From contig NZ_JAAITU010000006.1 in assembly GCF_013304385.1 (NCBI RefSeq), positions 1-64,000 on the forward strand: a stretch of DNA of 64,000 nt. Reading direction: 5' to 3'. Positions 1 to 64,000 of the stretch are shown piece by piece. Within the stretch, counting starts at the first letter, position 1. Each line of letters begins with the position of its first letter. This DNA is from Blautia glucerasea. Its GTDB lineage: Bacteria > Bacillota > Clostridia > Lachnospirales > Lachnospiraceae. The translations under genes and the position numbers were made by a program. The notes under the pieces were generated by a model. It made no database searches. It saw only the letters and a list, made by a program, of their open reading frames with translations, and was not told the DNA's origin.

Positions 1-1
1 A

Positions 2-877
2 TCCAAGAGGATATATAGCTCTTTTAGAATTTACACAGAATTAATTACAGTCTCGAAAAAAAGCTTGAAAAGACTGGTTCCGTTTTTAATTTGTTTGATA
101 TTTGTGTTTATGTTTTTATTTCCTTTTTTATTTACTGTATCAACCTCATTGAAACAACCATCGGATGTAATATCTACACAACCTCGATTTTTTCCAAATC
201 CTATTTCCATACAGAATTATAAAGATATGTTTGAGTATTTGACGTTTGGGAAATATTTAGCAAACAGTTTAATTGCAGCACTTGTCAGCACGGTGATAAG
301 TCTAACTGTGGGATCTCTTGCAGCATATGGGCTTTCTAGGTTTCGCTCTCGCTTATCATCTTTTTTTATGTATCTTACTCTTATGATACGTATGATACCA
401 CTTGTTTGTATTAGTGTACCCATTTATTCGGTAATTAATAAAATTGGCCTTAGAGATACACATATTGCATTAATATTGGTTTATGCATGTATAGGAGTAC
501 CATTTGTAATTTGGATGATGATGGGATTTTTTAATGGCATACCAAGAGAATTGGATGAAGCTGCATTAGTAGATGGTTGTAGTAACCTTAGTGCTTTTTT
601 TCGAGTAATAGTACCAGTAGCTATGAATGGAATGGCAACAACTGCTATTTTTACATTCTTGACAGGGTTGAATGACTTTTTATTTGCTTTGTTAATAACA
701 ATGTCTGGTACAAAAACAGTTCCAGTTGGATTGTCTGAATTTTTAACAGAATATAATATTCAATTAGGGCCAATGGCAGCTGGGGCAGTCTTGTTTAGTC
801 TGCCAATCATTATAATATCCTTTTTCATTCAAAAAAGAATTGTTAAAGGAATGACTATGGGAGCAGTTAAAGGATAA
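2..877 (+). CDS. Sugar ABC transporter permease (MalG type), 5' end off window
   Basis: Inner-membrane permease of a CUT1-type carbohydrate ABC importer. The reading frame is open from base 2. A TTG at 65 is the first plausible start inside the window but has no clear ribosome-binding site, so the true start is probably upstream. Six hydrophobic segments are visible (about residues 7-28, 68-90, 100-122, 135-155, 185-208 and 240-258, counted from 65). The cytoplasmic EAA loop that docks the ATPase is clear (EAALVDGCSNLSAFF, about residues 165-180), and the C-terminus KGMTMGAVKG is typical of MalG-like subunits. It lies 27 bp before a GH32-like gene, so it probably imports the oligosaccharide which that enzyme cleaves; the binding protein and partner permease would lie to the left. 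The DNA is much more AT-rich than the core genes further right. Confidence 0.88.
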   Translation, partial: SKRIYSSFRIYTELITVSKKSLKRLVPFLICLIFVFMFLFPFLFTVSTSLKQPSDVISTQPRFFPNPISIQNYKDMFEYLTFGKYLANSLIAALVSTVISLTVGSLAAYGLSRFRSRLSSFFMYLTLMIRMIPLVCISVPIYSVINKIGLRDTHIALILVYACIGVPFVIWMMMGFFNGIPRELDEAALVDGCSNLSAFFRVIVPVAMNGMATTAIFTFLTGLNDFLFALLITMSGTKTVPVGLSEFLTEYNIQLGPMAAGAVLFSLPIIIISFFIQKRIVKGMTMGAVKG

Positions 878-904
878 ATTATTATAATTAAGGAGAGAAG
901 AATT

Positions 905-2302
905 ATGCAGAATATTTATTATCAGCCAGAGGGATATGCATTTGGAGATTGCATGCCATTTTACAAAGATGGAAAATTCTATTTATATCATCAGCGGGAT
1001 ACAAGAAATCCAGGGCCATTTGGGGAACCATTTGGATGGGCGCTGGCGATAACGGAGGACTTTGTACATTATGAAGATAAGGGTGAGGTGCTTCTACGAG
1101 GTAAAGATACAGAACAAGATCAATTCATTTTTGCAGGAAGTGTATTTGAAGGCGAAGGACAATATCATGCTTTTTATACCGGGTATAATCGAGACTTTGC
1201 AGCTGAAGGTAAGGCTGCACAGGTATTAATGCATGCAACTAGTGATGATTTGCTGCATTGGACAAAATCAGCCGATAAATTAAAACTTCCTCCTCAAATT
1301 GGATATGATCCTAATGATTGGAGAGATCCATATGTTACATGGGATGAGGATTCAAAAGAATATATTTTAATTTTAGGAGCACATAAGCAGAAGCATAAAC
1401 AAATTAAAACAGGCTGTACAGTATATTTTACATCAAAAGATTTAGAACATTGGGAGTTCAAAGGGGATTTTTGGGCACCAAATATGTTTAGTATGCACGA
1501 AATGCCAGATTTGTTTCGTATAGGAGATTGGTGGTATTTACTTACAACCGAGTATAGTGAAAATAATAAAACAATATACAGGAAAAGTCGTTCGATTTTC
1601 GGACCATGGCAGATGCCTGATGATGATGCTTTTGATGGTAGAGCATATTATGCAGCTAGATCTTGTGGTGATAGTGAACATCGTTATTTGTTTGGCTGGG
1701 TAGCTTCAAAAGATCAAGATATGGATATTAACAATTGGATTTGGGGAGGAACACTAGTAGTACATGAGCTTGTACAAGAGGAAAATGGTGACTTGAAAGT
1801 AAAGATGCCAGATAGTGTACATAATGCATTTGTAGAGCAGCCATCTAAGAATCATTTTGGAGAAAAAGTAATTGAAATAGATAGCGGAATTAATGAAGTT
1901 ATCATTGAAGAATGTGATGAAGAAACATTTTTGTTTGAAACAGTAGTTTCTTTTAAAGCGGGTACACATGCTTTTGGTGTGAATCTTTTTGAAGAAAAAG
2001 AAACTGGAGATGCATATAGATTTAATATTGAAATTAAAAATAGAAAAGTGGATTTCAATTGCACACCTAATTTACCATGGTTTAGATATATGGCTCAGGG
2101 ATCTGACAGACCATTATTCTTGGAAGCAGATAGAGAATATTTATTACAAGTTGTTGTAGACGGAACAGTTGTTACACTTTATCTAAATAATACTGCATTG
2201 AATGTACGTGCGTATGCGCCCAAAGGAAAGAATATTTCTTTTTATGTAAAAGATGGTTCTGCGATTATAAAAAATCCTAGATTGTATTTGCTGAAAAAAT
2301 AG
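905..2302 (+). CDS. GH32-like glycoside hydrolase (beta-fructosidase type)
   Basis: Five-bladed beta-propeller glycosidase resembling GH32 enzymes, which hydrolyse sucrose, fructo-oligosaccharides or levan. A catalytic triad can be proposed: Asp15 in FGDCMPFY (nucleophile position, without the usual NDPNG context), the Asp of WRDPYV (about 142, transition-state stabiliser) and Glu199 in HEMPDLF (acid/base, equivalent to the ECPDLF motif). Blade motifs such as FAGSVFEGEG follow the family pattern. Residues about 315-465 form the C-terminal beta-sandwich expected in GH32. There is no signal peptide, so the enzyme is cytoplasmic and acts on an imported sugar or its phosphate. AAGGAGAG lies just before ATG 905. 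It probably shares an operon with the upstream permease. The substrate is uncertain because the N-terminal motif departs from canonical sucrases; a related GH43/GH32-like clade is the alternative. Confidence 0.75.
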   Translation: MQNIYYQPEGYAFGDCMPFYKDGKFYLYHQRDTRNPGPFGEPFGWALAITEDFVHYEDKGEVLLRGKDTEQDQFIFAGSVFEGEGQYHAFYTGYNRDFAAEGKAAQVLMHATSDDLLHWTKSADKLKLPPQIGYDPNDWRDPYVTWDEDSKEYILILGAHKQKHKQIKTGCTVYFTSKDLEHWEFKGDFWAPNMFSMHEMPDLFRIGDWWYLLTTEYSENNKTIYRKSRSIFGPWQMPDDDAFDGRAYYAARSCGDSEHRYLFGWVASKDQDMDINNWIWGGTLVVHELVQEENGDLKVKMPDSVHNAFVEQPSKNHFGEKVIEIDSGINEVIIEECDEETFLFETVVSFKAGTHAFGVNLFEEKETGDAYRFNIEIKNRKVDFNCTPNLPWFRYMAQGSDRPLFLEADREYLLQVVVDGTVVTLYLNNTALNVRAYAPKGKNISFYVKDGSAIIKNPRLYLLKK

Positions 2303-2378
2303 AAATTAAATCTGCACTGTCCTGGGGAAAAGTAAATTATTTTGTATATTAATAATGATAATTGGGATGATTAAAGAT

Positions 2379-2807
2379 TCAAAAGGCATGGATGAAATGA
2401 AAAATCCATGCCTTTTGTTGAAGACGCACATATTCCAGGTTATTACATTTGAAGAAGGCACGGCTTTCCTGAATTTCCAGAGAATCCGGCAAATCCGGAG
2501 AAGGAAAATCGCAAAAATTGAAGGCCTGTCTACCAATTCGTTTAAGATTTTGGGGAAAAGAAACGAACTGCAGGGAACGACATCGGTAGAAGGCATGATC
2601 ATCAATCGTAGACACACAGAACAGTAATATCAGGAATGCTAGGGATTTACATTCCCAAAATGTGGTTTTGCGGATGGTTTGTATGTGGCTGTCCGGATGA
2701 AAATACAGTATGCAGCTTACGGTTTTCCAGAAAAGCCCCTCCGTAAAGTCGGCGGCCTGCTCACGGGAAAAAAGGAATGAAAGTATGGACAGAACCTTTG
2801 AATCCAC
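2379..2807 (-). pseudogene. Decayed LRR (BspA-type) gene fragment, paralogue of the gene at 6416-7249
   Basis: The minus-strand frame still reads as LRR_5 repeats closely matching the intact gene near 7 kb: shared stretches include FHPDS, TIRKxTFWECKSL, DDHAFYRCRSL and AFFKCNNLEYVRL. The N-terminal part and the last repeats are missing, and consensus positions are lost (for example LILLFCVSTIDD where the intact copy has LVLPDSVTNIDD). There is no plausible start or ribosome-binding site. I read it as a truncated, inactivated duplicate, now wedged between the GH32-like gene and cbiM. Confidence 0.75.
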
Positions 2808-2860
2808 TGGAAATCGAAGACATATTCCTGATTCCGGGAGAAACAGATGTTAAGAGCTTC

Positions 2861-3047
2861 CTTCATACAGAAGGGGAGAAGGACAGCAGCTGCCACCTAT
2901 GAAAAAATAACAGGCATATATAACAGATTGGAATGCTTTCTTATCCCCTGGGGTGGGTTGTTGGCACTTTAACGTGGTGCTACAATATAGCCGATTAAGA
3001 GGCGCGCACCAAATAAATTCAAGTCGAGCAGGGAAAGGAAGTATATT
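2861..3047 (+). promoter_or_regulatory. Structured leader region upstream of cbiM, class unknown
   Basis: About 190 bp with no gene. It contains a stem-loop (TTGT..GCAC pairing GTGC..ACAA, about 2960-2983) and an outer pairing TTCATA/TATGAA around 2872-2902. Cobalt-transport operons often carry a cobalamin or NiCo riboswitch here, but I could not match this sequence to either consensus. At 3015-3031 it contains 17 bases identical to one end of the palindromic element at 43.95 kb. The cbiM ribosome-binding site (AAGGAAG) follows. Confidence 0.35.
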
Positions 3048-4052
3048 ATGCATATACCTGAGAACTATTTAAGCCCATCAACCTGTGCAGTTATGACAGC
3101 AGCCATGGTTCCTGCATGGGGGTATTCAATTAACAAAGTAAGAAAGGAAATACCAAAGGCAAAAATGCCGCTTCTTGGTATTGGCGCTGCTTTTTCATTC
3201 CTTGGAATGATGTTTAATGTACCACTTCCGGGAGGTACTACAGGGCATGCAGTAGGAGGAACGCTTATTGCAATTCTCACAGGAAGTCCGTCAGCAGGAT
3301 GTATATCAGTATCTATTGCGTTGTTGATACAGGCACTGCTTTTTGGTGATGGAGGGATTCTCGCATTTGGAGCGAATTGTTTTAATATGGCTTTTGTGCT
3401 GCCCTATCTGGGATATTTCTTGTATAAACTGCTTCTGAAAAAGACAGGAAAGCGTAAACTTAGTGCTGCGATCGGGTCTTATGTGGGGATCAACGCAGCA
3501 GCTTTTTGCGCAGCTGTTGAATTTGGAATACAGCCTTTGTTATTTAAAGATGCGGCGGGACAGGCACTTTATTGTCCATATCCTCTAAGTGTGTCTATAC
3601 CGGCGATGATGATCGGACATATCACTTTATTTGGACTGGCAGAGATTGTGCTGACAGTAGTAGTGCTGACATTTGTAGAAAAAGTATCTCCTTCCGCATT
3701 GGATGCAGTTCCGGATAAGACTTCATTTAAACCGTTGTACGTATTGACCGCAGTGCTTATCGTACTGACACCGATTGGTCTTCTTGCCACAGGTACCGCC
3801 TGGGGTGAATGGGGTGTTGATGAAATGGCAACGCTTGTCAGTGGAGGTGTAAAGCTTGGGTATACACCATCAGGAATGAAAAGTGGATTTGAGCTTTCAG
3901 CCTTGTTTCCGGATTATTCGATGGCCGGTATGCCGGAATGGACAGGATATATACTTTCTGCTGTTGTAGGTGCGGCAATTCTGGTGATCTTTTTTAAGAT
4001 CGTTTCTTCTCTTATGAAGGACAAGGTTGATTTCAAAAAGAAAGCGGCATAA
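3048..4052 (+). CDS. cbiM: Cobalt/nickel ECF transporter substrate-binding subunit CbiM
   Basis: Substrate-specific membrane subunit of an energy-coupling-factor importer for Co2+ or Ni2+. The N-terminus MHIPENYLSPST has the invariant second-position His that coordinates the metal in CbiM/NikM. Membrane helices fill residues 10-225, with the conserved FNVPLPGGTTGHAVGG and FGDGGILAFGANCFNM segments. A C-terminal extension (about 230-334) ends in another helix and replaces a separate CbiN/NikL protein, which suits the absence of a cbiN gene. It is followed by cbiQ after 2 bp and then cbiO. Metal choice cannot be fixed from sequence; two B12-type leaders within 5 kb make cobalt the better guess. 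Confidence 0.92.
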   Translation: MHIPENYLSPSTCAVMTAAMVPAWGYSINKVRKEIPKAKMPLLGIGAAFSFLGMMFNVPLPGGTTGHAVGGTLIAILTGSPSAGCISVSIALLIQALLFGDGGILAFGANCFNMAFVLPYLGYFLYKLLLKKTGKRKLSAAIGSYVGINAAAFCAAVEFGIQPLLFKDAAGQALYCPYPLSVSIPAMMIGHITLFGLAEIVLTVVVLTFVEKVSPSALDAVPDKTSFKPLYVLTAVLIVLTPIGLLATGTAWGEWGVDEMATLVSGGVKLGYTPSGMKSGFELSALFPDYSMAGMPEWTGYILSAVVGAAILVIFFKIVSSLMKDKVDFKKKAA

Positions 4053-4054
4053 GA

Positions 4055-4870
4055 ATGGATAATGAGAGAACAGAGATAACAAAGATTCCGGCTTGGATGT
4101 GTGGGCAGGAAGAGTACATTCCTGCAAATGGCAGGGAATCCTTTCTTACCAAAAGCACGAAATCTGTATTGTCTGTACTTGCAAAATTAAGATTTAATGA
4201 AGGGAAGGACAGCAGATTTTCTGCTGCTCCTTCTCTTAAATTGTTTTATACGATATTCTTTATAATTCTGACAGCTTCGGCACGAAATTATTTGTTTGTA
4301 TTGATCATGTGTGCTGCAGTGACTGTTCGTCTGGCTTTTTTTTCAGCTGCAGCCATCAGACAGATCTTAAATGGAACAGTAGGAGCAGTTCTGATTTCGA
4401 TACTTTTTCTTTTGCCGGCTGTATTTATGGGAAATCCACAAGCTCTGGCCAATATAACAGCGAGAGTATATGTATCTGTAACATTGGTGGGGATATTGTC
4501 ATCAGGCACATCGTGGAATAAACTGACAGGCAGCATGAGAAGCTTTAGAATACCGACGATATTCATTTTTACCTTGGATATAACATTGAAATATATTTCT
4601 GTTCTGGGAGAAATATGTATGGATATTCTGCGGTCAGTCTGCTTGAGATCTGTCGGCAAAAATCCGGATAAGGCAAGAACTTTTTCGGGTGTGCTTGGAG
4701 TTACATTTCTTAAATCAAGTGAAATGGCAGAAGAAATGTATGCAGCTATGTGCTGTCGGGGATTTACAGGCGAGTATGAAATAAGACATAAGCAGAAATA
4801 TAGTCTGATCGATCTGATGTATATTCTGGTAATGGTGGGATGTGCAGCTTTGTATATATACCTTAGCTGA
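4055..4870 (+). CDS. cbiQ: ECF transporter transmembrane component CbiQ
   Basis: T-component that couples ATP hydrolysis by CbiO to CbiM. It has several hydrophobic helices (about 70-85, 88-108, 112-135, 140-160 and 250-268) and the cytoplasmic coupling helices with the two Ala-Arg-Gly-like motifs in modified form (LRSVCLRSVG, about 195-205, and MCCRGFTG, about 227-234). At 271 residues it has the usual length. The start ATG lies 3 bp after the cbiM stop, so the two are probably translationally coupled. The Arg-Gly of the second motif is intact. Confidence 0.88.
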   Translation: MDNERTEITKIPAWMCGQEEYIPANGRESFLTKSTKSVLSVLAKLRFNEGKDSRFSAAPSLKLFYTIFFIILTASARNYLFVLIMCAAVTVRLAFFSAAAIRQILNGTVGAVLISILFLLPAVFMGNPQALANITARVYVSVTLVGILSSGTSWNKLTGSMRSFRIPTIFIFTLDITLKYISVLGEICMDILRSVCLRSVGKNPDKARTFSGVLGVTFLKSSEMAEEMYAAMCCRGFTGEYEIRHKQKYSLIDLMYILVMVGCAALYIYLS

Positions 4871-4976
4871 TAAGAACTTTAAAGTGAATCTGGCAGATCG
4901 GCATTTACTGTGAGTGGAGAGAATAGTAGAAATTATCTGCGAGAGTATTTCAGGGATAAATTGAGAGGAGATTGAA

Positions 4977-5645
4977 ATGATCGATCTGGAAAAGGTGTGT
5001 TTTGCATATGAGAGTGAAAAAGCCCTTAGATATATTGACCTTCATATTGAAAAAGGAGATTCTGTAATTGTTCAGGGACCAAACGGATGTGGAAAATCGA
5101 CTCTTATCAAGCTGTTGAATGGGATCATTTTTCCTTCGGAGGGAGAGTATCTTTATAAGGGACATGCAATTACAGAGAAAGCACTGAAGGACAGAAAGTT
5201 TGCAAAATGGTTTCATCAGCAGATGGGATATGTGTTTCAAAATGCGGATACCCAATTATTTTGTGGAAGTGTAGAAGAAGAGATTGCATTTGGACCAGTC
5301 CAGATGGGACTGTCAGATGCAGAAGTTCATGAGCGCACAGAAGATTGTCTGAAGTTATTTGGAATAGAGAAATTAAGAGAAAGACCGCCTTATCATTTGA
5401 GTGGGGGAGAAAAACGTAAAGTCTCTCTTGCATGTATTATTTCTTTGAATCCTGAGGTGCTGATTCTGGATGAACCTTTGGCAGGATTGGATGAAAAGAC
5501 CCAGGACATGTTGATAGAGTTTTTACAGAGCTTTCATAAGGCTGGAAAGACATTGATCACAATTACACATAACCGGCAGCTGGCAGAACTTTTGGGAACC
5601 AGGTTTGCACTTATGAATGAAGAACATGAACTGAAAATGATATAA
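4977..5645 (+). CDS. cbiO: ECF transporter ATPase CbiO
   Basis: Cytoplasmic ABC ATPase that energises cobalt/nickel uptake. It has a Walker A (GPNGCGKST, about 32-40), Q-loop (MGYVFQNADTQLF, with the NPDxQ-like sequence typical of ECF ATPases), signature LSGGEKRKVS (about 140), Walker B VLILDEP with catalytic Glu (about 160-167) and H-loop ITITHN. At 222 residues it is slightly short at the C-terminus compared with many CbiO proteins (about 270). Ribosome-binding site GAGAGGAG. There is a 106-bp gap after cbiQ without a terminator; a strong terminator follows the gene. Confidence 0.93.
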   Translation: MIDLEKVCFAYESEKALRYIDLHIEKGDSVIVQGPNGCGKSTLIKLLNGIIFPSEGEYLYKGHAITEKALKDRKFAKWFHQQMGYVFQNADTQLFCGSVEEEIAFGPVQMGLSDAEVHERTEDCLKLFGIEKLRERPPYHLSGGEKRKVSLACIISLNPEVLILDEPLAGLDEKTQDMLIEFLQSFHKAGKTLITITHNRQLAELLGTRFALMNEEHELKMI

Positions 5646-5681
5646 AAAAAGTACTTCCTGCGGAATCGGAAGTACTTTTTT
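5645..5681 (+). terminator. Rho-independent terminator after cbiMQO
   Basis: Perfect inverted repeat AAGTACTTCC / GGAAGTACTT with a 9-base loop and a run of T on the + strand directly after the cbiO stop. The A-run on the other side makes it potentially bidirectional. Confidence 0.9.
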
Positions 5682-5689
5682 ATGGGTTG

Positions 5690-5895
5690 AATTAAATGTG
5701 TATCAATATGCGGAGGTAATCATACAGGACACCATTGGAGAACACCTTCTGGAAGTATGTAAGGCAGCCAGAACGGAAGTAATAGCAGAGGAAACAGGAA
5801 GAAACCTGATTTTGTATTGGAGAAAAATAGTCGTATATTGAAACTTCATGTACAGTTTCAAAATATCCTGATTTCAGAAAGTTAAAGAAATTTTA
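5690..5895 (+). other. Intergenic stretch with a short open frame, no recognised gene
   Basis: A frame of about 50 codons (to a TGA near 5841) reads VYQYAEVIIQDTIGEHLLEV and onward. It has no good ribosome-binding site and I cannot place it in a family. It could be a remnant of a lost gene or a chance frame. Confidence 0.3.
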
Positions 5896-5952
5896 TTGAC
5901 ACAGCCGTACGGCTAATAATATACTTAAAACAAGTATTTTTGCCGTACGGCA
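5896..5952 (+). promoter_or_regulatory. hipB promoter with two identical palindromic operators
   Basis: A sigma-A promoter, TTGACA (5896-5901) and TATACT (5920-5925), 18 bp apart. The perfect palindrome GCCGTACGGC occurs twice, at 5904-5913 between the promoter boxes and at 5942-5951 just before the ribosome-binding site AAGGAG. HipB-type antitoxins repress their own operon by binding such repeats, so autoregulation is the natural reading. Confidence 0.85.
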
Positions 5953-5969
5953 TAGTAAGGAGATGGACT

Positions 5970-6182
5970 ATGAAAATTACAGACTCAAAGTCATTAGGTC
6001 AAGCGATTCGTGAAAGAAGAAAAGAATTAAATTATACACAATCATATTTATCTGATTTCACAGGTCTTTCTGTTACTTTTATTTCTGATTTGGAACGCGG
6101 AAAACCTACAGCTGAAATTGAAAAAACAATCCGGCTAATTAATATTTTAGGATTGGACTTATTAGTAGAGCGACGAGGATAA
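5970..6182 (+). CDS. hipB: HipB-like helix-turn-helix antitoxin
   Basis: Small Xre-type DNA-binding protein of 70 residues. The HTH spans about residues 8-60 (LGQAIRERRKELNYTQSYLS, then FISDLERGKPTAEIEKTIRL). The C-terminus ending LGLDLLVERRG is typical of HipB proteins paired with HipA kinases. I start at ATG 5970 (AAGGAG 7 bp upstream); an in-frame GTG or ATG farther up would run through the second operator. The start of hipA follows after 1 bp, but that gene is broken, so this is now an orphan antitoxin, probably still repressing its own promoter. Confidence 0.85.
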   Translation: MKITDSKSLGQAIRERRKELNYTQSYLSDFTGLSVTFISDLERGKPTAEIEKTIRLINILGLDLLVERRG

Positions 6183-6183
6183 A

Positions 6184-6420
6184 ATGATGAGAACATTAGC
6201 AGTTTATCTCAGTCGAGAAGACTCCCACCTCTTTCAGGTGGTGAGTAACAGCTCGACTTGAAATTGAAATCAAAGGCGAAAATGAATTTGTTGGAGAAAT
6301 TGTAGGAAATATCAAGTAATAAAGTAATTAATGGCTTGCCGGTTCCGTGCAGACTTCATCAAGAAGATTTTGCACAAGCACTCAGGGTTGCATCAGTGGA
6401 TAAATATGAGAAAAATCAAT
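6184..6420 (+). pseudogene. hipA: hipA kinase-toxin remnant, interrupted and deleted
   Basis: Starts as a HipA N-terminus (MMRTLAVYL) 1 bp after hipB, is interrupted by the short palindromic element at 6205-6264, resumes as EIEIKGENEFVGEIVGNIK before two stops (about 6265-6321), and after a deletion shows an internal HipA kinase-domain piece, GLPVPCRLHQEDFAQAL (about 6332-6382). The catalytic core is gone, so no toxin can be made. Confidence 0.75.
6205..6264 (-). mobile_element. Short copy of a palindromic non-autonomous element inside hipA
   Basis: About 60 bp with the hairpin CCACCT-CTTTC-AGGTGG (6226-6242) and ends related as short inverted repeats (CTCAGTCGAG and its counterpart CTCGACTTGAA). 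On the opposite strand it matches both ends of the 186-bp element at 43.95 kb, so it looks like an internally deleted copy. Hairpin ends without a gene resemble IS200/IS605-derived palindrome-associated elements, but no transposase is present here to prove it. Confidence 0.7.
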
Positions 6421-7249
6421 CCAAATATTCTACTTTGAAGCCGGATTCCCGGCAATACTGGTCTGCTTTGGAATTGCGGTAACATCGGATGGTGGAAGAA
6501 CGGTTTATGATCCATTCTCCTATAAATTCAGGATCATGCCGGATTTCCAGGTATTTCAGCCGGTTGCAGCCATGGAATACCCATTTTCCAATGTGGCGTA
6601 CATTCTGGGGAAGACGTACATATTCCAGGTTATTGCATTTGAAAAAAGCACTGTTATCCAGGATTTCCAGGGAATCCGGAAACTCCAGGGAAGTAAAATT
6701 GCAGAAATAGAAAGCCTGTTCACCGATCCGTTTCAGATTTTCCGGAAAAGATACGGATTTCAGGGAGCGGCACCGGTAGAAGGCACGGTCATCAATATTG
6801 GTTACACTGTCCGGTAATACCAGGGATGACAATGATTTGCATTCCCAAAAGGTGTTTTTGCGGATTGTCCGGATCTGGCTGTCGGGATGAAAATATACAG
6901 TGTGCAGTTTACGGCTTTCCAGGAAAAGCCCTTGTGGAAGATCATCCAGGGATCCTGGTATATTGGCCTGCAAAAGAGAATCACATTTGGAAAATGCACC
7001 TGGTCCGATTTGTGTGACCTGGTCAGGCAAGGTGATTTCCTGAAGGGAATTACATCCAAGAAAGGCTCTGGCACCGATCCTGTGGAGTGATTTTGGAAAT
7101 TGAATAGTACGGATGATGGCTTTTTTTTGAAAAGCTTCTGTCGCAATCCCGTAAATATGATCCGGAATGCGTGTGTTTTGAGAAAGATAACGACAGACAT
7201 TGTTTCTTGTAATGATATGATAATTGGCAGATGTTGTACTGTAATACAT
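6416..7249 (-). CDS. Leucine-rich repeat protein, BspA/LRR_5 type, downstream of B12 riboswitch
   Basis: A 277-residue protein made almost entirely of LRR_5 (Treponema/BspA-type) repeats of about 23 residues, e.g. LxxVxFPxxLKRIGExAFxxC. From about residue 40 to 260 I count roughly eight units. No signal peptide, anchor or enzymatic domain is visible, so it is probably cytoplasmic and acts in protein binding. I start at 7249 (MYYSTTSANYH) because AAGGAG lies 8 bp upstream; the longer frame to 7300 would include the leader. A cobalamin riboswitch (7438-7580) and a candidate terminator lie in its leader. A decayed paralogue lies at 2379-2807. Its role is unknown; B12-repressed expression is inferred. 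Confidence 0.75.
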   Translation of the reverse strand: MYYSTTSANYHIITRNNVCRYLSQNTRIPDHIYGIATEAFQKKAIIRTIQFPKSLHRIGARAFLGCNSLQEITLPDQVTQIGPGAFSKCDSLLQANIPGSLDDLPQGLFLESRKLHTVYFHPDSQIRTIRKNTFWECKSLSSLVLPDSVTNIDDRAFYRCRSLKSVSFPENLKRIGEQAFYFCNFTSLEFPDSLEILDNSAFFKCNNLEYVRLPQNVRHIGKWVFHGCNRLKYLEIRHDPEFIGEWIINRSSTIRCYRNSKADQYCRESGFKVEYLD

Positions 7250-7271
7250 AAAAAAACTCCTTTGCAAGATG

Positions 7272-7361
7272 AAAAAAGGCTTCTTCCGCAACGAAGTCAT
7301 AATAGATCAATAGACATTTACCGGATATATAGGGCATGCCTGGATTACCGCCGCAGAAGAA
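7272..7361 (-). terminator. Candidate riboswitch-controlled terminator before the LRR gene
   Basis: On the minus strand TTCTTCTGC (7361-7353) can pair with GCGGAAGAA (7289-7281) over 9 bp with one G-U, and a short GC-containing segment then leads into six T residues (7277-7272). The loop is long (about 63 nt), so this is only a plausible expression platform for the cobalamin riboswitch upstream. Confidence 0.4.
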
Positions 7362-7437
7362 AGGTTAGAGAGAATGGTACACAAATAAAACCACCTCTCC
7401 ATATCCCCATTGCGTGTAGGTAATGGCAGGAGCTTTA

Positions 7438-7580
7438 AGCAGGTATTCTGACTTACGCAGTAACGTCACGGCTCGCCTTCTCACAGAAAATCTGCAATGG
7501 ATATGAGCAGTAACTGCACGTATACAGCAGCACGACTGTCCAGGATTCTCACCTGATTCCCTCTTGGCTGTATACCTGCT
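7438..7580 (-). promoter_or_regulatory. Cobalamin (B12) riboswitch
   Basis: Read on the minus strand, this has the landmarks of the class I cobalamin aptamer in order: closing stem GCAGGTAT/ATACCTGC, the GGGAA block, the P4 hairpin ATCAGGTGAGAATCCTG, the following GGACAG..GCTGCTGTA junction, and the 3' block AGTCAGAATACCTGC (consensus AGTCAGGAgACCTGC). These elements occur together only in B12 riboswitches. The transcript continues into the LRR gene starting at 7249. Confidence 0.88.
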
Positions 7581-7599
7581 ATCAGACATACCATGGTAT

Positions 7600-7722
7600 A
7601 CAGAACTTAAAACCGGTAATTAGTTTAAGTTATTCAATTACTTTTAATATAAGGGATAAATGAAGAAAAGGCAAGGAAAATAGAAAAATTTGTGAAAGGT
7701 TATTAAAAAAAATGTTAAAGGC
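7600..7722. other. AT-rich spacer between divergent B12-type leaders
   Basis: No gene seen. It should contain the promoter for the minus-strand riboswitch transcript; I could not identify its boxes with confidence. Confidence 0.4.
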
Positions 7723-7752
7723 TTGACAGACTGGAAAATGTACCATATAATC
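7723..7752 (+). promoter_or_regulatory. Sigma-A promoter of the transcobalamin-like surface protein
   Basis: Consensus TTGACA and TATAAT with a 17-bp spacer, both boxes perfect. It lies about 290 bp upstream of the start codon, leaving a long structured leader. Confidence 0.88.
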
Positions 7753-7785
7753 ACAAACCAGTGGGACAAAATAGAATAGAGAAGT

Positions 7786-7860
7786 ACAGATATTTTGAGA
7801 ATCAGTGAAATTCTGATACAGGAAGGTGCATTGCCGTAAAGTCGGCGGTCGGATATCTGT
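7786..7860 (+). promoter_or_regulatory. Compact cobalamin-riboswitch-like aptamer
   Basis: An 8-bp closing stem ACAGATAT (7786-7793) / ATATCTGT (7853-7860) encloses GAGAA, the hairpin ATCAGTGAAATTCTGAT (P4-like, with the GTGAAA loop of B12 aptamers), a GATACAG-like junction and a GCCG/CGGC hairpin, ending in GTCGGATATCTGT, which resembles the 3' box GTCAGGATACCTGC. At about 75 nt it is shorter than class I aptamers and departs from them in the junction, so this could be a variant B12 aptamer or an unrelated fold. Confidence 0.5.
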
Positions 7861-7899
7861 AAAATAAGGTAAATCAATTCTGCATGACGAATGACTATC

Positions 7900-7955
7900 A
7901 GGTAACGAAGTTTCCTCTATAAATAAGGGGAGGCTTGTTACCTGTTTTTATTTTT
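7900..7955 (+). terminator. Leader terminator (attenuator) before the surface protein
   Basis: AGGTAAC (7900-7906) pairs with GTTACCT (7937-7943), with an inner CCTC/GGGG helix, followed by a T-rich tract. It sits between the aptamer-like fold and the gene and is the expected OFF switch. Confidence 0.8.
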
Positions 7956-8045
7956 GCGGATAATGAGCCAAAGGCCATGTGGATAAGGAACCGAAATCTG
8001 ATTTTGTCTGAATAAAAAACGAATAAAAACAAGGAGAGGAATGGA

Positions 8046-11000
8046 ATGAGGAACAAAAAGTATGTAAAGCAGTTACTCAGTATTGTGATGATCGGTTTGT
8101 TATCCCTTAACGAGCCGATGATCGCCCTGGCAGAGTCAGAAGCGCTTCTCACATCGGAACTGCCGGCACAGGTAGTGGATGTGATAGATGCGGATGATAC
8201 TGCAGGGGAAGCAACAGACTATGAAGAAGTTACTGCAGATGAGTTTGTGGATGAGCCACAGGAAGTAGCAGGATCAGAGGATGAGGAACTGTTCCAGGAC
8301 GGAACAGAGGATGCCCAGACAGATCTGTATGATGGGGAAACCATGGTACAGGATGCAGATGCTTCTGAATTCCCAACAGAGATCCTGGCAGGCGATACAT
8401 ATAAACTGGAGAAGGATATTACTTTATCAAATGGCCAGCAGATCAAGAATCTGGCAGGAACCCTGGATGGACAGGGGCATACCATCACACTGTCAGGCAG
8501 TGCACTGGCAGTGAATGTATCCGGAACGATCCAGAACCTGGGAGTAAAGGGAAGTGTTACTGTATCTGAGGATCATAAAGGAGTAATCGCAGATACTCTT
8601 ACCGGAACATTACGTAACAGCTATTCTGTTGTAGGTATTAAGGATGATGGTTTCATGTCTGAGGTAGGCGGACTGGTAGGAAAAATGACCGGAGGAACCA
8701 TACAGAACTGTTACTTTGCAGGCAGTGGAGATTCTTATATGATGGTGCATGGTATTGCATCCTATAACAATTCAGCAGAATCCAAGGTCAGCAACTGTTA
8801 TTTTATAAATTCTTTGGATGCGTTTGGAATAAATAAACCAGAATTACAGCAGACAAATTGTGCCAGCAAGACGGATGCAGAAATGAAGAGTGAAGGGATT
8901 GTTGCTCTTCTTAATACAGCAATTGCAGGAACCGGTTATGTGTTTGCATATGCAGAGGGCAGCTATCCGGTTCTGAAAGAGGGAGTGGCAGAGGTAAGCT
9001 GGGCAGCCCTTGACAGTGCACTGGAACAGGCAGGAGTCTTAAATAAAGAAGAGTATAAAGCAGATACCTGGAAGGCACTGGAAGATGCGGTGGCAGAAGG
9101 GAATGCATTAAAAGAACAGACAGAAGCCTCTCAGGAAGAGATCAACAGTGCTGCAGATAAGATTACAAAGGCTATCGCAGGGCTGAAAAAAGAGACAATT
9201 GTAAAGCCGGTATCCATTCCGGAAAATGCAACACCGATTGCATCTCAGGCAGATTTTGCAAAGATGGCCAATGCAAAAGGAAAATATTTTGTTTTAACAC
9301 AGGACATTACCATTGACAGCGGTTATATGGCTGTTTCTGATTACATGAATTATGAGGCTTTTGCAGGTGTACTGGATGGTAAGGGCCATACCATTACATT
9401 TGAACAGGCCGGAGCTGTCTTTGCTTCCCTGACGGCAGGTGCAATCGTGCAGAATGTGAACGTAACAGGAACAATGACCGGCACTGAGGTTACAGGACCC
9501 TTTGGTAAGACTGCTTACGGGGCTTCAATCCTGAACTGCCGAAGTGACATCAGTGGAAGCAATGTGGCTGGCTTTATTGGAAAAACCGGAGCTTATATGG
9601 GAGCCACTGCTTCACAGGACTGTGCAGGCGTGATCGCAAACTGTATTGCAATCGGTGATAACGGAAAGGGTGCACTTTGCAACAGCAGCAGCAACCAGAC
9701 CGGGGCGGCAGTGATTAAGAACTGCTACTGGGTAGATACTTTAGGCAGCGGTTCAGGTGCCATGTCTGAGGAGGACATGAAAACTCTGGATCTGGTTGAA
9801 AAATTAAATGCCAATAAAGGTGACAACGGAACTTCCTGGGGTCAGGGAAGTGATGGATATCCATATTTTGGAGAGAACCAGTCTTACACACCAGGAAGCT
9901 TTAAATGGCCGGAAACAGGAGAAAACAAGTATCCTATCGCATTTCAGGCTTATAACGGAACAGAGGCCGTTACATTAGAGGATGGACGCCTGGAAGTATC
10001 ACCAGATGCAGTGGGTATGGCGAATGTGGCAGGAACCTTTTCTTTACAGGACTATACAGCACCCAAGGGAAGCAGTGTGTCATGGGGATTCTCCCAGAGA
10101 AAACCGGAAAGTGCTTTTGCTGTTTATGATGAGGGATTATTCTGTGTCAGCGGAACAGGAGTAGCAGTTGTGACCGCCACTCAGAATAACAGTGACGGAA
10201 GCAGTGAGCTTCTGGCTTCTGTAGCAGTCCGTTCTTCCAGACAGAAGCTGACAGATATCAAGCTGTATATTGACGGCGAAGATGTAACAGACGGATCATT
10301 TACCGTACAGGGGTCAGAGTATAAGAGAATTGTTGTAAAAGCACAGTATCAGGAAAATGGTGCTTATCAGGATGTATCTTATGCATCTTTTACCTATACA
10401 GCTGATGAAGAGGGCACAAAATTACTCAGTAACCGTGTGAACAGCTCCAGCGGATTTGCTTTTAAAAATCCTGGAACAGCAACCTTTACAGTAACAGCCA
10501 AAAATCAGCCTGAAATGAAGAAGACTATAATTGTAACATCTGCCTATGTTCCGGTAGAGTCAGTTACACCTGCAATTTCAGGAACAAAAGAAATCCATAC
10601 CAGAAATGCCAACAGTGACGGACAGGAGACGGACGGAAGAGTGGCATTTAACCCGATCCTTGGATCAGCGATCGTCACACCTGCGAATGCTACAAATGCA
10701 GATAAAGTAACCATTACCAGTGACGATCCGGAAGGAACTATTGCGTACTACACCAGCGGGGAAAAGGGATATGTGCCAAAGCAGGCAGGAACCGTAACCT
10801 TTACCGCAACGATTGAGGATACAAATCCCCTGACCGGAGAAACAAAGACGGTTTCCGGTGACAGTACTGTAACATTTGTATATAAGAATAATGTAAAATC
10901 TGTGGAGCTTGCAGAGGCAGACAAAGAGATCACTGTAGAAGCAGGAAAGAACAGTGACACATTCAAACCGGTAGTGACAGGAGAACTGGATGAGCAGGGA

Positions 11001-13256
11001 TATGATGTTACAGAGCCTGCACTGAAATGGACTTACAGCAAGAAAGGTATTGCTCAGGTAGTCAGAACCGGAAGCGGATACTGGAAGAAGAATGGAAATT
11101 ACAATGTAAGTGATCCGGATTACGGTTCTTACCTTCCTGTTGCAGAATATCAGGTAATGGGCCTGTCAGAAGGTACTGTAACGGCAACCGGAACACCGAT
11201 TGACAACAAAAACAATGTGGAGCCAGTTACCATCACCATTACAGTAACAAAAGGAAGCGGAACCGGAGTTGATGTAATTGCAAAAGCAAATGAAGGTGCA
11301 GACAATGCACTGGATTACATTGAGAGCAGCCATAATGACAAGGGCTACGCGTATGGTAATGAATGGCTGATCTATGCTATGCTTCAGGGCAATAAGGAAC
11401 TGAGCGAAGAAGTAAAAAATGCATATTATACGTCTGTTGCTACAGAAGTAACGAACTGGGACGAAACAAAGAAACCAACGGATATTGAGCGTACTGCCCT
11501 GGCACTTGCCAGACTTGGAAAAGACATTACAGATGTAGATGGCGTTAATCTGGCTGCCATGATTTACAATTCTGGGAATCTGACAGACGGATCCAACGAG
11601 CTTGCATATGCGCTGCTTGCACTGGATGCTGCAAATATCACCATTCCATCTGCTGCAAAATGGTCAAGGTCAGCCATGATCGCAGAGTTGCTGAAATTCC
11701 AGAATGCAAATGGCGGATTTGGATTAACAGAAAATGAATCAGCCAGCGTAGATATGACGGCTATGGTATTACAGGCCCTGGCACCATATCAGAACCGTGT
11801 AGGTGTAAAAGAAGCGGTTGATAAGGCTCTGGTATATCTCCAGGATCAGCAGAGAGATGACTTTGGATATGGCACTGCAGAATCTACAGCACAGGTACTG
11901 CTTGCCCTTACCTGTCTTGGCATTGATCCAACTTCTGTAGAAGGCGGATTTGGTACACCTGATTTTAACCTGATCACTAACCTGATGAAATATCAGCAGG
12001 CAGATGGTGGATTTTCTCATAATATGAATGTTGGAAAATCACAGGAAATGTCTACTGTGCAGGTATTACAGGCTCTTGATGCATATCGCAGTGGAAAGAC
12101 AACTTATTGGGCAGTAAAAGGTGAATATGTAAGCGTTATGGTATCTGTTCTGGGTGATGAAGTACATAACAGTGATGAAGATGGACAGATCCATGTATTG
12201 TCCAGAAATAATCTGACTGTCTGGGCTGCACAGGCTGAATACCGTGTGGCAAAAGCTTCTACAGCTATGGAAGCCATTGACGCAGCGCTGGCAGCAGCAG
12301 GAATGACCTGCGAAAAGAGATATGAAGGCACTTATATTTCATCCGTAACAAACAGTAATGGTGTAAAGCTTGGCGAATTTACCAATGGTAAAAAGTCTGG
12401 CTGGCTATACAGTGTAAATGGAAAAGATGCAGATGTAGGAGCATGTGATTACAAATTATCAGATGGGGATGAAATTATTTTCCATTATACTGATAATTAT
12501 ACAAAGGAAAACACGTCAGCAGATCATCAGCACAGCTGGGGAAGTGGCACAGTGATAAAAGATGCAACCTGTACAATTGCTGGTGTCCGCATATTTACAT
12601 GTGAATGCGGAGAGACAAAAACAGAAACCATTCCTGCAACAGGTCATCAGTTTGGAAATTGGGAGAAAGTATCTGATGCAACTGTATTTGCCCCGGAGAA
12701 AGAAGCACGTACCTGCAGCGTTTGCAAGCAGGAAGAAACGAGAGACAACGGCGCGAAGCTGAAGGCAACCATCAAAGTAAATGCAACTACACTTCCACTG
12801 AAGGTAAAACAGAAGACAAGTGCCCTGAAGGTCAGCGGACTGGCAAAGGGAGATTCTGTAAAATCCTGGAAGTCAGGTAACACAAAGATCTTCACTGTAT
12901 CCAGTAAGGGTGTTATTACAGCAGGAAAGAAGACTGGAAAGGCAACATTGACTATTACACTTGCCAGCGGCCTGAAAAAGAATATCACCGTTAAGGTGCA
13001 GAAGAGCACAGTAACCACCAGCAAGATCAGCGGCTTAAAGTCCAAGGTAACTCTTAAGAAGGGCAAAAAGCTTACATTAAAGCCGGTACGCACACCGATC
13101 ACATCCAAACAGAAGTTTACTTACAGCACTTCCAACAAGAAGATCGTAGCAGTAAGCGGCAAAGGCGTGATCACAGCAAAGAAGGCTGGAAAAGCTAAGA
13201 TCACAGTGAAATCCGGTAAAAAGAAATTTACGGTAACGGTAACTGTAACAAAATAA
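8046..13256 (+). CDS. Giant secreted protein with transcobalamin-like barrel plus DUF4430
   Basis: A 1736-residue secreted protein. Order of parts: signal peptide (1-30, ending ALAESEA); an acidic linker; beta-helix/GLUG-type repeats (about 105-311); FIVAR-type helical module (318-381); a second GLUG-type region (388-618); Ig-like/BIG-type domains (about 650-1075); an alpha/alpha-barrel with QNANGGFG, DQQRDDFGYG and QQADGGFS repeats (1085-1350); DUF4430 (1356-1483, GWLYSVNGK and LSDGDEIIFHYT); a Cys-rich HSWGSGTVIKDATC repeat pair (1495-1560); and lysine-rich BIG2-type repeats to the end (1575-1736). Barrel plus DUF4430 is the architecture of vertebrate transcobalamin and intrinsic factor. 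There is no LPXTG motif; attachment may be through the basic C-terminal repeats. The leader carries a perfect promoter, a B12-like aptamer and a terminator. Corrinoid binding is inference; polysaccharide or adhesin roles remain possible. Confidence 0.85.
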   Translation: MRNKKYVKQLLSIVMIGLLSLNEPMIALAESEALLTSELPAQVVDVIDADDTAGEATDYEEVTADEFVDEPQEVAGSEDEELFQDGTEDAQTDLYDGETMVQDADASEFPTEILAGDTYKLEKDITLSNGQQIKNLAGTLDGQGHTITLSGSALAVNVSGTIQNLGVKGSVTVSEDHKGVIADTLTGTLRNSYSVVGIKDDGFMSEVGGLVGKMTGGTIQNCYFAGSGDSYMMVHGIASYNNSAESKVSNCYFINSLDAFGINKPELQQTNCASKTDAEMKSEGIVALLNTAIAGTGYVFAYAEGSYPVLKEGVAEVSWAALDSALEQAGVLNKEEYKADTWKALEDAVAEGNALKEQTEASQEEINSAADKITKAIAGLKKETIVKPVSIPENATPIASQADFAKMANAKGKYFVLTQDITIDSGYMAVSDYMNYEAFAGVLDGKGHTITFEQAGAVFASLTAGAIVQNVNVTGTMTGTEVTGPFGKTAYGASILNCRSDISGSNVAGFIGKTGAYMGATASQDCAGVIANCIAIGDNGKGALCNSSSNQTGAAVIKNCYWVDTLGSGSGAMSEEDMKTLDLVEKLNANKGDNGTSWGQGSDGYPYFGENQSYTPGSFKWPETGENKYPIAFQAYNGTEAVTLEDGRLEVSPDAVGMANVAGTFSLQDYTAPKGSSVSWGFSQRKPESAFAVYDEGLFCVSGTGVAVVTATQNNSDGSSELLASVAVRSSRQKLTDIKLYIDGEDVTDGSFTVQGSEYKRIVVKAQYQENGAYQDVSYASFTYTADEEGTKLLSNRVNSSSGFAFKNPGTATFTVTAKNQPEMKKTIIVTSAYVPVESVTPAISGTKEIHTRNANSDGQETDGRVAFNPILGSAIVTPANATNADKVTITSDDPEGTIAYYTSGEKGYVPKQAGTVTFTATIEDTNPLTGETKTVSGDSTVTFVYKNNVKSVELAEADKEITVEAGKNSDTFKPVVTGELDEQGYDVTEPALKWTYSKKGIAQVVRTGSGYWKKNGNYNVSDPDYGSYLPVAEYQVMGLSEGTVTATGTPIDNKNNVEPVTITITVTKGSGTGVDVIAKANEGADNALDYIESSHNDKGYAYGNEWLIYAMLQGNKELSEEVKNAYYTSVATEVTNWDETKKPTDIERTALALARLGKDITDVDGVNLAAMIYNSGNLTDGSNELAYALLALDAANITIPSAAKWSRSAMIAELLKFQNANGGFGLTENESASVDMTAMVLQALAPYQNRVGVKEAVDKALVYLQDQQRDDFGYGTAESTAQVLLALTCLGIDPTSVEGGFGTPDFNLITNLMKYQQADGGFSHNMNVGKSQEMSTVQVLQALDAYRSGKTTYWAVKGEYVSVMVSVLGDEVHNSDEDGQIHVLSRNNLTVWAAQAEYRVAKASTAMEAIDAALAAAGMTCEKRYEGTYISSVTNSNGVKLGEFTNGKKSGWLYSVNGKDADVGACDYKLSDGDEIIFHYTDNYTKENTSADHQHSWGSGTVIKDATCTIAGVRIFTCECGETKTETIPATGHQFGNWEKVSDATVFAPEKEARTCSVCKQEETRDNGAKLKATIKVNATTLPLKVKQKTSALKVSGLAKGDSVKSWKSGNTKIFTVSSKGVITAGKKTGKATLTITLASGLKKNITVKVQKSTVTTSKISGLKSKVTLKKGKKLTLKPVRTPITSKQKFTYSTSNKKIVAVSGKGVITAKKAGKAKITVKSGKKKFTVTVTVTK

Positions 13257-13500
13257 AAAACAGAAGAATTAATTACAGTTAATGAGCAGCAAGTATGGTT
13301 TTCTTCGCAAAGATTATTTGAAAAACCATGGAAATTCAGTATATCAGGTGATACTTCCGCAGAATCGCATGGGTAGGGGCTGCCAATCAGCACAGACCTA
13401 TATTCTTGACGGAAAACCAAGCTGCTTAGAATTTATCTTTTGAAGACGAAATCTGGTTGATAAATCAGGTAAAAGTGATATACTGAATGCATAAGAAAAG
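13257..13500. other. Intergenic region, no gene seen
   Basis: About 245 bp after the giant surface protein. Short frames only; no recognisable protein remnant or RNA. Confidence 0.5.
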
Positions 13501-13503
13501 AAA

Positions 13504-13541
13504 CCGTGTGGAATTACAGTTTTGTTTTCACACGGTTTTTT
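13504..13541 (+). terminator. Rho-independent terminator
   Basis: CCGTGTG / CACACGG stem with an 18-base loop followed by TTTTTT. It separates the surface-protein region from the next operon. Confidence 0.75.
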
Positions 13542-13552
13542 GAAAAATACAG

Positions 13553-13568
13553 GTTAGGCAATACTAAC
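13553..13568. promoter_or_regulatory. GTTAG-N6-CTAAC palindrome (DtxR/IdeR-like box), copy 1
   Basis: Inverted repeat GTTAG/CTAAC spaced by 6, about 95 bp before the small gene at 13662. The same arrangement occurs at 15704-15719. TTAG..CTAA half sites of this geometry resemble DtxR/IdeR-type metal-regulator boxes; the regulator itself is not in the window. Confidence 0.5.
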
Positions 13569-13661
13569 GTCGGCACCGTCAGTTTACTTGAAAATGAAAA
13601 AGAAGACGGATTTCTATGAGAGTATTGATTTATGGAGCCTGGTATGATTGGAGGTAAAGAC

Positions 13662-13808
13662 ATGAAAAACGAAGAATACATAAAATTATCAATCAACGAG
13701 TTTACAAAAAGAAAAGCAGGACTAAAAGTAGAAAAATTTGAAATCCGTAAAGGTATGAGGATGCATTGTGTTGTAAGAAAACCTATGGGAGAAGGCAATA
13801 GACAATGA
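13662..13808 (+). CDS. Small hypothetical protein, 48 residues
   Basis: Reads MKNEEYIKLSINEFTKRKAG and continues to KPMGEGNRQ. A good ribosome-binding site (GGAGG) lies before the ATG. Its stop overlaps an in-frame ATG of the next reading frame (ATGA), suggesting translational coupling or a fragmented older gene. The charged sequence with a KVEKFEIRKGMRMHCVVRKP segment is not one I recognise. Confidence 0.45.
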   Translation: MKNEEYIKLSINEFTKRKAGLKVEKFEIRKGMRMHCVVRKPMGEGNRQ

Positions 13809-13900
13809 AAGAGAAATCCATAGAGGGAAGCAATGCAAAATTCACATGGGGAGTTAAGAATGGAAAGGAGCTGATATTATTTTACGAGGAGATGATAAAG

Positions 13901-14836
13901 ATGAAGAAAAGGCATTTTGATGTGGAATCAGATGGATTTTATGGTGCATATTGGAAATGCAAAACAGGATCAGACTGTGCAATGATTGCCATGATCGGAG
14001 ATGACTCGGAGGATTATCTGGCGCGTACATCTGTGAAATGGTTACATAAACTGGGTGTGAATGTGATGACAATGTCACCTGGAAAAAAGGATTATGGACA
14101 TCATAATTATCCGCTGGAACGTATAGAGAAAGCAATCGATTGGTTAAAAGTGCATGGTAATCAGAAGATAGGAATTGTCGGGGCATCTACTACAGGAACA
14201 CTTGCCTTAACTGCCGCTTCTTATTTTGAAGATATCACATTAACGATTGGTCTGACACCCAGTGATTTTATCTGGCAGGGATTTATGCAGGGAAAAAAAG
14301 ATGGTTGTAAGGAATGGCCGATTGAGGGAGAATCTCTTTTTTCATATAAAGGAGAATCACTTCCGTATATGCCGTTTTGTTATAAACATCCGGATTACTG
14401 GCATGTGATTGAGAAAGAAACAAAGCGAACCGGTGATATGATCAATTCAAGAAAACTGTTTGATGATTCGGAAAAGGCTCATCCAATCCAAGAAGACGAG
14501 ATGATCAAGATTGAAAAGATCAATGGAACATTATTGCTGATTGGTGCGGAAGATGATGTGTTGTGGGATACTGCAAAATACATCCGCCGAATGAAGCAGC
14601 GTATAAAAGAACGTCCGCATACTTGTAGATTAGAGTTTGTAATCTATGAGCATGGAACTCATTTCGTTTTTCCGGAGGGCATGCTAAAGACAATGCTCCC
14701 AGTTGGATCCGGACTCTTTGTGAAACTGGCATTTCAGGCAGCAAGAAAATATCCGAAAGAATGCCGCAGAGCACGTCTGGATATTGACCAGCGGGTAAGA
14801 AACGCTGTTACAAAATGGAAGAAAGTAGATAGATAA
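13901..14836 (+). CDS. Alpha/beta hydrolase, BAAT/acyl-CoA thioesterase C-terminal family
   Basis: Cytoplasmic alpha/beta-hydrolase resembling the C-terminal domain of bile acid-CoA:amino acid N-acyltransferase and acyl-CoA thioesterases. The nucleophile elbow is GIVGASTTG (Ser near residue 92 from this start), the acid is probably in LLIGAEDDVLWD (about 215) and the His in YEHGTHFVFPEG (about 257). The frame is open up to ATG 13805, but GAGGAG 9 bp before ATG 13901 favours the shorter form (MKKRHFDVESDGFYG), which begins at the conserved fold. The N-terminal BAAT domain is absent. Possible substrates are acyl-thioesters or a siderophore-like ester; the TetR/ABC-exporter neighbours and the metal-box-like palindrome upstream are context only. 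Confidence 0.75.
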   Translation: MKKRHFDVESDGFYGAYWKCKTGSDCAMIAMIGDDSEDYLARTSVKWLHKLGVNVMTMSPGKKDYGHHNYPLERIEKAIDWLKVHGNQKIGIVGASTTGTLALTAASYFEDITLTIGLTPSDFIWQGFMQGKKDGCKEWPIEGESLFSYKGESLPYMPFCYKHPDYWHVIEKETKRTGDMINSRKLFDDSEKAHPIQEDEMIKIEKINGTLLLIGAEDDVLWDTAKYIRRMKQRIKERPHTCRLEFVIYEHGTHFVFPEGMLKTMLPVGSGLFVKLAFQAARKYPKECRRARLDIDQRVRNAVTKWKKVDR

Positions 14837-14937
14837 AGAAAATCTGTTTGAATAGAACAGACTTGTAAAACTGCAGAATGCATCTGCGGGGTGGAAACTG
14901 AATACACAGGAAAAATAAAAAAATCTAAACAGTAGAC

Positions 14938-14996
14938 TTGACAAAATCCTGTAACGAGTTAAAATATAACAGTGCTATATAGCACTGTTATATTTT
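14938..14996 (+). promoter_or_regulatory. tetR promoter with a perfect 36-bp palindromic operator
   Basis: The -35 TTGACA begins near 14939. Positions 14961-14996 form a perfect palindrome of 36 bp centred on GCTATATAGC with AT-rich outer arms; it covers the -10 region and transcription start. A TetR regulator gene follows directly, so this is almost certainly its own operator. Confidence 0.88.
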
Positions 14997-15024
14997 GGGG
15001 AGAAGTTTAGAGGATACGAAAAGA

Positions 15025-15654
15025 ATGTCGACGAAAGCAGAAGATACACAAAAAAACATATTAGATACAGCCAGAAAACATTTCCTGAAAGATGGTTTGA
15101 CGGGAGCGTCTTTAAGAAACATTGTAAAAGATGCAGGGCTTACTACTGGCGCATTTTACAAATATTATCCGACGAAAGAAGCACTTTTTGATGCACTGAC
15201 GGATCCATATATGGAACATATTTATCAGATTTATGACCAGATCGTTGAGGCGTTTGAAAAGCTTTCAGCCAGTGATCAGACAAGGAATATGTCGGATACA
15301 TCCAGTGATGGGATGGAGCAGATGATTGATTATATCTATGATCATTATGATAATTTCAGATTATTGTTGAAATGCGGAGACAGTGGAAAATTTGAATTAT
15401 TCATACATAATATGGTGGAGCGGGAAAAGAAGTCCAGTCTGAAATATATGGAAAAAATGAAAGAGACCGGTGTAAAAATACCGGTTGTAGAGGAAAGCCT
15501 TATGCATATGATCTATACGGGATTCTTTTCGTCAATATTTCAGATCATTGAGCATGATATAGACAGGGAGACTGCAAAGAAAAATGTGCATCAGCTGAAA
15601 GAATTTAATACAGGCGGCTGGGAACGATTGTGGAATATTGAATTTCCGGTATAA
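15025..15654 (+). CDS. TetR/AcrR family transcriptional regulator
   Basis: One-component repressor of 209 residues. The N-terminal HTH is clear (ILDTARKHFLKDGLTGASLR, then TTGAFYKYYPTKEALFDAL, residues 10-55), followed by an all-helical ligand-binding domain. I start at ATG 15025 (MSTKAEDTQKN) with AGAGG upstream; an alternative TTG at 14995 lies inside the operator. It is followed by its own terminator and then by the two ABC exporter genes, which it probably controls along with itself. The ligand is unknown. Confidence 0.88.
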   Translation: MSTKAEDTQKNILDTARKHFLKDGLTGASLRNIVKDAGLTTGAFYKYYPTKEALFDALTDPYMEHIYQIYDQIVEAFEKLSASDQTRNMSDTSSDGMEQMIDYIYDHYDNFRLLLKCGDSGKFELFIHNMVEREKKSSLKYMEKMKETGVKIPVVEESLMHMIYTGFFSSIFQIIEHDIDRETAKKNVHQLKEFNTGGWERLWNIEFPV

Positions 15655-15660
15655 CTGATG

Positions 15661-15694
15661 CAGGTGGCTAATGCCAGTAAGCCACCTATTTTAT
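15661..15694 (+). terminator. Terminator after tetR
   Basis: AGGTGGCT / AGCCACCT stem followed by ATTTTATT, immediately after the tetR stop. Confidence 0.8.
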
Positions 15695-15703
15695 TATATA
15701 TGA

Positions 15704-15719
15704 GTTAGGAAATGCTAAC
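15704..15719. promoter_or_regulatory. GTTAG-N6-CTAAC palindrome, copy 2
   Basis: GTTAG-GAAATG-CTAAC, the same inverted repeat and spacing as at 13553, 60 bp before the ABC exporter pair. It suggests that one regulator, possibly iron- or manganese-responsive, sees both operons. Confidence 0.5.
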
Positions 15720-15724
15720 GAAAG

Positions 15725-15764
15725 AAATAATAATAAAATAAAAGTAATAATAATAAAACAAAAG
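15725..15764 (+). repeat. 20-bp tandem direct repeat, two units
   Basis: Two adjacent AT-only units differing at 2 of 20 positions (core ATAATAATAAAA), ending just before the ribosome-binding site AAGGAG of the first ABC gene. Confidence 0.8.
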
Positions 15765-15779
15765 TAAGGAGAAACAGAT

Positions 15780-17534
15780 ATGAAAGAAAAAAAGAAGTCG
15801 GCAGTCAGCTGGATCTTGACATGGGCCGGACAAAAAAGAATTGCCTATGTATGGAGTGTGTTACTTGCAATAGGAAATGTGATTTTTAAGATTTTCCCGT
15901 ATTTTATCATTGCAGATATAGTAAAGCTGTTTTTAAGTGGTGAAAAGGAGTTTGAACCATATTTTGCAAAAGCAGTTTTCATTGTACTGTCGTTTATCAT
16001 TGCAGAACTGTTTCATTCGCTCTCGACAGCATTGTCACATAAAGCAACGTTTGTGGTACTGGCAAATATAAGAAAAATCTGCTGTGATAAATTGACACGG
16101 GTGCCGCTGGGTTATGTGAAGGATACACCATCCGGTACATTTAAGAATATCATGGTGGAGAGAATCGACAGTATCGAGACGACACTGGCGCATATTGTCC
16201 CGGAATTCACATCCAATCTGCTGGCACCGGTTGTGATTTTGATCTATTTCTTTCTGACAGACTGGAGGCTGGCACTCTGGTCATTGGTGCCGGTTATTGT
16301 TGGACTGTTCTCTTATTTTGGAATGATGCTGGATTATAAGCCAAGTTTCGAGAGAACGGTTCAGACAACAAAAGATCTGAATGATGCGGCAGTGGAATAT
16401 ATTGACGGAATCGAAGTAATAAAGGCATTTGGAAAGACAGAAAGTTCTTATGCCAAATTTACAAAGGCAGCTATGGCATATGCGGATTCTTTTATTTCCT
16501 GGATGAAGCGGTGCTCAATCTTTCATGCACTGATGATGGTGGTCACACCCTATACGCTTCTTACGGTATTGCCGTTTGGAGCACATTATGTAGTGAATGG
16601 AACACTTGCGGTTTCTGATTTTGTCATCTGTATTATTTTATCACTTGGAATCGTTGGACCGTTGATCACAGTGGGTTCCTATACAGATGATCTTGGCAAG
16701 ATCGGGGTGATCGTTGGTGAAGTGGCAGGAATTCTGGAACAGCCGGAACTGGAACGTCCGGAGAAAAGTGAAAGAGTTCCAAAAGATAATTCCGTTACGC
16801 TAGAAGATGTCAGTTTTGGTTATCACGACAAAGAAATCCTGCACGGAATAAATATGGAATTAAAGGCAGGAACGGTAAATGCGATCGTAGGACCATCCGG
16901 AAGCGGAAAGTCAACCATTGCAAAGCTGATTGCATCCTTGTGGGATGTGGATTCTGGAAGCATTAAAATCGGCGGAGTTGATGTAAAAGAAATGGCACTT
17001 TCAGATTTTAACCGGAAAATTGCATATGTTGCACAGGATAATTATCTGTTTAATGAAACGGTCCGTGAAAATATCCGGCAGGGAAATCCAGATGCTACTG
17101 ATGAACAGGTCGTTGAGGTGACAAAGAAAAGCGGATGTTATGAATTTATCATGCAGCTGGAGAATGGATTTGATACGGTTGTTGGAGGTGCAGGAGGGCA
17201 TCTGTCAGGAGGCGAGAGACAGCGCATCTCGATCGCAAGAGCGATGTTAAAAGATGCTCCGATTGTGATCCTTGATGAGGCAACTGCTTACACAGATCCT
17301 GAAAATGAGGCGATCCTGCAGAATTCTATTGCAAAACTGGTAGCAGGGAAGACATTGATCGTAATAGCGCACAGGCTTTCTACCATTAAGGACAGCGACC
17401 AGATCTTTGTTGTAAATGATGGAAATGTAACAGCACATGGCACACATGAGGAACTTCTGGTGTCATGCCCACTTTATAAGGAAATGTGGAATGCCCATAT
17501 TTCTGTAAAAGATACTGTGAAGGAGGGAGAATGA
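15780..17534 (+). CDS. ABC transporter, fused permease-ATPase (heterodimer subunit A)
   Basis: Half-transporter of 584 residues: six transmembrane helices (about 20-300) then one nucleotide-binding domain. Walker A GPSGSGKST (about 370), signature LSGGERQRIS (about 477), Walker B IVILDEAT with catalytic Glu (about 495) and switch His in IVIAHRLST. It pairs with the next gene, which begins 1 bp after its stop. The pair resembles the YbtP/YbtQ and IrtA/IrtB type of metallophore-linked transporters that sit with TetR regulators in gut Firmicutes. Substrate is unknown; the DtxR-like palindrome upstream would fit a metal-related role, and drug efflux is the alternative. Confidence 0.88.
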   Translation: MKEKKKSAVSWILTWAGQKRIAYVWSVLLAIGNVIFKIFPYFIIADIVKLFLSGEKEFEPYFAKAVFIVLSFIIAELFHSLSTALSHKATFVVLANIRKICCDKLTRVPLGYVKDTPSGTFKNIMVERIDSIETTLAHIVPEFTSNLLAPVVILIYFFLTDWRLALWSLVPVIVGLFSYFGMMLDYKPSFERTVQTTKDLNDAAVEYIDGIEVIKAFGKTESSYAKFTKAAMAYADSFISWMKRCSIFHALMMVVTPYTLLTVLPFGAHYVVNGTLAVSDFVICIILSLGIVGPLITVGSYTDDLGKIGVIVGEVAGILEQPELERPEKSERVPKDNSVTLEDVSFGYHDKEILHGINMELKAGTVNAIVGPSGSGKSTIAKLIASLWDVDSGSIKIGGVDVKEMALSDFNRKIAYVAQDNYLFNETVRENIRQGNPDATDEQVVEVTKKSGCYEFIMQLENGFDTVVGGAGGHLSGGERQRISIARAMLKDAPIVILDEATAYTDPENEAILQNSIAKLVAGKTLIVIAHRLSTIKDSDQIFVVNDGNVTAHGTHEELLVSCPLYKEMWNAHISVKDTVKEGE

Positions 17535-17535
17535 T

Positions 17536-19335
17536 ATGTTTGGAATTCTGAAAAAATTCTTTCGTTTTTCAGGCAGGGAAAATAGCAATAAATTCAAACT
17601 GTCGATGGTGATCGGACTTATAGAGGCTCTTGCCTCAGCCATGAAGATTCCGGCTATTATGTACATACTGATGGGTTTGCTGAGTGGAAAACCGACAGGG
17701 AAATATATTGGAGGCTCCGTTGCGATTATGGTCATTGCAATCGTAGTCGATGTAATCTGTAAGAGATATTCTACAGTACTTCAGACAGAAGGTGGATATA
17801 ATGCAAGTGCTTTTATGAGAATCAAGATTGCAGAGCACCTGCGCTATCTGCCGATGGGATATTATAATTCCAATAGTATCGGGGAAATTTCTTCCATTAC
17901 AACCAATACAATGGAAATACTTGGCGATGTGGCTGCGAGAGTGGTCATGCTGACCATGCAGGGAATCCTGGAAACATCGATGATCATTTTTATGCTGTTT
18001 GTTTTTGACTGGAGGATCGGACTGATCGCTGCAGCAGGAGTGCTTATTTTCTTTGGTGTCAATTCTGCAATGCAAAATGCAGGGAAAAAAGATTCAGAGC
18101 AAAAAGTAGTATGTGATACAGAGCTTGTAAATCAGATTATGGAGTATCTGCAGGGAATATCAGAAGTAAAATCATACAATCTGCTTGGAAAACAAGCGAA
18201 AAGATTAAATGATGCAAATGAAGCATGCGAAAAAATTAATACAAAGATGGAGATGTTGTTTGTTCCCTATCATTTTCTGCAAAGCGTGATAACAAAAATC
18301 ACGGGTGCTGTGGTCGTGACATGCAGTGCATATTTTTATATCAATGAAACTATGAGTGCAGTCTATGCGATTGGTATGACAATTTCAGCATTTATGCTTT
18401 ATTCCAGCCTGGAATGCGCAGGAAATTATTCATCCCTTTTACATGTGGTAAGTGTATGCGTAGATAAAGCAAATGCAATACTGGAGCTGGACACCATGGA
18501 TATCGATGGTAAAGAAATCCAGCCGGAAAATTACGATATCAGACTTTCTAACATTTCATTTTCTTATGATAAACGGAAGATTATTGATGATATATCGCTT
18601 TCTATCCCACAGAAAATGACGACAGCGATCGTTGGACCATCTGGTGGAGGAAAATCAACCCTTTGCAATTTGATTGCCAGATTTTGGGATGTGGATTCCG
18701 GGGAAGTGACACTTGGAGGCGTGAATGTAAAAGACTACAGCATGAACAGTCTGATGCGTAATTTTTCATTTGTATTTCAGTCTGTGTATTTGTTTGCAGA
18801 TACCATTGAAAATAATATTAAATTCGGACGTCAGGACGCAAGCCATGAGGAAGTGGTGGAAGTGGCAAAAAAAGCGTGCTGTCATGATTTTATAAGCAAA
18901 CTTCCTGATGGATACGATACAGTGATCGGAGAGGGAGGAGCTACACTTTCCGGTGGTGAGAAGCAGCGTATTTCGATAGCCAGAGCAATCATGAAGGACG
19001 CACCAATCGTTATATTAGATGAGGCAACAGCTAATGTTGATCCGGAGAATGAAAAGGAGCTGATGGATGCAGTAGATGCTCTTACAAAGGAAAAAACGAT
19101 TATTATGATTGCCCACAGATTAAAAACAGTCAGACATGCAGACCAGATTGTGGTTGTTGACAAAGGGAGAATTGTGCAGCAGGGAACACATGAGCAGCTA
19201 ATGAAGCAGGATGGTATTTATAAGAGATTTGTGGATGCAAGGCAGCAGGCGGTGAGCTGGAAATTAGCACGGGTTCACAAGGGTCATACGCCATGCACAG
19301 CTCGTAGCGTTCACACAATCTTCACAAAAAATTAG
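17536..19335 (+). CDS. ABC transporter, fused permease-ATPase (heterodimer subunit B)
   Basis: Partner of the preceding gene, 599 residues, six helices then an ATPase domain. Walker A is GPSGGGKST (about 365), signature LSGGEKQRIS, Walker B IVILDEATANVDPE, H-loop IMIAHRLKT; all catalytic residues are intact, so both sites of the heterodimer look active. The last 20 or so residues (from LARVHKGH to TIFTKN) go beyond the usual family end after VSWKL and run up to the CIRCE element, where the TAG stop lies inside the HrcA-binding repeat. This looks like a tail gained by loss of the original stop. Confidence 0.87.
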   Translation: MFGILKKFFRFSGRENSNKFKLSMVIGLIEALASAMKIPAIMYILMGLLSGKPTGKYIGGSVAIMVIAIVVDVICKRYSTVLQTEGGYNASAFMRIKIAEHLRYLPMGYYNSNSIGEISSITTNTMEILGDVAARVVMLTMQGILETSMIIFMLFVFDWRIGLIAAAGVLIFFGVNSAMQNAGKKDSEQKVVCDTELVNQIMEYLQGISEVKSYNLLGKQAKRLNDANEACEKINTKMEMLFVPYHFLQSVITKITGAVVVTCSAYFYINETMSAVYAIGMTISAFMLYSSLECAGNYSSLLHVVSVCVDKANAILELDTMDIDGKEIQPENYDIRLSNISFSYDKRKIIDDISLSIPQKMTTAIVGPSGGGKSTLCNLIARFWDVDSGEVTLGGVNVKDYSMNSLMRNFSFVFQSVYLFADTIENNIKFGRQDASHEEVVEVAKKACCHDFISKLPDGYDTVIGEGGATLSGGEKQRISIARAIMKDAPIVILDEATANVDPENEKELMDAVDALTKEKTIIMIAHRLKTVRHADQIVVVDKGRIVQQGTHEQLMKQDGIYKRFVDARQQAVSWKLARVHKGHTPCTARSVHTIFTKN

Positions 19336-19374
19336 CACTCATCTCTTGACAGTGCTAACAACGCGTGTTATATT
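19332..19374 (+). promoter_or_regulatory. CIRCE operator and promoter of the hsp20-clpB operon
   Basis: TTAGCACTC-N9-CAGTGCTAA (19332-19358) matches the HrcA-binding CIRCE element at 17 of 18 arm positions. The -35 TTGACA (19346-19351) lies inside it and the -10 TATATT follows at 19369-19374 with 17-bp spacing, so HrcA binding would block RNA polymerase. Confidence 0.92.
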
Positions 19375-19460
19375 ACATACAGAACAAAGGAAATGGCTTA
19401 TAAAGATAACATGAATTTCAATAGATAAAGCAAAGAACGCGTTGAGAGGAGATATGACTT

Positions 19461-19922
19461 ATGTTAAGACCAAGTATTTTTACAGACAGTTTACTGGATG
19501 ATGTTTTTGGATTTCCATTTTATGATGATAAGGCAGACCACAGGGCAGAGAGAAAGCTGTATGGACATCACGCAGCTAATCTGATGAAGACAGATATTAA
19601 AGAGAAAAATGACAGTTTTGAATTAGAGATCGATCTTCCAGGATTTACAAAGGATGAGATCAAAGTAGAAGAGAAAAACGGATATCTGACAGTCAGTGCT
19701 TCAAAGGCTCTGGAGCAGGATTCCAAGGAGAAAGAAAGCGGGCGTTATATCCACAGAGAACGTTATACTGGTGCTTGCCAGAGAAGCTTCTATATTGGTG
19801 AGGATATTGAGAATGAGCAGATCAAAGCTGAATTCAAGCATGGGATCTTAAAGCTTACACTTCCAAAGAAACAGGCTAAGCCGGAAGTGGAAGAGAAACG
19901 TTATATTTCCATTGAAGGATGA
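19461..19922 (+). CDS. Small heat-shock protein Hsp20 / alpha-crystallin
   Basis: ATP-independent holdase of 153 residues. The alpha-crystallin domain runs from about 40 to 140: MKTDIKEKNDSFELEIDLPG at the start, KVEEKNGYLTVSA in the middle, and the closing A-x-x-x-x-G-I-L motif (AEFKHGILKLTLPK) near 128. A short C-terminal tail follows. Under CIRCE/HrcA control and followed by clpB, so aggregates held by Hsp20 can be passed to the disaggregase. Ribosome-binding site GAGAGGAG. Confidence 0.94.
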   Translation: MLRPSIFTDSLLDDVFGFPFYDDKADHRAERKLYGHHAANLMKTDIKEKNDSFELEIDLPGFTKDEIKVEEKNGYLTVSASKALEQDSKEKESGRYIHRERYTGACQRSFYIGEDIENEQIKAEFKHGILKLTLPKKQAKPEVEEKRYISIEG

Positions 19923-20014
19923 TCGTATTATGAAATGCCGATGGACAGCTTCTAGAAGGAGGCTGTCTGCCGGCAGTTTTTCCATATAAAAGGATTCGGA
20001 GAGGAGGAACGTAT

Positions 20015-22618
20015 ATGAACATCAGTAAATTCACACAGAAGTCCATTGAGGCAGTGCAGAATCTGGAAAAGGTTGCCTATTCTTACGGCAATCAGGAGAT
20101 TGAACAGGAGCATCTGCTGTATTCCCTTCTGAAGCAGGAAGACAGCCTGATTCTGAAGCTGATCGAGAAGATGGATATCAATAAAGATTATTTTATTAAT
20201 ACAGTTGAAAAAGCACTGGACGAGAAAGTAAAAGTATCCGGCGGCGAACTGCGTTTTGGACAGTATCTGAACAAAGCACTGGTAAATGCAGAGGATGAAG
20301 CCAAGTCCATGGGGGATGAATATGTATCCGTGGAACATCTGTTTTTATCCCTGTTAAAGTATCCAAGTCCAAGCATGACAAAGATCTGGAAGGAATTTGG
20401 AATTACACGAGAAAGGTTTTTGCAGGCTTTGTCTACTGTAAGAGGAAATCAAAGAGTGGTCAGCGACAATCCGGAGGCTACTTATGATACACTTGCCAAA
20501 TATGGCGAGGATCTGGTGGAAAAGGCCAGAAATCAAAAACTGGATCCGGTGATCGGCCGTGATGGAGAGATCCGTAATGTGGTACGGATCCTGTCCCGTA
20601 AGACTAAGAACAACCCGGTTCTTATTGGTGAGCCTGGTGTAGGTAAAACTGCAGTTGTAGAGGGACTTGCACAGAGGATCGTTGCAGGGGATGTACCGGA
20701 AGGTCTGAAGGAAAAGAAGATTTTTTCCCTGGATATGGGTGCTTTGGTAGCAGGAGCCAAGTACAGAGGCGAATTTGAGGAAAGACTGAAAGCTGTTCTT
20801 GAAGAAGTAAGGAAAAGCGAAGGCAGGATCATCCTGTTTATTGATGAATTGCACCTGATCGTTGGAGCAGGTAAGACAGATGGAGCCATGGATGCCAGTA
20901 ATATGTTAAAGCCTATGCTGGCAAGAGGAGAACTTCATTGCATCGGCGCTACCACTTTGGATGAATATCGCCAGTATATTGAGAAGGATGCTGCACTGGA
21001 ACGTCGTTTCCAGCCAGTTATGGTAGATGAACCTACAGTAGAAGATACCATTTCTATTCTTCGTGGACTGAAGGAACGGTATGAGGTTTTCCATGGAGTT
21101 AAGATTACAGATAGCGCCCTGGTAGCAGCGGCAACTCTTTCACATAGATATATTACGGATCGTTTTCTTCCAGATAAGGCTATCGACCTGGTAGATGAAG
21201 CCTGTGCACTTATTAAGACGGAATTGGATTCTATGCCTACTGAGCTGGATGAGCAGCGCAGAAAGATTATGCAATTGGAGATTGAGGAGTCAGCCCTGAA
21301 AAAAGAGACGGATAACTTAAGTCAGGAGCGTCTTGCTGACCTGCAGAAAGAGCTTGCAGATCTGAGGGATGTATTTAATACCCAGAAAGCTCAGTGGGAT
21401 AATGAGAAAAAGTCTGTGGAAAAGCTTCAGAAGCTGCGTGAGCAGATTGAAGATGTGAATAAACAGATCCAGAAAGCAAAACAGAGTTATGACTTGGAAA
21501 AGGCTGCACAGCTTCAGTATGGAGAGCTTCCAAGACTTCAGCAGCAGCTGGAAATCGAGGAACGTGACGTTAAAGAAGGAGACAGACGTCTTGTTCATGA
21601 AGCTGTTACAGATGATGAGATTGCAAGGATTATTTCCAGATGGACAGGGATACCGGTTGCAAGATTGACAGAAGGAGAGCGTGCTAAGCTTCTTACCCTG
21701 GAAGATGAACTGCACAAACGTGTGGTGGGCCAGGACGAAGGAGTGCGCCGAGTAACCGATGCCATTCTCAGGTCTAAGGCAGGGATCAAGGATCCTACAA
21801 AGCCTATTGGTTCCTTCCTTTTCCTCGGACCTACCGGTGTAGGTAAAACAGAACTTGCCAAAACACTTGCTCAGACGCTGTTTGATGATGAGCAGAATAT
21901 GGTTCGTATTGATATGAGTGAATATATGGAGAAGTATTCTGTATCCAGACTGATCGGAGCGCCTCCGGGATATGTTGGTTATGAAGAGGGCGGCCAGCTT
22001 ACAGAGGCTGTGAGAAGAAAACCATATAGTGTTGTACTGTTTGATGAGATAGAAAAAGCACATCCGGATGTATTTAATGTATTGCTCCAGGTGCTGGATG
22101 ATGGGCGTATCACAGATTCTCAAGGAAGAACAGTGGACTTTAAGAATACGATCCTGATCATGACATCGAATATCGGTTCTCCTTATCTGCTGGATGGTAT
22201 TGATGAGAATGGTCAGATCAGACCAGAGGCTCAGAAACAGGTTATGGATGACCTGCGGGCACATTTCCGTCCGGAGTTTCTGAACCGTCTGGATGAAATA
22301 ATTATGTTTAAGCCCTTGACAAAAGCAAACATTGGTAACATAGTAGACCTGATGGTAAAAGACCTTGATAAACGTCTTTCTGACCAGGAACTTTCCCTGA
22401 CTCTGACTGAGGCAGCAAAGGAAAATGTGATCGAAAATGGTTATGATCCTGTATACGGTGCAAGACCGCTGAAGCGTTATCTGCAGAATTATGTGGAGAC
22501 GCTGGCTGCAAAGAAAATCCTTTCCGGAGATGTGCATACAGGTGATACCCTTGTGCTGGATGTGGAGAATGGAGAGTTTGTTGTCAGAGTGCAGGGCGCT
22601 CCTGATGACAGAAAATGA
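20015..22618 (+). CDS. clpB: ATP-dependent disaggregase ClpB
   Basis: Hexameric AAA+ chaperone that extracts and unfolds aggregated protein with DnaK. At 867 residues it has standard length. N-domain repeats (1-145), AAA-1 with Walker [10 protein letters not shown] (about 205) and Walker B IILFIDE, the coiled-coil M-domain (about 405-525) that distinguishes ClpB from ClpC/ClpA, and AAA-2 with Walker [10 protein letters not shown] (about 604), Walker [15 protein letters not shown], and the arginine finger in [11 protein letters not shown]. There is no ClpP-binding IGF loop, as expected. A good GAGGAGG site lies before ATG. It shares the CIRCE promoter with hsp20. Confidence 0.97.
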
Positions 22619-22650
22619 TGCTGTAACAGGCAGAAAAGGAGATTCCATGC

Positions 22651-22824
22651 ATGATACCAAAGGATCCGGTAATATTGCTAAGTTATGTGAATACCCAGTT
22701 GCGGGATTATTATGAGTCCCTGGAGGCATTGTGCACCTGCAGGGGGATCAAGAAAAAGGATCTGATCAGCCAGCTGGATCAGATTGATTATCATTATGAT
22801 TCAGACACCAATCAGTTTATCTGA
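22651..22824 (+). CDS. DUF4250 small protein
   Basis: 57-residue protein, MIPKDPVILLSYVNTQLRDY followed by YESLEALC and ending DSDTNQFI, which fits the DUF4250 family of short Clostridia proteins of unknown role. It lies 32 bp after clpB with AAAGGAGA upstream and is followed by a terminator, so it may be the last gene of the heat-shock transcript. Its in-frame codons are consistent with a real gene. Confidence 0.8.
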   Translation: MIPKDPVILLSYVNTQLRDYYESLEALCTCRGIKKKDLISQLDQIDYHYDSDTNQFI

Positions 22825-22844
22825 TCATTATCAGGCATAAGAAA

Positions 22845-22899
22845 GAGGATGCTTCAGAGGTAGTATTTGATACGCTCTGATCAGGCATCCTCTTTTTTT
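22845..22899 (+). terminator. Terminator of the hsp20-clpB-DUF4250 transcript
   Basis: GAGGATGC (22845-22852) pairs with GCATCCTC (22885-22892), with an inner CTGATCAG segment, followed by seven T. Confidence 0.9.
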
Positions 22900-22955
22900 A
22901 TGTATATGCAACAGAAAATTACGTTGTAGTATTTCTATAATTCATGAGAAAATAG

Positions 22956-23046
22956 TTAGTCGAACAAATGTTAAATTTTTATAAAACTGAAAAAAATACT
23001 TGCATTCTCGCAAACATAAGTATATTTTATATACTTAGCCGACTAA
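22956..23046 (+). promoter_or_regulatory. marR-ABC operon promoter with two operator-like sites
   Basis: TTAGCCGACTAA (23035-23046) is a near-perfect palindrome and TTAGTCGAACAA (22956-22967) is a related, weaker copy. Between them are a TTGCAT -35-like box (23000-23005) and AT-rich -10 candidates within the palindrome AGTATATTTTATATACT. The layout suits autorepression by the MarR protein encoded next. Confidence 0.6.
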
Positions 23047-23140
23047 ATGAATAATAATGGTGATGGCTGGAAAATAAAGCAAAACAGCAGGAGGTACTTT
23101 TGAGAGGTTGATTTTATGAAACGAAACAGGAGGTGAATAG

Positions 23141-23641
23141 GTGTTGGAGGGAGAAGAAAAACAGGACCGGCAAAAAAGTATGCAGGCTTTGTTTTTGGAA
23201 ATAAACAGGAGATATATGGGAAAGTGTTTCAGCAAGATGAAGGAACTGGAGATTCATCCAAGTCAGATCCCCATTCTTGCCATTCTGGGGAAAAATGAAG
23301 AATATAGCCAGAAAGAGATTGCTCAGATTTTGGGCGTGAAGCCGCCTACAGTGACGGTCAGCATTCAAAGGCTGGAAAAGATGGGAATGGTATGCAGGAA
23401 GCAGGATGAACATGACAAGCGTATTACCAGGATCCGTCTGACAGACAAGGGCAATGAAGTGATCCAGAAAGGACTTGCCACCATGCATGAGACAGAGAAA
23501 TATCTGTTCAGAAATTTTTCTGAGACAGAGTTGTGCCTGATGAGGCGTTTTTTTAATCAGCTGCTGGAAAATATTAATACAATGCCGGGAATAGTTGAAG
23601 AAGGATGTCCTTTGTCGGAGAAGCATGTAGTTGTAAAGTAA
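23141..23641 (+). CDS. MarR family transcriptional regulator
   Basis: Winged-helix repressor of 166 residues. The wHTH core is residues about 45-105: PSQIPILAILGKNEEYSQKE, IAQILGVKPPTVTVSIQRLE, then the wing with DEHDKRITRIRLTDKG (typical D-x-R-x-x-x-x-x-LT motif). The start is GTG 23141, chosen because AGGAGGTG sits 6 bp upstream. It is followed by two ABC half-transporter genes, its likely targets; inducers of such regulators are usually small aromatic compounds or substrates of the pump. Confidence 0.9.
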   Translation: MLEGEEKQDRQKSMQALFLEINRRYMGKCFSKMKELEIHPSQIPILAILGKNEEYSQKEIAQILGVKPPTVTVSIQRLEKMGMVCRKQDEHDKRITRIRLTDKGNEVIQKGLATMHETEKYLFRNFSETELCLMRRFFNQLLENINTMPGIVEEGCPLSEKHVVVK

Positions 23642-23643
23642 AG

Positions 23644-23687
23644 GTAACTATTCAACAGGTAGTCTTGTGAGGTTACAGAACAGTTAC
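23644..23687 (+). repeat. Short hairpin repeat GTAACTATTC / GAACAGTTAC
   Basis: Ten-base inverted repeat with one mismatch and a 24-bp loop, directly after the marR stop. A related hairpin lies at 55473-55518 and half copies at 27716 and 29954, all just downstream of genes. Confidence 0.6.
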
Positions 23688-23713
23688 AAATAAAGATATA
23701 AAGGAGACACGCA

Positions 23714-25876
23714 ATGGTTAAACTGATGAGATATCTGAAAAAGTCAGCAGGGTATATAGTCCTGATCATGGGACTTTTGTTTCTGCAGGCATACTGTGAT
23801 TTATCACTTCCGGATTACACATCCAGGATCATTAATGTAGGGATCCAGCAGGGAGGCATTGAAGACAATGTTCCACGGAAGATGCGCACATCTACCATGA
23901 AGGCACTATCTGAGTTTATGGATGATGATGATATGAAACAGGTGGAAAAGTATTATGAAGAAGACAAAGACATTTATGTGTTGAAGGATGGCATTTCCAA
24001 AGATGAAAGAGAAAATCTGGATCATCTTCTGGAAAAGCCGATGATGCTGTATTATGGAATGTGTTCCGGCAGTGATGAAAGCAAAGCGATGGCAGAGAAC
24101 ATGGGGCTTCAGGAAGGGACAGATCCGGTGCAGGCGCTGGGAGCTATGCCAGAGGAGATGAAAACTCAGATTCTTCAGGAGATGAATGAAAAACTGGAGA
24201 ATATGCCGGAGTCTATTGTAAGCCAAAGTGCTGTACTTGCAGTTAAGAAAGAATACACAGAGTTAGGAGAAGATCTGGATAAGCTTCAGATGGATTATAT
24301 CATCCGTTCAGGAGCACAGATGGTGTTAATGGCTCTGGTGATCATGCTAGCAGCAGTGACAGTGACATTTCTTTCTTCAAAAGTAGCAGCAAGGATGGGC
24401 CATGATCTGCGGGGAGATATTTACAGTAAGGTTATAGGATTTTCCAGCAACGAATATCATAAGTTTTCAACTGCATCCTTGATCACCAGGAGTACCAATG
24501 ATGTGCAGCAGGTACAGCAGGTTATGACTATGACCTTCCGTATTCTTCTGTATGCCCCTATACTGGGGATCGGAGGTGTGATCAAGGTACTGAATACTGA
24601 TGCATCCATGACCTGGATCCTGGGTGTTGCTGTTGCACTGATCCTTCTTGTGATCCTGGTTCTGTTTAAGATCGCAATGCCAAAATTTACAAAGCTGCAG
24701 ACTCTGATCGACCGTTTGAATCTGGTTACAAGGGAGATCCTTACCGGTATTCCTGTGATCCGGGCATTTAGCAGGGAAAAATTCGAGGAAGACCGTTTTG
24801 AGACTGCCAATGAAGAACTGACGAAAACAAACCTGTTTGTCAACAGGTGTATGACTTTTATGATGCCTGTAATGATGCTGATCATGAACGGTGTATCCGT
24901 TATGATCATTTATTTCGGAGCACATGCTGTAGATAACGGAAGTATGCAGGTAGGAAATGTAATGGCATTTATCCAGTATGCTATGCAGATCATTATGTCC
25001 TTCCTGTTGATCACTGCCATGTCCATTATGATTCCCCGTGCCAATGTGGCTGCTGTCAGGATCAATCAGGTTCTGGAAACAGAAGGAAGTATTGAAGATC
25101 CGGTATCTCCGGAAGCCCCACAGGATAGTTTACGTGGAACAGTTGAATTTGACCATGTAAGCTTTGCGTATCCGGAAGCAGGAGAAAATGTGTTGAATGA
25201 TATCAGCTTTACTGCTAAGAAAGGCCAGACAGTGGCTGTGATCGGAAGTACAGGAAGCGGCAAGAGTACACTGGTCAATCTGATTCCAAGATTTTATGAT
25301 GCAACGCAGGGAACTGTAAAGGTGGATGGTGTGGATGTGCGTAAAATGACACAGCACCAGTTAAGGGAATGCCTTGGATACGTACCTCAGAAAGGAGTCC
25401 TGTTCTCAGGAACTATTGATTCCAATATCCGCTACGGAAAAGAAGACATTTCTTCTGAAGAAGTACAGCAGGCAGCACAGATCGCCCAGGCCACAGAGTT
25501 TATTGATACAAAACCCGAAAAGTACAACTCACCGATCGCACAGGGCGGTACCAACGTATCCGGAGGCCAGAAACAGCGTTTGTCCATTGCAAGAGCGATT
25601 GCCAAGAAGCCGGAGATTTTTATTTTTGATGACAGCTTTTCTGCACTGGACTTTAAAACGGATAGTAATCTGAGGAAAGCCTTAAAGGAGAGTACCAAAG
25701 ATGCAACAACTATTATTGTTGCACAGCGTATCAGTACGATCTTAAATGCGGATCAGATCATTGTACTGGATGAAGGACATATGGCCGGTATCGGAACACA
25801 TAAGGAACTGATGAAGAACTGTGAGGTTTACCGTCAGATCGCAATGTCTCAGTTGTCAGAGGAGGAATTAGCATGA
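23714..25876 (+). CDS. ABC exporter, fused permease-ATPase with degenerate site (subunit 1)
   Basis: 720-residue half-exporter. After the first helix (about 14-32) there is a 150-residue acidic insert (about 40-190) rich in M, E and K, predicted extracellular, before the remaining helices (195-450). ATPase domain: Walker A GSTGSGKST (about 511), signature VSGGQKQRLS, Walker B IFIFDDS, where the catalytic Glu is Asp, and H-loop Gln (IVAQRIST) in place of His. Both changes mark the degenerate half of heterodimeric exporters such as TM287/288 and BmrCD. It overlaps the next gene by 4 bp (ATGA). Confidence 0.9.
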   Translation: MVKLMRYLKKSAGYIVLIMGLLFLQAYCDLSLPDYTSRIINVGIQQGGIEDNVPRKMRTSTMKALSEFMDDDDMKQVEKYYEEDKDIYVLKDGISKDERENLDHLLEKPMMLYYGMCSGSDESKAMAENMGLQEGTDPVQALGAMPEEMKTQILQEMNEKLENMPESIVSQSAVLAVKKEYTELGEDLDKLQMDYIIRSGAQMVLMALVIMLAAVTVTFLSSKVAARMGHDLRGDIYSKVIGFSSNEYHKFSTASLITRSTNDVQQVQQVMTMTFRILLYAPILGIGGVIKVLNTDASMTWILGVAVALILLVILVLFKIAMPKFTKLQTLIDRLNLVTREILTGIPVIRAFSREKFEEDRFETANEELTKTNLFVNRCMTFMMPVMMLIMNGVSVMIIYFGAHAVDNGSMQVGNVMAFIQYAMQIIMSFLLITAMSIMIPRANVAAVRINQVLETEGSIEDPVSPEAPQDSLRGTVEFDHVSFAYPEAGENVLNDISFTAKKGQTVAVIGSTGSGKSTLVNLIPRFYDATQGTVKVDGVDVRKMTQHQLRECLGYVPQKGVLFSGTIDSNIRYGKEDISSEEVQQAAQIAQATEFIDTKPEKYNSPIAQGGTNVSGGQKQRLSIARAIAKKPEIFIFDDSFSALDFKTDSNLRKALKESTKDATTIIVAQRISTILNADQIIVLDEGHMAGIGTHKELMKNCEVYRQIAMSQLSEEELA

Positions 25877-27708
25877 GTGAGAGAAGCAGAAGACCTATGG
25901 GAGGCGGGCATGGTATGCGTTCTGTTGAGAAGGCTAAGGACTTTAAAGGAGCCATGAGTCGTTTGTTCCAGTACATGGGTAAATATAAATTCCGTTTTGG
26001 ACTGATGTTTCTGTTTGCTATTGCAGGAACTATATTTAATATTGTTGGGCCAAAGATCCTTGGAAAAGCGACCACAGAGCTTTTTAACGGACTGGTAAGA
26101 AAGGTAAACGGATCTGGCGGCATTGATTTTTCAAAAATTGGTCAGATTCTTTTATTCACGCTGGCCTTATATGTGGCAAGTGCATGCTTTTCCCTTATTC
26201 AGGGGTTTGTAATGACAGGGATTTCCAATGATGTTACGTATAGTCTGCGTAAGGACATTTCCAAAAAGATCAATCGTCTGCCTTTAAATTATTTTGAAAG
26301 CCGGACAAACGGAGAGATTCTTTCCAGGGTAACAAATGATGTGGATACCCTGCAGATGAGTCTGAACCAAAGTATTACCCAGCTGATCACCTCTATTACC
26401 ACATTGATCGGAGTATTTATAATGATGCTTTCTATTAATGTGCCGATGACGCTGACAGCCCTTTTAATCCTGCCAGTGTCCATGCTGATCATTAATGGGG
26501 TAATGAAGCGGTCGCAGAAATATTTCCGTGATCAGCAGAAATATCTGGGTGAAGTAAATGGCCAGATTGAGGAAAACTACGGTGGACACAATGTGGTGAA
26601 GGTGTTTAATAAGGAACAGGATGTACTGAATGTTTTTGAAAAAGATAACCAGAAGCTTTACGAGTCTGCATGGAAATCTCAGTTTTTCTCAGGCATGATG
26701 ATGCCTATTATGCAGTTTATCGGAAATTTGGGATATGTAATGGTTGCTTTGTTAGGCGGTGTGTTTGTGATCAAAGGAAGTATTGAGGTTGGAGATATCC
26801 AGTCCTTCTTCCAGTATATCCGTAATTTTACACAGCCTATCCAGCAGATCGCACAGGTAACAAATCTGCTTCAGTCTTCTGCTGCTGCGTCTGAAAGAGT
26901 TTTTGAATTTCTGGATGAGCCTGAGGAAGAGCAGGGCAAAGAGAATGCTGTGGATATTACAGGACTTTCTGGCAATGTGCAGTTCCAGCATGTTGAGTTT
27001 GGCTACAATCCGGATAAGATCATTGTCCATGATTTTTCAGCAGATGTGAAAAATGGGCAGAAGATCGCAATTGTAGGACCTACAGGTGCAGGTAAGACCA
27101 CTATGGTGAAGCTGCTGATGCGGTTCTATGATGTAAATAAAGGCTCCATCTGTGTAGATGGACATGATATCCGGGATTTTAACAGAAGTCAGTTAAGAGA
27201 AATGTTTGGTATGGTTCTGCAGGATACCTGGCTGTTCTCCGGAACGATCATGGAGAATATCCGGTACGGACGACTGGATGCTACAGACGAAGAGGTGATC
27301 GCAGCAGCAAAGGCAGCTCATATCCATCACTTTATTATGCAGCAGCCTGGCGGCTATAATATGGTGCTGGACGAGGAGACAAGTAATATTTCCCAGGGCC
27401 AGAAGCAGCTTTTGACTATTGCCAGAGCTATTTTGGCAGACAACAAGATCCTGATCCTGGACGAGGCTACCTCGTCTGTTGATACCAGAACAGAGATGCA
27501 GATTCAGAAGGCAATGGACAATCTGATGAAGGGAAGAACAAGCTTTGTGATCGCCCATCGTCTTTCTACGATCAAGGATGCAGATATGATCCTTGTTATG
27601 AAGGATGGAGATATTATTGAACAGGGATCTCATGAGGAACTGCTGGCAAAGGGAGGATTTTACGCACAGCTTTATAACAGCCAGTTTGAAAAAACGCAGA
27701 CAGCATAA
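25873..27708 (+). CDS. ABC exporter, fused permease-ATPase with canonical Walker B (subunit 2)
   Basis: 611-residue partner of the preceding gene. Six helices (about 35-330), then ATPase domain with Walker A GPTGAGKTT (about 402), Walker B ILILDEATSSVDT with the catalytic Glu, and H-loop FVIAHRLST. Its own signature is ISQGQKQLL, a departure from LSGGQ as expected for the subunit that completes the degenerate site. So one ATP site of the pair should hydrolyse and the other mainly bind. MarR control suggests multidrug or lipid-like substrates. Confidence 0.9.
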   Translation: MSERSRRPMGGGHGMRSVEKAKDFKGAMSRLFQYMGKYKFRFGLMFLFAIAGTIFNIVGPKILGKATTELFNGLVRKVNGSGGIDFSKIGQILLFTLALYVASACFSLIQGFVMTGISNDVTYSLRKDISKKINRLPLNYFESRTNGEILSRVTNDVDTLQMSLNQSITQLITSITTLIGVFIMMLSINVPMTLTALLILPVSMLIINGVMKRSQKYFRDQQKYLGEVNGQIEENYGGHNVVKVFNKEQDVLNVFEKDNQKLYESAWKSQFFSGMMMPIMQFIGNLGYVMVALLGGVFVIKGSIEVGDIQSFFQYIRNFTQPIQQIAQVTNLLQSSAAASERVFEFLDEPEEEQGKENAVDITGLSGNVQFQHVEFGYNPDKIIVHDFSADVKNGQKIAIVGPTGAGKTTMVKLLMRFYDVNKGSICVDGHDIRDFNRSQLREMFGMVLQDTWLFSGTIMENIRYGRLDATDEEVIAAAKAAHIHHFIMQQPGGYNMVLDEETSNISQGQKQLLTIARAILADNKILILDEATSSVDTRTEMQIQKAMDNLMKGRTSFVIAHRLSTIKDADMILVMKDGDIIEQGSHEELLAKGGFYAQLYNSQFEKTQTA

Positions 27709-27740
27709 ATAATCAGGGTACAGTTACAGATAAGCATTTT

Positions 27741-27792
27741 TAAGAAGCAGTTTTCATCTCAGTTTGTTTGGGGTGTACTGCTTCTTTTTGTG
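27741..27792 (+). terminator. Terminator after the MarR-ABC operon
   Basis: AAGAAGCAGT pairs with ACTGCTTCTT across a loop of about 25 bases, followed by TTTG. A TATAAT box (27814-27819), probably the -10 of helD, follows. Confidence 0.7.
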
Positions 27793-27865
27793 TACTTTTT
27801 AAAGGCTATAGGGTATAATAATAAGAACCTCTCTGGAAGGGGATGACAAAAAGGGAGCTTTTAGA

Positions 27866-29947
27866 ATGACAGACAATAAAGATGGGATCCAATATCTGGC
27901 CTATGTATTGGATAAGCTGCGTCAGAGGATTGCAGAGATATCCCAAAGCATTGCAGAAGGCCAGAAAGAAATAGACGGTATGCATGAATATTACTGGGAA
28001 AATTACACAGAAATGGACCAGTATGGATATGAAAATTTTGACAATCAGCAGGCGTTGTTTCATCAAATCAGTGCCAATGAGCAGCAACTCCATCTAAAAA
28101 GCCGGTTTCGGAAAATGCTGGATTCTCCCTTTTTTGGAAGAGTAGATTTCATTTTTGAGGGAGAAGATGAGCCGGAAAGCTTTTATGTTGGTATTGGCAA
28201 TTTTGCAGAAAAGGCTGGAGGTGTGCCCCTGGTCTATGACTGGCGTGCACCTGTATGCGGACTTTTTTATGATTATGATAAAGGACCGGCTTTTTATGAA
28301 GCACCGCTTGGCAGGATCCAGGGTGAGATCCTTTCCAAATGGCAGTACAAGATCCGCAGGGGGAAGATGGTCTATCAGTTTGAAAGTGACATCAAGGTGG
28401 ATGATGAGATTCTGATGGCAGAGCTAGGAAGTAATGGCTCTGTAGCACTGAAGAATATTGTAAGCACGATTCAGAAGGAGCAGAATGCGATTATCCGTAA
28501 CACGAAAGACCGGATCATGGTGATCCAGGGGGCAGCAGGATCAGGTAAAACATCCATTGCGCTTCACAGGATTGCTTATCTTCTTTATCATGACAGGCAG
28601 AATCTGAAATCATCCAATATCCTGGTATTGTCTCCCAATGGGGTTTTCTCAGATTATATTTCCCATATTCTGCCGGAACTAGGGGAAGAAAATATAAAAG
28701 AAATGAGTTTTGACCTGTTTGCTTATCGGCAGCTTCAGGATACAGCAGCTGACTGTGAAGACCGTTATGACCAGATCGAGAGAAGCCTGAACCATCCAAA
28801 GGCTGTTACATTTTACCAGGAGAAGCAGTCTGAAGGATTTCTGAACCAGCTGGAACGGTTTATTACAGAACTGGAAGATGAGCTGATGGATTTCAGGGAT
28901 ATCCGTTATAAAGGCTATACAAAGACAGAAGCAGAGATCATTGATCTGTTTTACTTCAAATTTATGGATATTCCATTGCTTGCCAGAATGGATGCAGTGT
29001 GTGATTATTTTATTGATGAAGTGGAAACATTAAGGGACAGGGATCTGCCAGATGAAGAGAGGGAGCTGATCAGGGAGGATTTTTATTCCCTGTATGAAAC
29101 AAGGGATCTGTATGTATTGTACAGTCGTTTTCTGGAAAGCAGCGGATATCCGGCTCTTACCAGGGTTCCTCTTGAAAAGAGAAAGCTTCTATATGAAGAT
29201 GTATATCCTGTGCTTTATCTGAAATACCGTTTATGGGGGCAGCAGGAAAATAGTACGATCAAGCATCTGGTGGTAGATGAGATGCAGGATTATTCAAGAA
29301 TGCAGTATCTGATCCTAAAAAATATGTTTTCCTGCAGGATGACCATTCTTGGAGACAAGGCACAAACAATGGAAGAAAAACAACAGGATGTGTTTACTTT
29401 CCTGCCTGGGATCTTTGGAAGGGACATCCGCAGGATCCAGATGAATAAAAGCTATCGAAATACAGTGGAGATTGCGGCTTATGCTAATAAGCTGGCAGGG
29501 ATTTCGGATATGGAACTACTTCAGCGTCATGGAAAGCCTGTACAGGAACAGCAGTTTGAGGATATACAGGCAGCAGTGAAAGAAATACTGGACTATATCA
29601 AGCTGGGCGAGGATGAGTTTGAGACAGCAGCGGTGATCTTCCGCACAGAGAAGGAAGCAGACCTGGGAGCAGCTTTGCTTAAAGAGATGTTGGAAGAAAC
29701 AGGTTTTGATACAAAGGATCGGTTCAATTATCTGCACAGGAACAGTTCCAGATTTAAAAAGGGAATTACAGTTACTACCTTTTATCTGGCAAAGGGACTG
29801 GAATTCGACCAGGTATTTGTAATATTTCCTGAAAAAGACCAAAGTGCGCTTGCAAAACAGGGGAGATATATTGCAGCTACAAGGGCTCTTCATGAGTTAT
29901 ATATGTACAGTGTTTTAAATGTTTCTGGAAAGCATTTTGATTTCTGA
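27866..29947 (+). CDS. helD: RNA polymerase-associated helicase HelD (UvrD/Rep superfamily 1)
   Basis: Firmicutes HelD displaces stalled or post-termination RNA polymerase from nucleic acid. The 693-residue protein has an N-terminal coiled coil (about 10-75) that enters the polymerase secondary channel, a DWRAP-containing segment typical of HelD (VYDWRAPVCGLFYD, about 122), Walker A GAAGSGKTS (about 221), the Walker B-like HLVVDEMQDYS (about 470) and a C-terminal helicase motif TTFYLAKGLEFDQVFV (about 635). It is shorter than B. subtilis HelD (774). There is no nuclease domain, so it is not an AddA or UvrD homologue. It stands alone between terminator-like sequences. Confidence 0.87.
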   Translation: MTDNKDGIQYLAYVLDKLRQRIAEISQSIAEGQKEIDGMHEYYWENYTEMDQYGYENFDNQQALFHQISANEQQLHLKSRFRKMLDSPFFGRVDFIFEGEDEPESFYVGIGNFAEKAGGVPLVYDWRAPVCGLFYDYDKGPAFYEAPLGRIQGEILSKWQYKIRRGKMVYQFESDIKVDDEILMAELGSNGSVALKNIVSTIQKEQNAIIRNTKDRIMVIQGAAGSGKTSIALHRIAYLLYHDRQNLKSSNILVLSPNGVFSDYISHILPELGEENIKEMSFDLFAYRQLQDTAADCEDRYDQIERSLNHPKAVTFYQEKQSEGFLNQLERFITELEDELMDFRDIRYKGYTKTEAEIIDLFYFKFMDIPLLARMDAVCDYFIDEVETLRDRDLPDEERELIREDFYSLYETRDLYVLYSRFLESSGYPALTRVPLEKRKLLYEDVYPVLYLKYRLWGQQENSTIKHLVVDEMQDYSRMQYLILKNMFSCRMTILGDKAQTMEEKQQDVFTFLPGIFGRDIRRIQMNKSYRNTVEIAAYANKLAGISDMELLQRHGKPVQEQQFEDIQAAVKEILDYIKLGEDEFETAAVIFRTEKEADLGAALLKEMLEETGFDTKDRFNYLHRNSSRFKKGITVTTFYLAKGLEFDQVFVIFPEKDQSALAKQGRYIAATRALHELYMYSVLNVSGKHFDF

Positions 29948-29953
29948 CTGTGA

Positions 29954-29970
29954 GGGCACTGAATAGTTAC
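29954..29970 (+). repeat. Half copy of the GAACAGTTAC-type repeat
   Basis: GGGCACTGAATAGTTAC, closely related to GGGTACTGAACAGCTAC at 55502-55518; again 7 bp after a stop codon. Confidence 0.45.
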
Positions 29971-30023
29971 ACTGTGTTTTTCAAAAGTTTACAGGAATTT
30001 AAGAATCTGCACTGTGAAAAATA

Positions 30024-30052
30024 TTGACATATTTGTAATACAATTGTAAAAT
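30024..30052 (+). promoter_or_regulatory. Sigma-A promoter of the lipoprotein gene
   Basis: TTGACA (30024-30029) and TAAAAT (30047-30052), 17-bp spacer, about 40 bp before the start codon. Confidence 0.75.
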
Positions 30053-30093
30053 ATCGAATGAGGGATTTTTGTAAGATAAATAAGGAGGCAATT

Positions 30094-31080
30094 ATGAAGA
30101 ATAAAAGATTTTTAGTTCTCTTAACTATAACAGCAGCACTTTCAGGACTGGCCACAGGATGCTTTGGCGGAGATGATCCGGCAGAGCAGGTGATCGTGGA
30201 TGAGACTCCTACACCGGAGCCCACCCAGGAGCCTACACCAGAGCCTACGATTGCACCGGATGTACAGGATACTACTTATACTTCCAGTGATGGAGCAGTG
30301 ACGATCAAGCTTCCGGACGCTACCTGGGCGAATAAGTCAGATGCAGAGGATATGATCAGCTTTGAGTCACCTGAGCAGGGTAAGATCCTTGTTCTTCATG
30401 GAGCAGGGGAAGAGGATATGTCTTCAGCTATGATCCCCAATACCCAGGATCTGGCAGCTGCACTTGAGCAGGCTTCTGACCTTGAGCAGGGTACAGATTT
30501 TGAGATCCAGAATTACAACAGCACAAATGTGAATGGAGTAGGCATTTATTCTTACACTGTGAAGTATCTGAATACAGAGAAGAGCGGCGGATATGCTTAT
30601 GCTGTGAAGAAGGTATATGCCAATGAGAGCGAGTACTACAGCATTACAGGCTCGGTAGTGAATGATGCGTCCCTGACAGGGATCCAGACGGCTGTTGATT
30701 CTTTCCAGATCATTGGCGCATCCAGTACACTTGCTGTTGCAGATACTACTGCTGACGGCACTGCAGACGGTACACAGACAACAGATGGTACAGCATCCGG
30801 TGATTCTGCTACAGGTACAGACGGACAGGCCAGCTCCACTACCGGTAATTCCGGAGGATTTACACAGGAGCAGCTCACCGATACCAATCAGACAAGAACC
30901 ATCTACCGTAACTCTGATGGACATCCGCTTGTGATCACCCCGGACGGCAGCGGTAACTGGGTAGATTCCCAGGGCAATACTTACCGTTTTGCCAATAATG
31001 AGGATGTTTATGATCAGAATGATGTGGATTATTACTGGCACGGCGAAGGTGCAGATGTATATTATATGCCGGTAGAATAA
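30094..31080 (+). CDS. Secreted lipoprotein of unknown function
   Basis: 328 residues with a lipoprotein signal peptide whose lipobox is LATGC (Cys near residue 22), then a Pro/Glu/Thr tether (TPTPEPTQEPTPEPTIAP), a compact domain (about 60-185, beginning TYTSSDGAVTIKLPDATW), a T/A/D/G-rich linker, and a C-terminal Tyr-rich segment (TRTIYRNSDGHPLVITPDGS..NWVDSQGNTYRF). I start at ATG 30094 with GGAGG upstream, not at the longer frame. Anchored on the outer face of the membrane. I do not recognise the domains and assign no function. Confidence 0.85.
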   Translation: MKNKRFLVLLTITAALSGLATGCFGGDDPAEQVIVDETPTPEPTQEPTPEPTIAPDVQDTTYTSSDGAVTIKLPDATWANKSDAEDMISFESPEQGKILVLHGAGEEDMSSAMIPNTQDLAAALEQASDLEQGTDFEIQNYNSTNVNGVGIYSYTVKYLNTEKSGGYAYAVKKVYANESEYYSITGSVVNDASLTGIQTAVDSFQIIGASSTLAVADTTADGTADGTQTTDGTASGDSATGTDGQASSTTGNSGGFTQEQLTDTNQTRTIYRNSDGHPLVITPDGSGNWVDSQGNTYRFANNEDVYDQNDVDYYWHGEGADVYYMPVE

Positions 31081-31113
31081 AGGATTCCCGGTAATACTTC
31101 AGGAAGAAACCAA

Positions 31114-31155
31114 AGGCAGACAGCCGACTTACAACCGGTTGTCTGCTGTTTGTTA
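31114..31155 (+). terminator. Terminator after the lipoprotein gene
   Basis: GGCAGACA / TGTCTGC stem followed by TGTTTGTT; imperfect T-run. Confidence 0.6.
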
Positions 31156-31170
31156 TACGTGGGGAAAAGA

Positions 31171-31932
31171 ATGGATACAATGGAAGCATATGGTGAGTTT
31201 GCCAGGGTATATGATATTTTTCAGGATAATGTGGATTATGATAGCTGGGCCGGTTATCTTAAGGACACACTTAGAGAATATGGGATCAGTGACGGCTTGA
31301 TACTGGAACTGGGCTGTGGTACAGGTACTATGACAGAACTGTTAGCTGACTCCGGTTATGATATGATCGGTGTGGATAATTCAGAGGAGATGCTGGCAGA
31401 GGCCATGCAGAAAAGAGAGACTTCAGGCCATGATATTCTGTATCTTTTGCAGGACATGCAAGAGTTTGAACTTTATGGTACAGTGCGGGCTGTGATCAGC
31501 GTATGTGACAGTCTGAATTATCTTACTGAGGAGCAGGATCTGGAGCATGTTTTTGAACTGGTAAATAATTATCTGGATCCGGGCGGACTTTTTATTTTTG
31601 ATATGAATACAGTGTATAAGTATCAGGAGATGATCGGGGATTCCACCATTGCGGAGAATCGTGAGGAAGGCAGTTTCATATGGGAGAATACTTACGATGA
31701 GGAAAGCGGGATCAATGAGTATGCACTCACACTTTTCCTGCCGGATACAGATGGCAGGTATGAGAAAGTGGAGGAGGTTCATTATCAGAGAGCCTATCCG
31801 CTGGAACAGATCAAGACTCTTCTGCAAAGCTCTGGTCTTAAACTGCTGGCAGTTTATGATGCTTATACCAGAGAAGCACCCAGGGCTGACAGCGGACGTC
31901 TTACCTTTATTGCAAAAGAATATGGGAAATAA
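31171..31932 (+). CDS. Class I SAM-dependent methyltransferase
   Basis: Cytoplasmic methyltransferase of 253 residues with a Methyltransf_25-type Rossmann core: motif I ILELGCGTGTMTELLADSGY (about 44-63), motif II acidic residue in MIGVDNSEEML, and AVISVCDSLNYLTEEQDLEH (about 110-130). The downstream part (FIFDMNTVYKY; SFIWENTYDEESG) fits the YxxB-like clade whose substrate is unknown. I start at ATG 31171 (MDTMEAYGEFARVYD) with GGGGAAAAG upstream. It precedes hslO by 55 bp and may share its transcript. Confidence 0.85.
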   Translation: MDTMEAYGEFARVYDIFQDNVDYDSWAGYLKDTLREYGISDGLILELGCGTGTMTELLADSGYDMIGVDNSEEMLAEAMQKRETSGHDILYLLQDMQEFELYGTVRAVISVCDSLNYLTEEQDLEHVFELVNNYLDPGGLFIFDMNTVYKYQEMIGDSTIAENREEGSFIWENTYDEESGINEYALTLFLPDTDGRYEKVEEVHYQRAYPLEQIKTLLQSSGLKLLAVYDAYTREAPRADSGRLTFIAKEYGK

Positions 31933-31987
31933 AATAATGTGGTGAAAACACTTATTTTATGATTAAACGGATAAACAGGAGAGAAGA

Positions 31988-32869
31988 ATGAGCGATTATA
32001 TTATCAGAGCTGTTGCAGCGAACAGACAGATCCGTGCCTTTGCAGCAGTTACAACAGATACTGTGGAAACAGCAAGAAAAGACCATAATACCAGTCCGGT
32101 GGCAACCGCTGCACTGGGAAGGCTTCTTACAGGCGGAGCTATGATGGGAGCCATGATGAAAGGGGAAAAGGATATCCTGACTCTTCAGGTGAAGGGAGAC
32201 GGTCCGATCCAGGGAATTACAGTCACTGCTGATTCCCAGGGCAATGTAAAAGGCTATGTGGGCAATCCGGATGTGATCATTCCGGCTAACAGTAAAGGCA
32301 AGCTGGATGTATCTGGTGCCGTAGGAGCAGGATATATCAGCGTGATCAAGGATATGGGCCTGAAAGAGCCGTATGTGGGACAGGTTACTCTACAGACAGG
32401 TGAGATTGCAGAAGACCTGACCTATTATTTTGCAACCAGCGAACAGGTGCCATCAGCAGTAGGACTGGGTGTTCTGATGAATAAGAACAATACTGTCCGC
32501 CAGGCAGGCGGATTTATTGTACAGCTAATGCCTTTTGCAGAGGAAAGCGTTATTGCAAAGCTGGAAGAGAACATCAGCAAGATCTCATCTGTCACAAGCC
32601 TTCTGGAGGAAGGGCATACACCGGAAAGTTTGTTGAATGTGGTTCTTGATGGATTTGATATTGAGATCAACGATACCCTTCCAACCAGATTTTATTGTAA
32701 CTGCAGTAAAAGCAGGGTGGAGAAGGCGTTGATCAGTATTGGCAGAAAAGAATTAAATGAAATGATCCAGGAAGGAAAGGATGTAGAACTGAACTGCCAT
32801 TTCTGTAATACCAACTATGTGTTTCATGTGGAAGAATTAAAGGAGATCCTTCGGAGGTGTAAGAAGTGA
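31988..32869 (+). CDS. hslO: Redox-regulated chaperone Hsp33
   Basis: Holdase activated by oxidation through a C-terminal zinc centre. The 293-residue protein shows the family N-terminus MSDYIIRAVAANRQIRAFA and core (LQVKGDGPIQGITVTADSQG). The zinc-binding cysteines are intact: CNC near 237-239 and CHFC near 269-272. GAGAAG precedes the ATG. It overlaps nadE by 4 bp (GTGA). Confidence 0.96.
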   Translation: MSDYIIRAVAANRQIRAFAAVTTDTVETARKDHNTSPVATAALGRLLTGGAMMGAMMKGEKDILTLQVKGDGPIQGITVTADSQGNVKGYVGNPDVIIPANSKGKLDVSGAVGAGYISVIKDMGLKEPYVGQVTLQTGEIAEDLTYYFATSEQVPSAVGLGVLMNKNNTVRQAGGFIVQLMPFAEESVIAKLEENISKISSVTSLLEEGHTPESLLNVVLDGFDIEINDTLPTRFYCNCSKSRVEKALISIGRKELNEMIQEGKDVELNCHFCNTNYVFHVEELKEILRRCKK

Positions 32870-34773
32870 AGCATGGATTTATAAAAGCAGCAGCCGGTAC
32901 ACCAGAGATCACAGTGGCTGACTGCGAAGCCAACAGAAAGGCCATCCTGAAAGTAATCCACAAGATGGAGAAAGAACATGCAAAGATCATGGTGCTTCCG
33001 GAACTTTGTATTACAGGCTACACCTGTCAGGATCTGTTTTTACAGCGTCAGCTTTTGGACAGTGCATGGCATACTTTGAAAAAGCTGGCAGTGGCTACTC
33101 AGCAAGTGGATGCGCTTATTTTTCTCGGGCTGCCTATGCGTCATGCAGGCAAGCTGTATAATGTGGCAGCTGTGCTGAATCATGGTGAGATCCTGGGCTT
33201 TATCCCAAAAACCTGTATACCTAATTATAATGAATTCTACGAGCAGCGCCATTTCACTTCAGGCAGTGACTGTATGGACACTCATGAGGTAGACGGCGTT
33301 GAGATTCCATTTGGTACAGACCTGCTGTTTGTGTGTGATGAGTGTGAAGAACTGACAGTAGCAGCAGAGATTTGTGAGGATCTTTGGGTTCCACAGCCAC
33401 CAAGTGTATCTCATGCACAGGCAGGTGCTCATGTGATCGTGAACCTTTCTGCCAGTGATGAGATGGTAGGGAAGGATGCTTACAGAAGATCCCTTGTAAC
33501 CGGACAGTCTGCAAGGCTGATTTGTGGATACGTTTATGCTACTGCAGGTGAGGGGGAATCCTCTCAGGATCTGGTTTTCGGTGGACAGAATATGATCGCT
33601 GAGAACGGAGTACTGCTGGCAGAGGGCAGAAGATTCCATAATTCTGTGGTTTTCGGAGAGATTGATGTGTACCGTCTGGCAGACGAGAGAAGAAGGATGT
33701 CTACCTTCCCGGGAACAGATGGCAGTGGTTATGAGAGGATTCCTTTCCATGTTAAGAAAGAAAAGACAAAGCTGACCCGTGTATTCCCGGCAACTCCCTT
33801 TGTTCCTGGAAAAAAAGAAGAAAGGGATTTGCGGTGTGAAGAAATTCTGAATATACAGGCCATGGGATTGAAAAAAAGACTGGATCATGTACACAGCCAG
33901 CGTGCAATGGTTGGGCTGTCCGGAGGACTGGATTCCACACTTGCCCTTTTGGTAATGGCCAGGGCATTTGACAGGATGAAGGCACCAAGAGAGCAGATAC
34001 ATTGTGTGACTATGCCATGTTTTGGGACTACAGACAGGACATACCAGAATGCATGTACACTCAGCAAGCGTATAGGTGCTTCGCTGACGGAGATTAATAT
34101 ACGGGATGCGGTAAATATTCATTTCAGGGATATTGGACACGATCCTGAGGTACATGATGTAACTTATGAGAACTCTCAGGCAAGGGAGCGTACACAGATT
34201 CTGATGGATATGGCCAATCAGGAGGGCGCGATTCTGGTTGGTACAGGTGACCTTTCAGAGCTGGCCCTAGGGTGGGCCACCTATAATGGAGATCATATGT
34301 CCATGTATGGGGTGAATACCTCTGTACCAAAGACCCTTGTACGTCATCTGGTAAGATATTATGCAGATACATGTGAGGATGAAGAGCTTTCCAAAGTACT
34401 TCTGGATATATTGGATACACCGGTAAGCCCGGAGCTTTTGCCTCCAAAAGACGGGAAGATCGCACAAAAGACAGAAGACCTGGTAGGACCTTATGAGCTT
34501 CATGACTTTTTCTTATATTATATGCTGCGTGCCGGATATCAGCCGGATAAGATCTACCGGATCGCATGCAGAACCTTTGATGGCATTTATGACAAGGAAA
34601 CCATTATGAAGTGGCTGAAGATTTTTTATCGGAGATTTTTTGCACAGCAGTTTAAACGTTCCTGCCTGCCGGATGGACCAAAGGTGGGAAGCGTTGCCTT
34701 GTCTCCAAGAGGGGATCTGCGTATGCCAAGTGATGCAAGTGCTGCCATATGGATGGCAGAGCTGGAAGAATAG
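32866..34773 (+). CDS. nadE: Glutamine-dependent NAD+ synthase
   Basis: Final step of NAD biosynthesis: amidates nicotinic acid adenine dinucleotide using ammonia from glutamine. 635 residues: an N-terminal nitrilase-like glutaminase domain (1-280) with Glu in VLPELCITGY, Lys in FIPKTCIPNYNEFYE and nucleophile Cys in AAEICEDLW, then the synthetase domain with the P-loop GLSGGLDSTLAL (about 345) and VGTGDLSELALGW. Start is GTG 32866, overlapping the hslO stop. The two-domain form means that it does not rely on free ammonia. Confidence 0.96.
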   Translation: MKHGFIKAAAGTPEITVADCEANRKAILKVIHKMEKEHAKIMVLPELCITGYTCQDLFLQRQLLDSAWHTLKKLAVATQQVDALIFLGLPMRHAGKLYNVAAVLNHGEILGFIPKTCIPNYNEFYEQRHFTSGSDCMDTHEVDGVEIPFGTDLLFVCDECEELTVAAEICEDLWVPQPPSVSHAQAGAHVIVNLSASDEMVGKDAYRRSLVTGQSARLICGYVYATAGEGESSQDLVFGGQNMIAENGVLLAEGRRFHNSVVFGEIDVYRLADERRRMSTFPGTDGSGYERIPFHVKKEKTKLTRVFPATPFVPGKKEERDLRCEEILNIQAMGLKKRLDHVHSQRAMVGLSGGLDSTLALLVMARAFDRMKAPREQIHCVTMPCFGTTDRTYQNACTLSKRIGASLTEINIRDAVNIHFRDIGHDPEVHDVTYENSQARERTQILMDMANQEGAILVGTGDLSELALGWATYNGDHMSMYGVNTSVPKTLVRHLVRYYADTCEDEELSKVLLDILDTPVSPELLPPKDGKIAQKTEDLVGPYELHDFFLYYMLRAGYQPDKIYRIACRTFDGIYDKETIMKWLKIFYRRFFAQQFKRSCLPDGPKVGSVALSPRGDLRMPSDASAAIWMAELEE

Positions 34774-34784
34774 AATACTGGATC

Positions 34785-34811
34785 AGGGACTGCTTAGTAC
34801 ACAGTCCCTTT
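34785..34811 (+). terminator. Terminator after nadE
   Basis: GGGACTG / CAGTCCC stem with a short loop and TTTTT on the + strand; the loop overlaps the stop codon of the convergent gene. Confidence 0.85.
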
Positions 34812-35228
34812 TTCTATGGCACTTTTTATGGATGATAGGAGCAACTGACTGGTATATTTCTGATCATCCGGATAGGTAATATTCTCCAGGGATTGAGACT
34901 GATAGATCTGCGCGGCCAGGGATTCCAGGGCAGGTTTCATCAGAGGAAATGCGGCTTTTGTGCTTTCGCTTAAGTTTACCAGATCAATGGAAGCAATCCT
35001 GTCAGCGTCCAGGCTTACTTCCATGTCAAAGGTATTTCCGTTGAGTGAAATGGAAGAGCGATAGATTCCAGGAGTATATTTGGAAGCTTTTCCGGATTGA
35101 GCCTGGTTTTTTCCGGAGCCAAACATAAAGAAGAGCAGAACACCGAAAAGAATGGCAAGGATCAGAAAAAGAATGGTATAAACCACTTCTTTCATATGTA
35201 AAACAATGATCTTTGTTTTGGAACTCAT
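34794..35228 (-). CDS. Membrane-anchored FMN_bind-like protein
   Basis: 144-residue protein with one N-terminal transmembrane helix (about 15-37, VVYTILFLILAILFGVLLFF) and an extracytoplasmic domain (about 55-144) shaped like the FMN-binding domain of RnfG/NqrC (YTPGIYRSSISLNGNTFDME, then VSLDADRIASIDLVNLSES). The SGATxTS motif that carries covalent FMN is not present; its place near the C-terminus reads KYTSQLLLSSIKSAIEKG. It may be a structural relative that no longer binds flavin. Start at 35228 with GGGAGG upstream on the minus strand. Convergent with nadE, divergent from addB. Confidence 0.65.
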   Translation of the reverse strand: MSSKTKIIVLHMKEVVYTILFLILAILFGVLLFFMFGSGKNQAQSGKASKYTPGIYRSSISLNGNTFDMEVSLDADRIASIDLVNLSESTKAAFPLMKPALESLAAQIYQSQSLENITYPDDQKYTSQLLLSSIKSAIEKGTVY

Positions 35229-35413
35229 GGCATGCGCCTCCCGGTCTGTTTTTCTATATCCTATTATCAAACCTTTGGATTTATGATATGATTATGAAAT
35301 GATGTTGGGGAAAAAGTCCTCAATAATGATACGGTGTTTAAAAATCAGTTCTTTACCGTGCCTGTCCCAGTGCGGGGTACGATCTTAAGATTGTTTATAG
35401 GAAAGGAGTCCAT

Positions 35414-38400
35414 ATGTCCCTTCAATTTGTAATCGGCAGTTCAGGAGCCGGAAAATCCTGTTATGCATATGGTCATGTGATTCAGGAATCTATGAAATAT
35501 CCAAAACGGCAATACTATGTGATCGTGCCGGAGCAGTTTACCATGCAGACCCAGAAAACACTGGTGGAAATGCATCCGGGACGGGGAATCTTAAATATAG
35601 ATGTACTTAGCTTTCAGAGACTTGCATACAGGATCATTCAGGAAACCGGTGGAAATATGGGAAAGCTTTTGGAGGATACCGGGAAAAGCATGGTTCTGCA
35701 AAAGGTAGTACAAATGCATAAAGGACAGCTTCCTTATTTGGGCGGTCAGATGAAAAGACCAGGATGTCTTGATGAGGTGAAGTCCTTGATCTCTGAATTT
35801 TTACTGTACGATATTGGGGACAGTGATCTGGAGGATATGGTGAATAGAGCGGAGCAACAGCCCCTTCTTCATATGAAACTTCAGGATATACAGGTACTTT
35901 ATAAAGGCTTTAAGGAATATCTGGAAGGACATTATATTACAGGGGAAGAGATCCTGGATGCATTACTGCCTGCAGTTCCACTGTCTGAAAAGCTGAAAGA
36001 CAGTGTGATAGTCCTGGATGGATTTACAGGTTTTACTCCGATTCAGGTCAAGGTGATCCGGGAACTGCTTGCAGTGTGTCAAAAAGTGATGGTTACAGTG
36101 ACTATGGATGGAAGCGGGGATGTATTTGCCAAGGGAAAACCTCACCAGCTTTTTTATATGAGCCGTCAGATGATCCATATCTTGTCAGCACTTACCAGGG
36201 ATCTGGAGGAGCCGGTATGTCTTACTACTGATGAAAAATCCCGTTTTTCACAGGCACCGGCCCTCAAATTCCTGGAAAAACATATATTCCGTTACAGCAG
36301 AAAGAAATATGAGGATCCACAGGAAGAAATACAGATCTATACGGCAGGTACTCCGGAAAAAGAACTGGAAGAGGCAGCCAGAAGGATCCGCAGACTTGTG
36401 CGTACACAGGGGATGAAATATGGAGAGATTGCAGTAATTACAGGAAATCTGGAAGAATACGGTAATATTGCATCTCAGGTGTTTGAGCGGGCTGGAATCC
36501 CATATTTTGTAGATGAAAAACATACAGTGCTGATGAATCCTTTTGTTGAATATATCCGGGCAGCAGTGGAGATGGTGTTTACTGGATTTTCTTACGAAGG
36601 AGTCTTTCGATATTTAAGATGCGGTATGTCCAGACTTACAAGAGAAGAGACAGATTATTTGGAGAATTATGTGATCGCCCTGGGGATACGTGGATTAAAC
36701 AGATGGCAGGAGCACTGGACCAGGATTTACAGGGGAATGGATGCTGAAGATATTCTGAAGATTAATGAAAGCCGTGCCAGATTTGTGGAGGAAGTATATG
36801 ACTTTGCAGAAATCTTTGGAAAGGGCAGAAAAAAGATAGAGCAGTATTGCCGCGGTTTGTATGATTTTATTGTAAAAGGTCAGATCCAGGAAAAACTTAA
36901 AAAGCAGGAATTGTATTTTAAGTCTGTGGGAGATGCTGCCATGGAAAAAGAATACGGACAGATTTACGGTATTGTTATGGATCTTTTGGATCGTATGGTT
37001 GAGATCCTTGGGGATGAACTGGTTACAGTCCAGGAATTTCGTCAGCTTCTGGAAACCGGTCTGTCTAAGGCAAAGGTGGCCTTGATTCCGCCAAGTATGG
37101 ATCAGGTTCTTGTAGGAGATATGGAAAGAACCAGATTGAAAAAGATCAAGGCATTGTTTTTCGTGGGAGTGAATGAGGGAAATATTCCTAAAGCAGCAGA
37201 TACCGGAGGAATCCTGAATGAAATGGACCGGGATTTTTTTGCAGAGGAAGGGGTGGAACTGGCACCAGGTCCAAAAGAGCTTATGAACATGCAAAGATTC
37301 TATTTGTACCTGAATCTTACAAAGCCAGAAAAGCTGCTGTGTCTTTCCTTTAGCAGTTCTAACAGCAAAGGTGAGGCTATTAGCCCTGCTTACCTGATCC
37401 ATACAGTGACAGGATTGTTTCCGGCGTTAAAGATCAGCCGTATAGAGGACGGTAATTATACTCTTGAGGATCTGGAGATCCCGGGAGATGGTGTGGATGC
37501 TTTTTTGAAAGGTCTTTCGGAAGGTGCATATACGGCAGAAGATCCCCTTTTTGGTGAAGTGTTTGGCTGGCTTTTAAGAAGCCCCGGATATAAGGCGATG
37601 ACACAGAAGCTTGTGGAAGCCTTTTTAAGTATCTGTCCTAAGGATATGATCGGCGCAAGTGTGGCGAAAGTGCTGTATGGAGAGGTGTCTCCTTACAGTG
37701 CAACACGGTTGGAACGGTTTGCCGCCTGTGCTTTTGCACATTTTCTTCAGTATGGGCTGCGTCTTTCAGAGCGGGCAGAGTACGAATTTAAGGCTATGGA
37801 TATGGGGAATGTGATACATAAAGCTTTGGAGGAATTTTCAAAAGAGTTAAGAAGACAGGGGCTTTTGTGGGCTGATCTTAGCCAGGAACAGCAAAGGCAG
37901 ATTGCAGATCAATGCCTGGAAAAAGTAACAGCAGATTATGGAAATACTATTTTAAAAAGCAGTGCAAGAAATGAGTATATGATCCAGCGTACCAGAAGGC
38001 TTTTACACAGAACATTATGGGCACTGCAGAACCAGCTGAAGAACGGAGAATTTGTTCCGGAGGGGTTTGAGGTTGTTTTTCAGGGCGGCAGGATTGATAG
38101 AGTAGATATTTTGGAAGAGCAGGACAAGGTATATGTGAAGGTGATTGACTATAAGACAGGAAATACTACCTTTGACCTGGTGGCTTTGTACCATGGTCTG
38201 CAGCTTCAGCTGCTTGTATATATGGATGCAGCCTTATCAGTAGAAAGACGGAAGTATCCGGACAGGGAGATCGTTCCAGCAGGGATCTTTTATTACAATG
38301 TGAAAGATCCTATGATCCAGGAGAAAATAGAAACAGATATGGAATCAGTTAATGAGGAAATACTGAAAAGCCTGAAAATGAACGGATTGGTTCAGAAAGA

Positions 38401-38770
38401 CCCTGAGATCGCCCAGAAGATCGATAAAAGTCTGGTGTCTATTCCTGTGTCCTACAAAAAGGATGGCGGAATTAAAAAAGGTTCTTCAGTGGCTGACAAC
38501 CAGCAGTTTTGGATTCTTGATCAGTATGTGAAAAAGAAAATCAAACAGATCCGGAAGGATATCCTGAAAGGGGATGCGCAGATTTCTCCATATGAGCTGG
38601 GAGCAAAAAATGCCTGCACTTATTGTCCTTATATTTCTGTGTGTGGCTTTGACCGGAAAATTCCAGGATATGGTTTCCGCAGACTGAAAAGCTTTTCGGA
38701 TGAAGAATTGTGGAAAAGCCTGGGAGAGAGTATGGATGACCAGATCCTGACAGGAGAGGAGGAACGGTAA
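35414..38770 (+). CDS. addB: ATP-dependent helicase/nuclease subunit B (AddB)
   Basis: Subunit of the AddAB (RexAB) double-strand-break resection complex, the Firmicutes counterpart of RecBCD. 1118 residues. N-terminal Walker A GSSGAGKS (7-14); inactive-helicase-like centre; C-terminal nuclease domain with VKVIDYKTG (about 913) and the four-cysteine Fe-S cluster made of one Cys in ERFAACAFAHFLQYG (about 772) plus CTYCPYISVC (about 1067-1078). Ribosome-binding site AAAGGAG. Directly followed by addA with 1 bp between them. Confidence 0.96.
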   Translation: MSLQFVIGSSGAGKSCYAYGHVIQESMKYPKRQYYVIVPEQFTMQTQKTLVEMHPGRGILNIDVLSFQRLAYRIIQETGGNMGKLLEDTGKSMVLQKVVQMHKGQLPYLGGQMKRPGCLDEVKSLISEFLLYDIGDSDLEDMVNRAEQQPLLHMKLQDIQVLYKGFKEYLEGHYITGEEILDALLPAVPLSEKLKDSVIVLDGFTGFTPIQVKVIRELLAVCQKVMVTVTMDGSGDVFAKGKPHQLFYMSRQMIHILSALTRDLEEPVCLTTDEKSRFSQAPALKFLEKHIFRYSRKKYEDPQEEIQIYTAGTPEKELEEAARRIRRLVRTQGMKYGEIAVITGNLEEYGNIASQVFERAGIPYFVDEKHTVLMNPFVEYIRAAVEMVFTGFSYEGVFRYLRCGMSRLTREETDYLENYVIALGIRGLNRWQEHWTRIYRGMDAEDILKINESRARFVEEVYDFAEIFGKGRKKIEQYCRGLYDFIVKGQIQEKLKKQELYFKSVGDAAMEKEYGQIYGIVMDLLDRMVEILGDELVTVQEFRQLLETGLSKAKVALIPPSMDQVLVGDMERTRLKKIKALFFVGVNEGNIPKAADTGGILNEMDRDFFAEEGVELAPGPKELMNMQRFYLYLNLTKPEKLLCLSFSSSNSKGEAISPAYLIHTVTGLFPALKISRIEDGNYTLEDLEIPGDGVDAFLKGLSEGAYTAEDPLFGEVFGWLLRSPGYKAMTQKLVEAFLSICPKDMIGASVAKVLYGEVSPYSATRLERFAACAFAHFLQYGLRLSERAEYEFKAMDMGNVIHKALEEFSKELRRQGLLWADLSQEQQRQIADQCLEKVTADYGNTILKSSARNEYMIQRTRRLLHRTLWALQNQLKNGEFVPEGFEVVFQGGRIDRVDILEEQDKVYVKVIDYKTGNTTFDLVALYHGLQLQLLVYMDAALSVERRKYPDREIVPAGIFYYNVKDPMIQEKIETDMESVNEEILKSLKMNGLVQKDPEIAQKIDKSLVSIPVSYKKDGGIKKGSSVADNQQFWILDQYVKKKIKQIRKDILKGDAQISPYELGAKNACTYCPYISVCGFDRKIPGYGFRRLKSFSDEELWKSLGESMDDQILTGEEER

Positions 38771-38771
38771 A

Positions 38772-41700
38772 ATGGGAATGAGCTGGACAAAGGAACAGCA
38801 GGAAGTGATTCGTCTGCGTAATAGAAATCTTCTGGTCAGTGCAGCGGCAGGATCCGGAAAAACAGCAGTACTTGTGGAGAGGATCTTGAATAAGATCATG
38901 GATCCGGATCATCCGATTGATATTGACAGACTCCTGATCATGACATTTACAAGGGCAGCAGCCGGAGAAATGAAGGAAAGGATTTCCAGAGCTTTGGAGA
39001 ATGCACTGTGTGAGAATCCGGAAAATGAGCATCTGCAGAAACAGATGACACGGATCCATACTGCGCAGATCACCACCATTGATGGCTTTTGTGCCTATGT
39101 GATCCGAAATTATTTCCATACGATCAATTTGGATCCAGGATACAGGGTAGCTGATGAAGGTGAGTTAAAGCTTCTCAGGGAAGATGTGTTGAAAGAGCTT
39201 ACAGAGGAGTGCTACAGGGAAAAGGACCCTGCCTTTGTAAAATTTGTGGAATGTTATGCTCCAGGGAAAACAGATGACAATCTGAAAGATTTGATTATTG
39301 GACTTTATCAGGCGGCTATGAGCCATCCGGATCCGGAGGAATGGCTGGAGCATTGTCTTAAGATCTACCATATTACAACAGAAGAAGAACTGTATGACTC
39401 CAGATGGCTGCAGAAATTGTGGCAGACAGCAGATGAGGAATTGACAGGGGCAGAAGAACTGATCCGTCAGGCAAGACAGATCAGCAGGATTCCGGGAGGA
39501 CCTTATCTTTATGAGGAGGCGCTGATCTCAGACCAGGCTGGTATAGAAGCTGTGCGAAAAGCCCTGGGTAAGCAGGATTATGAGCAGGTTCGCAGTCTTC
39601 TTATGGATTTTTCATATCAGCGTCTGTCCGGGAAAAAGCCGGAAGTACCTGTTGATGAAGAAAAAAAAGAACAGGTAAAAAGTCTGCGGGATGATATGAA
39701 GACAAGTCTGAAGGATCTGGGAAGCAGATATTTTCAGAACAGCACAGCTGAAATCCTGGAAGCCCTTCAATACGGAAAAGAACCTATGGAAACACTTGTA
39801 AAGTTGACCCTGGAATTTAAGAAGCAGTTTACTGTGAAAAAAAGAGAAAAAAATATTCTGGATTTTACAGATATGGAGCATCTGGCGCTGGCTATCCTTG
39901 TAAAGGACGGGAAGCCTTCTGACGTGGCAAGAGAATTAAGTGAGAAGTATGAGGAGGTGCTGGTAGATGAGTATCAGGACAGCAACCTTGTACAGGAGAT
40001 GATCACCTATTGTGTTTCCGGCGAAGTGTCAGGACGGAAAAATATCTTTATGGTAGGGGATGTAAAACAGAGTATTTACAGGTTCCGTCTTGCAAGACCG
40101 GATCTTTTTATGGATAAGATGGAAACCTATACGCTGGAAGAGAGTAAAGAGCAAAGGATCGATCTTCATAAGAATTTCCGAAGCAGGCATCAGGTACTGG
40201 ACAGTGTGAATTATCTGTTCCATCAGATCATGAAGCCGGATCTGGGAGGCGTAGGGTATGATGATCGTGCCGCCCTTTATCCAGGAGCAGAGTTTCCGAA
40301 AGGCGGGAACAAAGAGTTTTATACCACAGAGGTATTGCTTGTTGAAAAGGACGGAGAAGAAGTAGAGGACTTGATGGAAGGCAGCTCCCAGAAGGTAAGA
40401 GAACTGGAAGCACTGGCAGTGGCACATAGGATCCGGCAGATCGTGGGAAAAGAACAGATATATGACCGGAAAAAGGAAGAGTACAGGCCTGCTGGATATA
40501 ATGACATTGTAGTGCTTTTAAGATCTGCATCCGGCTGGGCAGAATCCTTTTCCCAGGTGTTTTCTGCACAGGGGATCCCTTCGTATGCTGCATCCAAAAC
40601 CGGTTATTTTTCAGCTACAGAAGTTGTTACTGTATTGAATTTACTGAAGGTGTGCGATAATCCTTATCAGGATATACCTTTATGTGGGGTTCTTCATTCA
40701 CCTATCATAGGATGCTCCTCACAGGAACTGGCATCTCTTCGATGTGGTTATCCAAAAGGAAAACTTTTTGAAAGCGTACTGTCCTGTATAATGGATAGTG
40801 AAAAAAGTTTGGAAGAAAAGAAAATAGACAAACAGTTTCAGGAAAAACTTCAGGATTTCTATAAGCTGTTGGAAGATCTTCGTGATATGGCAGTTTATAC
40901 ACCGGTTCATAAACTGATCAGTGCTGCACTAAAGAAAACCGGGTATGGGGATTATGCCAGGGCGCTGCCGGATGGGGCACAGAGAAATGCCAATCTTGCA
41001 ATGTTGGTTGAAAAGGCTATGGATTACGAAAAGACAAGCTACAGAGGTTTGTTTAATTTTATTCGTTATATTGAGCATCTTCAGAAATATGAGGTAGACT
41101 ATGGAGAGGTGAACCTGGCAGATGCAGGAGAGGGTGCTGTACAAATCATGACCATCCATAAAAGCAAGGGTCTGGAGTTTCCGATAGTATTTGCATCAGG
41201 TATGGGAAAAGCATTTAATTTTCAGGATCTGAATGCAAGACTTTTGATCCATCCGGAGCTTGGACTTGGGGCAGATGCAATTATTCCGGAAAAAAGGATC
41301 ATTGCTTCCACACTGCATAAGCAGATTATCCGCAGAGAGCTTCAGAAGGAAAGCCTGGGAGAAGAATTACGTATTCTGTATGTTGCTCTTACAAGAGCTA
41401 AGGAAAAGCTGTTTATTACAGGCTGTGTAGGGAAAATGGAAAAGCTGATGCATGTACTGTACAGGTTTCGGGACAGTGGGACTCCATTTCTTCCAGTGGA
41501 TGTAAGAATGAAGGGGAAAACCTGTTGGTCTTATATACTGCCTGCATTGGCCCAACATCCTGCGATGGATCCTTTATTTGAAGAATATGGAATGCCTGCC
41601 GGGTGTAATACTTTACTTTACCGTACTAAGACGCCCTTCCTTATAAAAAAGATAACGGTAAAGGATCTTACCGGGGAGGAAGTGATCCATCAGGCACAGG

Positions 41701-42479
41701 GACAGATGGAGGAAGAGATTCTTCGCAGCTGGGATAAGAATCGGGTTTTTGATGAGAAACTCCGGGAAGAACTGAAGGAAAGATTTGATTATCGGTATCC
41801 TTTTGAATATCTGAAGGAACTGCCGGTGAAAGTCAGCGTGTCAGAACTGAAAAAAAGAAATTATCCTGATGAATATGAAAAAGAAGAGGCAGTCTTTTTT
41901 GAACCGGATATTGTTCCCTTGATTCCAAAGTTTTGCATGGTGACAGAGGAAGAATACACAGGAGCAGCCAGAGGTACTGCTTATCATCGGTTTATGGAAT
42001 GCATAATGTATGATAAAACGGACAGTAAAGAAGAGTTGCTAAAACAGCTTCAGATGCTAGTGCAGCAGGAGAAAATGAGCCAGGAAGAGGCTGATTGTAT
42101 CAAAATACAGGAGGTGCTTGCTTTCTTAAACTCACCATTAGGTGTGAGGATGAAGGCAGCCTGGTTGGAGAAAAGGCTTTACAGAGAGCAGCCATTTGTG
42201 ATCGCAAGGTCTGCAGAAGAACTGGATAAGACATGGGCAGGGAAAAGGGAACCTGTTTTGATCCAGGGAATCATTGATGCATATTTTGAAGAGGAAAAGG
42301 ACCTGGTGCTTGTAGATTATAAAACAGACCATATACGTTTTGGAGAAGAATCACGTCTTGTAGATCTGTATAAGGTACAGCTGGAAGATTATGCAGATGC
42401 CCTGGAACGGATGACAGGGAAAAAAGTAAAAGAAAAGATCATTTATTCTTTTGCTGTCCATAAAGAAATCCTGGTCTGA
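38772..42479 (+). CDS. addA: ATP-dependent helicase/nuclease subunit A (AddA)
   Basis: Catalytic helicase-nuclease of AddAB. 1235 residues. Motif Q/Ia WTKEQQEVIRLR, Walker A AAAGSGKTAVLVERI (about 24-38), Walker B VLVDEYQDSN (about 397), motif VI region LRILYVALTRAKEKLFITG (about 865) and the C-terminal RecB-like nuclease with GIIDAYFEEEKDLVLVDYKT (about 1165-1184). All catalytic residues are intact. It recognises Chi-like sequences with AddB in other Firmicutes. Confidence 0.97.
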   Translation: MGMSWTKEQQEVIRLRNRNLLVSAAAGSGKTAVLVERILNKIMDPDHPIDIDRLLIMTFTRAAAGEMKERISRALENALCENPENEHLQKQMTRIHTAQITTIDGFCAYVIRNYFHTINLDPGYRVADEGELKLLREDVLKELTEECYREKDPAFVKFVECYAPGKTDDNLKDLIIGLYQAAMSHPDPEEWLEHCLKIYHITTEEELYDSRWLQKLWQTADEELTGAEELIRQARQISRIPGGPYLYEEALISDQAGIEAVRKALGKQDYEQVRSLLMDFSYQRLSGKKPEVPVDEEKKEQVKSLRDDMKTSLKDLGSRYFQNSTAEILEALQYGKEPMETLVKLTLEFKKQFTVKKREKNILDFTDMEHLALAILVKDGKPSDVARELSEKYEEVLVDEYQDSNLVQEMITYCVSGEVSGRKNIFMVGDVKQSIYRFRLARPDLFMDKMETYTLEESKEQRIDLHKNFRSRHQVLDSVNYLFHQIMKPDLGGVGYDDRAALYPGAEFPKGGNKEFYTTEVLLVEKDGEEVEDLMEGSSQKVRELEALAVAHRIRQIVGKEQIYDRKKEEYRPAGYNDIVVLLRSASGWAESFSQVFSAQGIPSYAASKTGYFSATEVVTVLNLLKVCDNPYQDIPLCGVLHSPIIGCSSQELASLRCGYPKGKLFESVLSCIMDSEKSLEEKKIDKQFQEKLQDFYKLLEDLRDMAVYTPVHKLISAALKKTGYGDYARALPDGAQRNANLAMLVEKAMDYEKTSYRGLFNFIRYIEHLQKYEVDYGEVNLADAGEGAVQIMTIHKSKGLEFPIVFASGMGKAFNFQDLNARLLIHPELGLGADAIIPEKRIIASTLHKQIIRRELQKESLGEELRILYVALTRAKEKLFITGCVGKMEKLMHVLYRFRDSGTPFLPVDVRMKGKTCWSYILPALAQHPAMDPLFEEYGMPAGCNTLLYRTKTPFLIKKITVKDLTGEEVIHQAQGQMEEEILRSWDKNRVFDEKLREELKERFDYRYPFEYLKELPVKVSVSELKKRNYPDEYEKEEAVFFEPDIVPLIPKFCMVTEEEYTGAARGTAYHRFMECIMYDKTDSKEELLKQLQMLVQQEKMSQEEADCIKIQEVLAFLNSPLGVRMKAAWLEKRLYREQPFVIARSAEELDKTWAGKREPVLIQGIIDAYFEEEKDLVLVDYKTDHIRFGEESRLVDLYKVQLEDYADALERMTGKKVKEKIIYSFAVHKEILV

Positions 42480-42509
42480 AAGATGTTAATGAACAGATAG
42501 AAGACATGT

Positions 42510-42541
42510 AAAAAGGCCGGCGGTCAAAGCCGCCAGCCGGA
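42510..42541 (-). terminator. Terminator of the rsmF-like gene
   Basis: On the minus strand CCGGCTGGCGG pairs with CCGCCGGCC, followed by TTTTTAC. The stem includes the stop codon of the gene. Confidence 0.8.
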
Positions 42542-43927
42542 AGGATATTTGTTTTTCAGGGTCTGTCCCACCAGTTTTCCAAAACCAAGAGGATAACCTT
42601 CTACACAGAGAAGCTGCCAGCCTTTGGGCGAGGCGGCTTCTTCTGGGTTTATGAGAAGAGTTTCTCCTTTTAGGTAGCGTTCCAGCCTCTGATCCTGAAC
42701 AGGCAAGGTGATCACTGAAGAAACCTCGCCTTTGTGAAGGGCAAGAGCCAGTGGTTGTGAAGGCTCAAAACGGTTCTTTTTCAGATCACCCATGTAAAGG
42801 CCATTCCTTAAAAAATTGATCCTACGGATACTGCAGGAAACAGGAGGAAGATAATAAACCTTATCTCCTTTTATCTCTACTCTGTTCCAGTCAAAGGGCT
42901 GTCCACCTAAGGATTTCAGTCCGATTTCACGGAAAAAAGCGTCGATATATTCAAAGGCAGTACGGTTTGGCTTTGTAAATACAGGGGAGATCTCTGAAAT
43001 GGTCTGGCCAGGCTTATGAAGCAGAGCCATAAAATGGCCTTCCCCGTTCATTTTATGAGGAAAAATACGGACACAGCGTGTAAGCTGGGGCTGTCCCTTT
43101 CCCCAGGCAGGAACACCATCTGAAAAGCCTTCATATCCGGGCATTTCCACCAGTTCCATATCCGGGCGGTTTTCAAGAAGATAAGAAACTGTGCCCTCAT
43201 CCTCTTGAGGTGCAAAGGTGCAGGTGGAGTAAAGCAGATATCCTCCTGGACGAAGCATATCTGCCGCCTGAAGGATCAGTTCACGCTGGATGAGGGAAAG
43301 CTCTTGGGATTTGGCAGGACTCCAGTCTTTGGCAAGAGCTTCATCCTTTCGGAACATACCTTCCCCGGAGCATGGGGCATCCAGAATGATCTTATGGAAA
43401 AATTCAGGAAAGCAGGGAACCAGATCTTTAGGCGCTGTGCTGGTAACAAAGCTGTTTGGGATGCCGAAAAGTTCAATATTACGGAGCAGTGCCCGTGCTC
43501 TGGAAGTACTGATGTCATTGGCTACAAGAAGCCCATGTCCTTTAAGGGCAGCACCAAGTGCTGTAGCCTTTCCGCCAGGGGCAGCACACATATCCAGTAT
43601 GTATTCGCCAGGCTTTGGCAGAAGTCTGGAAACAGGAGTCATGGCACTCGGCTCCTGAAGATAATAAAGCCCGGCCTGATAGAAAGCACATTTGGAAGGA
43701 CGGACATCTTCAGGATAAAAATATCCGTCTGGGATCCAGGGGATGGGACTTATGGGAAATGGGACGATTTTTTCAAATTCTTCACAGGAAATCTTGGCAG
43801 TATTGACTCGAAGGCCAAATGTGCGAGGCTGCTGATAGCTATTAAGAAAAGCCTGGAAATCATCTCCAAGCATGGTTTTCATGCGGTCTAAAAACTCTTC
43901 AGGCAGATATTTTGGATCATCATTCAT
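42524..43927 (-). CDS. rsmF: RsmB/NOP-type rRNA cytosine-C5 methyltransferase (RsmF-like)
   Basis: SAM-dependent rRNA m5C methyltransferase of 467 residues. SAM pocket ILDMCAAPGGKAT (about 110-122), catalytic Cys in LDAPCSGEGMFRKD (about 183-196) and the second motif LLYSTCTFAPQEDEGT (about 231-246). The two conserved cysteines of NOP2/RsmB enzymes are present. The C-terminal 180 residues contain the RsmF-specific PUA-like part. I start at the fourth codon (MNDDPKYLPEEFL) because GGAGG lies 11 bp upstream. Convergent with addA. Confidence 0.88.
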   Translation of the reverse strand: MNDDPKYLPEEFLDRMKTMLGDDFQAFLNSYQQPRTFGLRVNTAKISCEEFEKIVPFPISPIPWIPDGYFYPEDVRPSKCAFYQAGLYYLQEPSAMTPVSRLLPKPGEYILDMCAAPGGKATALGAALKGHGLLVANDISTSRARALLRNIELFGIPNSFVTSTAPKDLVPCFPEFFHKIILDAPCSGEGMFRKDEALAKDWSPAKSQELSLIQRELILQAADMLRPGGYLLYSTCTFAPQEDEGTVSYLLENRPDMELVEMPGYEGFSDGVPAWGKGQPQLTRCVRIFPHKMNGEGHFMALLHKPGQTISEISPVFTKPNRTAFEYIDAFFREIGLKSLGGQPFDWNRVEIKGDKVYYLPPVSCSIRRINFLRNGLYMGDLKKNRFEPSQPLALALHKGEVSSVITLPVQDQRLERYLKGETLLINPEEAASPKGWQLLCVEGYPLGFGKLVGQTLKNKYPSGWRL

Positions 43928-43951
43928 AAAACACATATCCTCCAGATATCA

Positions 43952-44136
43952 AAATTCAAGTCGAGCAGCTGCGAGACTTGGCGCGTGATTCTGGTCAGCG
44001 TAAGCTGACATATTCTTTACAGAATCACTGCGCATCCTCGCGGAGCGTTTATCTCAGTCGGAGATTGGACTCCCACTGAGACGAACTTGTTGTTACTCAC
44101 CACCTGAAAGAGGTGGGAGTCTTCTCGACTGAGATA
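43952..44136. mobile_element. Palindromic non-autonomous element, full-length copy (185 bp)
   Basis: No gene. Bounded by AAATTCAAGTCGAGC and CTCGACTGAGATA, which form short inverted repeats. It contains three stem-loops: GCGC-GTGATTCTG/CAGAATCAC-TGCGC (43981-44033) nesting GTCAGC-GTAA-GCTGAC; CTCAGTCGGAG/CTCCCACTGAG (44053-44080); and CCACCT-GAAAG-AGGTGG (44100-44116). The short copy in hipA (6205-6264) matches both ends, and a single end lies at 3015-3031. It resembles palindrome-associated derivatives of IS200/IS605 elements. Confidence 0.75.
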
Positions 44137-44220
44137 CAATTATGTGCACTATTATAACCAATCTGTTTAATTTTGGGAATAGGATGGAGAAATAAACAGG
44201 CGAAAGGTTTGGCGGAAGGT

Positions 44221-44250
44221 GTATAAATTCCAGATTTTGGGTCCATACTT
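44221..44250 (+). promoter_or_regulatory. Sigma-G-like promoter of the spore-protein gene
   Basis: GTATA (44221-44225) and CATACTT (44244-44250) with an 18-bp spacer, close to the sigma-G consensus GYATR-N18-CATANTA (one mismatch in the -10). Confidence 0.55.
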
Positions 44251-44273
44251 TTACGAAAAAGGAGTATAGGGTC

Positions 44274-44456
44274 TTGAATAGAGAAAAAGAAATAGAAGCC
44301 TATTTAAAAGGAGAACTGCCAGAAGAGGAAAAGGCAAAGTATGAGATCGCCCAAGAACTGGGACTGCTTGACAAGGTTCTGGGGGGCGGCTGGAAAACAC
44401 TGACTGCAAAAGAAACTGGCAGGATCGGAGGGCTGATGGCCAGGAAAAAGAAATGA
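44274..44456 (+). CDS. Small acid-soluble spore protein, alpha/beta type
   Basis: 60-residue DNA-binding spore protein. It shows the SASP core: KAKYEIAQELGLLDKVLGGG, where the ELGL segment holds the protease-cleavage and DNA-contact site, and TAKETGRIGGLMARKKK (TxxExGxIGGxM). Such proteins coat and protect DNA in the forespore. Start is TTG 44274, supported by AAAAAGGAG 9 bp upstream, and a sigma-G-like promoter lies just before it. The acidic N-terminal extension (MNREKEIEAYLKGELPEEE) differs from classical SspA/B. Confidence 0.82.
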   Translation: MNREKEIEAYLKGELPEEEKAKYEIAQELGLLDKVLGGGWKTLTAKETGRIGGLMARKKK

Positions 44457-44496
44457 AAATAGATATTGGCTGTTTTGCTTTTAGTTACAGTAAAAT

Positions 44497-44752
44497 ATCA
44501 TTTGGCAAAATTTATAATTATTTTGTTCATGTTGCGTTGTAGAAAAGATATGTTTATATATCAGGGCTTCGTTTTCGGATTTCTTCCGCGCGCTTATTAT
44601 CTCTGTCATTTGCCAAACTCACGCCTACGGCGTTCAGACACGGCAAATAACAGAGAAGCTAGCGCAGTCGAAATCTACGAAAGCCTCGCATGATATATAA
44701 CCAAAATCTTTTCTACAACGCAACGAAAATTATTACAAATTTGCCAATGATT
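44497..44752. repeat. Long imperfect hairpin element (about 256 bp, MITE-like)
   Basis: Left arm from TTTGGCAAAATTTATAATTA (44501-44520) matches the reverse complement of the right arm ending TTTGCCAATGA (about 44740-44750). Shared blocks along the arms include GTTGCGTTGTAGAAAAGAT, TATATATCA, GGCTTTCG and ATTTGCC. The loop is about 27 bases. The arms are about 110 bp. The single open frame on the left arm has no ribosome-binding site and is an artefact of the repeat. Confidence 0.75.
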
Positions 44753-44846
44753 ATTTTTCTGTATCTTCGCTTTTATTATGAGGGGACAGCCACTTGTTTT
44801 TGTAAAAACAGGATGGTATCATAAACATATCTGAAAATAAAAACAA

Positions 44847-44902
44847 ATGAAAGATGAAAGATGAAAGATGAAAGATGAAAGATAAAAGATAAAAGATAAA
44901 AG
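44847..44902 (+). repeat. Heptanucleotide tandem repeat (8 units) upstream of nitroreductase
   Basis: Five ATGAAAG units followed by three ATAAAAG units. The last unit joins directly into the ribosome-binding site AAAAGGAGG of the next gene (ATG at 44916). Confidence 0.95.
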
Positions 44903-44915
44903 GAGGCAATTAACC

Positions 44916-45446
44916 ATGAGTGGAACAAACAGTACGATTGAATGCTTAAAGTCAAGAAGAAGTGTGAAAAGCTATAAGCCGGATATGCTTCCTAAAGAAG
45001 TGATCCAGGAAATCGTGGAGGCTGGTACATGGGTGCCAACTGGTATGAACAGACAGTCTCCCATTATTCTTGCCATCACAGATAAGAAAGTAAGAGATCA
45101 GCTGTCCAGGATGAATGCACAGATCATGGGCGCAAAGGGAGATCCATTTTATGGAGCACCTGTAGTGCTGGTGGTCCTTGCAGACAAATCCGTAGGTACA
45201 TACGTATATGACGGAAGTCTTGTTATGGGAAATCTTATGAACGCAGCTCATGCACTGGGAATTGGCAGTTGCTGGATCCACAGGGCAAAAGAGGAATTTG
45301 AAAGCCAGGAAGGAAAGGAACTTCTGAAATCGCTTGGGATCCAGGGGGATTATGAAGGCATCGGCCATTGTATCCTGGGTTATCCAAAGGAAGAAGTACA
45401 GGGAACCCATCCAAGAAAAGAAAACTGGATATATTATGTAGACTGA
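44916..45446 (+). CDS. Nitroreductase family flavoprotein
   Basis: FMN-dependent oxidoreductase of 176 residues. N-terminal FMN phosphate-binding segment LKSRRSVKSYKPD (about 8-20), AGTWVPTGMNRQSP (about 36-50) and the C-terminal IGHCILGYPKE (about 148-160). Such enzymes use NAD(P)H to reduce nitro or quinone-like compounds, but natural substrates are usually unknown. The 20-bp gap to cdd suggests one transcript. A tandem heptamer repeat lies immediately before the ribosome-binding site. Confidence 0.9.
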   Translation: MSGTNSTIECLKSRRSVKSYKPDMLPKEVIQEIVEAGTWVPTGMNRQSPIILAITDKKVRDQLSRMNAQIMGAKGDPFYGAPVVLVVLADKSVGTYVYDGSLVMGNLMNAAHALGIGSCWIHRAKEEFESQEGKELLKSLGIQGDYEGIGHCILGYPKEEVQGTHPRKENWIYYVD

Positions 45447-45465
45447 TGGGATACAGGAGGAGCCT

Positions 45466-45885
45466 ATGGAGTTCCAGGAACTGATTTGTAAGGCGTTGGA
45501 AGCAAGGCAGAAGGCCTATGCACCTTATTCAGGTTTTATGGTGGGGGCAGCACTTTTGTGCAAAGACGGCAGGATATTTACTGGCTGCAACATTGAAAAT
45601 GCTTCCTATGGTGCTACCAATTGTGCAGAACGGACTGCTTTTTTCAAAGCTGTTTCTGAAGGATACCGGGAATTTACAGCCATTGCCATTGCAGGTGGGA
45701 GAAGGGAGTCACAAAGCCTGGAATACTGTGCACCCTGTGGGATCTGCCGGCAGGTAATGAGTGAATTTTGTGATCCTGATACATTTCTTGTGATTCTGCC
45801 AAGGTCAGAGGAGGATTACAAAAGCTATACGCTGGGACAGCTTTTGCCCCTTGGTTTTACATCTGCGGATATAGAGAAGAGGTAA
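45466..45885 (+). CDS. cdd: Cytidine deaminase
   Basis: Zinc-dependent deaminase that converts cytidine and deoxycytidine to uridines in pyrimidine salvage. 139 residues, the tetrameric short form. Zinc and catalytic residues: the CAERTAFF motif (Cys-Ala-Glu, about 53-60) and PCGICRQVMSEF (two Cys, about 86-97). Substrate contacts NIENASYG precede. GGAGGAG lies before the ATG. Confidence 0.96.
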   Translation: MEFQELICKALEARQKAYAPYSGFMVGAALLCKDGRIFTGCNIENASYGATNCAERTAFFKAVSEGYREFTAIAIAGGRRESQSLEYCAPCGICRQVMSEFCDPDTFLVILPRSEEDYKSYTLGQLLPLGFTSADIEKR

Positions 45886-45968
45886 CACTTCCACAGGCAG
45901 TATTCTGCAGGTATACTGAATTGTTGCGAAAATGGAAATGTTAAATAAGACAGCTTGGGAGTGATGGA

Positions 45969-46685
45969 TTGCAGAAAAACACAGAAAACTATATTAAGTT
46001 AGATAAGGTATCCAGGATTTACGGAACAAAAGAGGTACCAATAAAGGCTGTAGACGAGATCAGCTTTCAGATTGAAAAAGGAGAATTTGTAGTGATCGTT
46101 GGCCCTAGCGGTGCGGGGAAAACTACAGTGCTGAACATACTTGGGGGCATGGATCATGCAACAGATGGGGAAGTATGGGTGGATGGCAGGAATATTGCAG
46201 GATATAACAGCCGCCAGCTGACCGCCTACAGAAGGGATGATATTGGCTTTGTATTTCAGTTTTACAATCTGGTGCCGAACCTTACAGCGCTGGAGAATGT
46301 GGAGCTGGCAGCGCAGATTTGTAAGGATCCGCTGGATGCGGCTCAGGTATTGGAAGAAGTAGGACTTGGGGACAGGCTTGGCAATTTTCCGGCCCAGCTT
46401 TCAGGAGGAGAGCAGCAACGTGTTTCCATTGCAAGAGCCATGGCAAAGAATCCAAAGATGATGCTGTGTGATGAGCCCACCGGTGCTTTGGATTATCAGA
46501 CCGGTAAGGCGATCCTGAAACTGCTTCAGGACATGTGCAGGGAAAAAAATATGACGGTGATCGTGATCACGCATAACTCTGCACTTACTCCCATGGCAGA
46601 CCGGGTGATCAGGATTAAGAATGGAAAAGTATCCAAAATGACACAGAATGCACACCCCACGCCAGTGGAAGAAATTGAGTGGTAG
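45969..46685 (+). CDS. ABC transporter ATPase, MacB/LolD type
   Basis: Cytoplasmic ATPase of 238 residues. Walker [10 protein letters not shown] (about 40-48), Q-loop [18 protein letters not shown] (the LVPNLT sequence is characteristic of MacB/LolD/FtsE-like ATPases), signature [10 protein letters not shown] (about 140), Walker [13 protein letters not shown] and H-loop ITHN. Start is TTG 45969 with GGGAG upstream. The next gene, an FtsX-like permease, starts after 9 bp, so the two form a mechanotransmission-type or export complex rather than an importer. Confidence 0.92.
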
Positions 46686-46694
46686 GTGAAAAAG

Positions 46695-49600
46695 ATGAAA
46701 GCAATACATAAAGAGTTCTGGATGGAGATCCGCAGAAGCAAAGCCAGGTTTCTTTCCATCTTTTTCATTGTAGCCCTTGGGGTGGCTTTCTTTTCCGGGA
46801 TACAGGCTTCCTCACCGGACATGCGATATTCAGGAGATGCATATTATGATGGAAACAGCCTGATGGACCTGAAGGTAGTAAGCACACTTGGGCTTACCAG
46901 TGAGGATGAAGATGCATTAAGGGAGATCGATGGCATTGAGGATGCGGAAGGTGCTTATTTTACAGATGTTACCTGTGGCGAGAATGAAAAACAGACGGTA
47001 TTACATATTGAGTCATTGACCAAACGGGTGAACCAGCTGACAGTTACAGAGGGAAGATTGCCGCAGAAATCTGGAGAACTGTTTCTTGATGATACTTATG
47101 CCAATGCTCATGGGTATAAGCCAGGAGATCAGATCGTTCTTCGGGAGCAGGAAGACAGTTCGTTTCTTGGAAGGCACAGCTATACTGTGACAGCTATAGG
47201 GAAAAGTCCCCTTTATATTTCTTTTAACCGTGGTAATACAACTCTTGGTACAGGAGAGGTGAACGGATTTGCATTTATATTGCCTGAGGATTTTGACCAG
47301 GAAGTATATACGCAGATCTATCTTCTGGTACACGGTGCCAAAGATGTGGTCAGCTATACAGATGCTTATGATATCCTGATCCGTAAGATCAAAAGCAAGG
47401 TGGAAGGGATACAGGATGTAAGATGTGAAGCACGTTATCAGCAGGTAACTGCAGATGCACAAAAAGAAATCACTGACGGCGAGCAGGAACTGGCAGATGG
47501 CAGGCGAGAAGCAGAAGAAAAACTGGCAGATGCCAGGCAGCAGCTGATCGATGGCAGGAAAAAGCTAACAGATGGACAGAAAGAATATGAAGATGGTGTA
47601 AAAGCTATTGAAGATGCAAAGGGACAGTTAAAGGATGGACAGAAGCAGCTGGAAGAAGGAACAGAAAAGCTGGAAGATGCCAGACAACAGCTTTCCCAGG
47701 CAACCCAGCAGGTACAACAGGGCGAGCAGCAGCTTTCCCAGGCACAGCAGCAGCTGGATAATGGCAATAAAGAGATTGAAAAGAACCAGCAGAAACTGGA
47801 GGATGGACTGGAAAAACTACAGGCTTCCAGACAGGAATATGAAGCCGGTGTGTTAAAACTTACAGAAGCCAGACAGAAATTGGAACAAAGCCAAAGTGAT
47901 CTGGACGCAAGGGCAGGACAGGTAAGCCAGGGAAAAGAACAGATCCAACAGCAAAGACAGCAGCTGCAGGAACAACTTTTGCAGTGCCAGGAAGGGCTTT
48001 CTCAAGTAGAAACAGGAGAGCAGCAGCTTGCCCAGGGAAAGGCTGCACTGGATCTGGCAAAGGGGCAGCTGACAGCACTGATCACGGAAAGAGATTCCCT
48101 TCAAGCAAGCTATGATGCAGGCACTGCTTCAGGAGAGGTATCCCAGGAGGAACTGGCTGGGCTGCAGGCACAGATCGCAGGTTTTACTGCACAGATCCAG
48201 GGCCTTACTGCACAGATCCAACAGTCAGAAACAGAATTGACAGGACAAGGACAGCAGCTGGCTGCAACCAGGACACAGCTGGAAAGCTCTGTGGGACAGA
48301 TAAACGGAGGTCTTGCGCAGCTGGACGAAAAAGAAGGCCAGTTAAATGATGCCCAGGAACAGATCCAAAAAGGACAGGAGCAGATCGATCAGGGCAGAGA
48401 AGAACTAAAGCAGCAGGAAAAAAAGCTGGCAGATGCAAAAAAACAACTGGATAAAGCCCAGAAAGAACTGGATAAAGGAAAAGAACAGATTCAAAAAGGA
48501 CAGGAGCAGGCGCAAAAGGGGCAGCAGGAGATAGATGCAAATGCAGGAAAGCTTGCCCAGGCCAGGAGCCAGATTTCCCAAAATACAGAAAAGCTGCAAA
48601 GTGGAGAACAGGAATTAGAAGAAAATCGTCAGAAGCTGATAGATGGACAAAAAGAACTCCAGGAAAATGAGCAGAAGCTGAAAGATTCCAAACAGGAGCT
48701 GGAGGATGGAGAAAAAGACCTGGCAGACGGTGAAAAGGAGTATCAGGAGTCTGAGGAAAAAGTAAGAAAGGAACTGGCCGACAACCAGCAGAAGCTGGAA
48801 GATGCCAAAAAAGAGTTGGCAGATCTGAAGGTTCCTACATGGACGGTTACAGACAGAAATGATTTGCCAGAGTATTCAGATTACGGAGATAATGCAGATC
48901 GTATCCGGAATATCGGCAAGGTGTTCCCTGTGATCTTTTTCCTGGTAGCAGCTTTGATCAGCCTTACTACTATGACCAGGATGGTAGAGGAGCAAAGGAC
49001 CCAGATCGGGACCATGAAGGCTTTAGGATACGGAAAAGCAGCCGTTGCAGCCAAATACATCTGTTATGCACTTTTGGCCACGATCGGAGGAAGTATCCTG
49101 GGATTTCTGGTAGGAGAAAAAATCATTCCATATGTTGTGATCACCTCTTATGGGATTATGTATCACAATGTTTCTGATACTCTGTGTATTAATTATGAAA
49201 TGAAATATACCTTGATCGCATCAGGGGCTTCTATTATATGTACAGTAGGAGCCACAATGTTTGCCTGTGTGCGGGAACTGCGGGAAACACCGGCCTCATT
49301 GATGCGTCCTCCTGCACCAAAGGAAGGCAAACGCATTCTGGCAGAGCGGATCACATTTTTGTGGAAGCATTTAAACTTTACCTGGAAATCCACACTCCGG
49401 AATCTATTCCGATATAAGAAACGCCTTTTTATGACGGTTTTTGGAATTGCAGGAAGTATGGGGCTGATGCTGGTAGGATTTGGATTACGGGATTCCATTA
49501 TGAATATTGCAGTGATCCAGTACCGGGATCTGCAGCACTATGAGGGTAATGTGATTGAGGATGAGGATGCAGACGAGGAACAGAGAAAAGAAGTGGTACA

Positions 49601-50513
49601 GTTCCTTAAGGATAATCAAAAGGTGGATCATTGTACGTCTGTTCAGTTTACCAAAATGAATGCACCAAGAGGCTCTTCTAATCTGAGTGTTTACGTTGTT
49701 GTACCTGAGGATATGGAGAGCTTTAAGAAGGATGTGACCTTGCAGAACCGGATCACAAAGGAGAAGTATCTGCTTTCTGATAAAGGTGCAGCGATCTGTG
49801 AGAAAACAGCGGATCTGCTAGGCCTGAAGGCAGGAGATGCCATCACTTTGAAAATGTCCGGGCAGGAGTATCAGGTTCCGGTGGAAATCATCACAGAGAA
49901 TTATATGGCTCATTATGTATATATTTCCCCCTCTTTATATGAGTCAGTATTTCAACAGAAACCGGATTACAAAAATTTGTTTTTTACTATGAAAGAAGAA
50001 TATAAGGATGATCTGGAAGCTATAGGCCAGCAGCTGCTTACACTGCCTGGTGTTTTAAGTATCAGTTATACAAGCAGTCTGGCAGGACAGCTGGAAAGAA
50101 TGCTTACGTCCCTGGATGCAGTGATCCTTGTGTTGATCATTTCAGCCGGTATGCTTGCCTTTGTTGTTCTTTACAATCTGAATAATATTAATATTACGGA
50201 GCGGCAAAGGGAACTTGCTACCTTAAAGGTGTTGGGCTTTTATGATCAGGAGGTGTCTCAATATGTATTCAGAGAGAATATCCTGCTGACAGTGGCAGGA
50301 GTGCTGGCGGGAGTGCTTTTCGGGATTTTCCTGCACAGGTATGTGATTACTACTGTGGAAGTAGACGCAGTTATGTTTGGCAGGAATATCAATCCGATAA
50401 GCTTCCTTTACAGCGGGCTTATCACCTGTGGATTTTCCCTGTTTGTAAACTTTACCATGCATTTCAAGCTGAAGAAGATCAATATGGTGGAATCTTTGAA
50501 AAGTGTGGAATAA
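46695..50513 (+). CDS. FtsX-like ABC permease with giant extracellular coiled coil
   Basis: 1272-residue permease partner of the preceding ATPase (GTG 46686 is an alternative start). Order: first transmembrane helix (about 20-38); extracellular MacB-PCD-like domain (45-250); a coiled coil of about 460 residues (about 250-715) made of heptad-like Q/E/K/L repeats (EQIQKGQEQ, LADGEKE, GEQQL), with internal DNA duplications; three helices (about 745-880); a second extracellular domain (about 930-1120); and three final FtsX-type helices (about 1130-1265). The protein thus has the eight-helix duplicated permease plan. The coiled coil would project far from the membrane, possibly through the cell wall. 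Substrate or signal is unknown. Confidence 0.88.
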   Translation: MKAIHKEFWMEIRRSKARFLSIFFIVALGVAFFSGIQASSPDMRYSGDAYYDGNSLMDLKVVSTLGLTSEDEDALREIDGIEDAEGAYFTDVTCGENEKQTVLHIESLTKRVNQLTVTEGRLPQKSGELFLDDTYANAHGYKPGDQIVLREQEDSSFLGRHSYTVTAIGKSPLYISFNRGNTTLGTGEVNGFAFILPEDFDQEVYTQIYLLVHGAKDVVSYTDAYDILIRKIKSKVEGIQDVRCEARYQQVTADAQKEITDGEQELADGRREAEEKLADARQQLIDGRKKLTDGQKEYEDGVKAIEDAKGQLKDGQKQLEEGTEKLEDARQQLSQATQQVQQGEQQLSQAQQQLDNGNKEIEKNQQKLEDGLEKLQASRQEYEAGVLKLTEARQKLEQSQSDLDARAGQVSQGKEQIQQQRQQLQEQLLQCQEGLSQVETGEQQLAQGKAALDLAKGQLTALITERDSLQASYDAGTASGEVSQEELAGLQAQIAGFTAQIQGLTAQIQQSETELTGQGQQLAATRTQLESSVGQINGGLAQLDEKEGQLNDAQEQIQKGQEQIDQGREELKQQEKKLADAKKQLDKAQKELDKGKEQIQKGQEQAQKGQQEIDANAGKLAQARSQISQNTEKLQSGEQELEENRQKLIDGQKELQENEQKLKDSKQELEDGEKDLADGEKEYQESEEKVRKELADNQQKLEDAKKELADLKVPTWTVTDRNDLPEYSDYGDNADRIRNIGKVFPVIFFLVAALISLTTMTRMVEEQRTQIGTMKALGYGKAAVAAKYICYALLATIGGSILGFLVGEKIIPYVVITSYGIMYHNVSDTLCINYEMKYTLIASGASIICTVGATMFACVRELRETPASLMRPPAPKEGKRILAERITFLWKHLNFTWKSTLRNLFRYKKRLFMTVFGIAGSMGLMLVGFGLRDSIMNIAVIQYRDLQHYEGNVIEDEDADEEQRKEVVQFLKDNQKVDHCTSVQFTKMNAPRGSSNLSVYVVVPEDMESFKKDVTLQNRITKEKYLLSDKGAAICEKTADLLGLKAGDAITLKMSGQEYQVPVEIITENYMAHYVYISPSLYESVFQQKPDYKNLFFTMKEEYKDDLEAIGQQLLTLPGVLSISYTSSLAGQLERMLTSLDAVILVLIISAGMLAFVVLYNLNNINITERQRELATLKVLGFYDQEVSQYVFRENILLTVAGVLAGVLFGIFLHRYVITTVEVDAVMFGRNINPISFLYSGLITCGFSLFVNFTMHFKLKKINMVESLKSVE

Positions 50514-50615
50514 AAAGGAATATAAAGGTGGGTTGCTGCTTAAAAGGACGCAGATCACTGTTTACCCTGCTTGCAGCTGCCTGTGAATCGTAACAGGTAA
50601 TATCCCATAAAAATC

Positions 50616-50644
50616 TTGACAAGAAATGGATTTACAATTATAGT
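50616..50644 (+). promoter_or_regulatory. Sigma-A promoter upstream of valS
   Basis: TTGACA (50616-50621) and TATAGT (50639-50644), exact 17-bp spacer. The implied start is near 50651. Confidence 0.7.
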
Positions 50645-50659
50645 AGTTTTCATAGTAAA

Positions 50660-50741
50660 GGCAAAGAAAAGGGCCGTATCAACTGATAAAAGGTGGTACT
50701 GCATGACATCGCCCTTCACACATCTGTGTGGGGGGCGTAAA
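50660..50741 (+). promoter_or_regulatory. T-box-like antiterminator and terminator before valS
   Basis: AAAAGGTGGTACTGC (50688-50702) matches the T-box core, with the UGGU that would pair with the ACCA end of tRNA-Val. AAGGGC (about 50669-50674) can pair with GCCCTT (50711-50716) as an antiterminator. The competing terminator is a perfect 12-bp hairpin, CGCCCTTCACAC (50710-50721) with GTGTGGGGGGCG (50726-50737), followed by a weak AAATTTT tract. Only about 36 nt separate the promoter's start from the T-box, too short for an ordinary Stem I. Confidence 0.65.
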
Positions 50742-50758
50742 TTTTGGAGGAAAATGAA

Positions 50759-53413
50759 ATGAGCAAAGAGCTTGCAAAAACATATGATCCAAAAGGTATT
50801 GAGGATCGTCTGTATAAGAAATGGATGGATAACGGATATTTCCACGCAAAAGTAAATCCGGACAAGAAGCCGTTTACTATTGTGATGCCGCCGCCAAATG
50901 TAACCGGACAGCTGCACATGGGACATGCCCTGGATGAAACCATGCAGGATATCCTGATCCGTTTCAAGAGGATGGAAGGTTACGAAGCATTATGGCAGCC
51001 AGGTACTGATCATGCGGCTATTGCTACAGAGGTTAAGGTAACAGAAAAGCTGAAAAAAGAAGGCATTGACAAAAATGCTATCGGCCGTGAAGAATTCCTG
51101 AAATATGCATGGGAATGGAAAGAAGAGTACGGTGGAAAGATCATTAATCAGTTAAAGAAGCTTGGCGCTTCAGCTGATTGGGAGCGTGAGCGCTTTACCA
51201 TGGATGAAGGCTGCTCCAGAGCAGTACAGGAAGTCTTTATCAAACTGTATGAGAAAGGGTATATTTACAAAGGCTCCAGGATCATCAACTGGTGTCCTGT
51301 CTGCCAGACTTCTATTTCAGACGCAGAGGTAGAGCATGAGGATCAGGATGGATTTTTCTGGCATATCAATTATCCTATCGTTGGAGAAGAAGGAAGATTT
51401 GTAGAGATCGCAACTACCCGTCCGGAAACACTTCTGGGAGATACAGCAGTGGCAGTGAATCCGGAAGACGAAAGATATAAGGACCTGGTTGGGAAAATGC
51501 TGGAGCTTCCCCTTACAGGCAGACAGATCCCGGTGATCGCAGATGAATACGTAGATAAAGAATTTGGTACAGGATGTGTGAAGATCACACCGGCTCATGA
51601 CCCTAACGATTTTGAGGTGGGGCGCCGCCACAATCTTCAGGAGATCAATATCCTGAATGATGACGCTACCATCAATGAGCTTGGAGGCAAATATGCCGGC
51701 ATGGATCGTTATGAGGCGAGAAAGGCTATGGTTGAAGATCTGGATAAGCTGGGTCTTCTGGTGAAGGTGGTTCCTCATAATCACAGTGTTGGTACCCATG
51801 ACCGGTGCGGCACTACTGTAGAGCCTATGATCAAACCCCAGTGGTTTGTTAAGATGGATGAGATGGCAAAGGCTGCGATCAAAGCCCTGGATGACGGAGA
51901 TCTGGAATTTGTACCTGCACGTTTTGACAAAACTTACCTCCATTGGCTGGAGAATATCCGAGACTGGTGTATTTCCAGACAGCTCTGGTGGGGACACAGG
52001 ATTCCTGCTTATTACTGTGATGACTGTAAGGAAACGGTTGTAGCAAGGGAAATGCCAAAAATCTGCCCTAAATGTGGCGGTACTCATTTCCATCAGGATG
52101 AGGATACACTGGATACATGGTTCAGTTCTGCACTGTGGCCTTTCTCTACACTTGGATGGCCGGAAAAAACACCGGAACTGGAATATTTCTATCCTACAGA
52201 TGTACTTGTAACAGGTTATGATATTATTTTCTTCTGGGTGATCCGTATGGTATTTTCTGCTCTTGAGCAGACAGGAAAGGCACCTTTCCATCATGTGCTG
52301 ATCCATGGGCTGGTAAGGGATTCCCAGGGACGTAAGATGAGTAAATCTCTTGGCAATGGTATCGATCCTCTGGAAGTGATCGACAAATACGGTGCAGACG
52401 CCCTGCGTCTTACTCTGATCACAGGAAATGCACCTGGAAATGATATGCGTTTCTACTGGGAACGTGTAGAATCCAGCCGTAATTTTGCCAATAAGATTTG
52501 GAATGCTTCCCGTTTCATTATGATGAACCTGGAAGGCAAGACTGTTACTGAGCCAGAAGATTTGAATGGTCTTTGTGCAGAAGACAAGTGGATCCTCTCC
52601 AAGCTGAATACAGTGATCAAAGATGTAACAGAGAATATGGATAAGTATGAACTGGGAATTGCAGTACAGAAAGTTTATGATTTCCTGTGGGATGAACTTT
52701 GTGACTGGTATATTGAAATTGCAAAGGTACGCCTCTGGAAAGCCCAGGAAGATCCCAAGGCAGCAGGTGAAGCATTGTGGACCCTGCGTACCGCATTGAC
52801 CCAGGGCTTGAAGCTGCTTCATCCGTTTATGCCATTTATTACTGAAGAGATTTACTGTACACTTCTTCCAGAAGAAGAATCCATCATGATCTCAGACTGG
52901 CCGGTATATAAAGACGAATGGAATTTCCCGGAAGCAGAGCTCGCTGTGGAAAGCTTCAAAGAAGTAGTGAAAGGTATCCGTAATACCAGAAACAGCATGA
53001 ATGTTCCTCAGAACCGTAAGACGCATTTGTACATCGTGGGTAAGGATGAGAAGATCTGCCAGATGTATGAAAAGAGCAACAGATCCTTTATTAATCTTGC
53101 CTATGCAAGTCAGATCCATGTACAGGACAATAAAGATGGTATTGGTGAGGATGCAGTTTCGGTAGTCGTATCCAATGCAGTTGTATATCTGCCACTGGAA
53201 GATCTGATCGACAGGGAAAAAGAAATTGAACGCCTTACAAAAGAGCAGGATCGTCTTACCAAAGAGATCGCCCGCTGTGATGGAATGCTCAGCAATCCTA
53301 ATTTTGTAAATAAAGCACCAGCTGACAAGGTTGATGCTGAAAAAGCAAAACTGGCAAAATATAAAGAAATGAAAGAAAAAGTAATCACACAGCTTGAACA
53401 GTTAAAGAAATAA
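50759..53413 (+). CDS. valS: Valyl-tRNA synthetase
   Basis: Class I aminoacyl-tRNA synthetase charging tRNA-Val; 884 residues. HIGH-type motif PNVTGQLHMGHALDE (about 46-60), editing domain, a zinc ribbon (CDDCKETVVAREMPKICPKC, about 418-437), KMSKS motif GRKMSKSLGNGIDP (about 525) and the C-terminal coiled-coil arm from about 815 (REKEIERLTKEQDRLTKEIA) that contacts the tRNA. Start ATG 50759 with GGAGG upstream; a TTG at 50744 in the same frame overlaps that site. Expression is probably controlled by the T-box-like leader. Confidence 0.97.
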   Translation: MSKELAKTYDPKGIEDRLYKKWMDNGYFHAKVNPDKKPFTIVMPPPNVTGQLHMGHALDETMQDILIRFKRMEGYEALWQPGTDHAAIATEVKVTEKLKKEGIDKNAIGREEFLKYAWEWKEEYGGKIINQLKKLGASADWERERFTMDEGCSRAVQEVFIKLYEKGYIYKGSRIINWCPVCQTSISDAEVEHEDQDGFFWHINYPIVGEEGRFVEIATTRPETLLGDTAVAVNPEDERYKDLVGKMLELPLTGRQIPVIADEYVDKEFGTGCVKITPAHDPNDFEVGRRHNLQEINILNDDATINELGGKYAGMDRYEARKAMVEDLDKLGLLVKVVPHNHSVGTHDRCGTTVEPMIKPQWFVKMDEMAKAAIKALDDGDLEFVPARFDKTYLHWLENIRDWCISRQLWWGHRIPAYYCDDCKETVVAREMPKICPKCGGTHFHQDEDTLDTWFSSALWPFSTLGWPEKTPELEYFYPTDVLVTGYDIIFFWVIRMVFSALEQTGKAPFHHVLIHGLVRDSQGRKMSKSLGNGIDPLEVIDKYGADALRLTLITGNAPGNDMRFYWERVESSRNFANKIWNASRFIMMNLEGKTVTEPEDLNGLCAEDKWILSKLNTVIKDVTENMDKYELGIAVQKVYDFLWDELCDWYIEIAKVRLWKAQEDPKAAGEALWTLRTALTQGLKLLHPFMPFITEEIYCTLLPEEESIMISDWPVYKDEWNFPEAELAVESFKEVVKGIRNTRNSMNVPQNRKTHLYIVGKDEKICQMYEKSNRSFINLAYASQIHVQDNKDGIGEDAVSVVVSNAVVYLPLEDLIDREKEIERLTKEQDRLTKEIARCDGMLSNPNFVNKAPADKVDAEKAKLAKYKEMKEKVITQLEQLKK

Positions 53414-53427
53414 AAAGGAGCGTTTTC

Positions 53428-55470
53428 ATGAAAACGGGCAAATTTTGCACAAAGATGAAAATAAGTGATGTGTGTAATAAGATATCGCCTGTTTTACAGG
53501 CATTGTGGTGTGCGGTGCTTTATTTTATTATTGAAGCCATCAGCCGTCATTCTATTGCAGAAGCATGGCAGTATATGACAGGCAAGCCACTGGTTTTTGT
53601 ATACAATACAGCTTTTATTTTCACAACAATGCTTATCGTTTATCTGTTTCACAGAAGATTTTTCTGGCGTGTATTGGTATCGGCATTCTGGCTGTTTCTT
53701 GGACTTGTAAATGGGATTCTGCTGATGAACAGGGTTACGCCATTTACAGGGCCGGATCTGCATATGCTTACCGATGGATTATCCATTATGCAGAAGTATC
53801 TGCCTGCTTATGGGGTGGTTCTGGGCTGCATCCTGATCGGACTTGTGCTGATCGGGCTTCTGATATTGCTTATCAAGGGACCGAAATACAAAAAGAAGAT
53901 CCGGTACAGATACGTGATCCCGCTGATCCTGGCAGGAATTGCTGCTTTTGGAGGTATTACACAGCTTGCCCTTGAGAAAAGGATACTTTCCAATTATTTT
54001 GGAAATATAGCATTTGCATATGAGGATTATGGATATCCATATTGTCTTGCGACTACAATCTTTAATACAGGTATTAAAAGTCCGCGAGATTATTCTGAGT
54101 CTGAGATCGAAAGGATCGAAAAGACAGAGGAGAACCTTCCGGTAACTAAGGAAGATAAAAAACCGAATATCCTTTTTTTGCAACTGGAATCATTTTTTGA
54201 TCCTACACTTGTAAATTATCTGGATATTTCTGAGGATCCTATTCCTACGTTCCGAAAGCTGATGAAAAACTATTCTTCCGGGTATTACAAGGTTCCGTCT
54301 GTTGGGGCAGGTACTGCCAATACAGAGTTTGAGACAATTACAGGGATGAGCCTTCATTATTTCGGTCCAGGGGAGTATCCATATAAAAGTATCCTGAAGG
54401 AAACCACTTGCGAGAGTGCGCCCTATGTGCTGAAAAATCTTGGATATTCCACCCATGCTGTCCATAACAATGAATCCAATTTTTATGGAAGAAGGACTAT
54501 TTTCCCCAACCTTGGGTTCGATACGTTTACCTCAGAAGAATATATGGCTGGTGAGAATCTGAAAAATCCTCTGGGATGGGTAAAGGACAGTGTTCTGACC
54601 GATGAAATCGTGAAATGTCTGGATTCTACAGAAGAACCGGATTATGTATATACCATTTCGGTGCAGGGACATGGAGATTATCCAGATGAACCGATATTGG
54701 AGGATCCACAGATTACAGTTTCCGGTGCACCTACAGAAGAATTGAATTATAAGTGGGAATACTATGTAAACGAGATCCATGAGATGGATAATTTTGTAAA
54801 AAATCTGGTGGACACACTGGCTGACTATCCGGAGGATGTGGTACTTGTAATGTATGGGGATCATCTTCCAACCATGGGACTGACAGTGGAAGATTTGAAA
54901 AACAAATATCTGTTTCAGACAGAATATGTGATCTGGGATAATATGGGGCTTCAGAAAAAGAATGAAAACCTGGCATCTTATCAGATCGCAGCAGAGGTGA
55001 TGGATCGGGTAGGTATCCATGATGGAACGATTTTCCGTTATCATCAGGCAAGAAGAAATACAAAGAATTATCAGGTAGATTTGGAAACCCTACAATATGA
55101 TCTGCTTTATGGAGATCGTTACGCATACCAGGGAGAGAATCCTTTCCAGAGAACAAAGATGCGTATGGGACTCTATGATGCAACACTGGATTCCATCCGT
55201 CTTGTATCAGATTCGGATTATACCTATTATATCCAGGGAACCAATTTCACACCTTCCAGCCAGGTAAAACTAAATGGAGAATGGTATGATACGGTTTATG
55301 TAAGTCCTACTACTCTGGTGATCACAGGTACGGAGCTGAAGGACTTTGACCGGCTTTCTGTTGTACAGCGAAGCAACAGTTCCACAAGAAAGGCATTAAG
55401 CAAGAGTTATGACCGTGCGGTTTATGCATTGTATGACAAGAATCCGTGGAAACTTGAAAAAGAGGAATAA
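53428..55470 (+). CDS. LTA synthase family membrane sulfatase-fold enzyme
   Basis: 680-residue polyglycerol-phosphate synthase relative. Five transmembrane helices (about 27-42, 50-70, 74-93, 125-150 and 163-185), then an extracellular alkaline-phosphatase/sulfatase domain (about 245-560) and a C-terminal region (570-680). Metal and catalytic residues: Glu in FLQLESFFD (about 255), the Thr nucleophile in GAGTANTEFETITGM (about 296), Asp-His in VMYGDHLPTMG (about 478) and VQGHGDYP (about 415). It makes lipoteichoic acid or a related glycerophosphate polymer using phosphatidylglycerol. Start ATG 53428 with AAAGGAG upstream. Lone enzyme 14 bp after valS, so probably partly co-transcribed. Confidence 0.9.
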   Translation: MKTGKFCTKMKISDVCNKISPVLQALWCAVLYFIIEAISRHSIAEAWQYMTGKPLVFVYNTAFIFTTMLIVYLFHRRFFWRVLVSAFWLFLGLVNGILLMNRVTPFTGPDLHMLTDGLSIMQKYLPAYGVVLGCILIGLVLIGLLILLIKGPKYKKKIRYRYVIPLILAGIAAFGGITQLALEKRILSNYFGNIAFAYEDYGYPYCLATTIFNTGIKSPRDYSESEIERIEKTEENLPVTKEDKKPNILFLQLESFFDPTLVNYLDISEDPIPTFRKLMKNYSSGYYKVPSVGAGTANTEFETITGMSLHYFGPGEYPYKSILKETTCESAPYVLKNLGYSTHAVHNNESNFYGRRTIFPNLGFDTFTSEEYMAGENLKNPLGWVKDSVLTDEIVKCLDSTEEPDYVYTISVQGHGDYPDEPILEDPQITVSGAPTEELNYKWEYYVNEIHEMDNFVKNLVDTLADYPEDVVLVMYGDHLPTMGLTVEDLKNKYLFQTEYVIWDNMGLQKKNENLASYQIAAEVMDRVGIHDGTIFRYHQARRNTKNYQVDLETLQYDLLYGDRYAYQGENPFQRTKMRMGLYDATLDSIRLVSDSDYTYYIQGTNFTPSSQVKLNGEWYDTVYVSPTTLVITGTELKDFDRLSVVQRSNSSTRKALSKSYDRAVYALYDKNPWKLEKEE

Positions 55471-55472
55471 TG

Positions 55473-55518
55473 TTAACTGTTCAGAAGGCAATATCTCGCA
55501 AGGGTACTGAACAGCTAC
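55473..55518 (+). repeat. Short hairpin repeat TTAACTGTTCAG / CTGAACAGCTAC
   Basis: Inverted repeat immediately after the LTA synthase gene, related to the hairpin at 23644-23687 and to the halves near 27716 and 29954. Confidence 0.6.
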
Positions 55519-55533
55519 GAATAGTGTTTTATC

Positions 55534-55602
55534 CAATCGTAACATCTTGTCGGATAAATTGTTACGATTGGGTATGGACATCTTTCACCACTATTATATA
55601 AT
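55534..55602 (+). promoter_or_regulatory. folC promoter with an adjacent 12-bp inverted repeat
   Basis: CCAATCGTAACA and TGTTACGATTGG (about 55534-55571) form a perfect 12-bp inverted repeat over a 14-base loop, with no T-run. It abuts a promoter TGGACA (55575-55580) and TATAAT (55597-55602), spacer 16. The repeat could be an operator or an upstream hairpin. Confidence 0.6.
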
Positions 55603-55657
55603 GGTAGAGTAACCAAAAGGGTTGCGAATACATTAGATAAAAGTGGTGAATTTTTTT

Positions 55658-56962
55658 ATGAATTACGAACAAGCAGTGGCCTATATTGAAGAAACACCTA
55701 AGTTTACAAAAAAGAACAGTCTGGATCATACCAAGGAATGCCTTGCAAGGCTGGGAAATCCACAGAATCATTTTAAAGTGATTCATGTTGCAGGTACCAA
55801 TGGAAAGGGCAGTACCTGTGCATTTCTTACATCCATTCTCCGGGAATCCGGATATTCCTGTGGATTATTTACTTCTCCTCATTTGGTAGAGATTAATGAA
55901 CGGTTTCAGATTAATGAAGTAAATATTGATAACGATACGTTTCTGGCTGCTTTCCAGAAGGTGAAAGCACTGGCAGATGAACTGGTGGCAGAGGGCAGCT
56001 ATCATCCTACTTACTTTGAGATGCTATTCCTTATGGGCATGGTGATCTTTGCACAGGCTGGAGTAGATTATGTGACTTTGGAGACTGGCCTTGGAGGCAG
56101 GCTGGATGCTACCACAGCCATTGAAGATCCGGCAGCATGTGTGATCACATCCATCAGTCTGGATCATATGCAGTACCTTGGGGATACAGTAGCTAAGATC
56201 GCAGGGGAAAAGGCTGGGATCATTGTCCCGGGAGTGCCGGTGATCTTTGATGGCAATGACCCATCAGCTGCAGAGGTGATCCGTGCACATGCCAGAGAGC
56301 TTCACAGTCCCTTTTACGAAGTAAAAAAGGAGGATGCGCAGATTCTTTCCAATACAGCTTCAGGGATTGATTTTTCTTTGAAAAATCAGTATTATGGTAA
56401 GGATCATCAGGAATTTCATATTCCTTTTATTGCAAAGTATCAGGTTATGAATGCCATGCTGGCATTAAAAACTATGGAGGTTTTACAGGATCAGATTCCG
56501 GTAGCTATTGAGCATGTGCGAAAAGGAATGAGCGCCACCAGATGGCAGGGCAGGATGGAGACGATCTTGCCAGGAGTGATCGTTGATGGAGCACATAATG
56601 AAGACGGAGTAGCCAAGTTTGTGGAGACTGCAGCGCATTTTCAGCAGGAATATCCGCTTACACTTCTGTTTTCAGCAGTAAATGATAAAGATTACAAAGA
56701 TATGATCCATACCATTTGCAGTCAGATCCGTTTCAGACATGTGGTTGTTACCCAGGTAGGTGGTTATCGGGAAGTTCCGGAAGAGGAATTAAAAGAGATC
56801 TTCACACGGGAGGGCTGTGCCTCTGTAGAGGCTGATCCAGAAGTGGCAAAGGCTCTGGAACTTGCCTTAAAGGCAAAGGGAGAAGACGGAATGCTGTTCT
56901 GTGTAGGATCTTTATATCTTGTAGGAAAGATTAAAGCAGCAATCGCAAGGAGAAAAGCATGA
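55658..56962 (+). CDS. folC: Bifunctional folylpolyglutamate/dihydrofolate synthase
   Basis: Adds glutamate to dihydropteroate or folates. 434 residues. The P-loop VAGTNGKGSTCAFL (about 44-57) and SPHLVEINERFQIN (about 71-84), the ATPase/Mg motif ETGLGGRLDATTA (about 146-158) and LDHMQYLGDT (about 172) are all in place. I start at ATG 55658 (MNYEQAVAYIEE); the in-frame GTG at 55643 has a weaker context. It overlaps a 50-codon gene by 4 bp (ATGA). Confidence 0.95.
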   Translation: MNYEQAVAYIEETPKFTKKNSLDHTKECLARLGNPQNHFKVIHVAGTNGKGSTCAFLTSILRESGYSCGLFTSPHLVEINERFQINEVNIDNDTFLAAFQKVKALADELVAEGSYHPTYFEMLFLMGMVIFAQAGVDYVTLETGLGGRLDATTAIEDPAACVITSISLDHMQYLGDTVAKIAGEKAGIIVPGVPVIFDGNDPSAAEVIRAHARELHSPFYEVKKEDAQILSNTASGIDFSLKNQYYGKDHQEFHIPFIAKYQVMNAMLALKTMEVLQDQIPVAIEHVRKGMSATRWQGRMETILPGVIVDGAHNEDGVAKFVETAAHFQQEYPLTLLFSAVNDKDYKDMIHTICSQIRFRHVVVTQVGGYREVPEEELKEIFTREGCASVEADPEVAKALELALKAKGEDGMLFCVGSLYLVGKIKAAIARRKA

Positions 56963-57111
56963 TCGATTACGAAGAAGAACTGAAGAAGTTTGAACCGTGT
57001 CTGGATGTAACAGATGCAGAAAGTGCCATATATGACAGAGAACTCACTGATATCCTGGACATTTTACAGGAGATGCTGCGGGAAGCAAAAAGCGGCCGCC
57101 GCATGAAATAA
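56959..57111 (+). CDS. Small acidic hypothetical protein, 50 residues
   Basis: MIDYEEELKKFEPCLDVTDA, then ESAIYDRELTDILDILQEML and REAKSGRRMK. It overlaps the folC stop (ATGA), has AAGGAG before its ATG, and ends 16 bp before the zinc-ribbon/TPR gene, so it sits inside an operon with tight spacing. It looks like a helical protein with an acidic N-terminus. Function unknown. Confidence 0.6.
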   Translation: MIDYEEELKKFEPCLDVTDAESAIYDRELTDILDILQEMLREAKSGRRMK

Positions 57112-57127
57112 CCGTAAGGAGATACTG

Positions 57128-58363
57128 ATGAACTGCATGAATTGCGGCGCATTTCTGGCAGACAAGGATCTGGATTACTGTCCTAATTGTGGATGCAATG
57201 TTCTGATACAGAAGAAGGTGGACTATCTGTCAAAATTCTACTATAATCAGGGACTTGAAAAAGCCAGTATCCGGGATCTGTCAGGAGCCATTAATTGTTT
57301 GAAACAAAGTCTTACTTATGACAAAAGAAATATTCAGGCAAGAAATCTTCTTGGACTTGTTTATTTTGAAACCGGCGAGGTTGTTGCTGCATTAAGTGAA
57401 TGGGTGATCAGCAAGAATCTGAAGCCTACCAAGAATCTGGCTAATGAGTACATTAACCGTCTTCAGGCCAATTCCAATAAGCTGGATGCCATTAATGAAA
57501 CGATCCGTAAATACAACAATGCCCTAGCACTTTGCAGGGAAGGGCATGAAGATATGGCTGCAATACAGCTTCGAAAGATCCTTGCACAGAATTCCAAGCT
57601 GATCAAGGGGTATCATTTGCTTGCACTGATCCAGATGAAGAATCATGAATGGGGAAAGGCAAGACGGATCTTGCGAAAGGCAGCCAGGATCGATAAAACC
57701 AATACTACCACACTCCGTTTTCTGAGGGAAGTGGATGAGCAGACTGGCGTTACTACCAGGCTGGAAAAGCAGAAAAAGGGACTGTTTGGCAGAACTAAAT
57801 CTGAACAGGGTGAAGATAACGGTATAGAAGGCATGGTGGTACAGCCGCCTGCATATCGTGAAAACTCAAGGATTTCCCTGTTTTTTACTTTGATGCTTGG
57901 TATTGGGGCCGGTGCACTGGCATTCTGGCTTTTGGCCGTACCTGCTATCAAACAGGGAATATATCGGGAAGCCAACCAGCAGCTGATCAATTACAGCGAA
58001 TCTTTATCCAGTCAAGGGGCCGAGCTTTCTAAAGCCCAGGGTGAAGCAAAGGAATCTGACGACACAGCTCTGCAGATCACTCAGCAGATGGAGGAAGAAA
58101 AGAAAAAGAGCCAGACCTATGAAGCTCTTTTCAAAGCATATACTGCATATGTGCAGGAGAGCTATGATGTAGCTGCAGAGGATCTTCAGAATGTGAATGA
58201 GGAGTATCTGACAGATGACATGAAGAATGTTTACAGTGCTATGTGTGGAAGCCTTGGTGTGACCGGAGTTACTTCCGAAAGTCAAGAGGATGGCAATAGC
58301 GAAAGCGGATCTGCAAGCAGTGACGAAAACGGATCCGGCAGTAGTGAAGATGGGACTTTTTAA
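57128..58363 (+). CDS. Zinc-ribbon TPR membrane protein
   Basis: 411 residues. N-terminal zinc ribbon (MNCMNCGAFLADKDLDYCPN plus CGC, two CxxC pairs, 3-25), TPR-like helical repeats (about 45-220; e.g. KRNIQARNLLGLVYFETGEV), one transmembrane helix (about 255-275, LFFTLMLGIGAGALAFWLLA), an extracytoplasmic coiled coil (285-345) and a Ser/Gly/Glu-rich low-complexity tail. The topology places the ribbon and TPRs inside the cell and the tail outside. Function unknown; a scaffold or sensor in the envelope is a guess. Ends with a terminator. Confidence 0.8.
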   Translation: MNCMNCGAFLADKDLDYCPNCGCNVLIQKKVDYLSKFYYNQGLEKASIRDLSGAINCLKQSLTYDKRNIQARNLLGLVYFETGEVVAALSEWVISKNLKPTKNLANEYINRLQANSNKLDAINETIRKYNNALALCREGHEDMAAIQLRKILAQNSKLIKGYHLLALIQMKNHEWGKARRILRKAARIDKTNTTTLRFLREVDEQTGVTTRLEKQKKGLFGRTKSEQGEDNGIEGMVVQPPAYRENSRISLFFTLMLGIGAGALAFWLLAVPAIKQGIYREANQQLINYSESLSSQGAELSKAQGEAKESDDTALQITQQMEEEKKKSQTYEALFKAYTAYVQESYDVAAEDLQNVNEEYLTDDMKNVYSAMCGSLGVTGVTSESQEDGNSESGSASSDENGSGSSEDGTF

Positions 58364-58378
58364 CAGAGAAACCTCGAA

Positions 58379-58421
58379 GCAGGGGGAGTTGTTGTCTATG
58401 ACAGCAGCCCCTCTTTTTTTG
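58379..58421 (+). terminator. Terminator before the spoIIA operon
   Basis: GGGGGAGTTGTTGTC pairs with GACAGCAGCCCC (G-U tolerated) followed by TCTTTTTTT. It separates the folC-TPR transcript from spoIIAA. Confidence 0.8.
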
Positions 58422-58461
58422 TAACATTGAGGGGGAATATTGAATATAAGGGGGAGTGGTG

Positions 58462-58761
58462 ATGGGAGCTGCAATTTATATTCAGGGTACCAGTCTGACA
58501 GTGAGACTGCCAGAAGAACTGGATCATCCTGCATCGGATCTGATCCGGAAAGAAACAGACCGGATTATGGGACAGACATATATTAAGACCATTATCTTTG
58601 ATTTTGAAGAGACCACATTTATGGATAGTTCCGGAATCGGACTGATCATGGGACGATATCGGGCGCTTGGAATGGGAAAAGGGTGTATAAAGGCAGTGAA
58701 TGTAAGCAGTTATGTGGAAAAACTGCTTCATCTGTCTGGAGTCCATAAATTTATCTGTTAA
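58462..58761 (+). CDS. spoIIAA: Anti-sigma F factor antagonist
   Basis: STAS-domain protein of 99 residues that releases sigma F from SpoIIAB in the forespore. The phosphorylated Ser is in FMDSSGIGLIMGRYR (about 56), matching the D-S-S-G-I-G motif. I start at ATG 58462 (MGAAIYIQGTSLT) with GGGGGAG upstream; GTG 58456 is an in-frame alternative. First gene of spoIIA, 16 bp before spoIIAB. A sigma-H promoter would be expected upstream, but I could not identify one with confidence. Confidence 0.94.
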   Translation: MGAAIYIQGTSLTVRLPEELDHPASDLIRKETDRIMGQTYIKTIIFDFEETTFMDSSGIGLIMGRYRALGMGKGCIKAVNVSSYVEKLLHLSGVHKFIC

Positions 58762-58777
58762 GGGAAGGGAGCATATT

Positions 58778-59203
58778 ATGGAGGATACCAATGAAATGAC
58801 AATGATCTTTGAAAGCCGTCCTGTAAATGAAGGGTTGGCAAGGATAGCTGCAGCAGCATTTTGCACACAGTTGAATCCTACGCTGGAAGAGGTGTCAGAT
58901 CTGAAAACTGCAGTTTCAGAAGCTGTTACTAACTGTATCATACATGGTTATGAAGGAGAAATACATAAGATCCATATGACCTGTAGAAGGCAGGGACAGG
59001 AGATCCAGATTGATATTGCAGATGAAGGAGCAGGGATCGAAAATATTGAAAAGGCCATGGAGCCTTTGTACACTACACGGCCGGACAAGGACAGATCCGG
59101 TATGGGATTTACATTCATGGAAGCCTTTATGGATCAGGTGACTGTGGAATCAGAGGTTGGAAAAGGCACAATCGTGCACATGAAAAAAATCATAGGGAGG
59201 TAA
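58778..59203 (+). CDS. spoIIAB: Anti-sigma F factor / serine kinase
   Basis: GHKL-type serine kinase of 141 residues that binds sigma F and phosphorylates SpoIIAA. N-box EAVTNCIIHGYEG (about 48-60), G1-type IADEGAGIENIEKAMEPLYT (about 80-99) and G2 DRSGMGFTFMEAF (about 105-117) are intact. Start at ATG 58778 (MEDTNEMTMIFES) with AAGGGAG upstream; the longer frame overlaps spoIIAA and has no site. sigF follows after 1 bp. Confidence 0.94.
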   Translation: MEDTNEMTMIFESRPVNEGLARIAAAAFCTQLNPTLEEVSDLKTAVSEAVTNCIIHGYEGEIHKIHMTCRRQGQEIQIDIADEGAGIENIEKAMEPLYTTRPDKDRSGMGFTFMEAFMDQVTVESEVGKGTIVHMKKIIGR

Positions 59204-59204
59204 C

Positions 59205-59918
59205 ATGGACCATACTCTTGCCCTGATCGGGCGTGCGCACCAGGGTGATAAAGCGGCAAGAGATACATTAGTTGAGGAAAATGCAGGACTTGTTTATAGT
59301 GTGGCAAAGCGTTTTGTGGGGCGGGGCGTGGACATGGAGGATCTGATCCAGATTGGCAGTATCGGGCTTATAAAGGCAGTGGACAAATTTGATCTTTCTT
59401 TTGATGTGCGGTTTTCCACTTACGCAGTACCTATGATCGCAGGTGAAATCAAACGATATCTGAGGGATGATGGTCTTTTGAAGGTGAGCCGTTCTTTGAA
59501 AGAAAATTATTATCGTATATATAAAAAGAGAGAAGAATTGGAATATTCCCTGGGCAGGGAGCCTATGATCACGGAACTGTCGAAGGCTTTGGAAATGCCT
59601 GTGGAAGATCTTGTGATGACTATGGAGGCTGCGGCAGAGGTGGAGTCCCTTCAAAAGTCTGTTTATCAGGGAGAAAACAGTGAAATTTCACTGTCAGAAA
59701 AGCTGGCGCATAAGGAAAACCCGCAGGAAAAGCTGTTGAATCGGATTTTACTGGAAGAACTTCTGGCACATCTGGATAAGAGAGAAAGGCAGCTGATCTG
59801 TATGCGGTATTTTAGGGATATGACACAGATGGAAGTGGCAGCAGAACTGGGGATTTCCCAGGTGCAGGTCTCCAGACTGGAAAAGCGGATTCTGAACCGG
59901 CTTAAGGAGTTAATTTGA
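59205..59918 (+). CDS. sigF: Forespore sigma factor F
   Basis: First compartment-specific sporulation sigma factor, 237 residues. Region 2 GRGVDMEDLIQIGSIGLIKA (about 39-58) and FDVRFSTYAVPMIAGEIKRY (about 65-84), region 3 and region 4.2 DMTQMEVAAELGISQVQVSR (about 205-224) are present. It lies last in spoIIA and is held inactive by SpoIIAB. Its presence shows a complete early forespore switch. Confidence 0.95.
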   Translation: MDHTLALIGRAHQGDKAARDTLVEENAGLVYSVAKRFVGRGVDMEDLIQIGSIGLIKAVDKFDLSFDVRFSTYAVPMIAGEIKRYLRDDGLLKVSRSLKENYYRIYKKREELEYSLGREPMITELSKALEMPVEDLVMTMEAAAEVESLQKSVYQGENSEISLSEKLAHKENPQEKLLNRILLEELLAHLDKRERQLICMRYFRDMTQMEVAAELGISQVQVSRLEKRILNRLKELI

Positions 59919-59929
59919 AAAAGACGGGC

Positions 59930-59962
59930 TTATCTCTGAACAAGAGGTAAGTCCGTCTAATA
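59930..59962 (-). terminator. Terminator of queT (minus strand)
   Basis: AGACGG-ACTTACCTCT pairs with AGAG-ATAAGCCCGTCT and runs into TTTTT on the minus strand; the + strand side lacks a T-run, but the hairpin may also stop sigF transcripts. Confidence 0.75.
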
Positions 59963-59982
59963 TAACATAAGCGTAAACTTGC

Positions 59983-60486
59983 TTATCTGGCTGCTGTTTT
60001 GGAACCTGAGAAGATGGAACCGCGGAATTTGGAAAGAGCACTATGAAGGATCAGCCCAAAGATACCGCAGGAAACGATCTCGCCAGCACCTACAGTCAGC
60101 ATCATCAATGGGATAGGAAGATTAATGCCGTATCCATAGTGAAGTACGAAAGGCACGATCACTGTATTGGAGATGATAGGTGGAAGCGGGGCAAGGAACC
60201 GACTGGAATTACGCAGCTTGTAAGTAAAAACTGCGCCCAGCAGTGTGGCAATGCTTCCGAAGATGATGTCTACCGGGATACAGCCGCCCAGGATATTGGC
60301 AATGATACATCCTACAAATAATCCGGGGATTGCCGCCGGTGTAAAATAAGGAAGGATGGTCAGTGCTTCTGAGATACGTACCTGGACTTCTCCATAGCTG
60401 AAGGGTGCAAACACAAGGGTAAGTACTACATAGATGGCACCGATCAGTGCCGCCTGTACCAGAAACAGGGTACTTTTGTTTTTCAT
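59983..60486 (-). CDS. queT: QueT family ECF S-component (queuosine precursor uptake)
   Basis: Substrate-binding membrane subunit of an ECF-type transporter for a queuosine precursor such as preQ1 or queuine. 167 residues, about six helices, with the family sequences YGEVQVRISEALTILPYFTP (about 31-50) and IPGLFVGCIIANILGG (53-68). It uses a shared ECF module encoded elsewhere. A preQ1-I-like riboswitch overlaps its ribosome-binding site, which supports the substrate class. The start CAT lies at 60484-60486. Confidence 0.92.
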   Translation of the reverse strand: MKNKSTLFLVQAALIGAIYVVLTLVFAPFSYGEVQVRISEALTILPYFTPAAIPGLFVGCIIANILGGCIPVDIIFGSIATLLGAVFTYKLRNSSRFLAPLPPIISNTVIVPFVLHYGYGINLPIPLMMLTVGAGEIVSCGIFGLILHSALSKFRGSIFSGSKTAAR

Positions 60487-60494
60487 ATTCTTTT

Positions 60495-60541
60495 GTCTCC
60501 TTTAGTTTTGTTTTACGAGTGGAAGGTCACGAACACTCGAT
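60495..60541 (-). promoter_or_regulatory. preQ1 class I riboswitch upstream of queT
   Basis: On the minus strand CGAGTG (60539-60534) and CACTCG (60521-60516) form the stem around a TTCGTGACCTTC loop, followed by an A-rich tail ending ACTAAAGGAG. The CCTT of the loop can pair with AAGG in the tail, making the H-type pseudoknot of preQ1-I aptamers and masking the Shine-Dalgarno sequence. A control at translation initiation is therefore likely. Confidence 0.75.
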
Positions 60542-60647
60542 TCATTTAGCGCCGGGAATCGGCGGAAAAGCCGCTTAAGACCTTATTTTTATGGGCTTTT
60601 CAACGGGCATGAGTATAGCATATTTAGGAGAGGAATGCAAGGGAAAA

Positions 60648-61469
60648 CTATTTGCTTTTTGTAAACATAATTGCACCGCCTGCCAGAAGCAGAAGCGAAA
60701 AAACAATTGAAAAAATAGATGCTCCAATCCCAGGTGCACCTCCCTGTTTAATGGCTGTTTCTCGATCCAGTGCACCTTTTTGCAGATTATCTGTAACCTC
60801 CGGCGCTCTTCTGAGTGTTTGACCGTCCTGTATACCAAGTGCTGTCACAGTGTCTCCTGTTTTGAAATCGGAAGCACTATAAAAATAACGAACATCATTT
60901 TCGACATCATCCCGCTGTGTCTGAGCCAGAGGCTCTATGAAATCTTTTTGTGTAAAGCTGCTGTCTGGCACATAAGCATAACCGGCGGCTTTCAGCTCTG
61001 CTTCATCATAATGGTCCCAGGTTGTATTCAATCTTATTGCATCAATAAAATCCTGTGAAAGTGTATAATCGCCAATCTTACCTTCACCGGAATAAGTCTT
61101 TTCCGAAGTTGTTGTGCCCCATTTCAGAACGCCATATCGTTTTTCCTCGTCAGTTAAATTTTTTAAGGTTTGTTTTGAATTGGAGGTGCTTTTGTCTCGC
61201 CGCATAGTCTGTTTTGAACGTGAAATACGAATGCTGTCAAACGCAAGTCCCAGTTCATCGTCATAGGAGGGCTCCGTCAATTCAAGCGCACCACATACGA
61301 TTACCGTTTTTCCTTCGTTCTCGGCATGAAGAGCTTCGTCTCCTACATAAACAACTTCTTTCAGAGCGGATTTTGCCTTTGGAATATCCACAAAAATTGT
61401 TTTGATAGCTGTTACGAAAAAAAACAATCCTGCAATGATGAGAACGATCCCTAATATTTTTTTTAACAT
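60648..61469 (-). CDS. TMEM43-like membrane protein
   Basis: 273 residues. N-terminal transmembrane helix (about 4-26, ILGIVLIIAGLFFFVTAIKT), a soluble domain (about 35-235) with NEGKTVIVCGALELTEPSYD and DSIRISRSKQTMRRD resembling the TMEM43 (LUMA) family signature, and a C-terminal helix (about 248-270). Bacterial members are of unknown role. It is flanked by intergenic DNA on both sides and may be monocistronic. Alternative: an unrelated two-helix envelope protein. Confidence 0.65.
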   Translation of the reverse strand: MLKKILGIVLIIAGLFFFVTAIKTIFVDIPKAKSALKEVVYVGDEALHAENEGKTVIVCGALELTEPSYDDELGLAFDSIRISRSKQTMRRDKSTSNSKQTLKNLTDEEKRYGVLKWGTTTSEKTYSGEGKIGDYTLSQDFIDAIRLNTTWDHYDEAELKAAGYAYVPDSSFTQKDFIEPLAQTQRDDVENDVRYFYSASDFKTGDTVTALGIQDGQTLRRAPEVTDNLQKGALDRETAIKQGGAPGIGASIFSIVFSLLLLAGGAIMFTKSK

Positions 61470-61783
61470 TTGATCAACCTTCCTTCCTTTGATATCCAGA
61501 CCAGTTATGAGTCTGTACGGTTATTCCGCTTTCATTATGCCATATTTTTTTTCATCTGCCACTAGCACTTATGACAGCAATGCTGTTGTGAACGGAGTGC
61601 ATAGCAACCTTTTGGAAAATAAGGGTGTATTTTGTAGGATCATTCTTGTGTTTAAACGTGGGATTCGATATAATAAACGTATCTGTACGGCATCTGAAAT
61701 ACAGAAAAGGGGTATAAGCTGAAATTTACACAATGGATTTCACTTACCATAGAAATAGAAAAGGAAAGAGAGGATATTGCAAC

Positions 61784-62638
61784 ATGACAGAAAGAGTAAC
61801 AAAGCGGGGGATCAGGAATTTCATTCTGATCTGTATCCTGGCGATGTTGGCAGGAACCTTTGTTCCAGTAAAGGTATCAGCAGCCACAACCTATTCAAGA
61901 ACCATGAATTCCTACATTGTAAAGGGAAAGAAGGGCAGGATCGTACTGGCATATAATCCGTCACAGACAGGAGTTCCGGTATATGCACGTACATCTCCAA
62001 AGTCCCAGCAGTATGGGGTACTGGGATTCGGAGATGCTGTAGTTGTAAATACAAAAAAACTGAAAATGAACAAGAAATATGCATGGCTTCCTGTATATAT
62101 GGATAATCTTAAGGATGCTAAAGGCAGGAAGGCAACAGCATATGTGCGAATGGGACAGCTTAAGCTTCTGTCCCTGAATGCAAAGAAGTACTCAAATAAC
62201 CGTATTATTGATAAAGCTATCAAAACAGGTATGAAATATCTCGGTACACCTTTTATACTTGGAGGACTGTCCATGACAGATGGTATTGACTGCTCTGGCT
62301 TTGTGGGAAAATGCTTCCAGATGGCAGGAAGGAATCTTGCAAGCTGGTATCATACCATTACGCTGGAGGGGGTATCCAGACAGATTTTCTGGCATAATAC
62401 GAATACACCTCTTACTAAGGAAGAATTAAATAAGATGAAAGTAGGCGATCTTCTTTTTTATCTGGATAAGGATACAAGCGGTGCCATTGGCCATGTGGGA
62501 ATCTACATTGGAAAGGGTATGATGCTGAATGCTTCCGGCCATTATGGATATGTATATCCTACAGGCGGTGTATGTATTAAGAGAGTACAGTATGGACAAC
62601 GCTATATGGTTCTTTGCAAAAGAATCATTGGCTTCTGA
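61784..62638 (+). CDS. Secreted NlpC/P60-family cell-wall hydrolase
   Basis: 284 residues. Signal peptide (about 1-35, NFILICILAMLAGTFVPVKV then SAA). An SH3-like segment (about 45-130). NlpC/P60 peptidase domain from about 150: catalytic Cys in DGIDCSGFVGKCF (about 182), His in IGHVGIYIGKG (about 245) and a polar residue in NASGHYGY. It should cleave peptidoglycan stem peptides. I start at ATG 61784 (MTERVTKRGIRNF) with GAGAGGA upstream; the longer frame adds a basic, unlikely N-terminus. It is followed by another secreted gene after 23 bp. Confidence 0.88.
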   Translation: MTERVTKRGIRNFILICILAMLAGTFVPVKVSAATTYSRTMNSYIVKGKKGRIVLAYNPSQTGVPVYARTSPKSQQYGVLGFGDAVVVNTKKLKMNKKYAWLPVYMDNLKDAKGRKATAYVRMGQLKLLSLNAKKYSNNRIIDKAIKTGMKYLGTPFILGGLSMTDGIDCSGFVGKCFQMAGRNLASWYHTITLEGVSRQIFWHNTNTPLTKEELNKMKVGDLLFYLDKDTSGAIGHVGIYIGKGMMLNASGHYGYVYPTGGVCIKRVQYGQRYMVLCKRIIGF

Positions 62639-62661
62639 GCCGGTTAAGAGGGGAAAGAGTA

Positions 62662-64000
62662 ATGAATAAGAAAAGAAAGATCAGCACCCTGTATCAGGCA
62701 GCTTTTATTATTGGCCTGACGATTCTAATGCTTTTAGGAACAGCGAAGGTCAGGGCTGCTTCTTTTACGGAGATTACAGATTCCGCCTGTCTTCATGCCT
62801 ATCCGCTGTCAAAGAAAGCTTTTCCCATTTACAGTGACCATGAAATGACAAGCGTGGCAGGAAAGGGTACTTATAAAGAATACAAGATTGTCAAGTTTTT
62901 TGGAAATACCATGCAGCTGGTTTATAAGGCAGAAGATGGAACCAGAAAAAAGGGATATGCATCTGCCAGCTGTTTTCTGCAGCAGCCATCCGGTAAAAGA
63001 GAAGGCATGTACGTAGGGCCTTCCGGCGGTATAGATATTTATAAGGTTCCAAAGAACAGCAGCTCCCAGCGGTTTATTCATGCAGCTCAGGCTGACTGTG
63101 GCCTTAAGGTTGGGGAAAAGGGGCAATGGACCCAGGTAATGATCCAGAAAAAAAGACAGTATTATCTGGGATGGATCCCTACATCCAGATTTAAAAGCAG
63201 CATGTTCCATTTTGCAGTGCGGACAGGGCAGATTCTGGCAGACGGCAGATATACGTTATGTCCTGCTTTGGTAGGCACAGATACACTGAAGAAAACCACC
63301 TATGATGTGAAGTATATTGGAACTGGTCTTTATACCCTTAAGAATGTGAAAAAAGGATACCTTCAGGTGGATAACAGCAGACAAGTGTGCATCCAGAAAA
63401 AAGGCGATTTCTATTATCTGCTGACTGACAGCCGTAAGCTGGCATTGAATGCGAAGGGAGAAACTACAGAGGCTGCACTGGATCAGACTCAGGCATGGAA
63501 TTTTCAGAAAAAATCCACTCGCACAGTTACGGTCGTATATTCCCAATATGATCCGGAATATGGAAAAACCGTTTATAAAGATGGGAATATAGGCCCAAGA
63601 ACCATATCTACTTCCGGATGCGGTGTGATGGCTCTTGTGAATGCTATTTATGCATTAAATGGTTCTTATATTCCTCCTGAGAGGCTGGCACGTTTTTCTG
63701 CTGCCAGAGGACACTATTTTTACAATGCGGGCACAGCTGATACCCTGTATCCAGATGTGGCTGAGAAATGGGGAAAGAAATATCGCTTTAAGTATGATGG
63801 CCTGACAGGATCCTTTGCAGAATTACAGAAACATTTAAGAAAAGGCGGTACAGCTGTTGCACTTGTACCGGGGCATTATCTGGCAATTGCAAAGTACAGA
63901 AGCTCTGATGGGAAGTATCTGATTTTAGATTCCGCAGTAGGAGGCAGAAGGCCTACTTCTATCAATGGAGAATGGATGAGTATGGGGCAGCTTCAATCCG
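62662..64000 (+). CDS. Secreted protein with C39-like peptidase domain, 3' end off window
   Basis: Open frame of at least 446 codons with no stop in the window. Signal peptide (MNKKRKISTLYQAAFIIGLT, cleavage near KVRAA). SH3-like parts in residues about 35-190 (KGTYKEYKIVKFFGNTMQLV), a ricin-like stretch (about 230-290, LALNAKGETTEAALDQTQAW), then a C39-like papain-fold domain from about 295: Cys in PRTISTSGCGVMALVNAIY (about 319), His in VPGHYLAIAKYRS (about 408) and Asp in LILDSAVGG. GGGGAAAGAG before the ATG. Role is probably wall or surface related; the target is unknown. Confidence 0.8.
   Translation, partial: MNKKRKISTLYQAAFIIGLTILMLLGTAKVRAASFTEITDSACLHAYPLSKKAFPIYSDHEMTSVAGKGTYKEYKIVKFFGNTMQLVYKAEDGTRKKGYASASCFLQQPSGKREGMYVGPSGGIDIYKVPKNSSSQRFIHAAQADCGLKVGEKGQWTQVMIQKKRQYYLGWIPTSRFKSSMFHFAVRTGQILADGRYTLCPALVGTDTLKKTTYDVKYIGTGLYTLKNVKKGYLQVDNSRQVCIQKKGDFYYLLTDSRKLALNAKGETTEAALDQTQAWNFQKKSTRTVTVVYSQYDPEYGKTVYKDGNIGPRTISTSGCGVMALVNAIYALNGSYIPPERLARFSAARGHYFYNAGTADTLYPDVAEKWGKKYRFKYDGLTGSFAELQKHLRKGGTAVALVPGHYLAIAKYRSSDGKYLILDSAVGGRRPTSINGEWMSMGQLQS

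Follow-up and report, generated by a model that had tools for sequence, protein, structure and literature searches.

The protein P0001, encoded at 8046-13256 of the 64-kb window (the whole stretch of DNA analysed here), is very probably an extracellular corrinoid catcher that is repressible by B12. It combines a core resembling the animal B12 carriers with a B12-type RNA switch, and therefore most likely takes up B12 when this is scarce. A wider reading, favoured with distinctly less confidence, is that bacterial transcobalamins, fused or split, serve CbrT-type ECF transporters as corrinoid carriers outside the cell, with one lineage under a compact subgroup of cobalamin riboswitches missed by Rfam's thresholds. 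Features lie on the forward strand unless stated otherwise.

P0001 is 1736 aa long and was characterized from its translation and with Pfam, AlphaFold2 and Foldseek. The N-terminus is signal-peptide-like (judged by eye from the translation), and the protein is probably secreted. An alpha/alpha barrel at approximately aa 1085-1358 (11298-12119) is followed by a DUF4430 domain of the transcobalamin C-terminal type at aa 1405-1482 (12258-12491; Pfam E=4.6e-14, 53.1 bits with a cut-off of 23.8), which starts at about aa 1361 in the AlphaFold2 model. The barrel region is without a Pfam match at E<=0.001; it was recognized from the AlphaFold2 model, which has 12 helices within residues 1-265 of its segment, and by Foldseek matches to transcobalamin, intrinsic factor and haptocorrin. 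In the L073 ortholog (68% identical to P0001) Prenyltrans was matched at 9.7e-5, under the Pfam cut-off. The order of barrel and DUF4430 in a 1736-residue protein, as read by the first-pass annotation, was borne out by Pfam, AlphaFold2 and Foldseek. Further parts are a FIVAR-like region at aa 321-380 (9006-9185; Pfam 24.5 bits, under the cut-off of 29.2) and a Big_2 Ig-like domain at aa 1666-1734 (13041-13247; Pfam 1.2e-7). An LPxTG anchor motif, looked for in the protein sequence, is absent.

Animal B12 carriers pair an alpha/alpha barrel with a DUF4430-type domain to hold B12. The AlphaFold2 model of the two-domain segment of P0001 (pLDDT 88.4, pTM 0.88) was compared with the PDB using Foldseek; ranks 1-15 were all haptocorrin, transcobalamin or intrinsic factor, with E from 1.9e-10 to 4.3e-8 and both domains covered. 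The model of an ortholog likewise gave animal B12 carriers at all of ranks 1-14. Structural alignments of P0001 with these carriers have 11-17% identity. A prenyltransferase/cyclase enzyme was rejected as a candidate: terpene cyclases and farnesyltransferases begin at 3.2e-5, behind the B12 carriers, and mostly align over shorter stretches. The DUF4430 profile matched eight PDB sequences at E<=10 (best 1.6e-4), all of them transcobalamin, haptocorrin or intrinsic factor. The entry 3u7z was considered as a DUF4430 protein and discarded as such; its fold resembles the modelled domain, yet it is absent from these eight sequences. Superposition of both domains on B12-bound carriers is poor in both ligand-free models (rmsd 20-23, TMq 0.34-0.44; rmsd about 22 for P0001 alone). 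The domains are placed otherwise than in the B12-bound carriers, and the models therefore do not establish a corrinoid cleft. A structural match to transcobalamin and intrinsic factor had been anticipated from the sequence; the same folds in the same order were found, but not the same relative placement. Judged from the models, the two-domain core of P0001 is homologous to the animal B12 carriers. In the vertebrate proteins, too, the barrel precedes a beta-grasp C-terminal domain, whereas the core of P0001 is embedded in a large multidomain bacterial protein.

The leader region of the P0001 gene has a promoter-like TTGACA-17-TATAAT at 7723-7751, where the perfect promoter noted at first pass was confirmed at 12/12 consensus positions. 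The L073 ortholog has the identical pattern. A compact AdoCbl-II-like cobalamin aptamer is proposed at 7785-7861 on the basis of a sub-threshold RF01689 match, covariation and the gene contexts of relatives. RF01689 AdoCbl-II is the sole riboswitch match of this leader (18.3 bits, E=0.17, short of the gathering score of 36.5 bits). Three leaders were scored against RF01689 and gave 18.3, 20.3 and 23.6 bits, all under the gathering score; AdoCbl-II was the best match by E-value in all three, over the full model length 1-81. The leader cores are of the GUGAAAUUC and GUAAAGUC type, common to RF01689. Both-sided changes occur in 17/20 base pairs across nine leader sequences, with 96.1% of cells paired, compared with 3-6 pairs in slid controls, the alignment having been fitted to the model. 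The B12-aptamer-like fold claimed earlier is supported as a cobalamin type by covariation and relatives, but not by the Rfam threshold. By these comparisons the P0001 leader is read as a covarying cobalamin-type riboswitch.

A kissing loop between 7826-7830 and 7881-7885, the latter being the loop of a small hairpin (7877-7892), is tentatively proposed, with moderate support. Watson-Crick 5-mers of this kind are present in 5/7 leaders paired with themselves and in 4/42 mismatched leader pairings (10/5040 permutations); with G-U allowed the figure is 707/5040. The P0001 leader, with four Watson-Crick pairs and one G-U, is outside the five. Shuffling of single leaders, a weak test, gave a fit in 112, 18 and 513 of 1000. 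Fold and tail, the latter read from the sequence, indicate a probable intrinsic terminator at 7899-7955. Its hairpin (7899-7944; 19 pairs, -25.6 kcal/mol, z=-6.5) is followed by the T-rich tail TTTTTATTTTT. The hairpin and tail agree with the terminator claimed at first pass, although a pattern-based terminator scan detected none in the leader under its own rules.

R2, a model built from the P0001 leader and two relatives, was run on 294 genomes and gave six new copies at >=35 bits. Four of the six are upstream of DUF4430-class genes, two of these with CbrT-like ECF transporter operons (G414 and G442). The other two copies, in G412 and G555, lie before independently recognised B12 genes, a cobalamin biosynthesis operon in one case and BtuF/BtuC/PduO-like genes in the other. 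The leader group may be a compact cobalamin riboswitch subgroup of Lachnospiraceae-type genomes, with scores below the Rfam threshold in the three leaders tested.

On the reverse strand, a BspA-type LRR_5 protein, P0002 (6416-7300; Pfam 1.5e-57), is encoded divergently from P0001. The classic B12 riboswitch assigned to this gene by the first-pass annotation was recovered as RF00174 at 7421-7625 on the reverse strand (88.5 bits, E=1.6e-20), above the gathering score of 31.5 bits. A paralog of P0002 (39% identical) is the first gene of an RF00174-led ECF operon on contig C98 of the same genome. Beyond the LRR gene, upstream of the P0001 gene, Pfam identifies a CbiM-CbiQ-CbiO cobalt ECF transporter (3048-5645). 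The P0001 gene is outside that operon, and the transporter is given as context, its belonging to the system not being established. Pfam found no CbrT-like or Btu gene beside the P0001 gene in the window, the cobalt transporter only. Contig C98 carries a CbrT-like ECF transporter and contig C32 a BtuFCD-like one. CbiR was considered and rejected for several proteins: it is the best NCBIfam match for the C98 protein only, under the cut-off (49.9 vs 105), and the TIM barrels of L073 and G414 have AP_endonuc_2 as sole Pfam match, the G414 one being without an NCBIfam match.

DUF4430 proteins as a class are tightly tied to RF00174 riboswitches and CbrT-like ECF components. The neighbourhood survey proposed at first pass was strongly positive: in 38 related genomes, 40 of the 84 DUF4430 domains have an RF00174 <=10 kb upstream, against about 0.27 expected, and 34/38 CbrT-like S components are <=5 kb from a same-strand DUF4430 (expected about 0.15). 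The TPP riboswitch, used as a control, gave 0/84. No same-strand RF00174 was found inside 20 kb for 39/84. The P0001 gene falls outside these 40 because its nearby RF00174 is on the opposite strand. An ECF T component is present in 14/27 related loci. The CbrT-like S component of the C98 operon has a single PDB match at E<=1, a chain of 6fnp (ECF-CbrT), with E=4.8e-16. The class comes either fused, as in P0001, or with barrel and DUF4430 on separate proteins.

What follows for P0001 is inferred, from secretion and corrinoid binding to the sense of the regulation, the hand-over and retention at the surface. At low intracellular adenosylcobalamin or related corrinoid the leader aptamer would be empty, the terminator would not form, and P0001 would be made and secreted. 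The corrinoid would be held between or on the barrel and DUF4430, as in transcobalamin and intrinsic factor. P0001 would hand it to uptake systems, namely the CbrT-like ECF transporter of C98 and possibly the BtuFCD-like one of C32. Retention in the cell envelope is probably the task of the FIVAR-like and Ig-like parts.

It is improbable that P0001 is under B12 control and binds another ligand, for instance a metal or a glycan of cell wall or mucus. FIVAR and Ig-like parts are common in adhesins, and both kinds are present in P0001. The DUF4430 superfamily has several ligands, the barrel fold is common, the nearest transporter is the cobalt transporter, and the depositors of 3u7z, a neighbour by fold, labelled it 'putative metal binding'. 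That the ligands may differ was also pointed out in PMC1796856, by the authors (Burroughs et al. 2007) and by a reviewer. However, barrel and DUF4430 together are the pair used by animal B12 carriers, the DUF4430 profile recovers B12 carriers only from the PDB, and the protein class co-occurs with CbrT-like ECF components.

The very large size and multidomain build of P0001 would also suit a B12-regulated adhesin, or a protein directed at competitors, which obtains B12 through protein contact with other carriers (e.g., host-bound B12) and not by a corrinoid pocket of its own; according to an excerpt of PMC6977713, Bacteroides BtuG2 strips B12 off intrinsic factor in vitro. This is very unlikely, as there is no sign of a protein partner and the homology is to carriers, not receptors. 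Least credible is a leader acting as a structured attenuator without corrinoid sensing. The sub-threshold Rfam scores of all three leaders would fit it, but the best-ranked, full-length AdoCbl-II matches and the independent copies before cobalamin biosynthesis and BtuF/BtuC/PduO-like genes speak against it. A corrinoid catcher under B12 control is the preferred reading. The first-pass interpretation is supported in this: of the refuting conditions it named, those on the structural match and on the leader type did not turn out against it.

BtuG and BtuH, surface B12 binders of Bacteroides, are not known to share a fold with P0001 and belong to the Gram-negative outer membrane. They are alike in B12-linked extracellular capture by gut bacteria (PMC6143338, PMC8941943). 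In the open PMC library DUF4430 is mentioned in six papers. B12 scavenging is already in print: Burroughs et al. 2007 (PMC1796856) predicted it for Gram-positive proteins in which a transcobalamin-type domain is fused to an alpha/alpha toroid. The links to riboswitches and CbrT are new here, that paper being without any mention of 'riboswitch'. The transcobalamin-clade SLBB/DUF4430 proteins described there are secreted, as P0001 probably is, and resemble it in a toroid beside the domain, on either side of it, and in FIVAR and Ig fusions. They occur in operons with CbiO/CbiQ-like genes, whereas the P0001 gene is in no such operon and has a putative compact riboswitch of its own. The S component of ECF-CbrT (6FNP), to which that of the C98 operon is homologous, is a membrane protein described as the substrate-binding protein in an excerpt of PMC5997447; here barrel and DUF4430 proteins accompany the CbrT-like component. 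RF01689 AdoCbl-II (AdoCbl-variant, Marine, in the excerpted part of Weinberg et al. 2010, PMC2864571) resembles the present leaders in full-length alignment and differs from them in score and in their Lachnospiraceae-type hosts.

If the proposed reading is true, Lachnospiraceae-type Gram-positives capture B12 outside the cell by a route that plays a part like that of Bacteroides BtuG and is built of the same parts as the human B12 carriers. Bacterial DUF4430 proteins would gain a function, and ECF-type vitamin transport an extracellular carrier. The 2007 proposal that animal transcobalamin was acquired from Gram-positive bacteria would become directly testable.

Other searches with the leader gave minor results. 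An exact pattern of the leader core, which was too strict, recovered the P0001 leader alone in 397 family genomes. R2 also gave 15 weaker matches (<=27.3 bits, L084 among them). Five further matches of 23-26 bits from R1 (299 genomes) were set aside as noise, being by eye in or overlapping reading frames, as was an RF01689 match inside an open reading frame at C21:23042 of the same genome (20.6 bits). For the related loci L074, L075 and L053 (G027), no Rfam family matched the leader at E<=0.1; by eye, the L075 leader has a B12-like core. A further RF01689 match of 23.6 bits is located at the contig end, at C129:165-238 of the same genome.

The gene at 8046-13256 of the window (plus strand; contig C142 of the 3.99 Mb genome) encodes, in translation, a protein of 1736 residues with Pfam matches to DUF4430 (residues 1405-1482) and Big_2 (residues 1666-1734). 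Seven named relatives were found, four of them labelled Lachnospiraceae. Residues 1085-1490, an alpha/alpha barrel followed by DUF4430, were modelled with AlphaFold2 using a nine-sequence alignment (A1). The model (mean pLDDT 88.4, pTM 0.88) shows a helical barrel reaching roughly to segment residue 265, with an alpha/beta domain after it. In a Foldseek search of the PDB the best match was haptocorrin (1.9e-10), and ranks 1-15 were exclusively transcobalamin, intrinsic factor and haptocorrin entries, with alignments of 439-464 columns (gaps counted) that cover both domains; cyclases and prenyltransferases rank below these B12 carriers, starting at 3.2e-5. The model of an ortholog, L078 (pLDDT 83.7, pTM 0.62), which carries a sub-threshold match to RF00174 (26.6 bits) in its leader, likewise retrieved only B12 carriers at ranks 1-14. 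The transcobalamin-like structure proposed in the first-pass annotation was thus recovered in domain types and order, but not in the relative arrangement of the domains: in both models their placement is unlike that in B12-bound carriers (Foldseek, rmsd 20-23, TMq 0.34-0.44), which counts against the reading. The linker between barrel and DUF4430 is variable, since L078 and another aligned protein, L077, have an additional spacer there (A1). A sequence profile of 11 bacterial DUF4430 domains, searched against PDB sequences at E≤10, gave eight matches, all of them transcobalamin, haptocorrin or intrinsic factor (best 1.6e-4). PDB entry 3u7z (RUMGNA_00854 of Ruminococcus gnavus, deposited as putative metal binding) has a fold like the modelled C-terminal domain and is absent from these profile matches.

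At E≤1e-10, 38 of 200 family genomes match the two-domain query as a whole or in one of its parts. These contain 84 DUF4430 matches (two below the cut-off were retained) and 68 matches to RF00174, the classical cobalamin riboswitch (one below the cut-off was retained). An upstream RF00174 on the same strand was found within 2, 5, 10 and 20 kb for 15, 26, 40 and 45 of the 84, where uniform placement predicts 0.05, 0.14, 0.27 and 0.54; the TPP riboswitch, used as a control, was linked to 0 of 84 at every distance. The neighbourhood survey suggested in the first-pass annotation thus has a strongly positive outcome. None of the linked cases is the window gene, whose RF00174 lies on the opposite strand. 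A small DUF4430 protein of the same genome (L015; contig C94, 4580-5164), lipoprotein-like by eye, adjoins ThiE- and ThiD-looking genes (by eye); no RF00174 was found within 20 kb of it, and it is possibly a member with another ligand.

A CbrT-like S component, encoded in an operon on contig C98 of the same genome, was used as a further query; at E≤1 the PDB gives a single match to it, a 182-aa chain of 6fnp, the ECF-CbrT entry (E=4.8e-16). The search returned 42 rows, which merge into 38 loci spread over 37 of the 38 genomes; a same-strand DUF4430 lies within 5 kb of 34 loci (expected about 0.15) and within 10 kb of 35. ECF T was present in 14 of 27 loci examined. As the 38 genomes had been chosen for a barrel/DUF4430 match, 150 family genomes were searched without preselection. 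The S component was found in 34 of them. If the 150 are taken to be G000-G149, it occurs in 26 of the 27 genomes that have a barrel/DUF4430 match and in 8 of the 123 that lack one (Fisher p=4.9e-21). Seven of these eight have a DUF4430-profile match nearby on the same strand; G109 has none.

The leader of the window gene has a perfect promoter (7723-7751) upstream of the candidate aptamer, for which the sole Rfam riboswitch match is AdoCbl-II (RF01689; 7785-7861), scoring 18.3 bits where the cut-off is 36.5. A 19-pair hairpin and a T-run follow downstream, and the leader would work as a termination-based OFF switch. L073, an ortholog with 68% identity in the region compared, repeats the layout of the divergent LRR gene with RF00174 pointed out earlier (opposite-strand RF00174 at 6238-6036, LRR gene, perfect promoter), and its leader also matches AdoCbl-II below threshold (20.3 bits). 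Both leaders share a 20-pair structure in which eight pairs are changed on both sides, as against 0-1 in slid controls. A second leader copy in L073 (23.6 bits with Rfam, 52.2 bits with the first leader model, R1) lies upstream of another large protein. A sub-threshold AdoCbl-II match (23.6 bits) also occurs near a contig end of the window's own genome (L013; C129, 165-238, minus strand), where the contig would stop short of the regulated gene. The cobalt ECF transporter CbiM(PDGLE)-CbiQ-CbiO lies at 3048-5645 of the window, upstream of the B12-linked divergent gene pair.

A second model, R2, was built from three leaders (the window and the two of L073) and run on 294 related genomes. Beyond the window it found six copies of at least 35 bits, and 15 rows of at most 27.3 bits, of which L084 alone was examined. 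In both G414 and G442, one copy immediately precedes a DUF4430 - barrel - EcfT - EcfA - CbrT-like S operon; another lies upstream of a DUF4430 protein of 1168 or 1950 aa, near which are LRR genes and a TIM-barrel gene resembling the one in L073. In G412 the copy precedes an operon in which one unscanned reading frame is followed by CbiL, CbiF, CobB and CobQ, which pass their NCBIfam cut-offs, and by a precorrin-8X methylmutase, which scores below its own. In G555, from another family of the same order, the copy is upstream of BtuF-, BtuC- and PduO-family matches, all below cut-offs; other names rank above BtuF and BtuC for their genes. Four of the six copies therefore precede genes of the class studied here, and the other two stand before B12 genes that were recognised independently. 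In a nine-sequence leader alignment, which was fitted to the model, both sides are changed in 17 of 20 pairs, and 96.1% of cells are paired (slid controls: 3-6 pairs, 37-51% of cells). The proposed B12-type leader thus stays below the Rfam cut-off, while covariation and the contexts of its relatives speak for it. Complementarity of 5-mers suggests a kissing loop between aptamer and downstream hairpin: they are Watson-Crick in five of seven leaders versus 4 of 42 mismatched combinations (10 of 5040 permutations), the window leader having four such pairs and one G-U. With G-U allowed, the fit in the seven leaders is not distinctive (707 of 5040 permutations).

Burroughs et al. 2007 (PMC1796856) reported the transcobalamin-type domain in low-GC Gram-positives. 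Its fusion partners there include alpha/alpha toroids, FIVAR and Ig domains, its operons CbiO/CbiQ-like genes, and the authors suggested a role in B12 scavenging and a transfer to animals. The protein class is thus an already known prediction, on which the specific window system is a new variation. The main text of that paper does not use the word riboswitch; the riboswitch link is added here, together with the CbrT-like partner and its counts, the structural match across both domains and a compact group of predicted cobalamin riboswitches below Rfam thresholds. No experimental test of the proposal was found in the open PMC literature searched. Overall, the corrinoid-capture interpretation of the first-pass annotation is supported.

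RF00174 occurs six times in the window's own genome. On C98 (L016/L017) it leads the operon LRR_5 - EcfT - EcfA - S - AP_endonuc_2 protein - barrel protein, which continues with MoxR and DUF58 (by eye), a transglutaminase, DUF4430 and large proteins looking secreted; the best NCBIfam match of the AP_endonuc_2 protein, a TIM barrel, is CbiR, below cut-off. An AdoCbl element (RF01482, 28.6 bits, sub-threshold) lies upstream of a further protein on C98. On C32, RF00174 is followed by two secreted-looking proteins, a Peripla_BP_2 - FecCD pair and a probable ATPase (by eye). Given these loci, the window protein belongs to a set of proteins that is linked to B12 and probably extracellular. The C98 LRR_5 protein is a paralog of the window's LRR protein. 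A second MoxR-DUF58-transglutaminase cassette (by eye), with DUF4430, is found on C175 (L018). A 920-aa protein, secreted by eye and without a Pfam match, lies between RF00174 and the BtuF/BtuC-like pair of C32 (L022, 8054-10816), and a large Ig-domain protein of 1441 codons, also secreted by eye, is located directly 3' of RF00174 on C85 (L020, 5387-9712).
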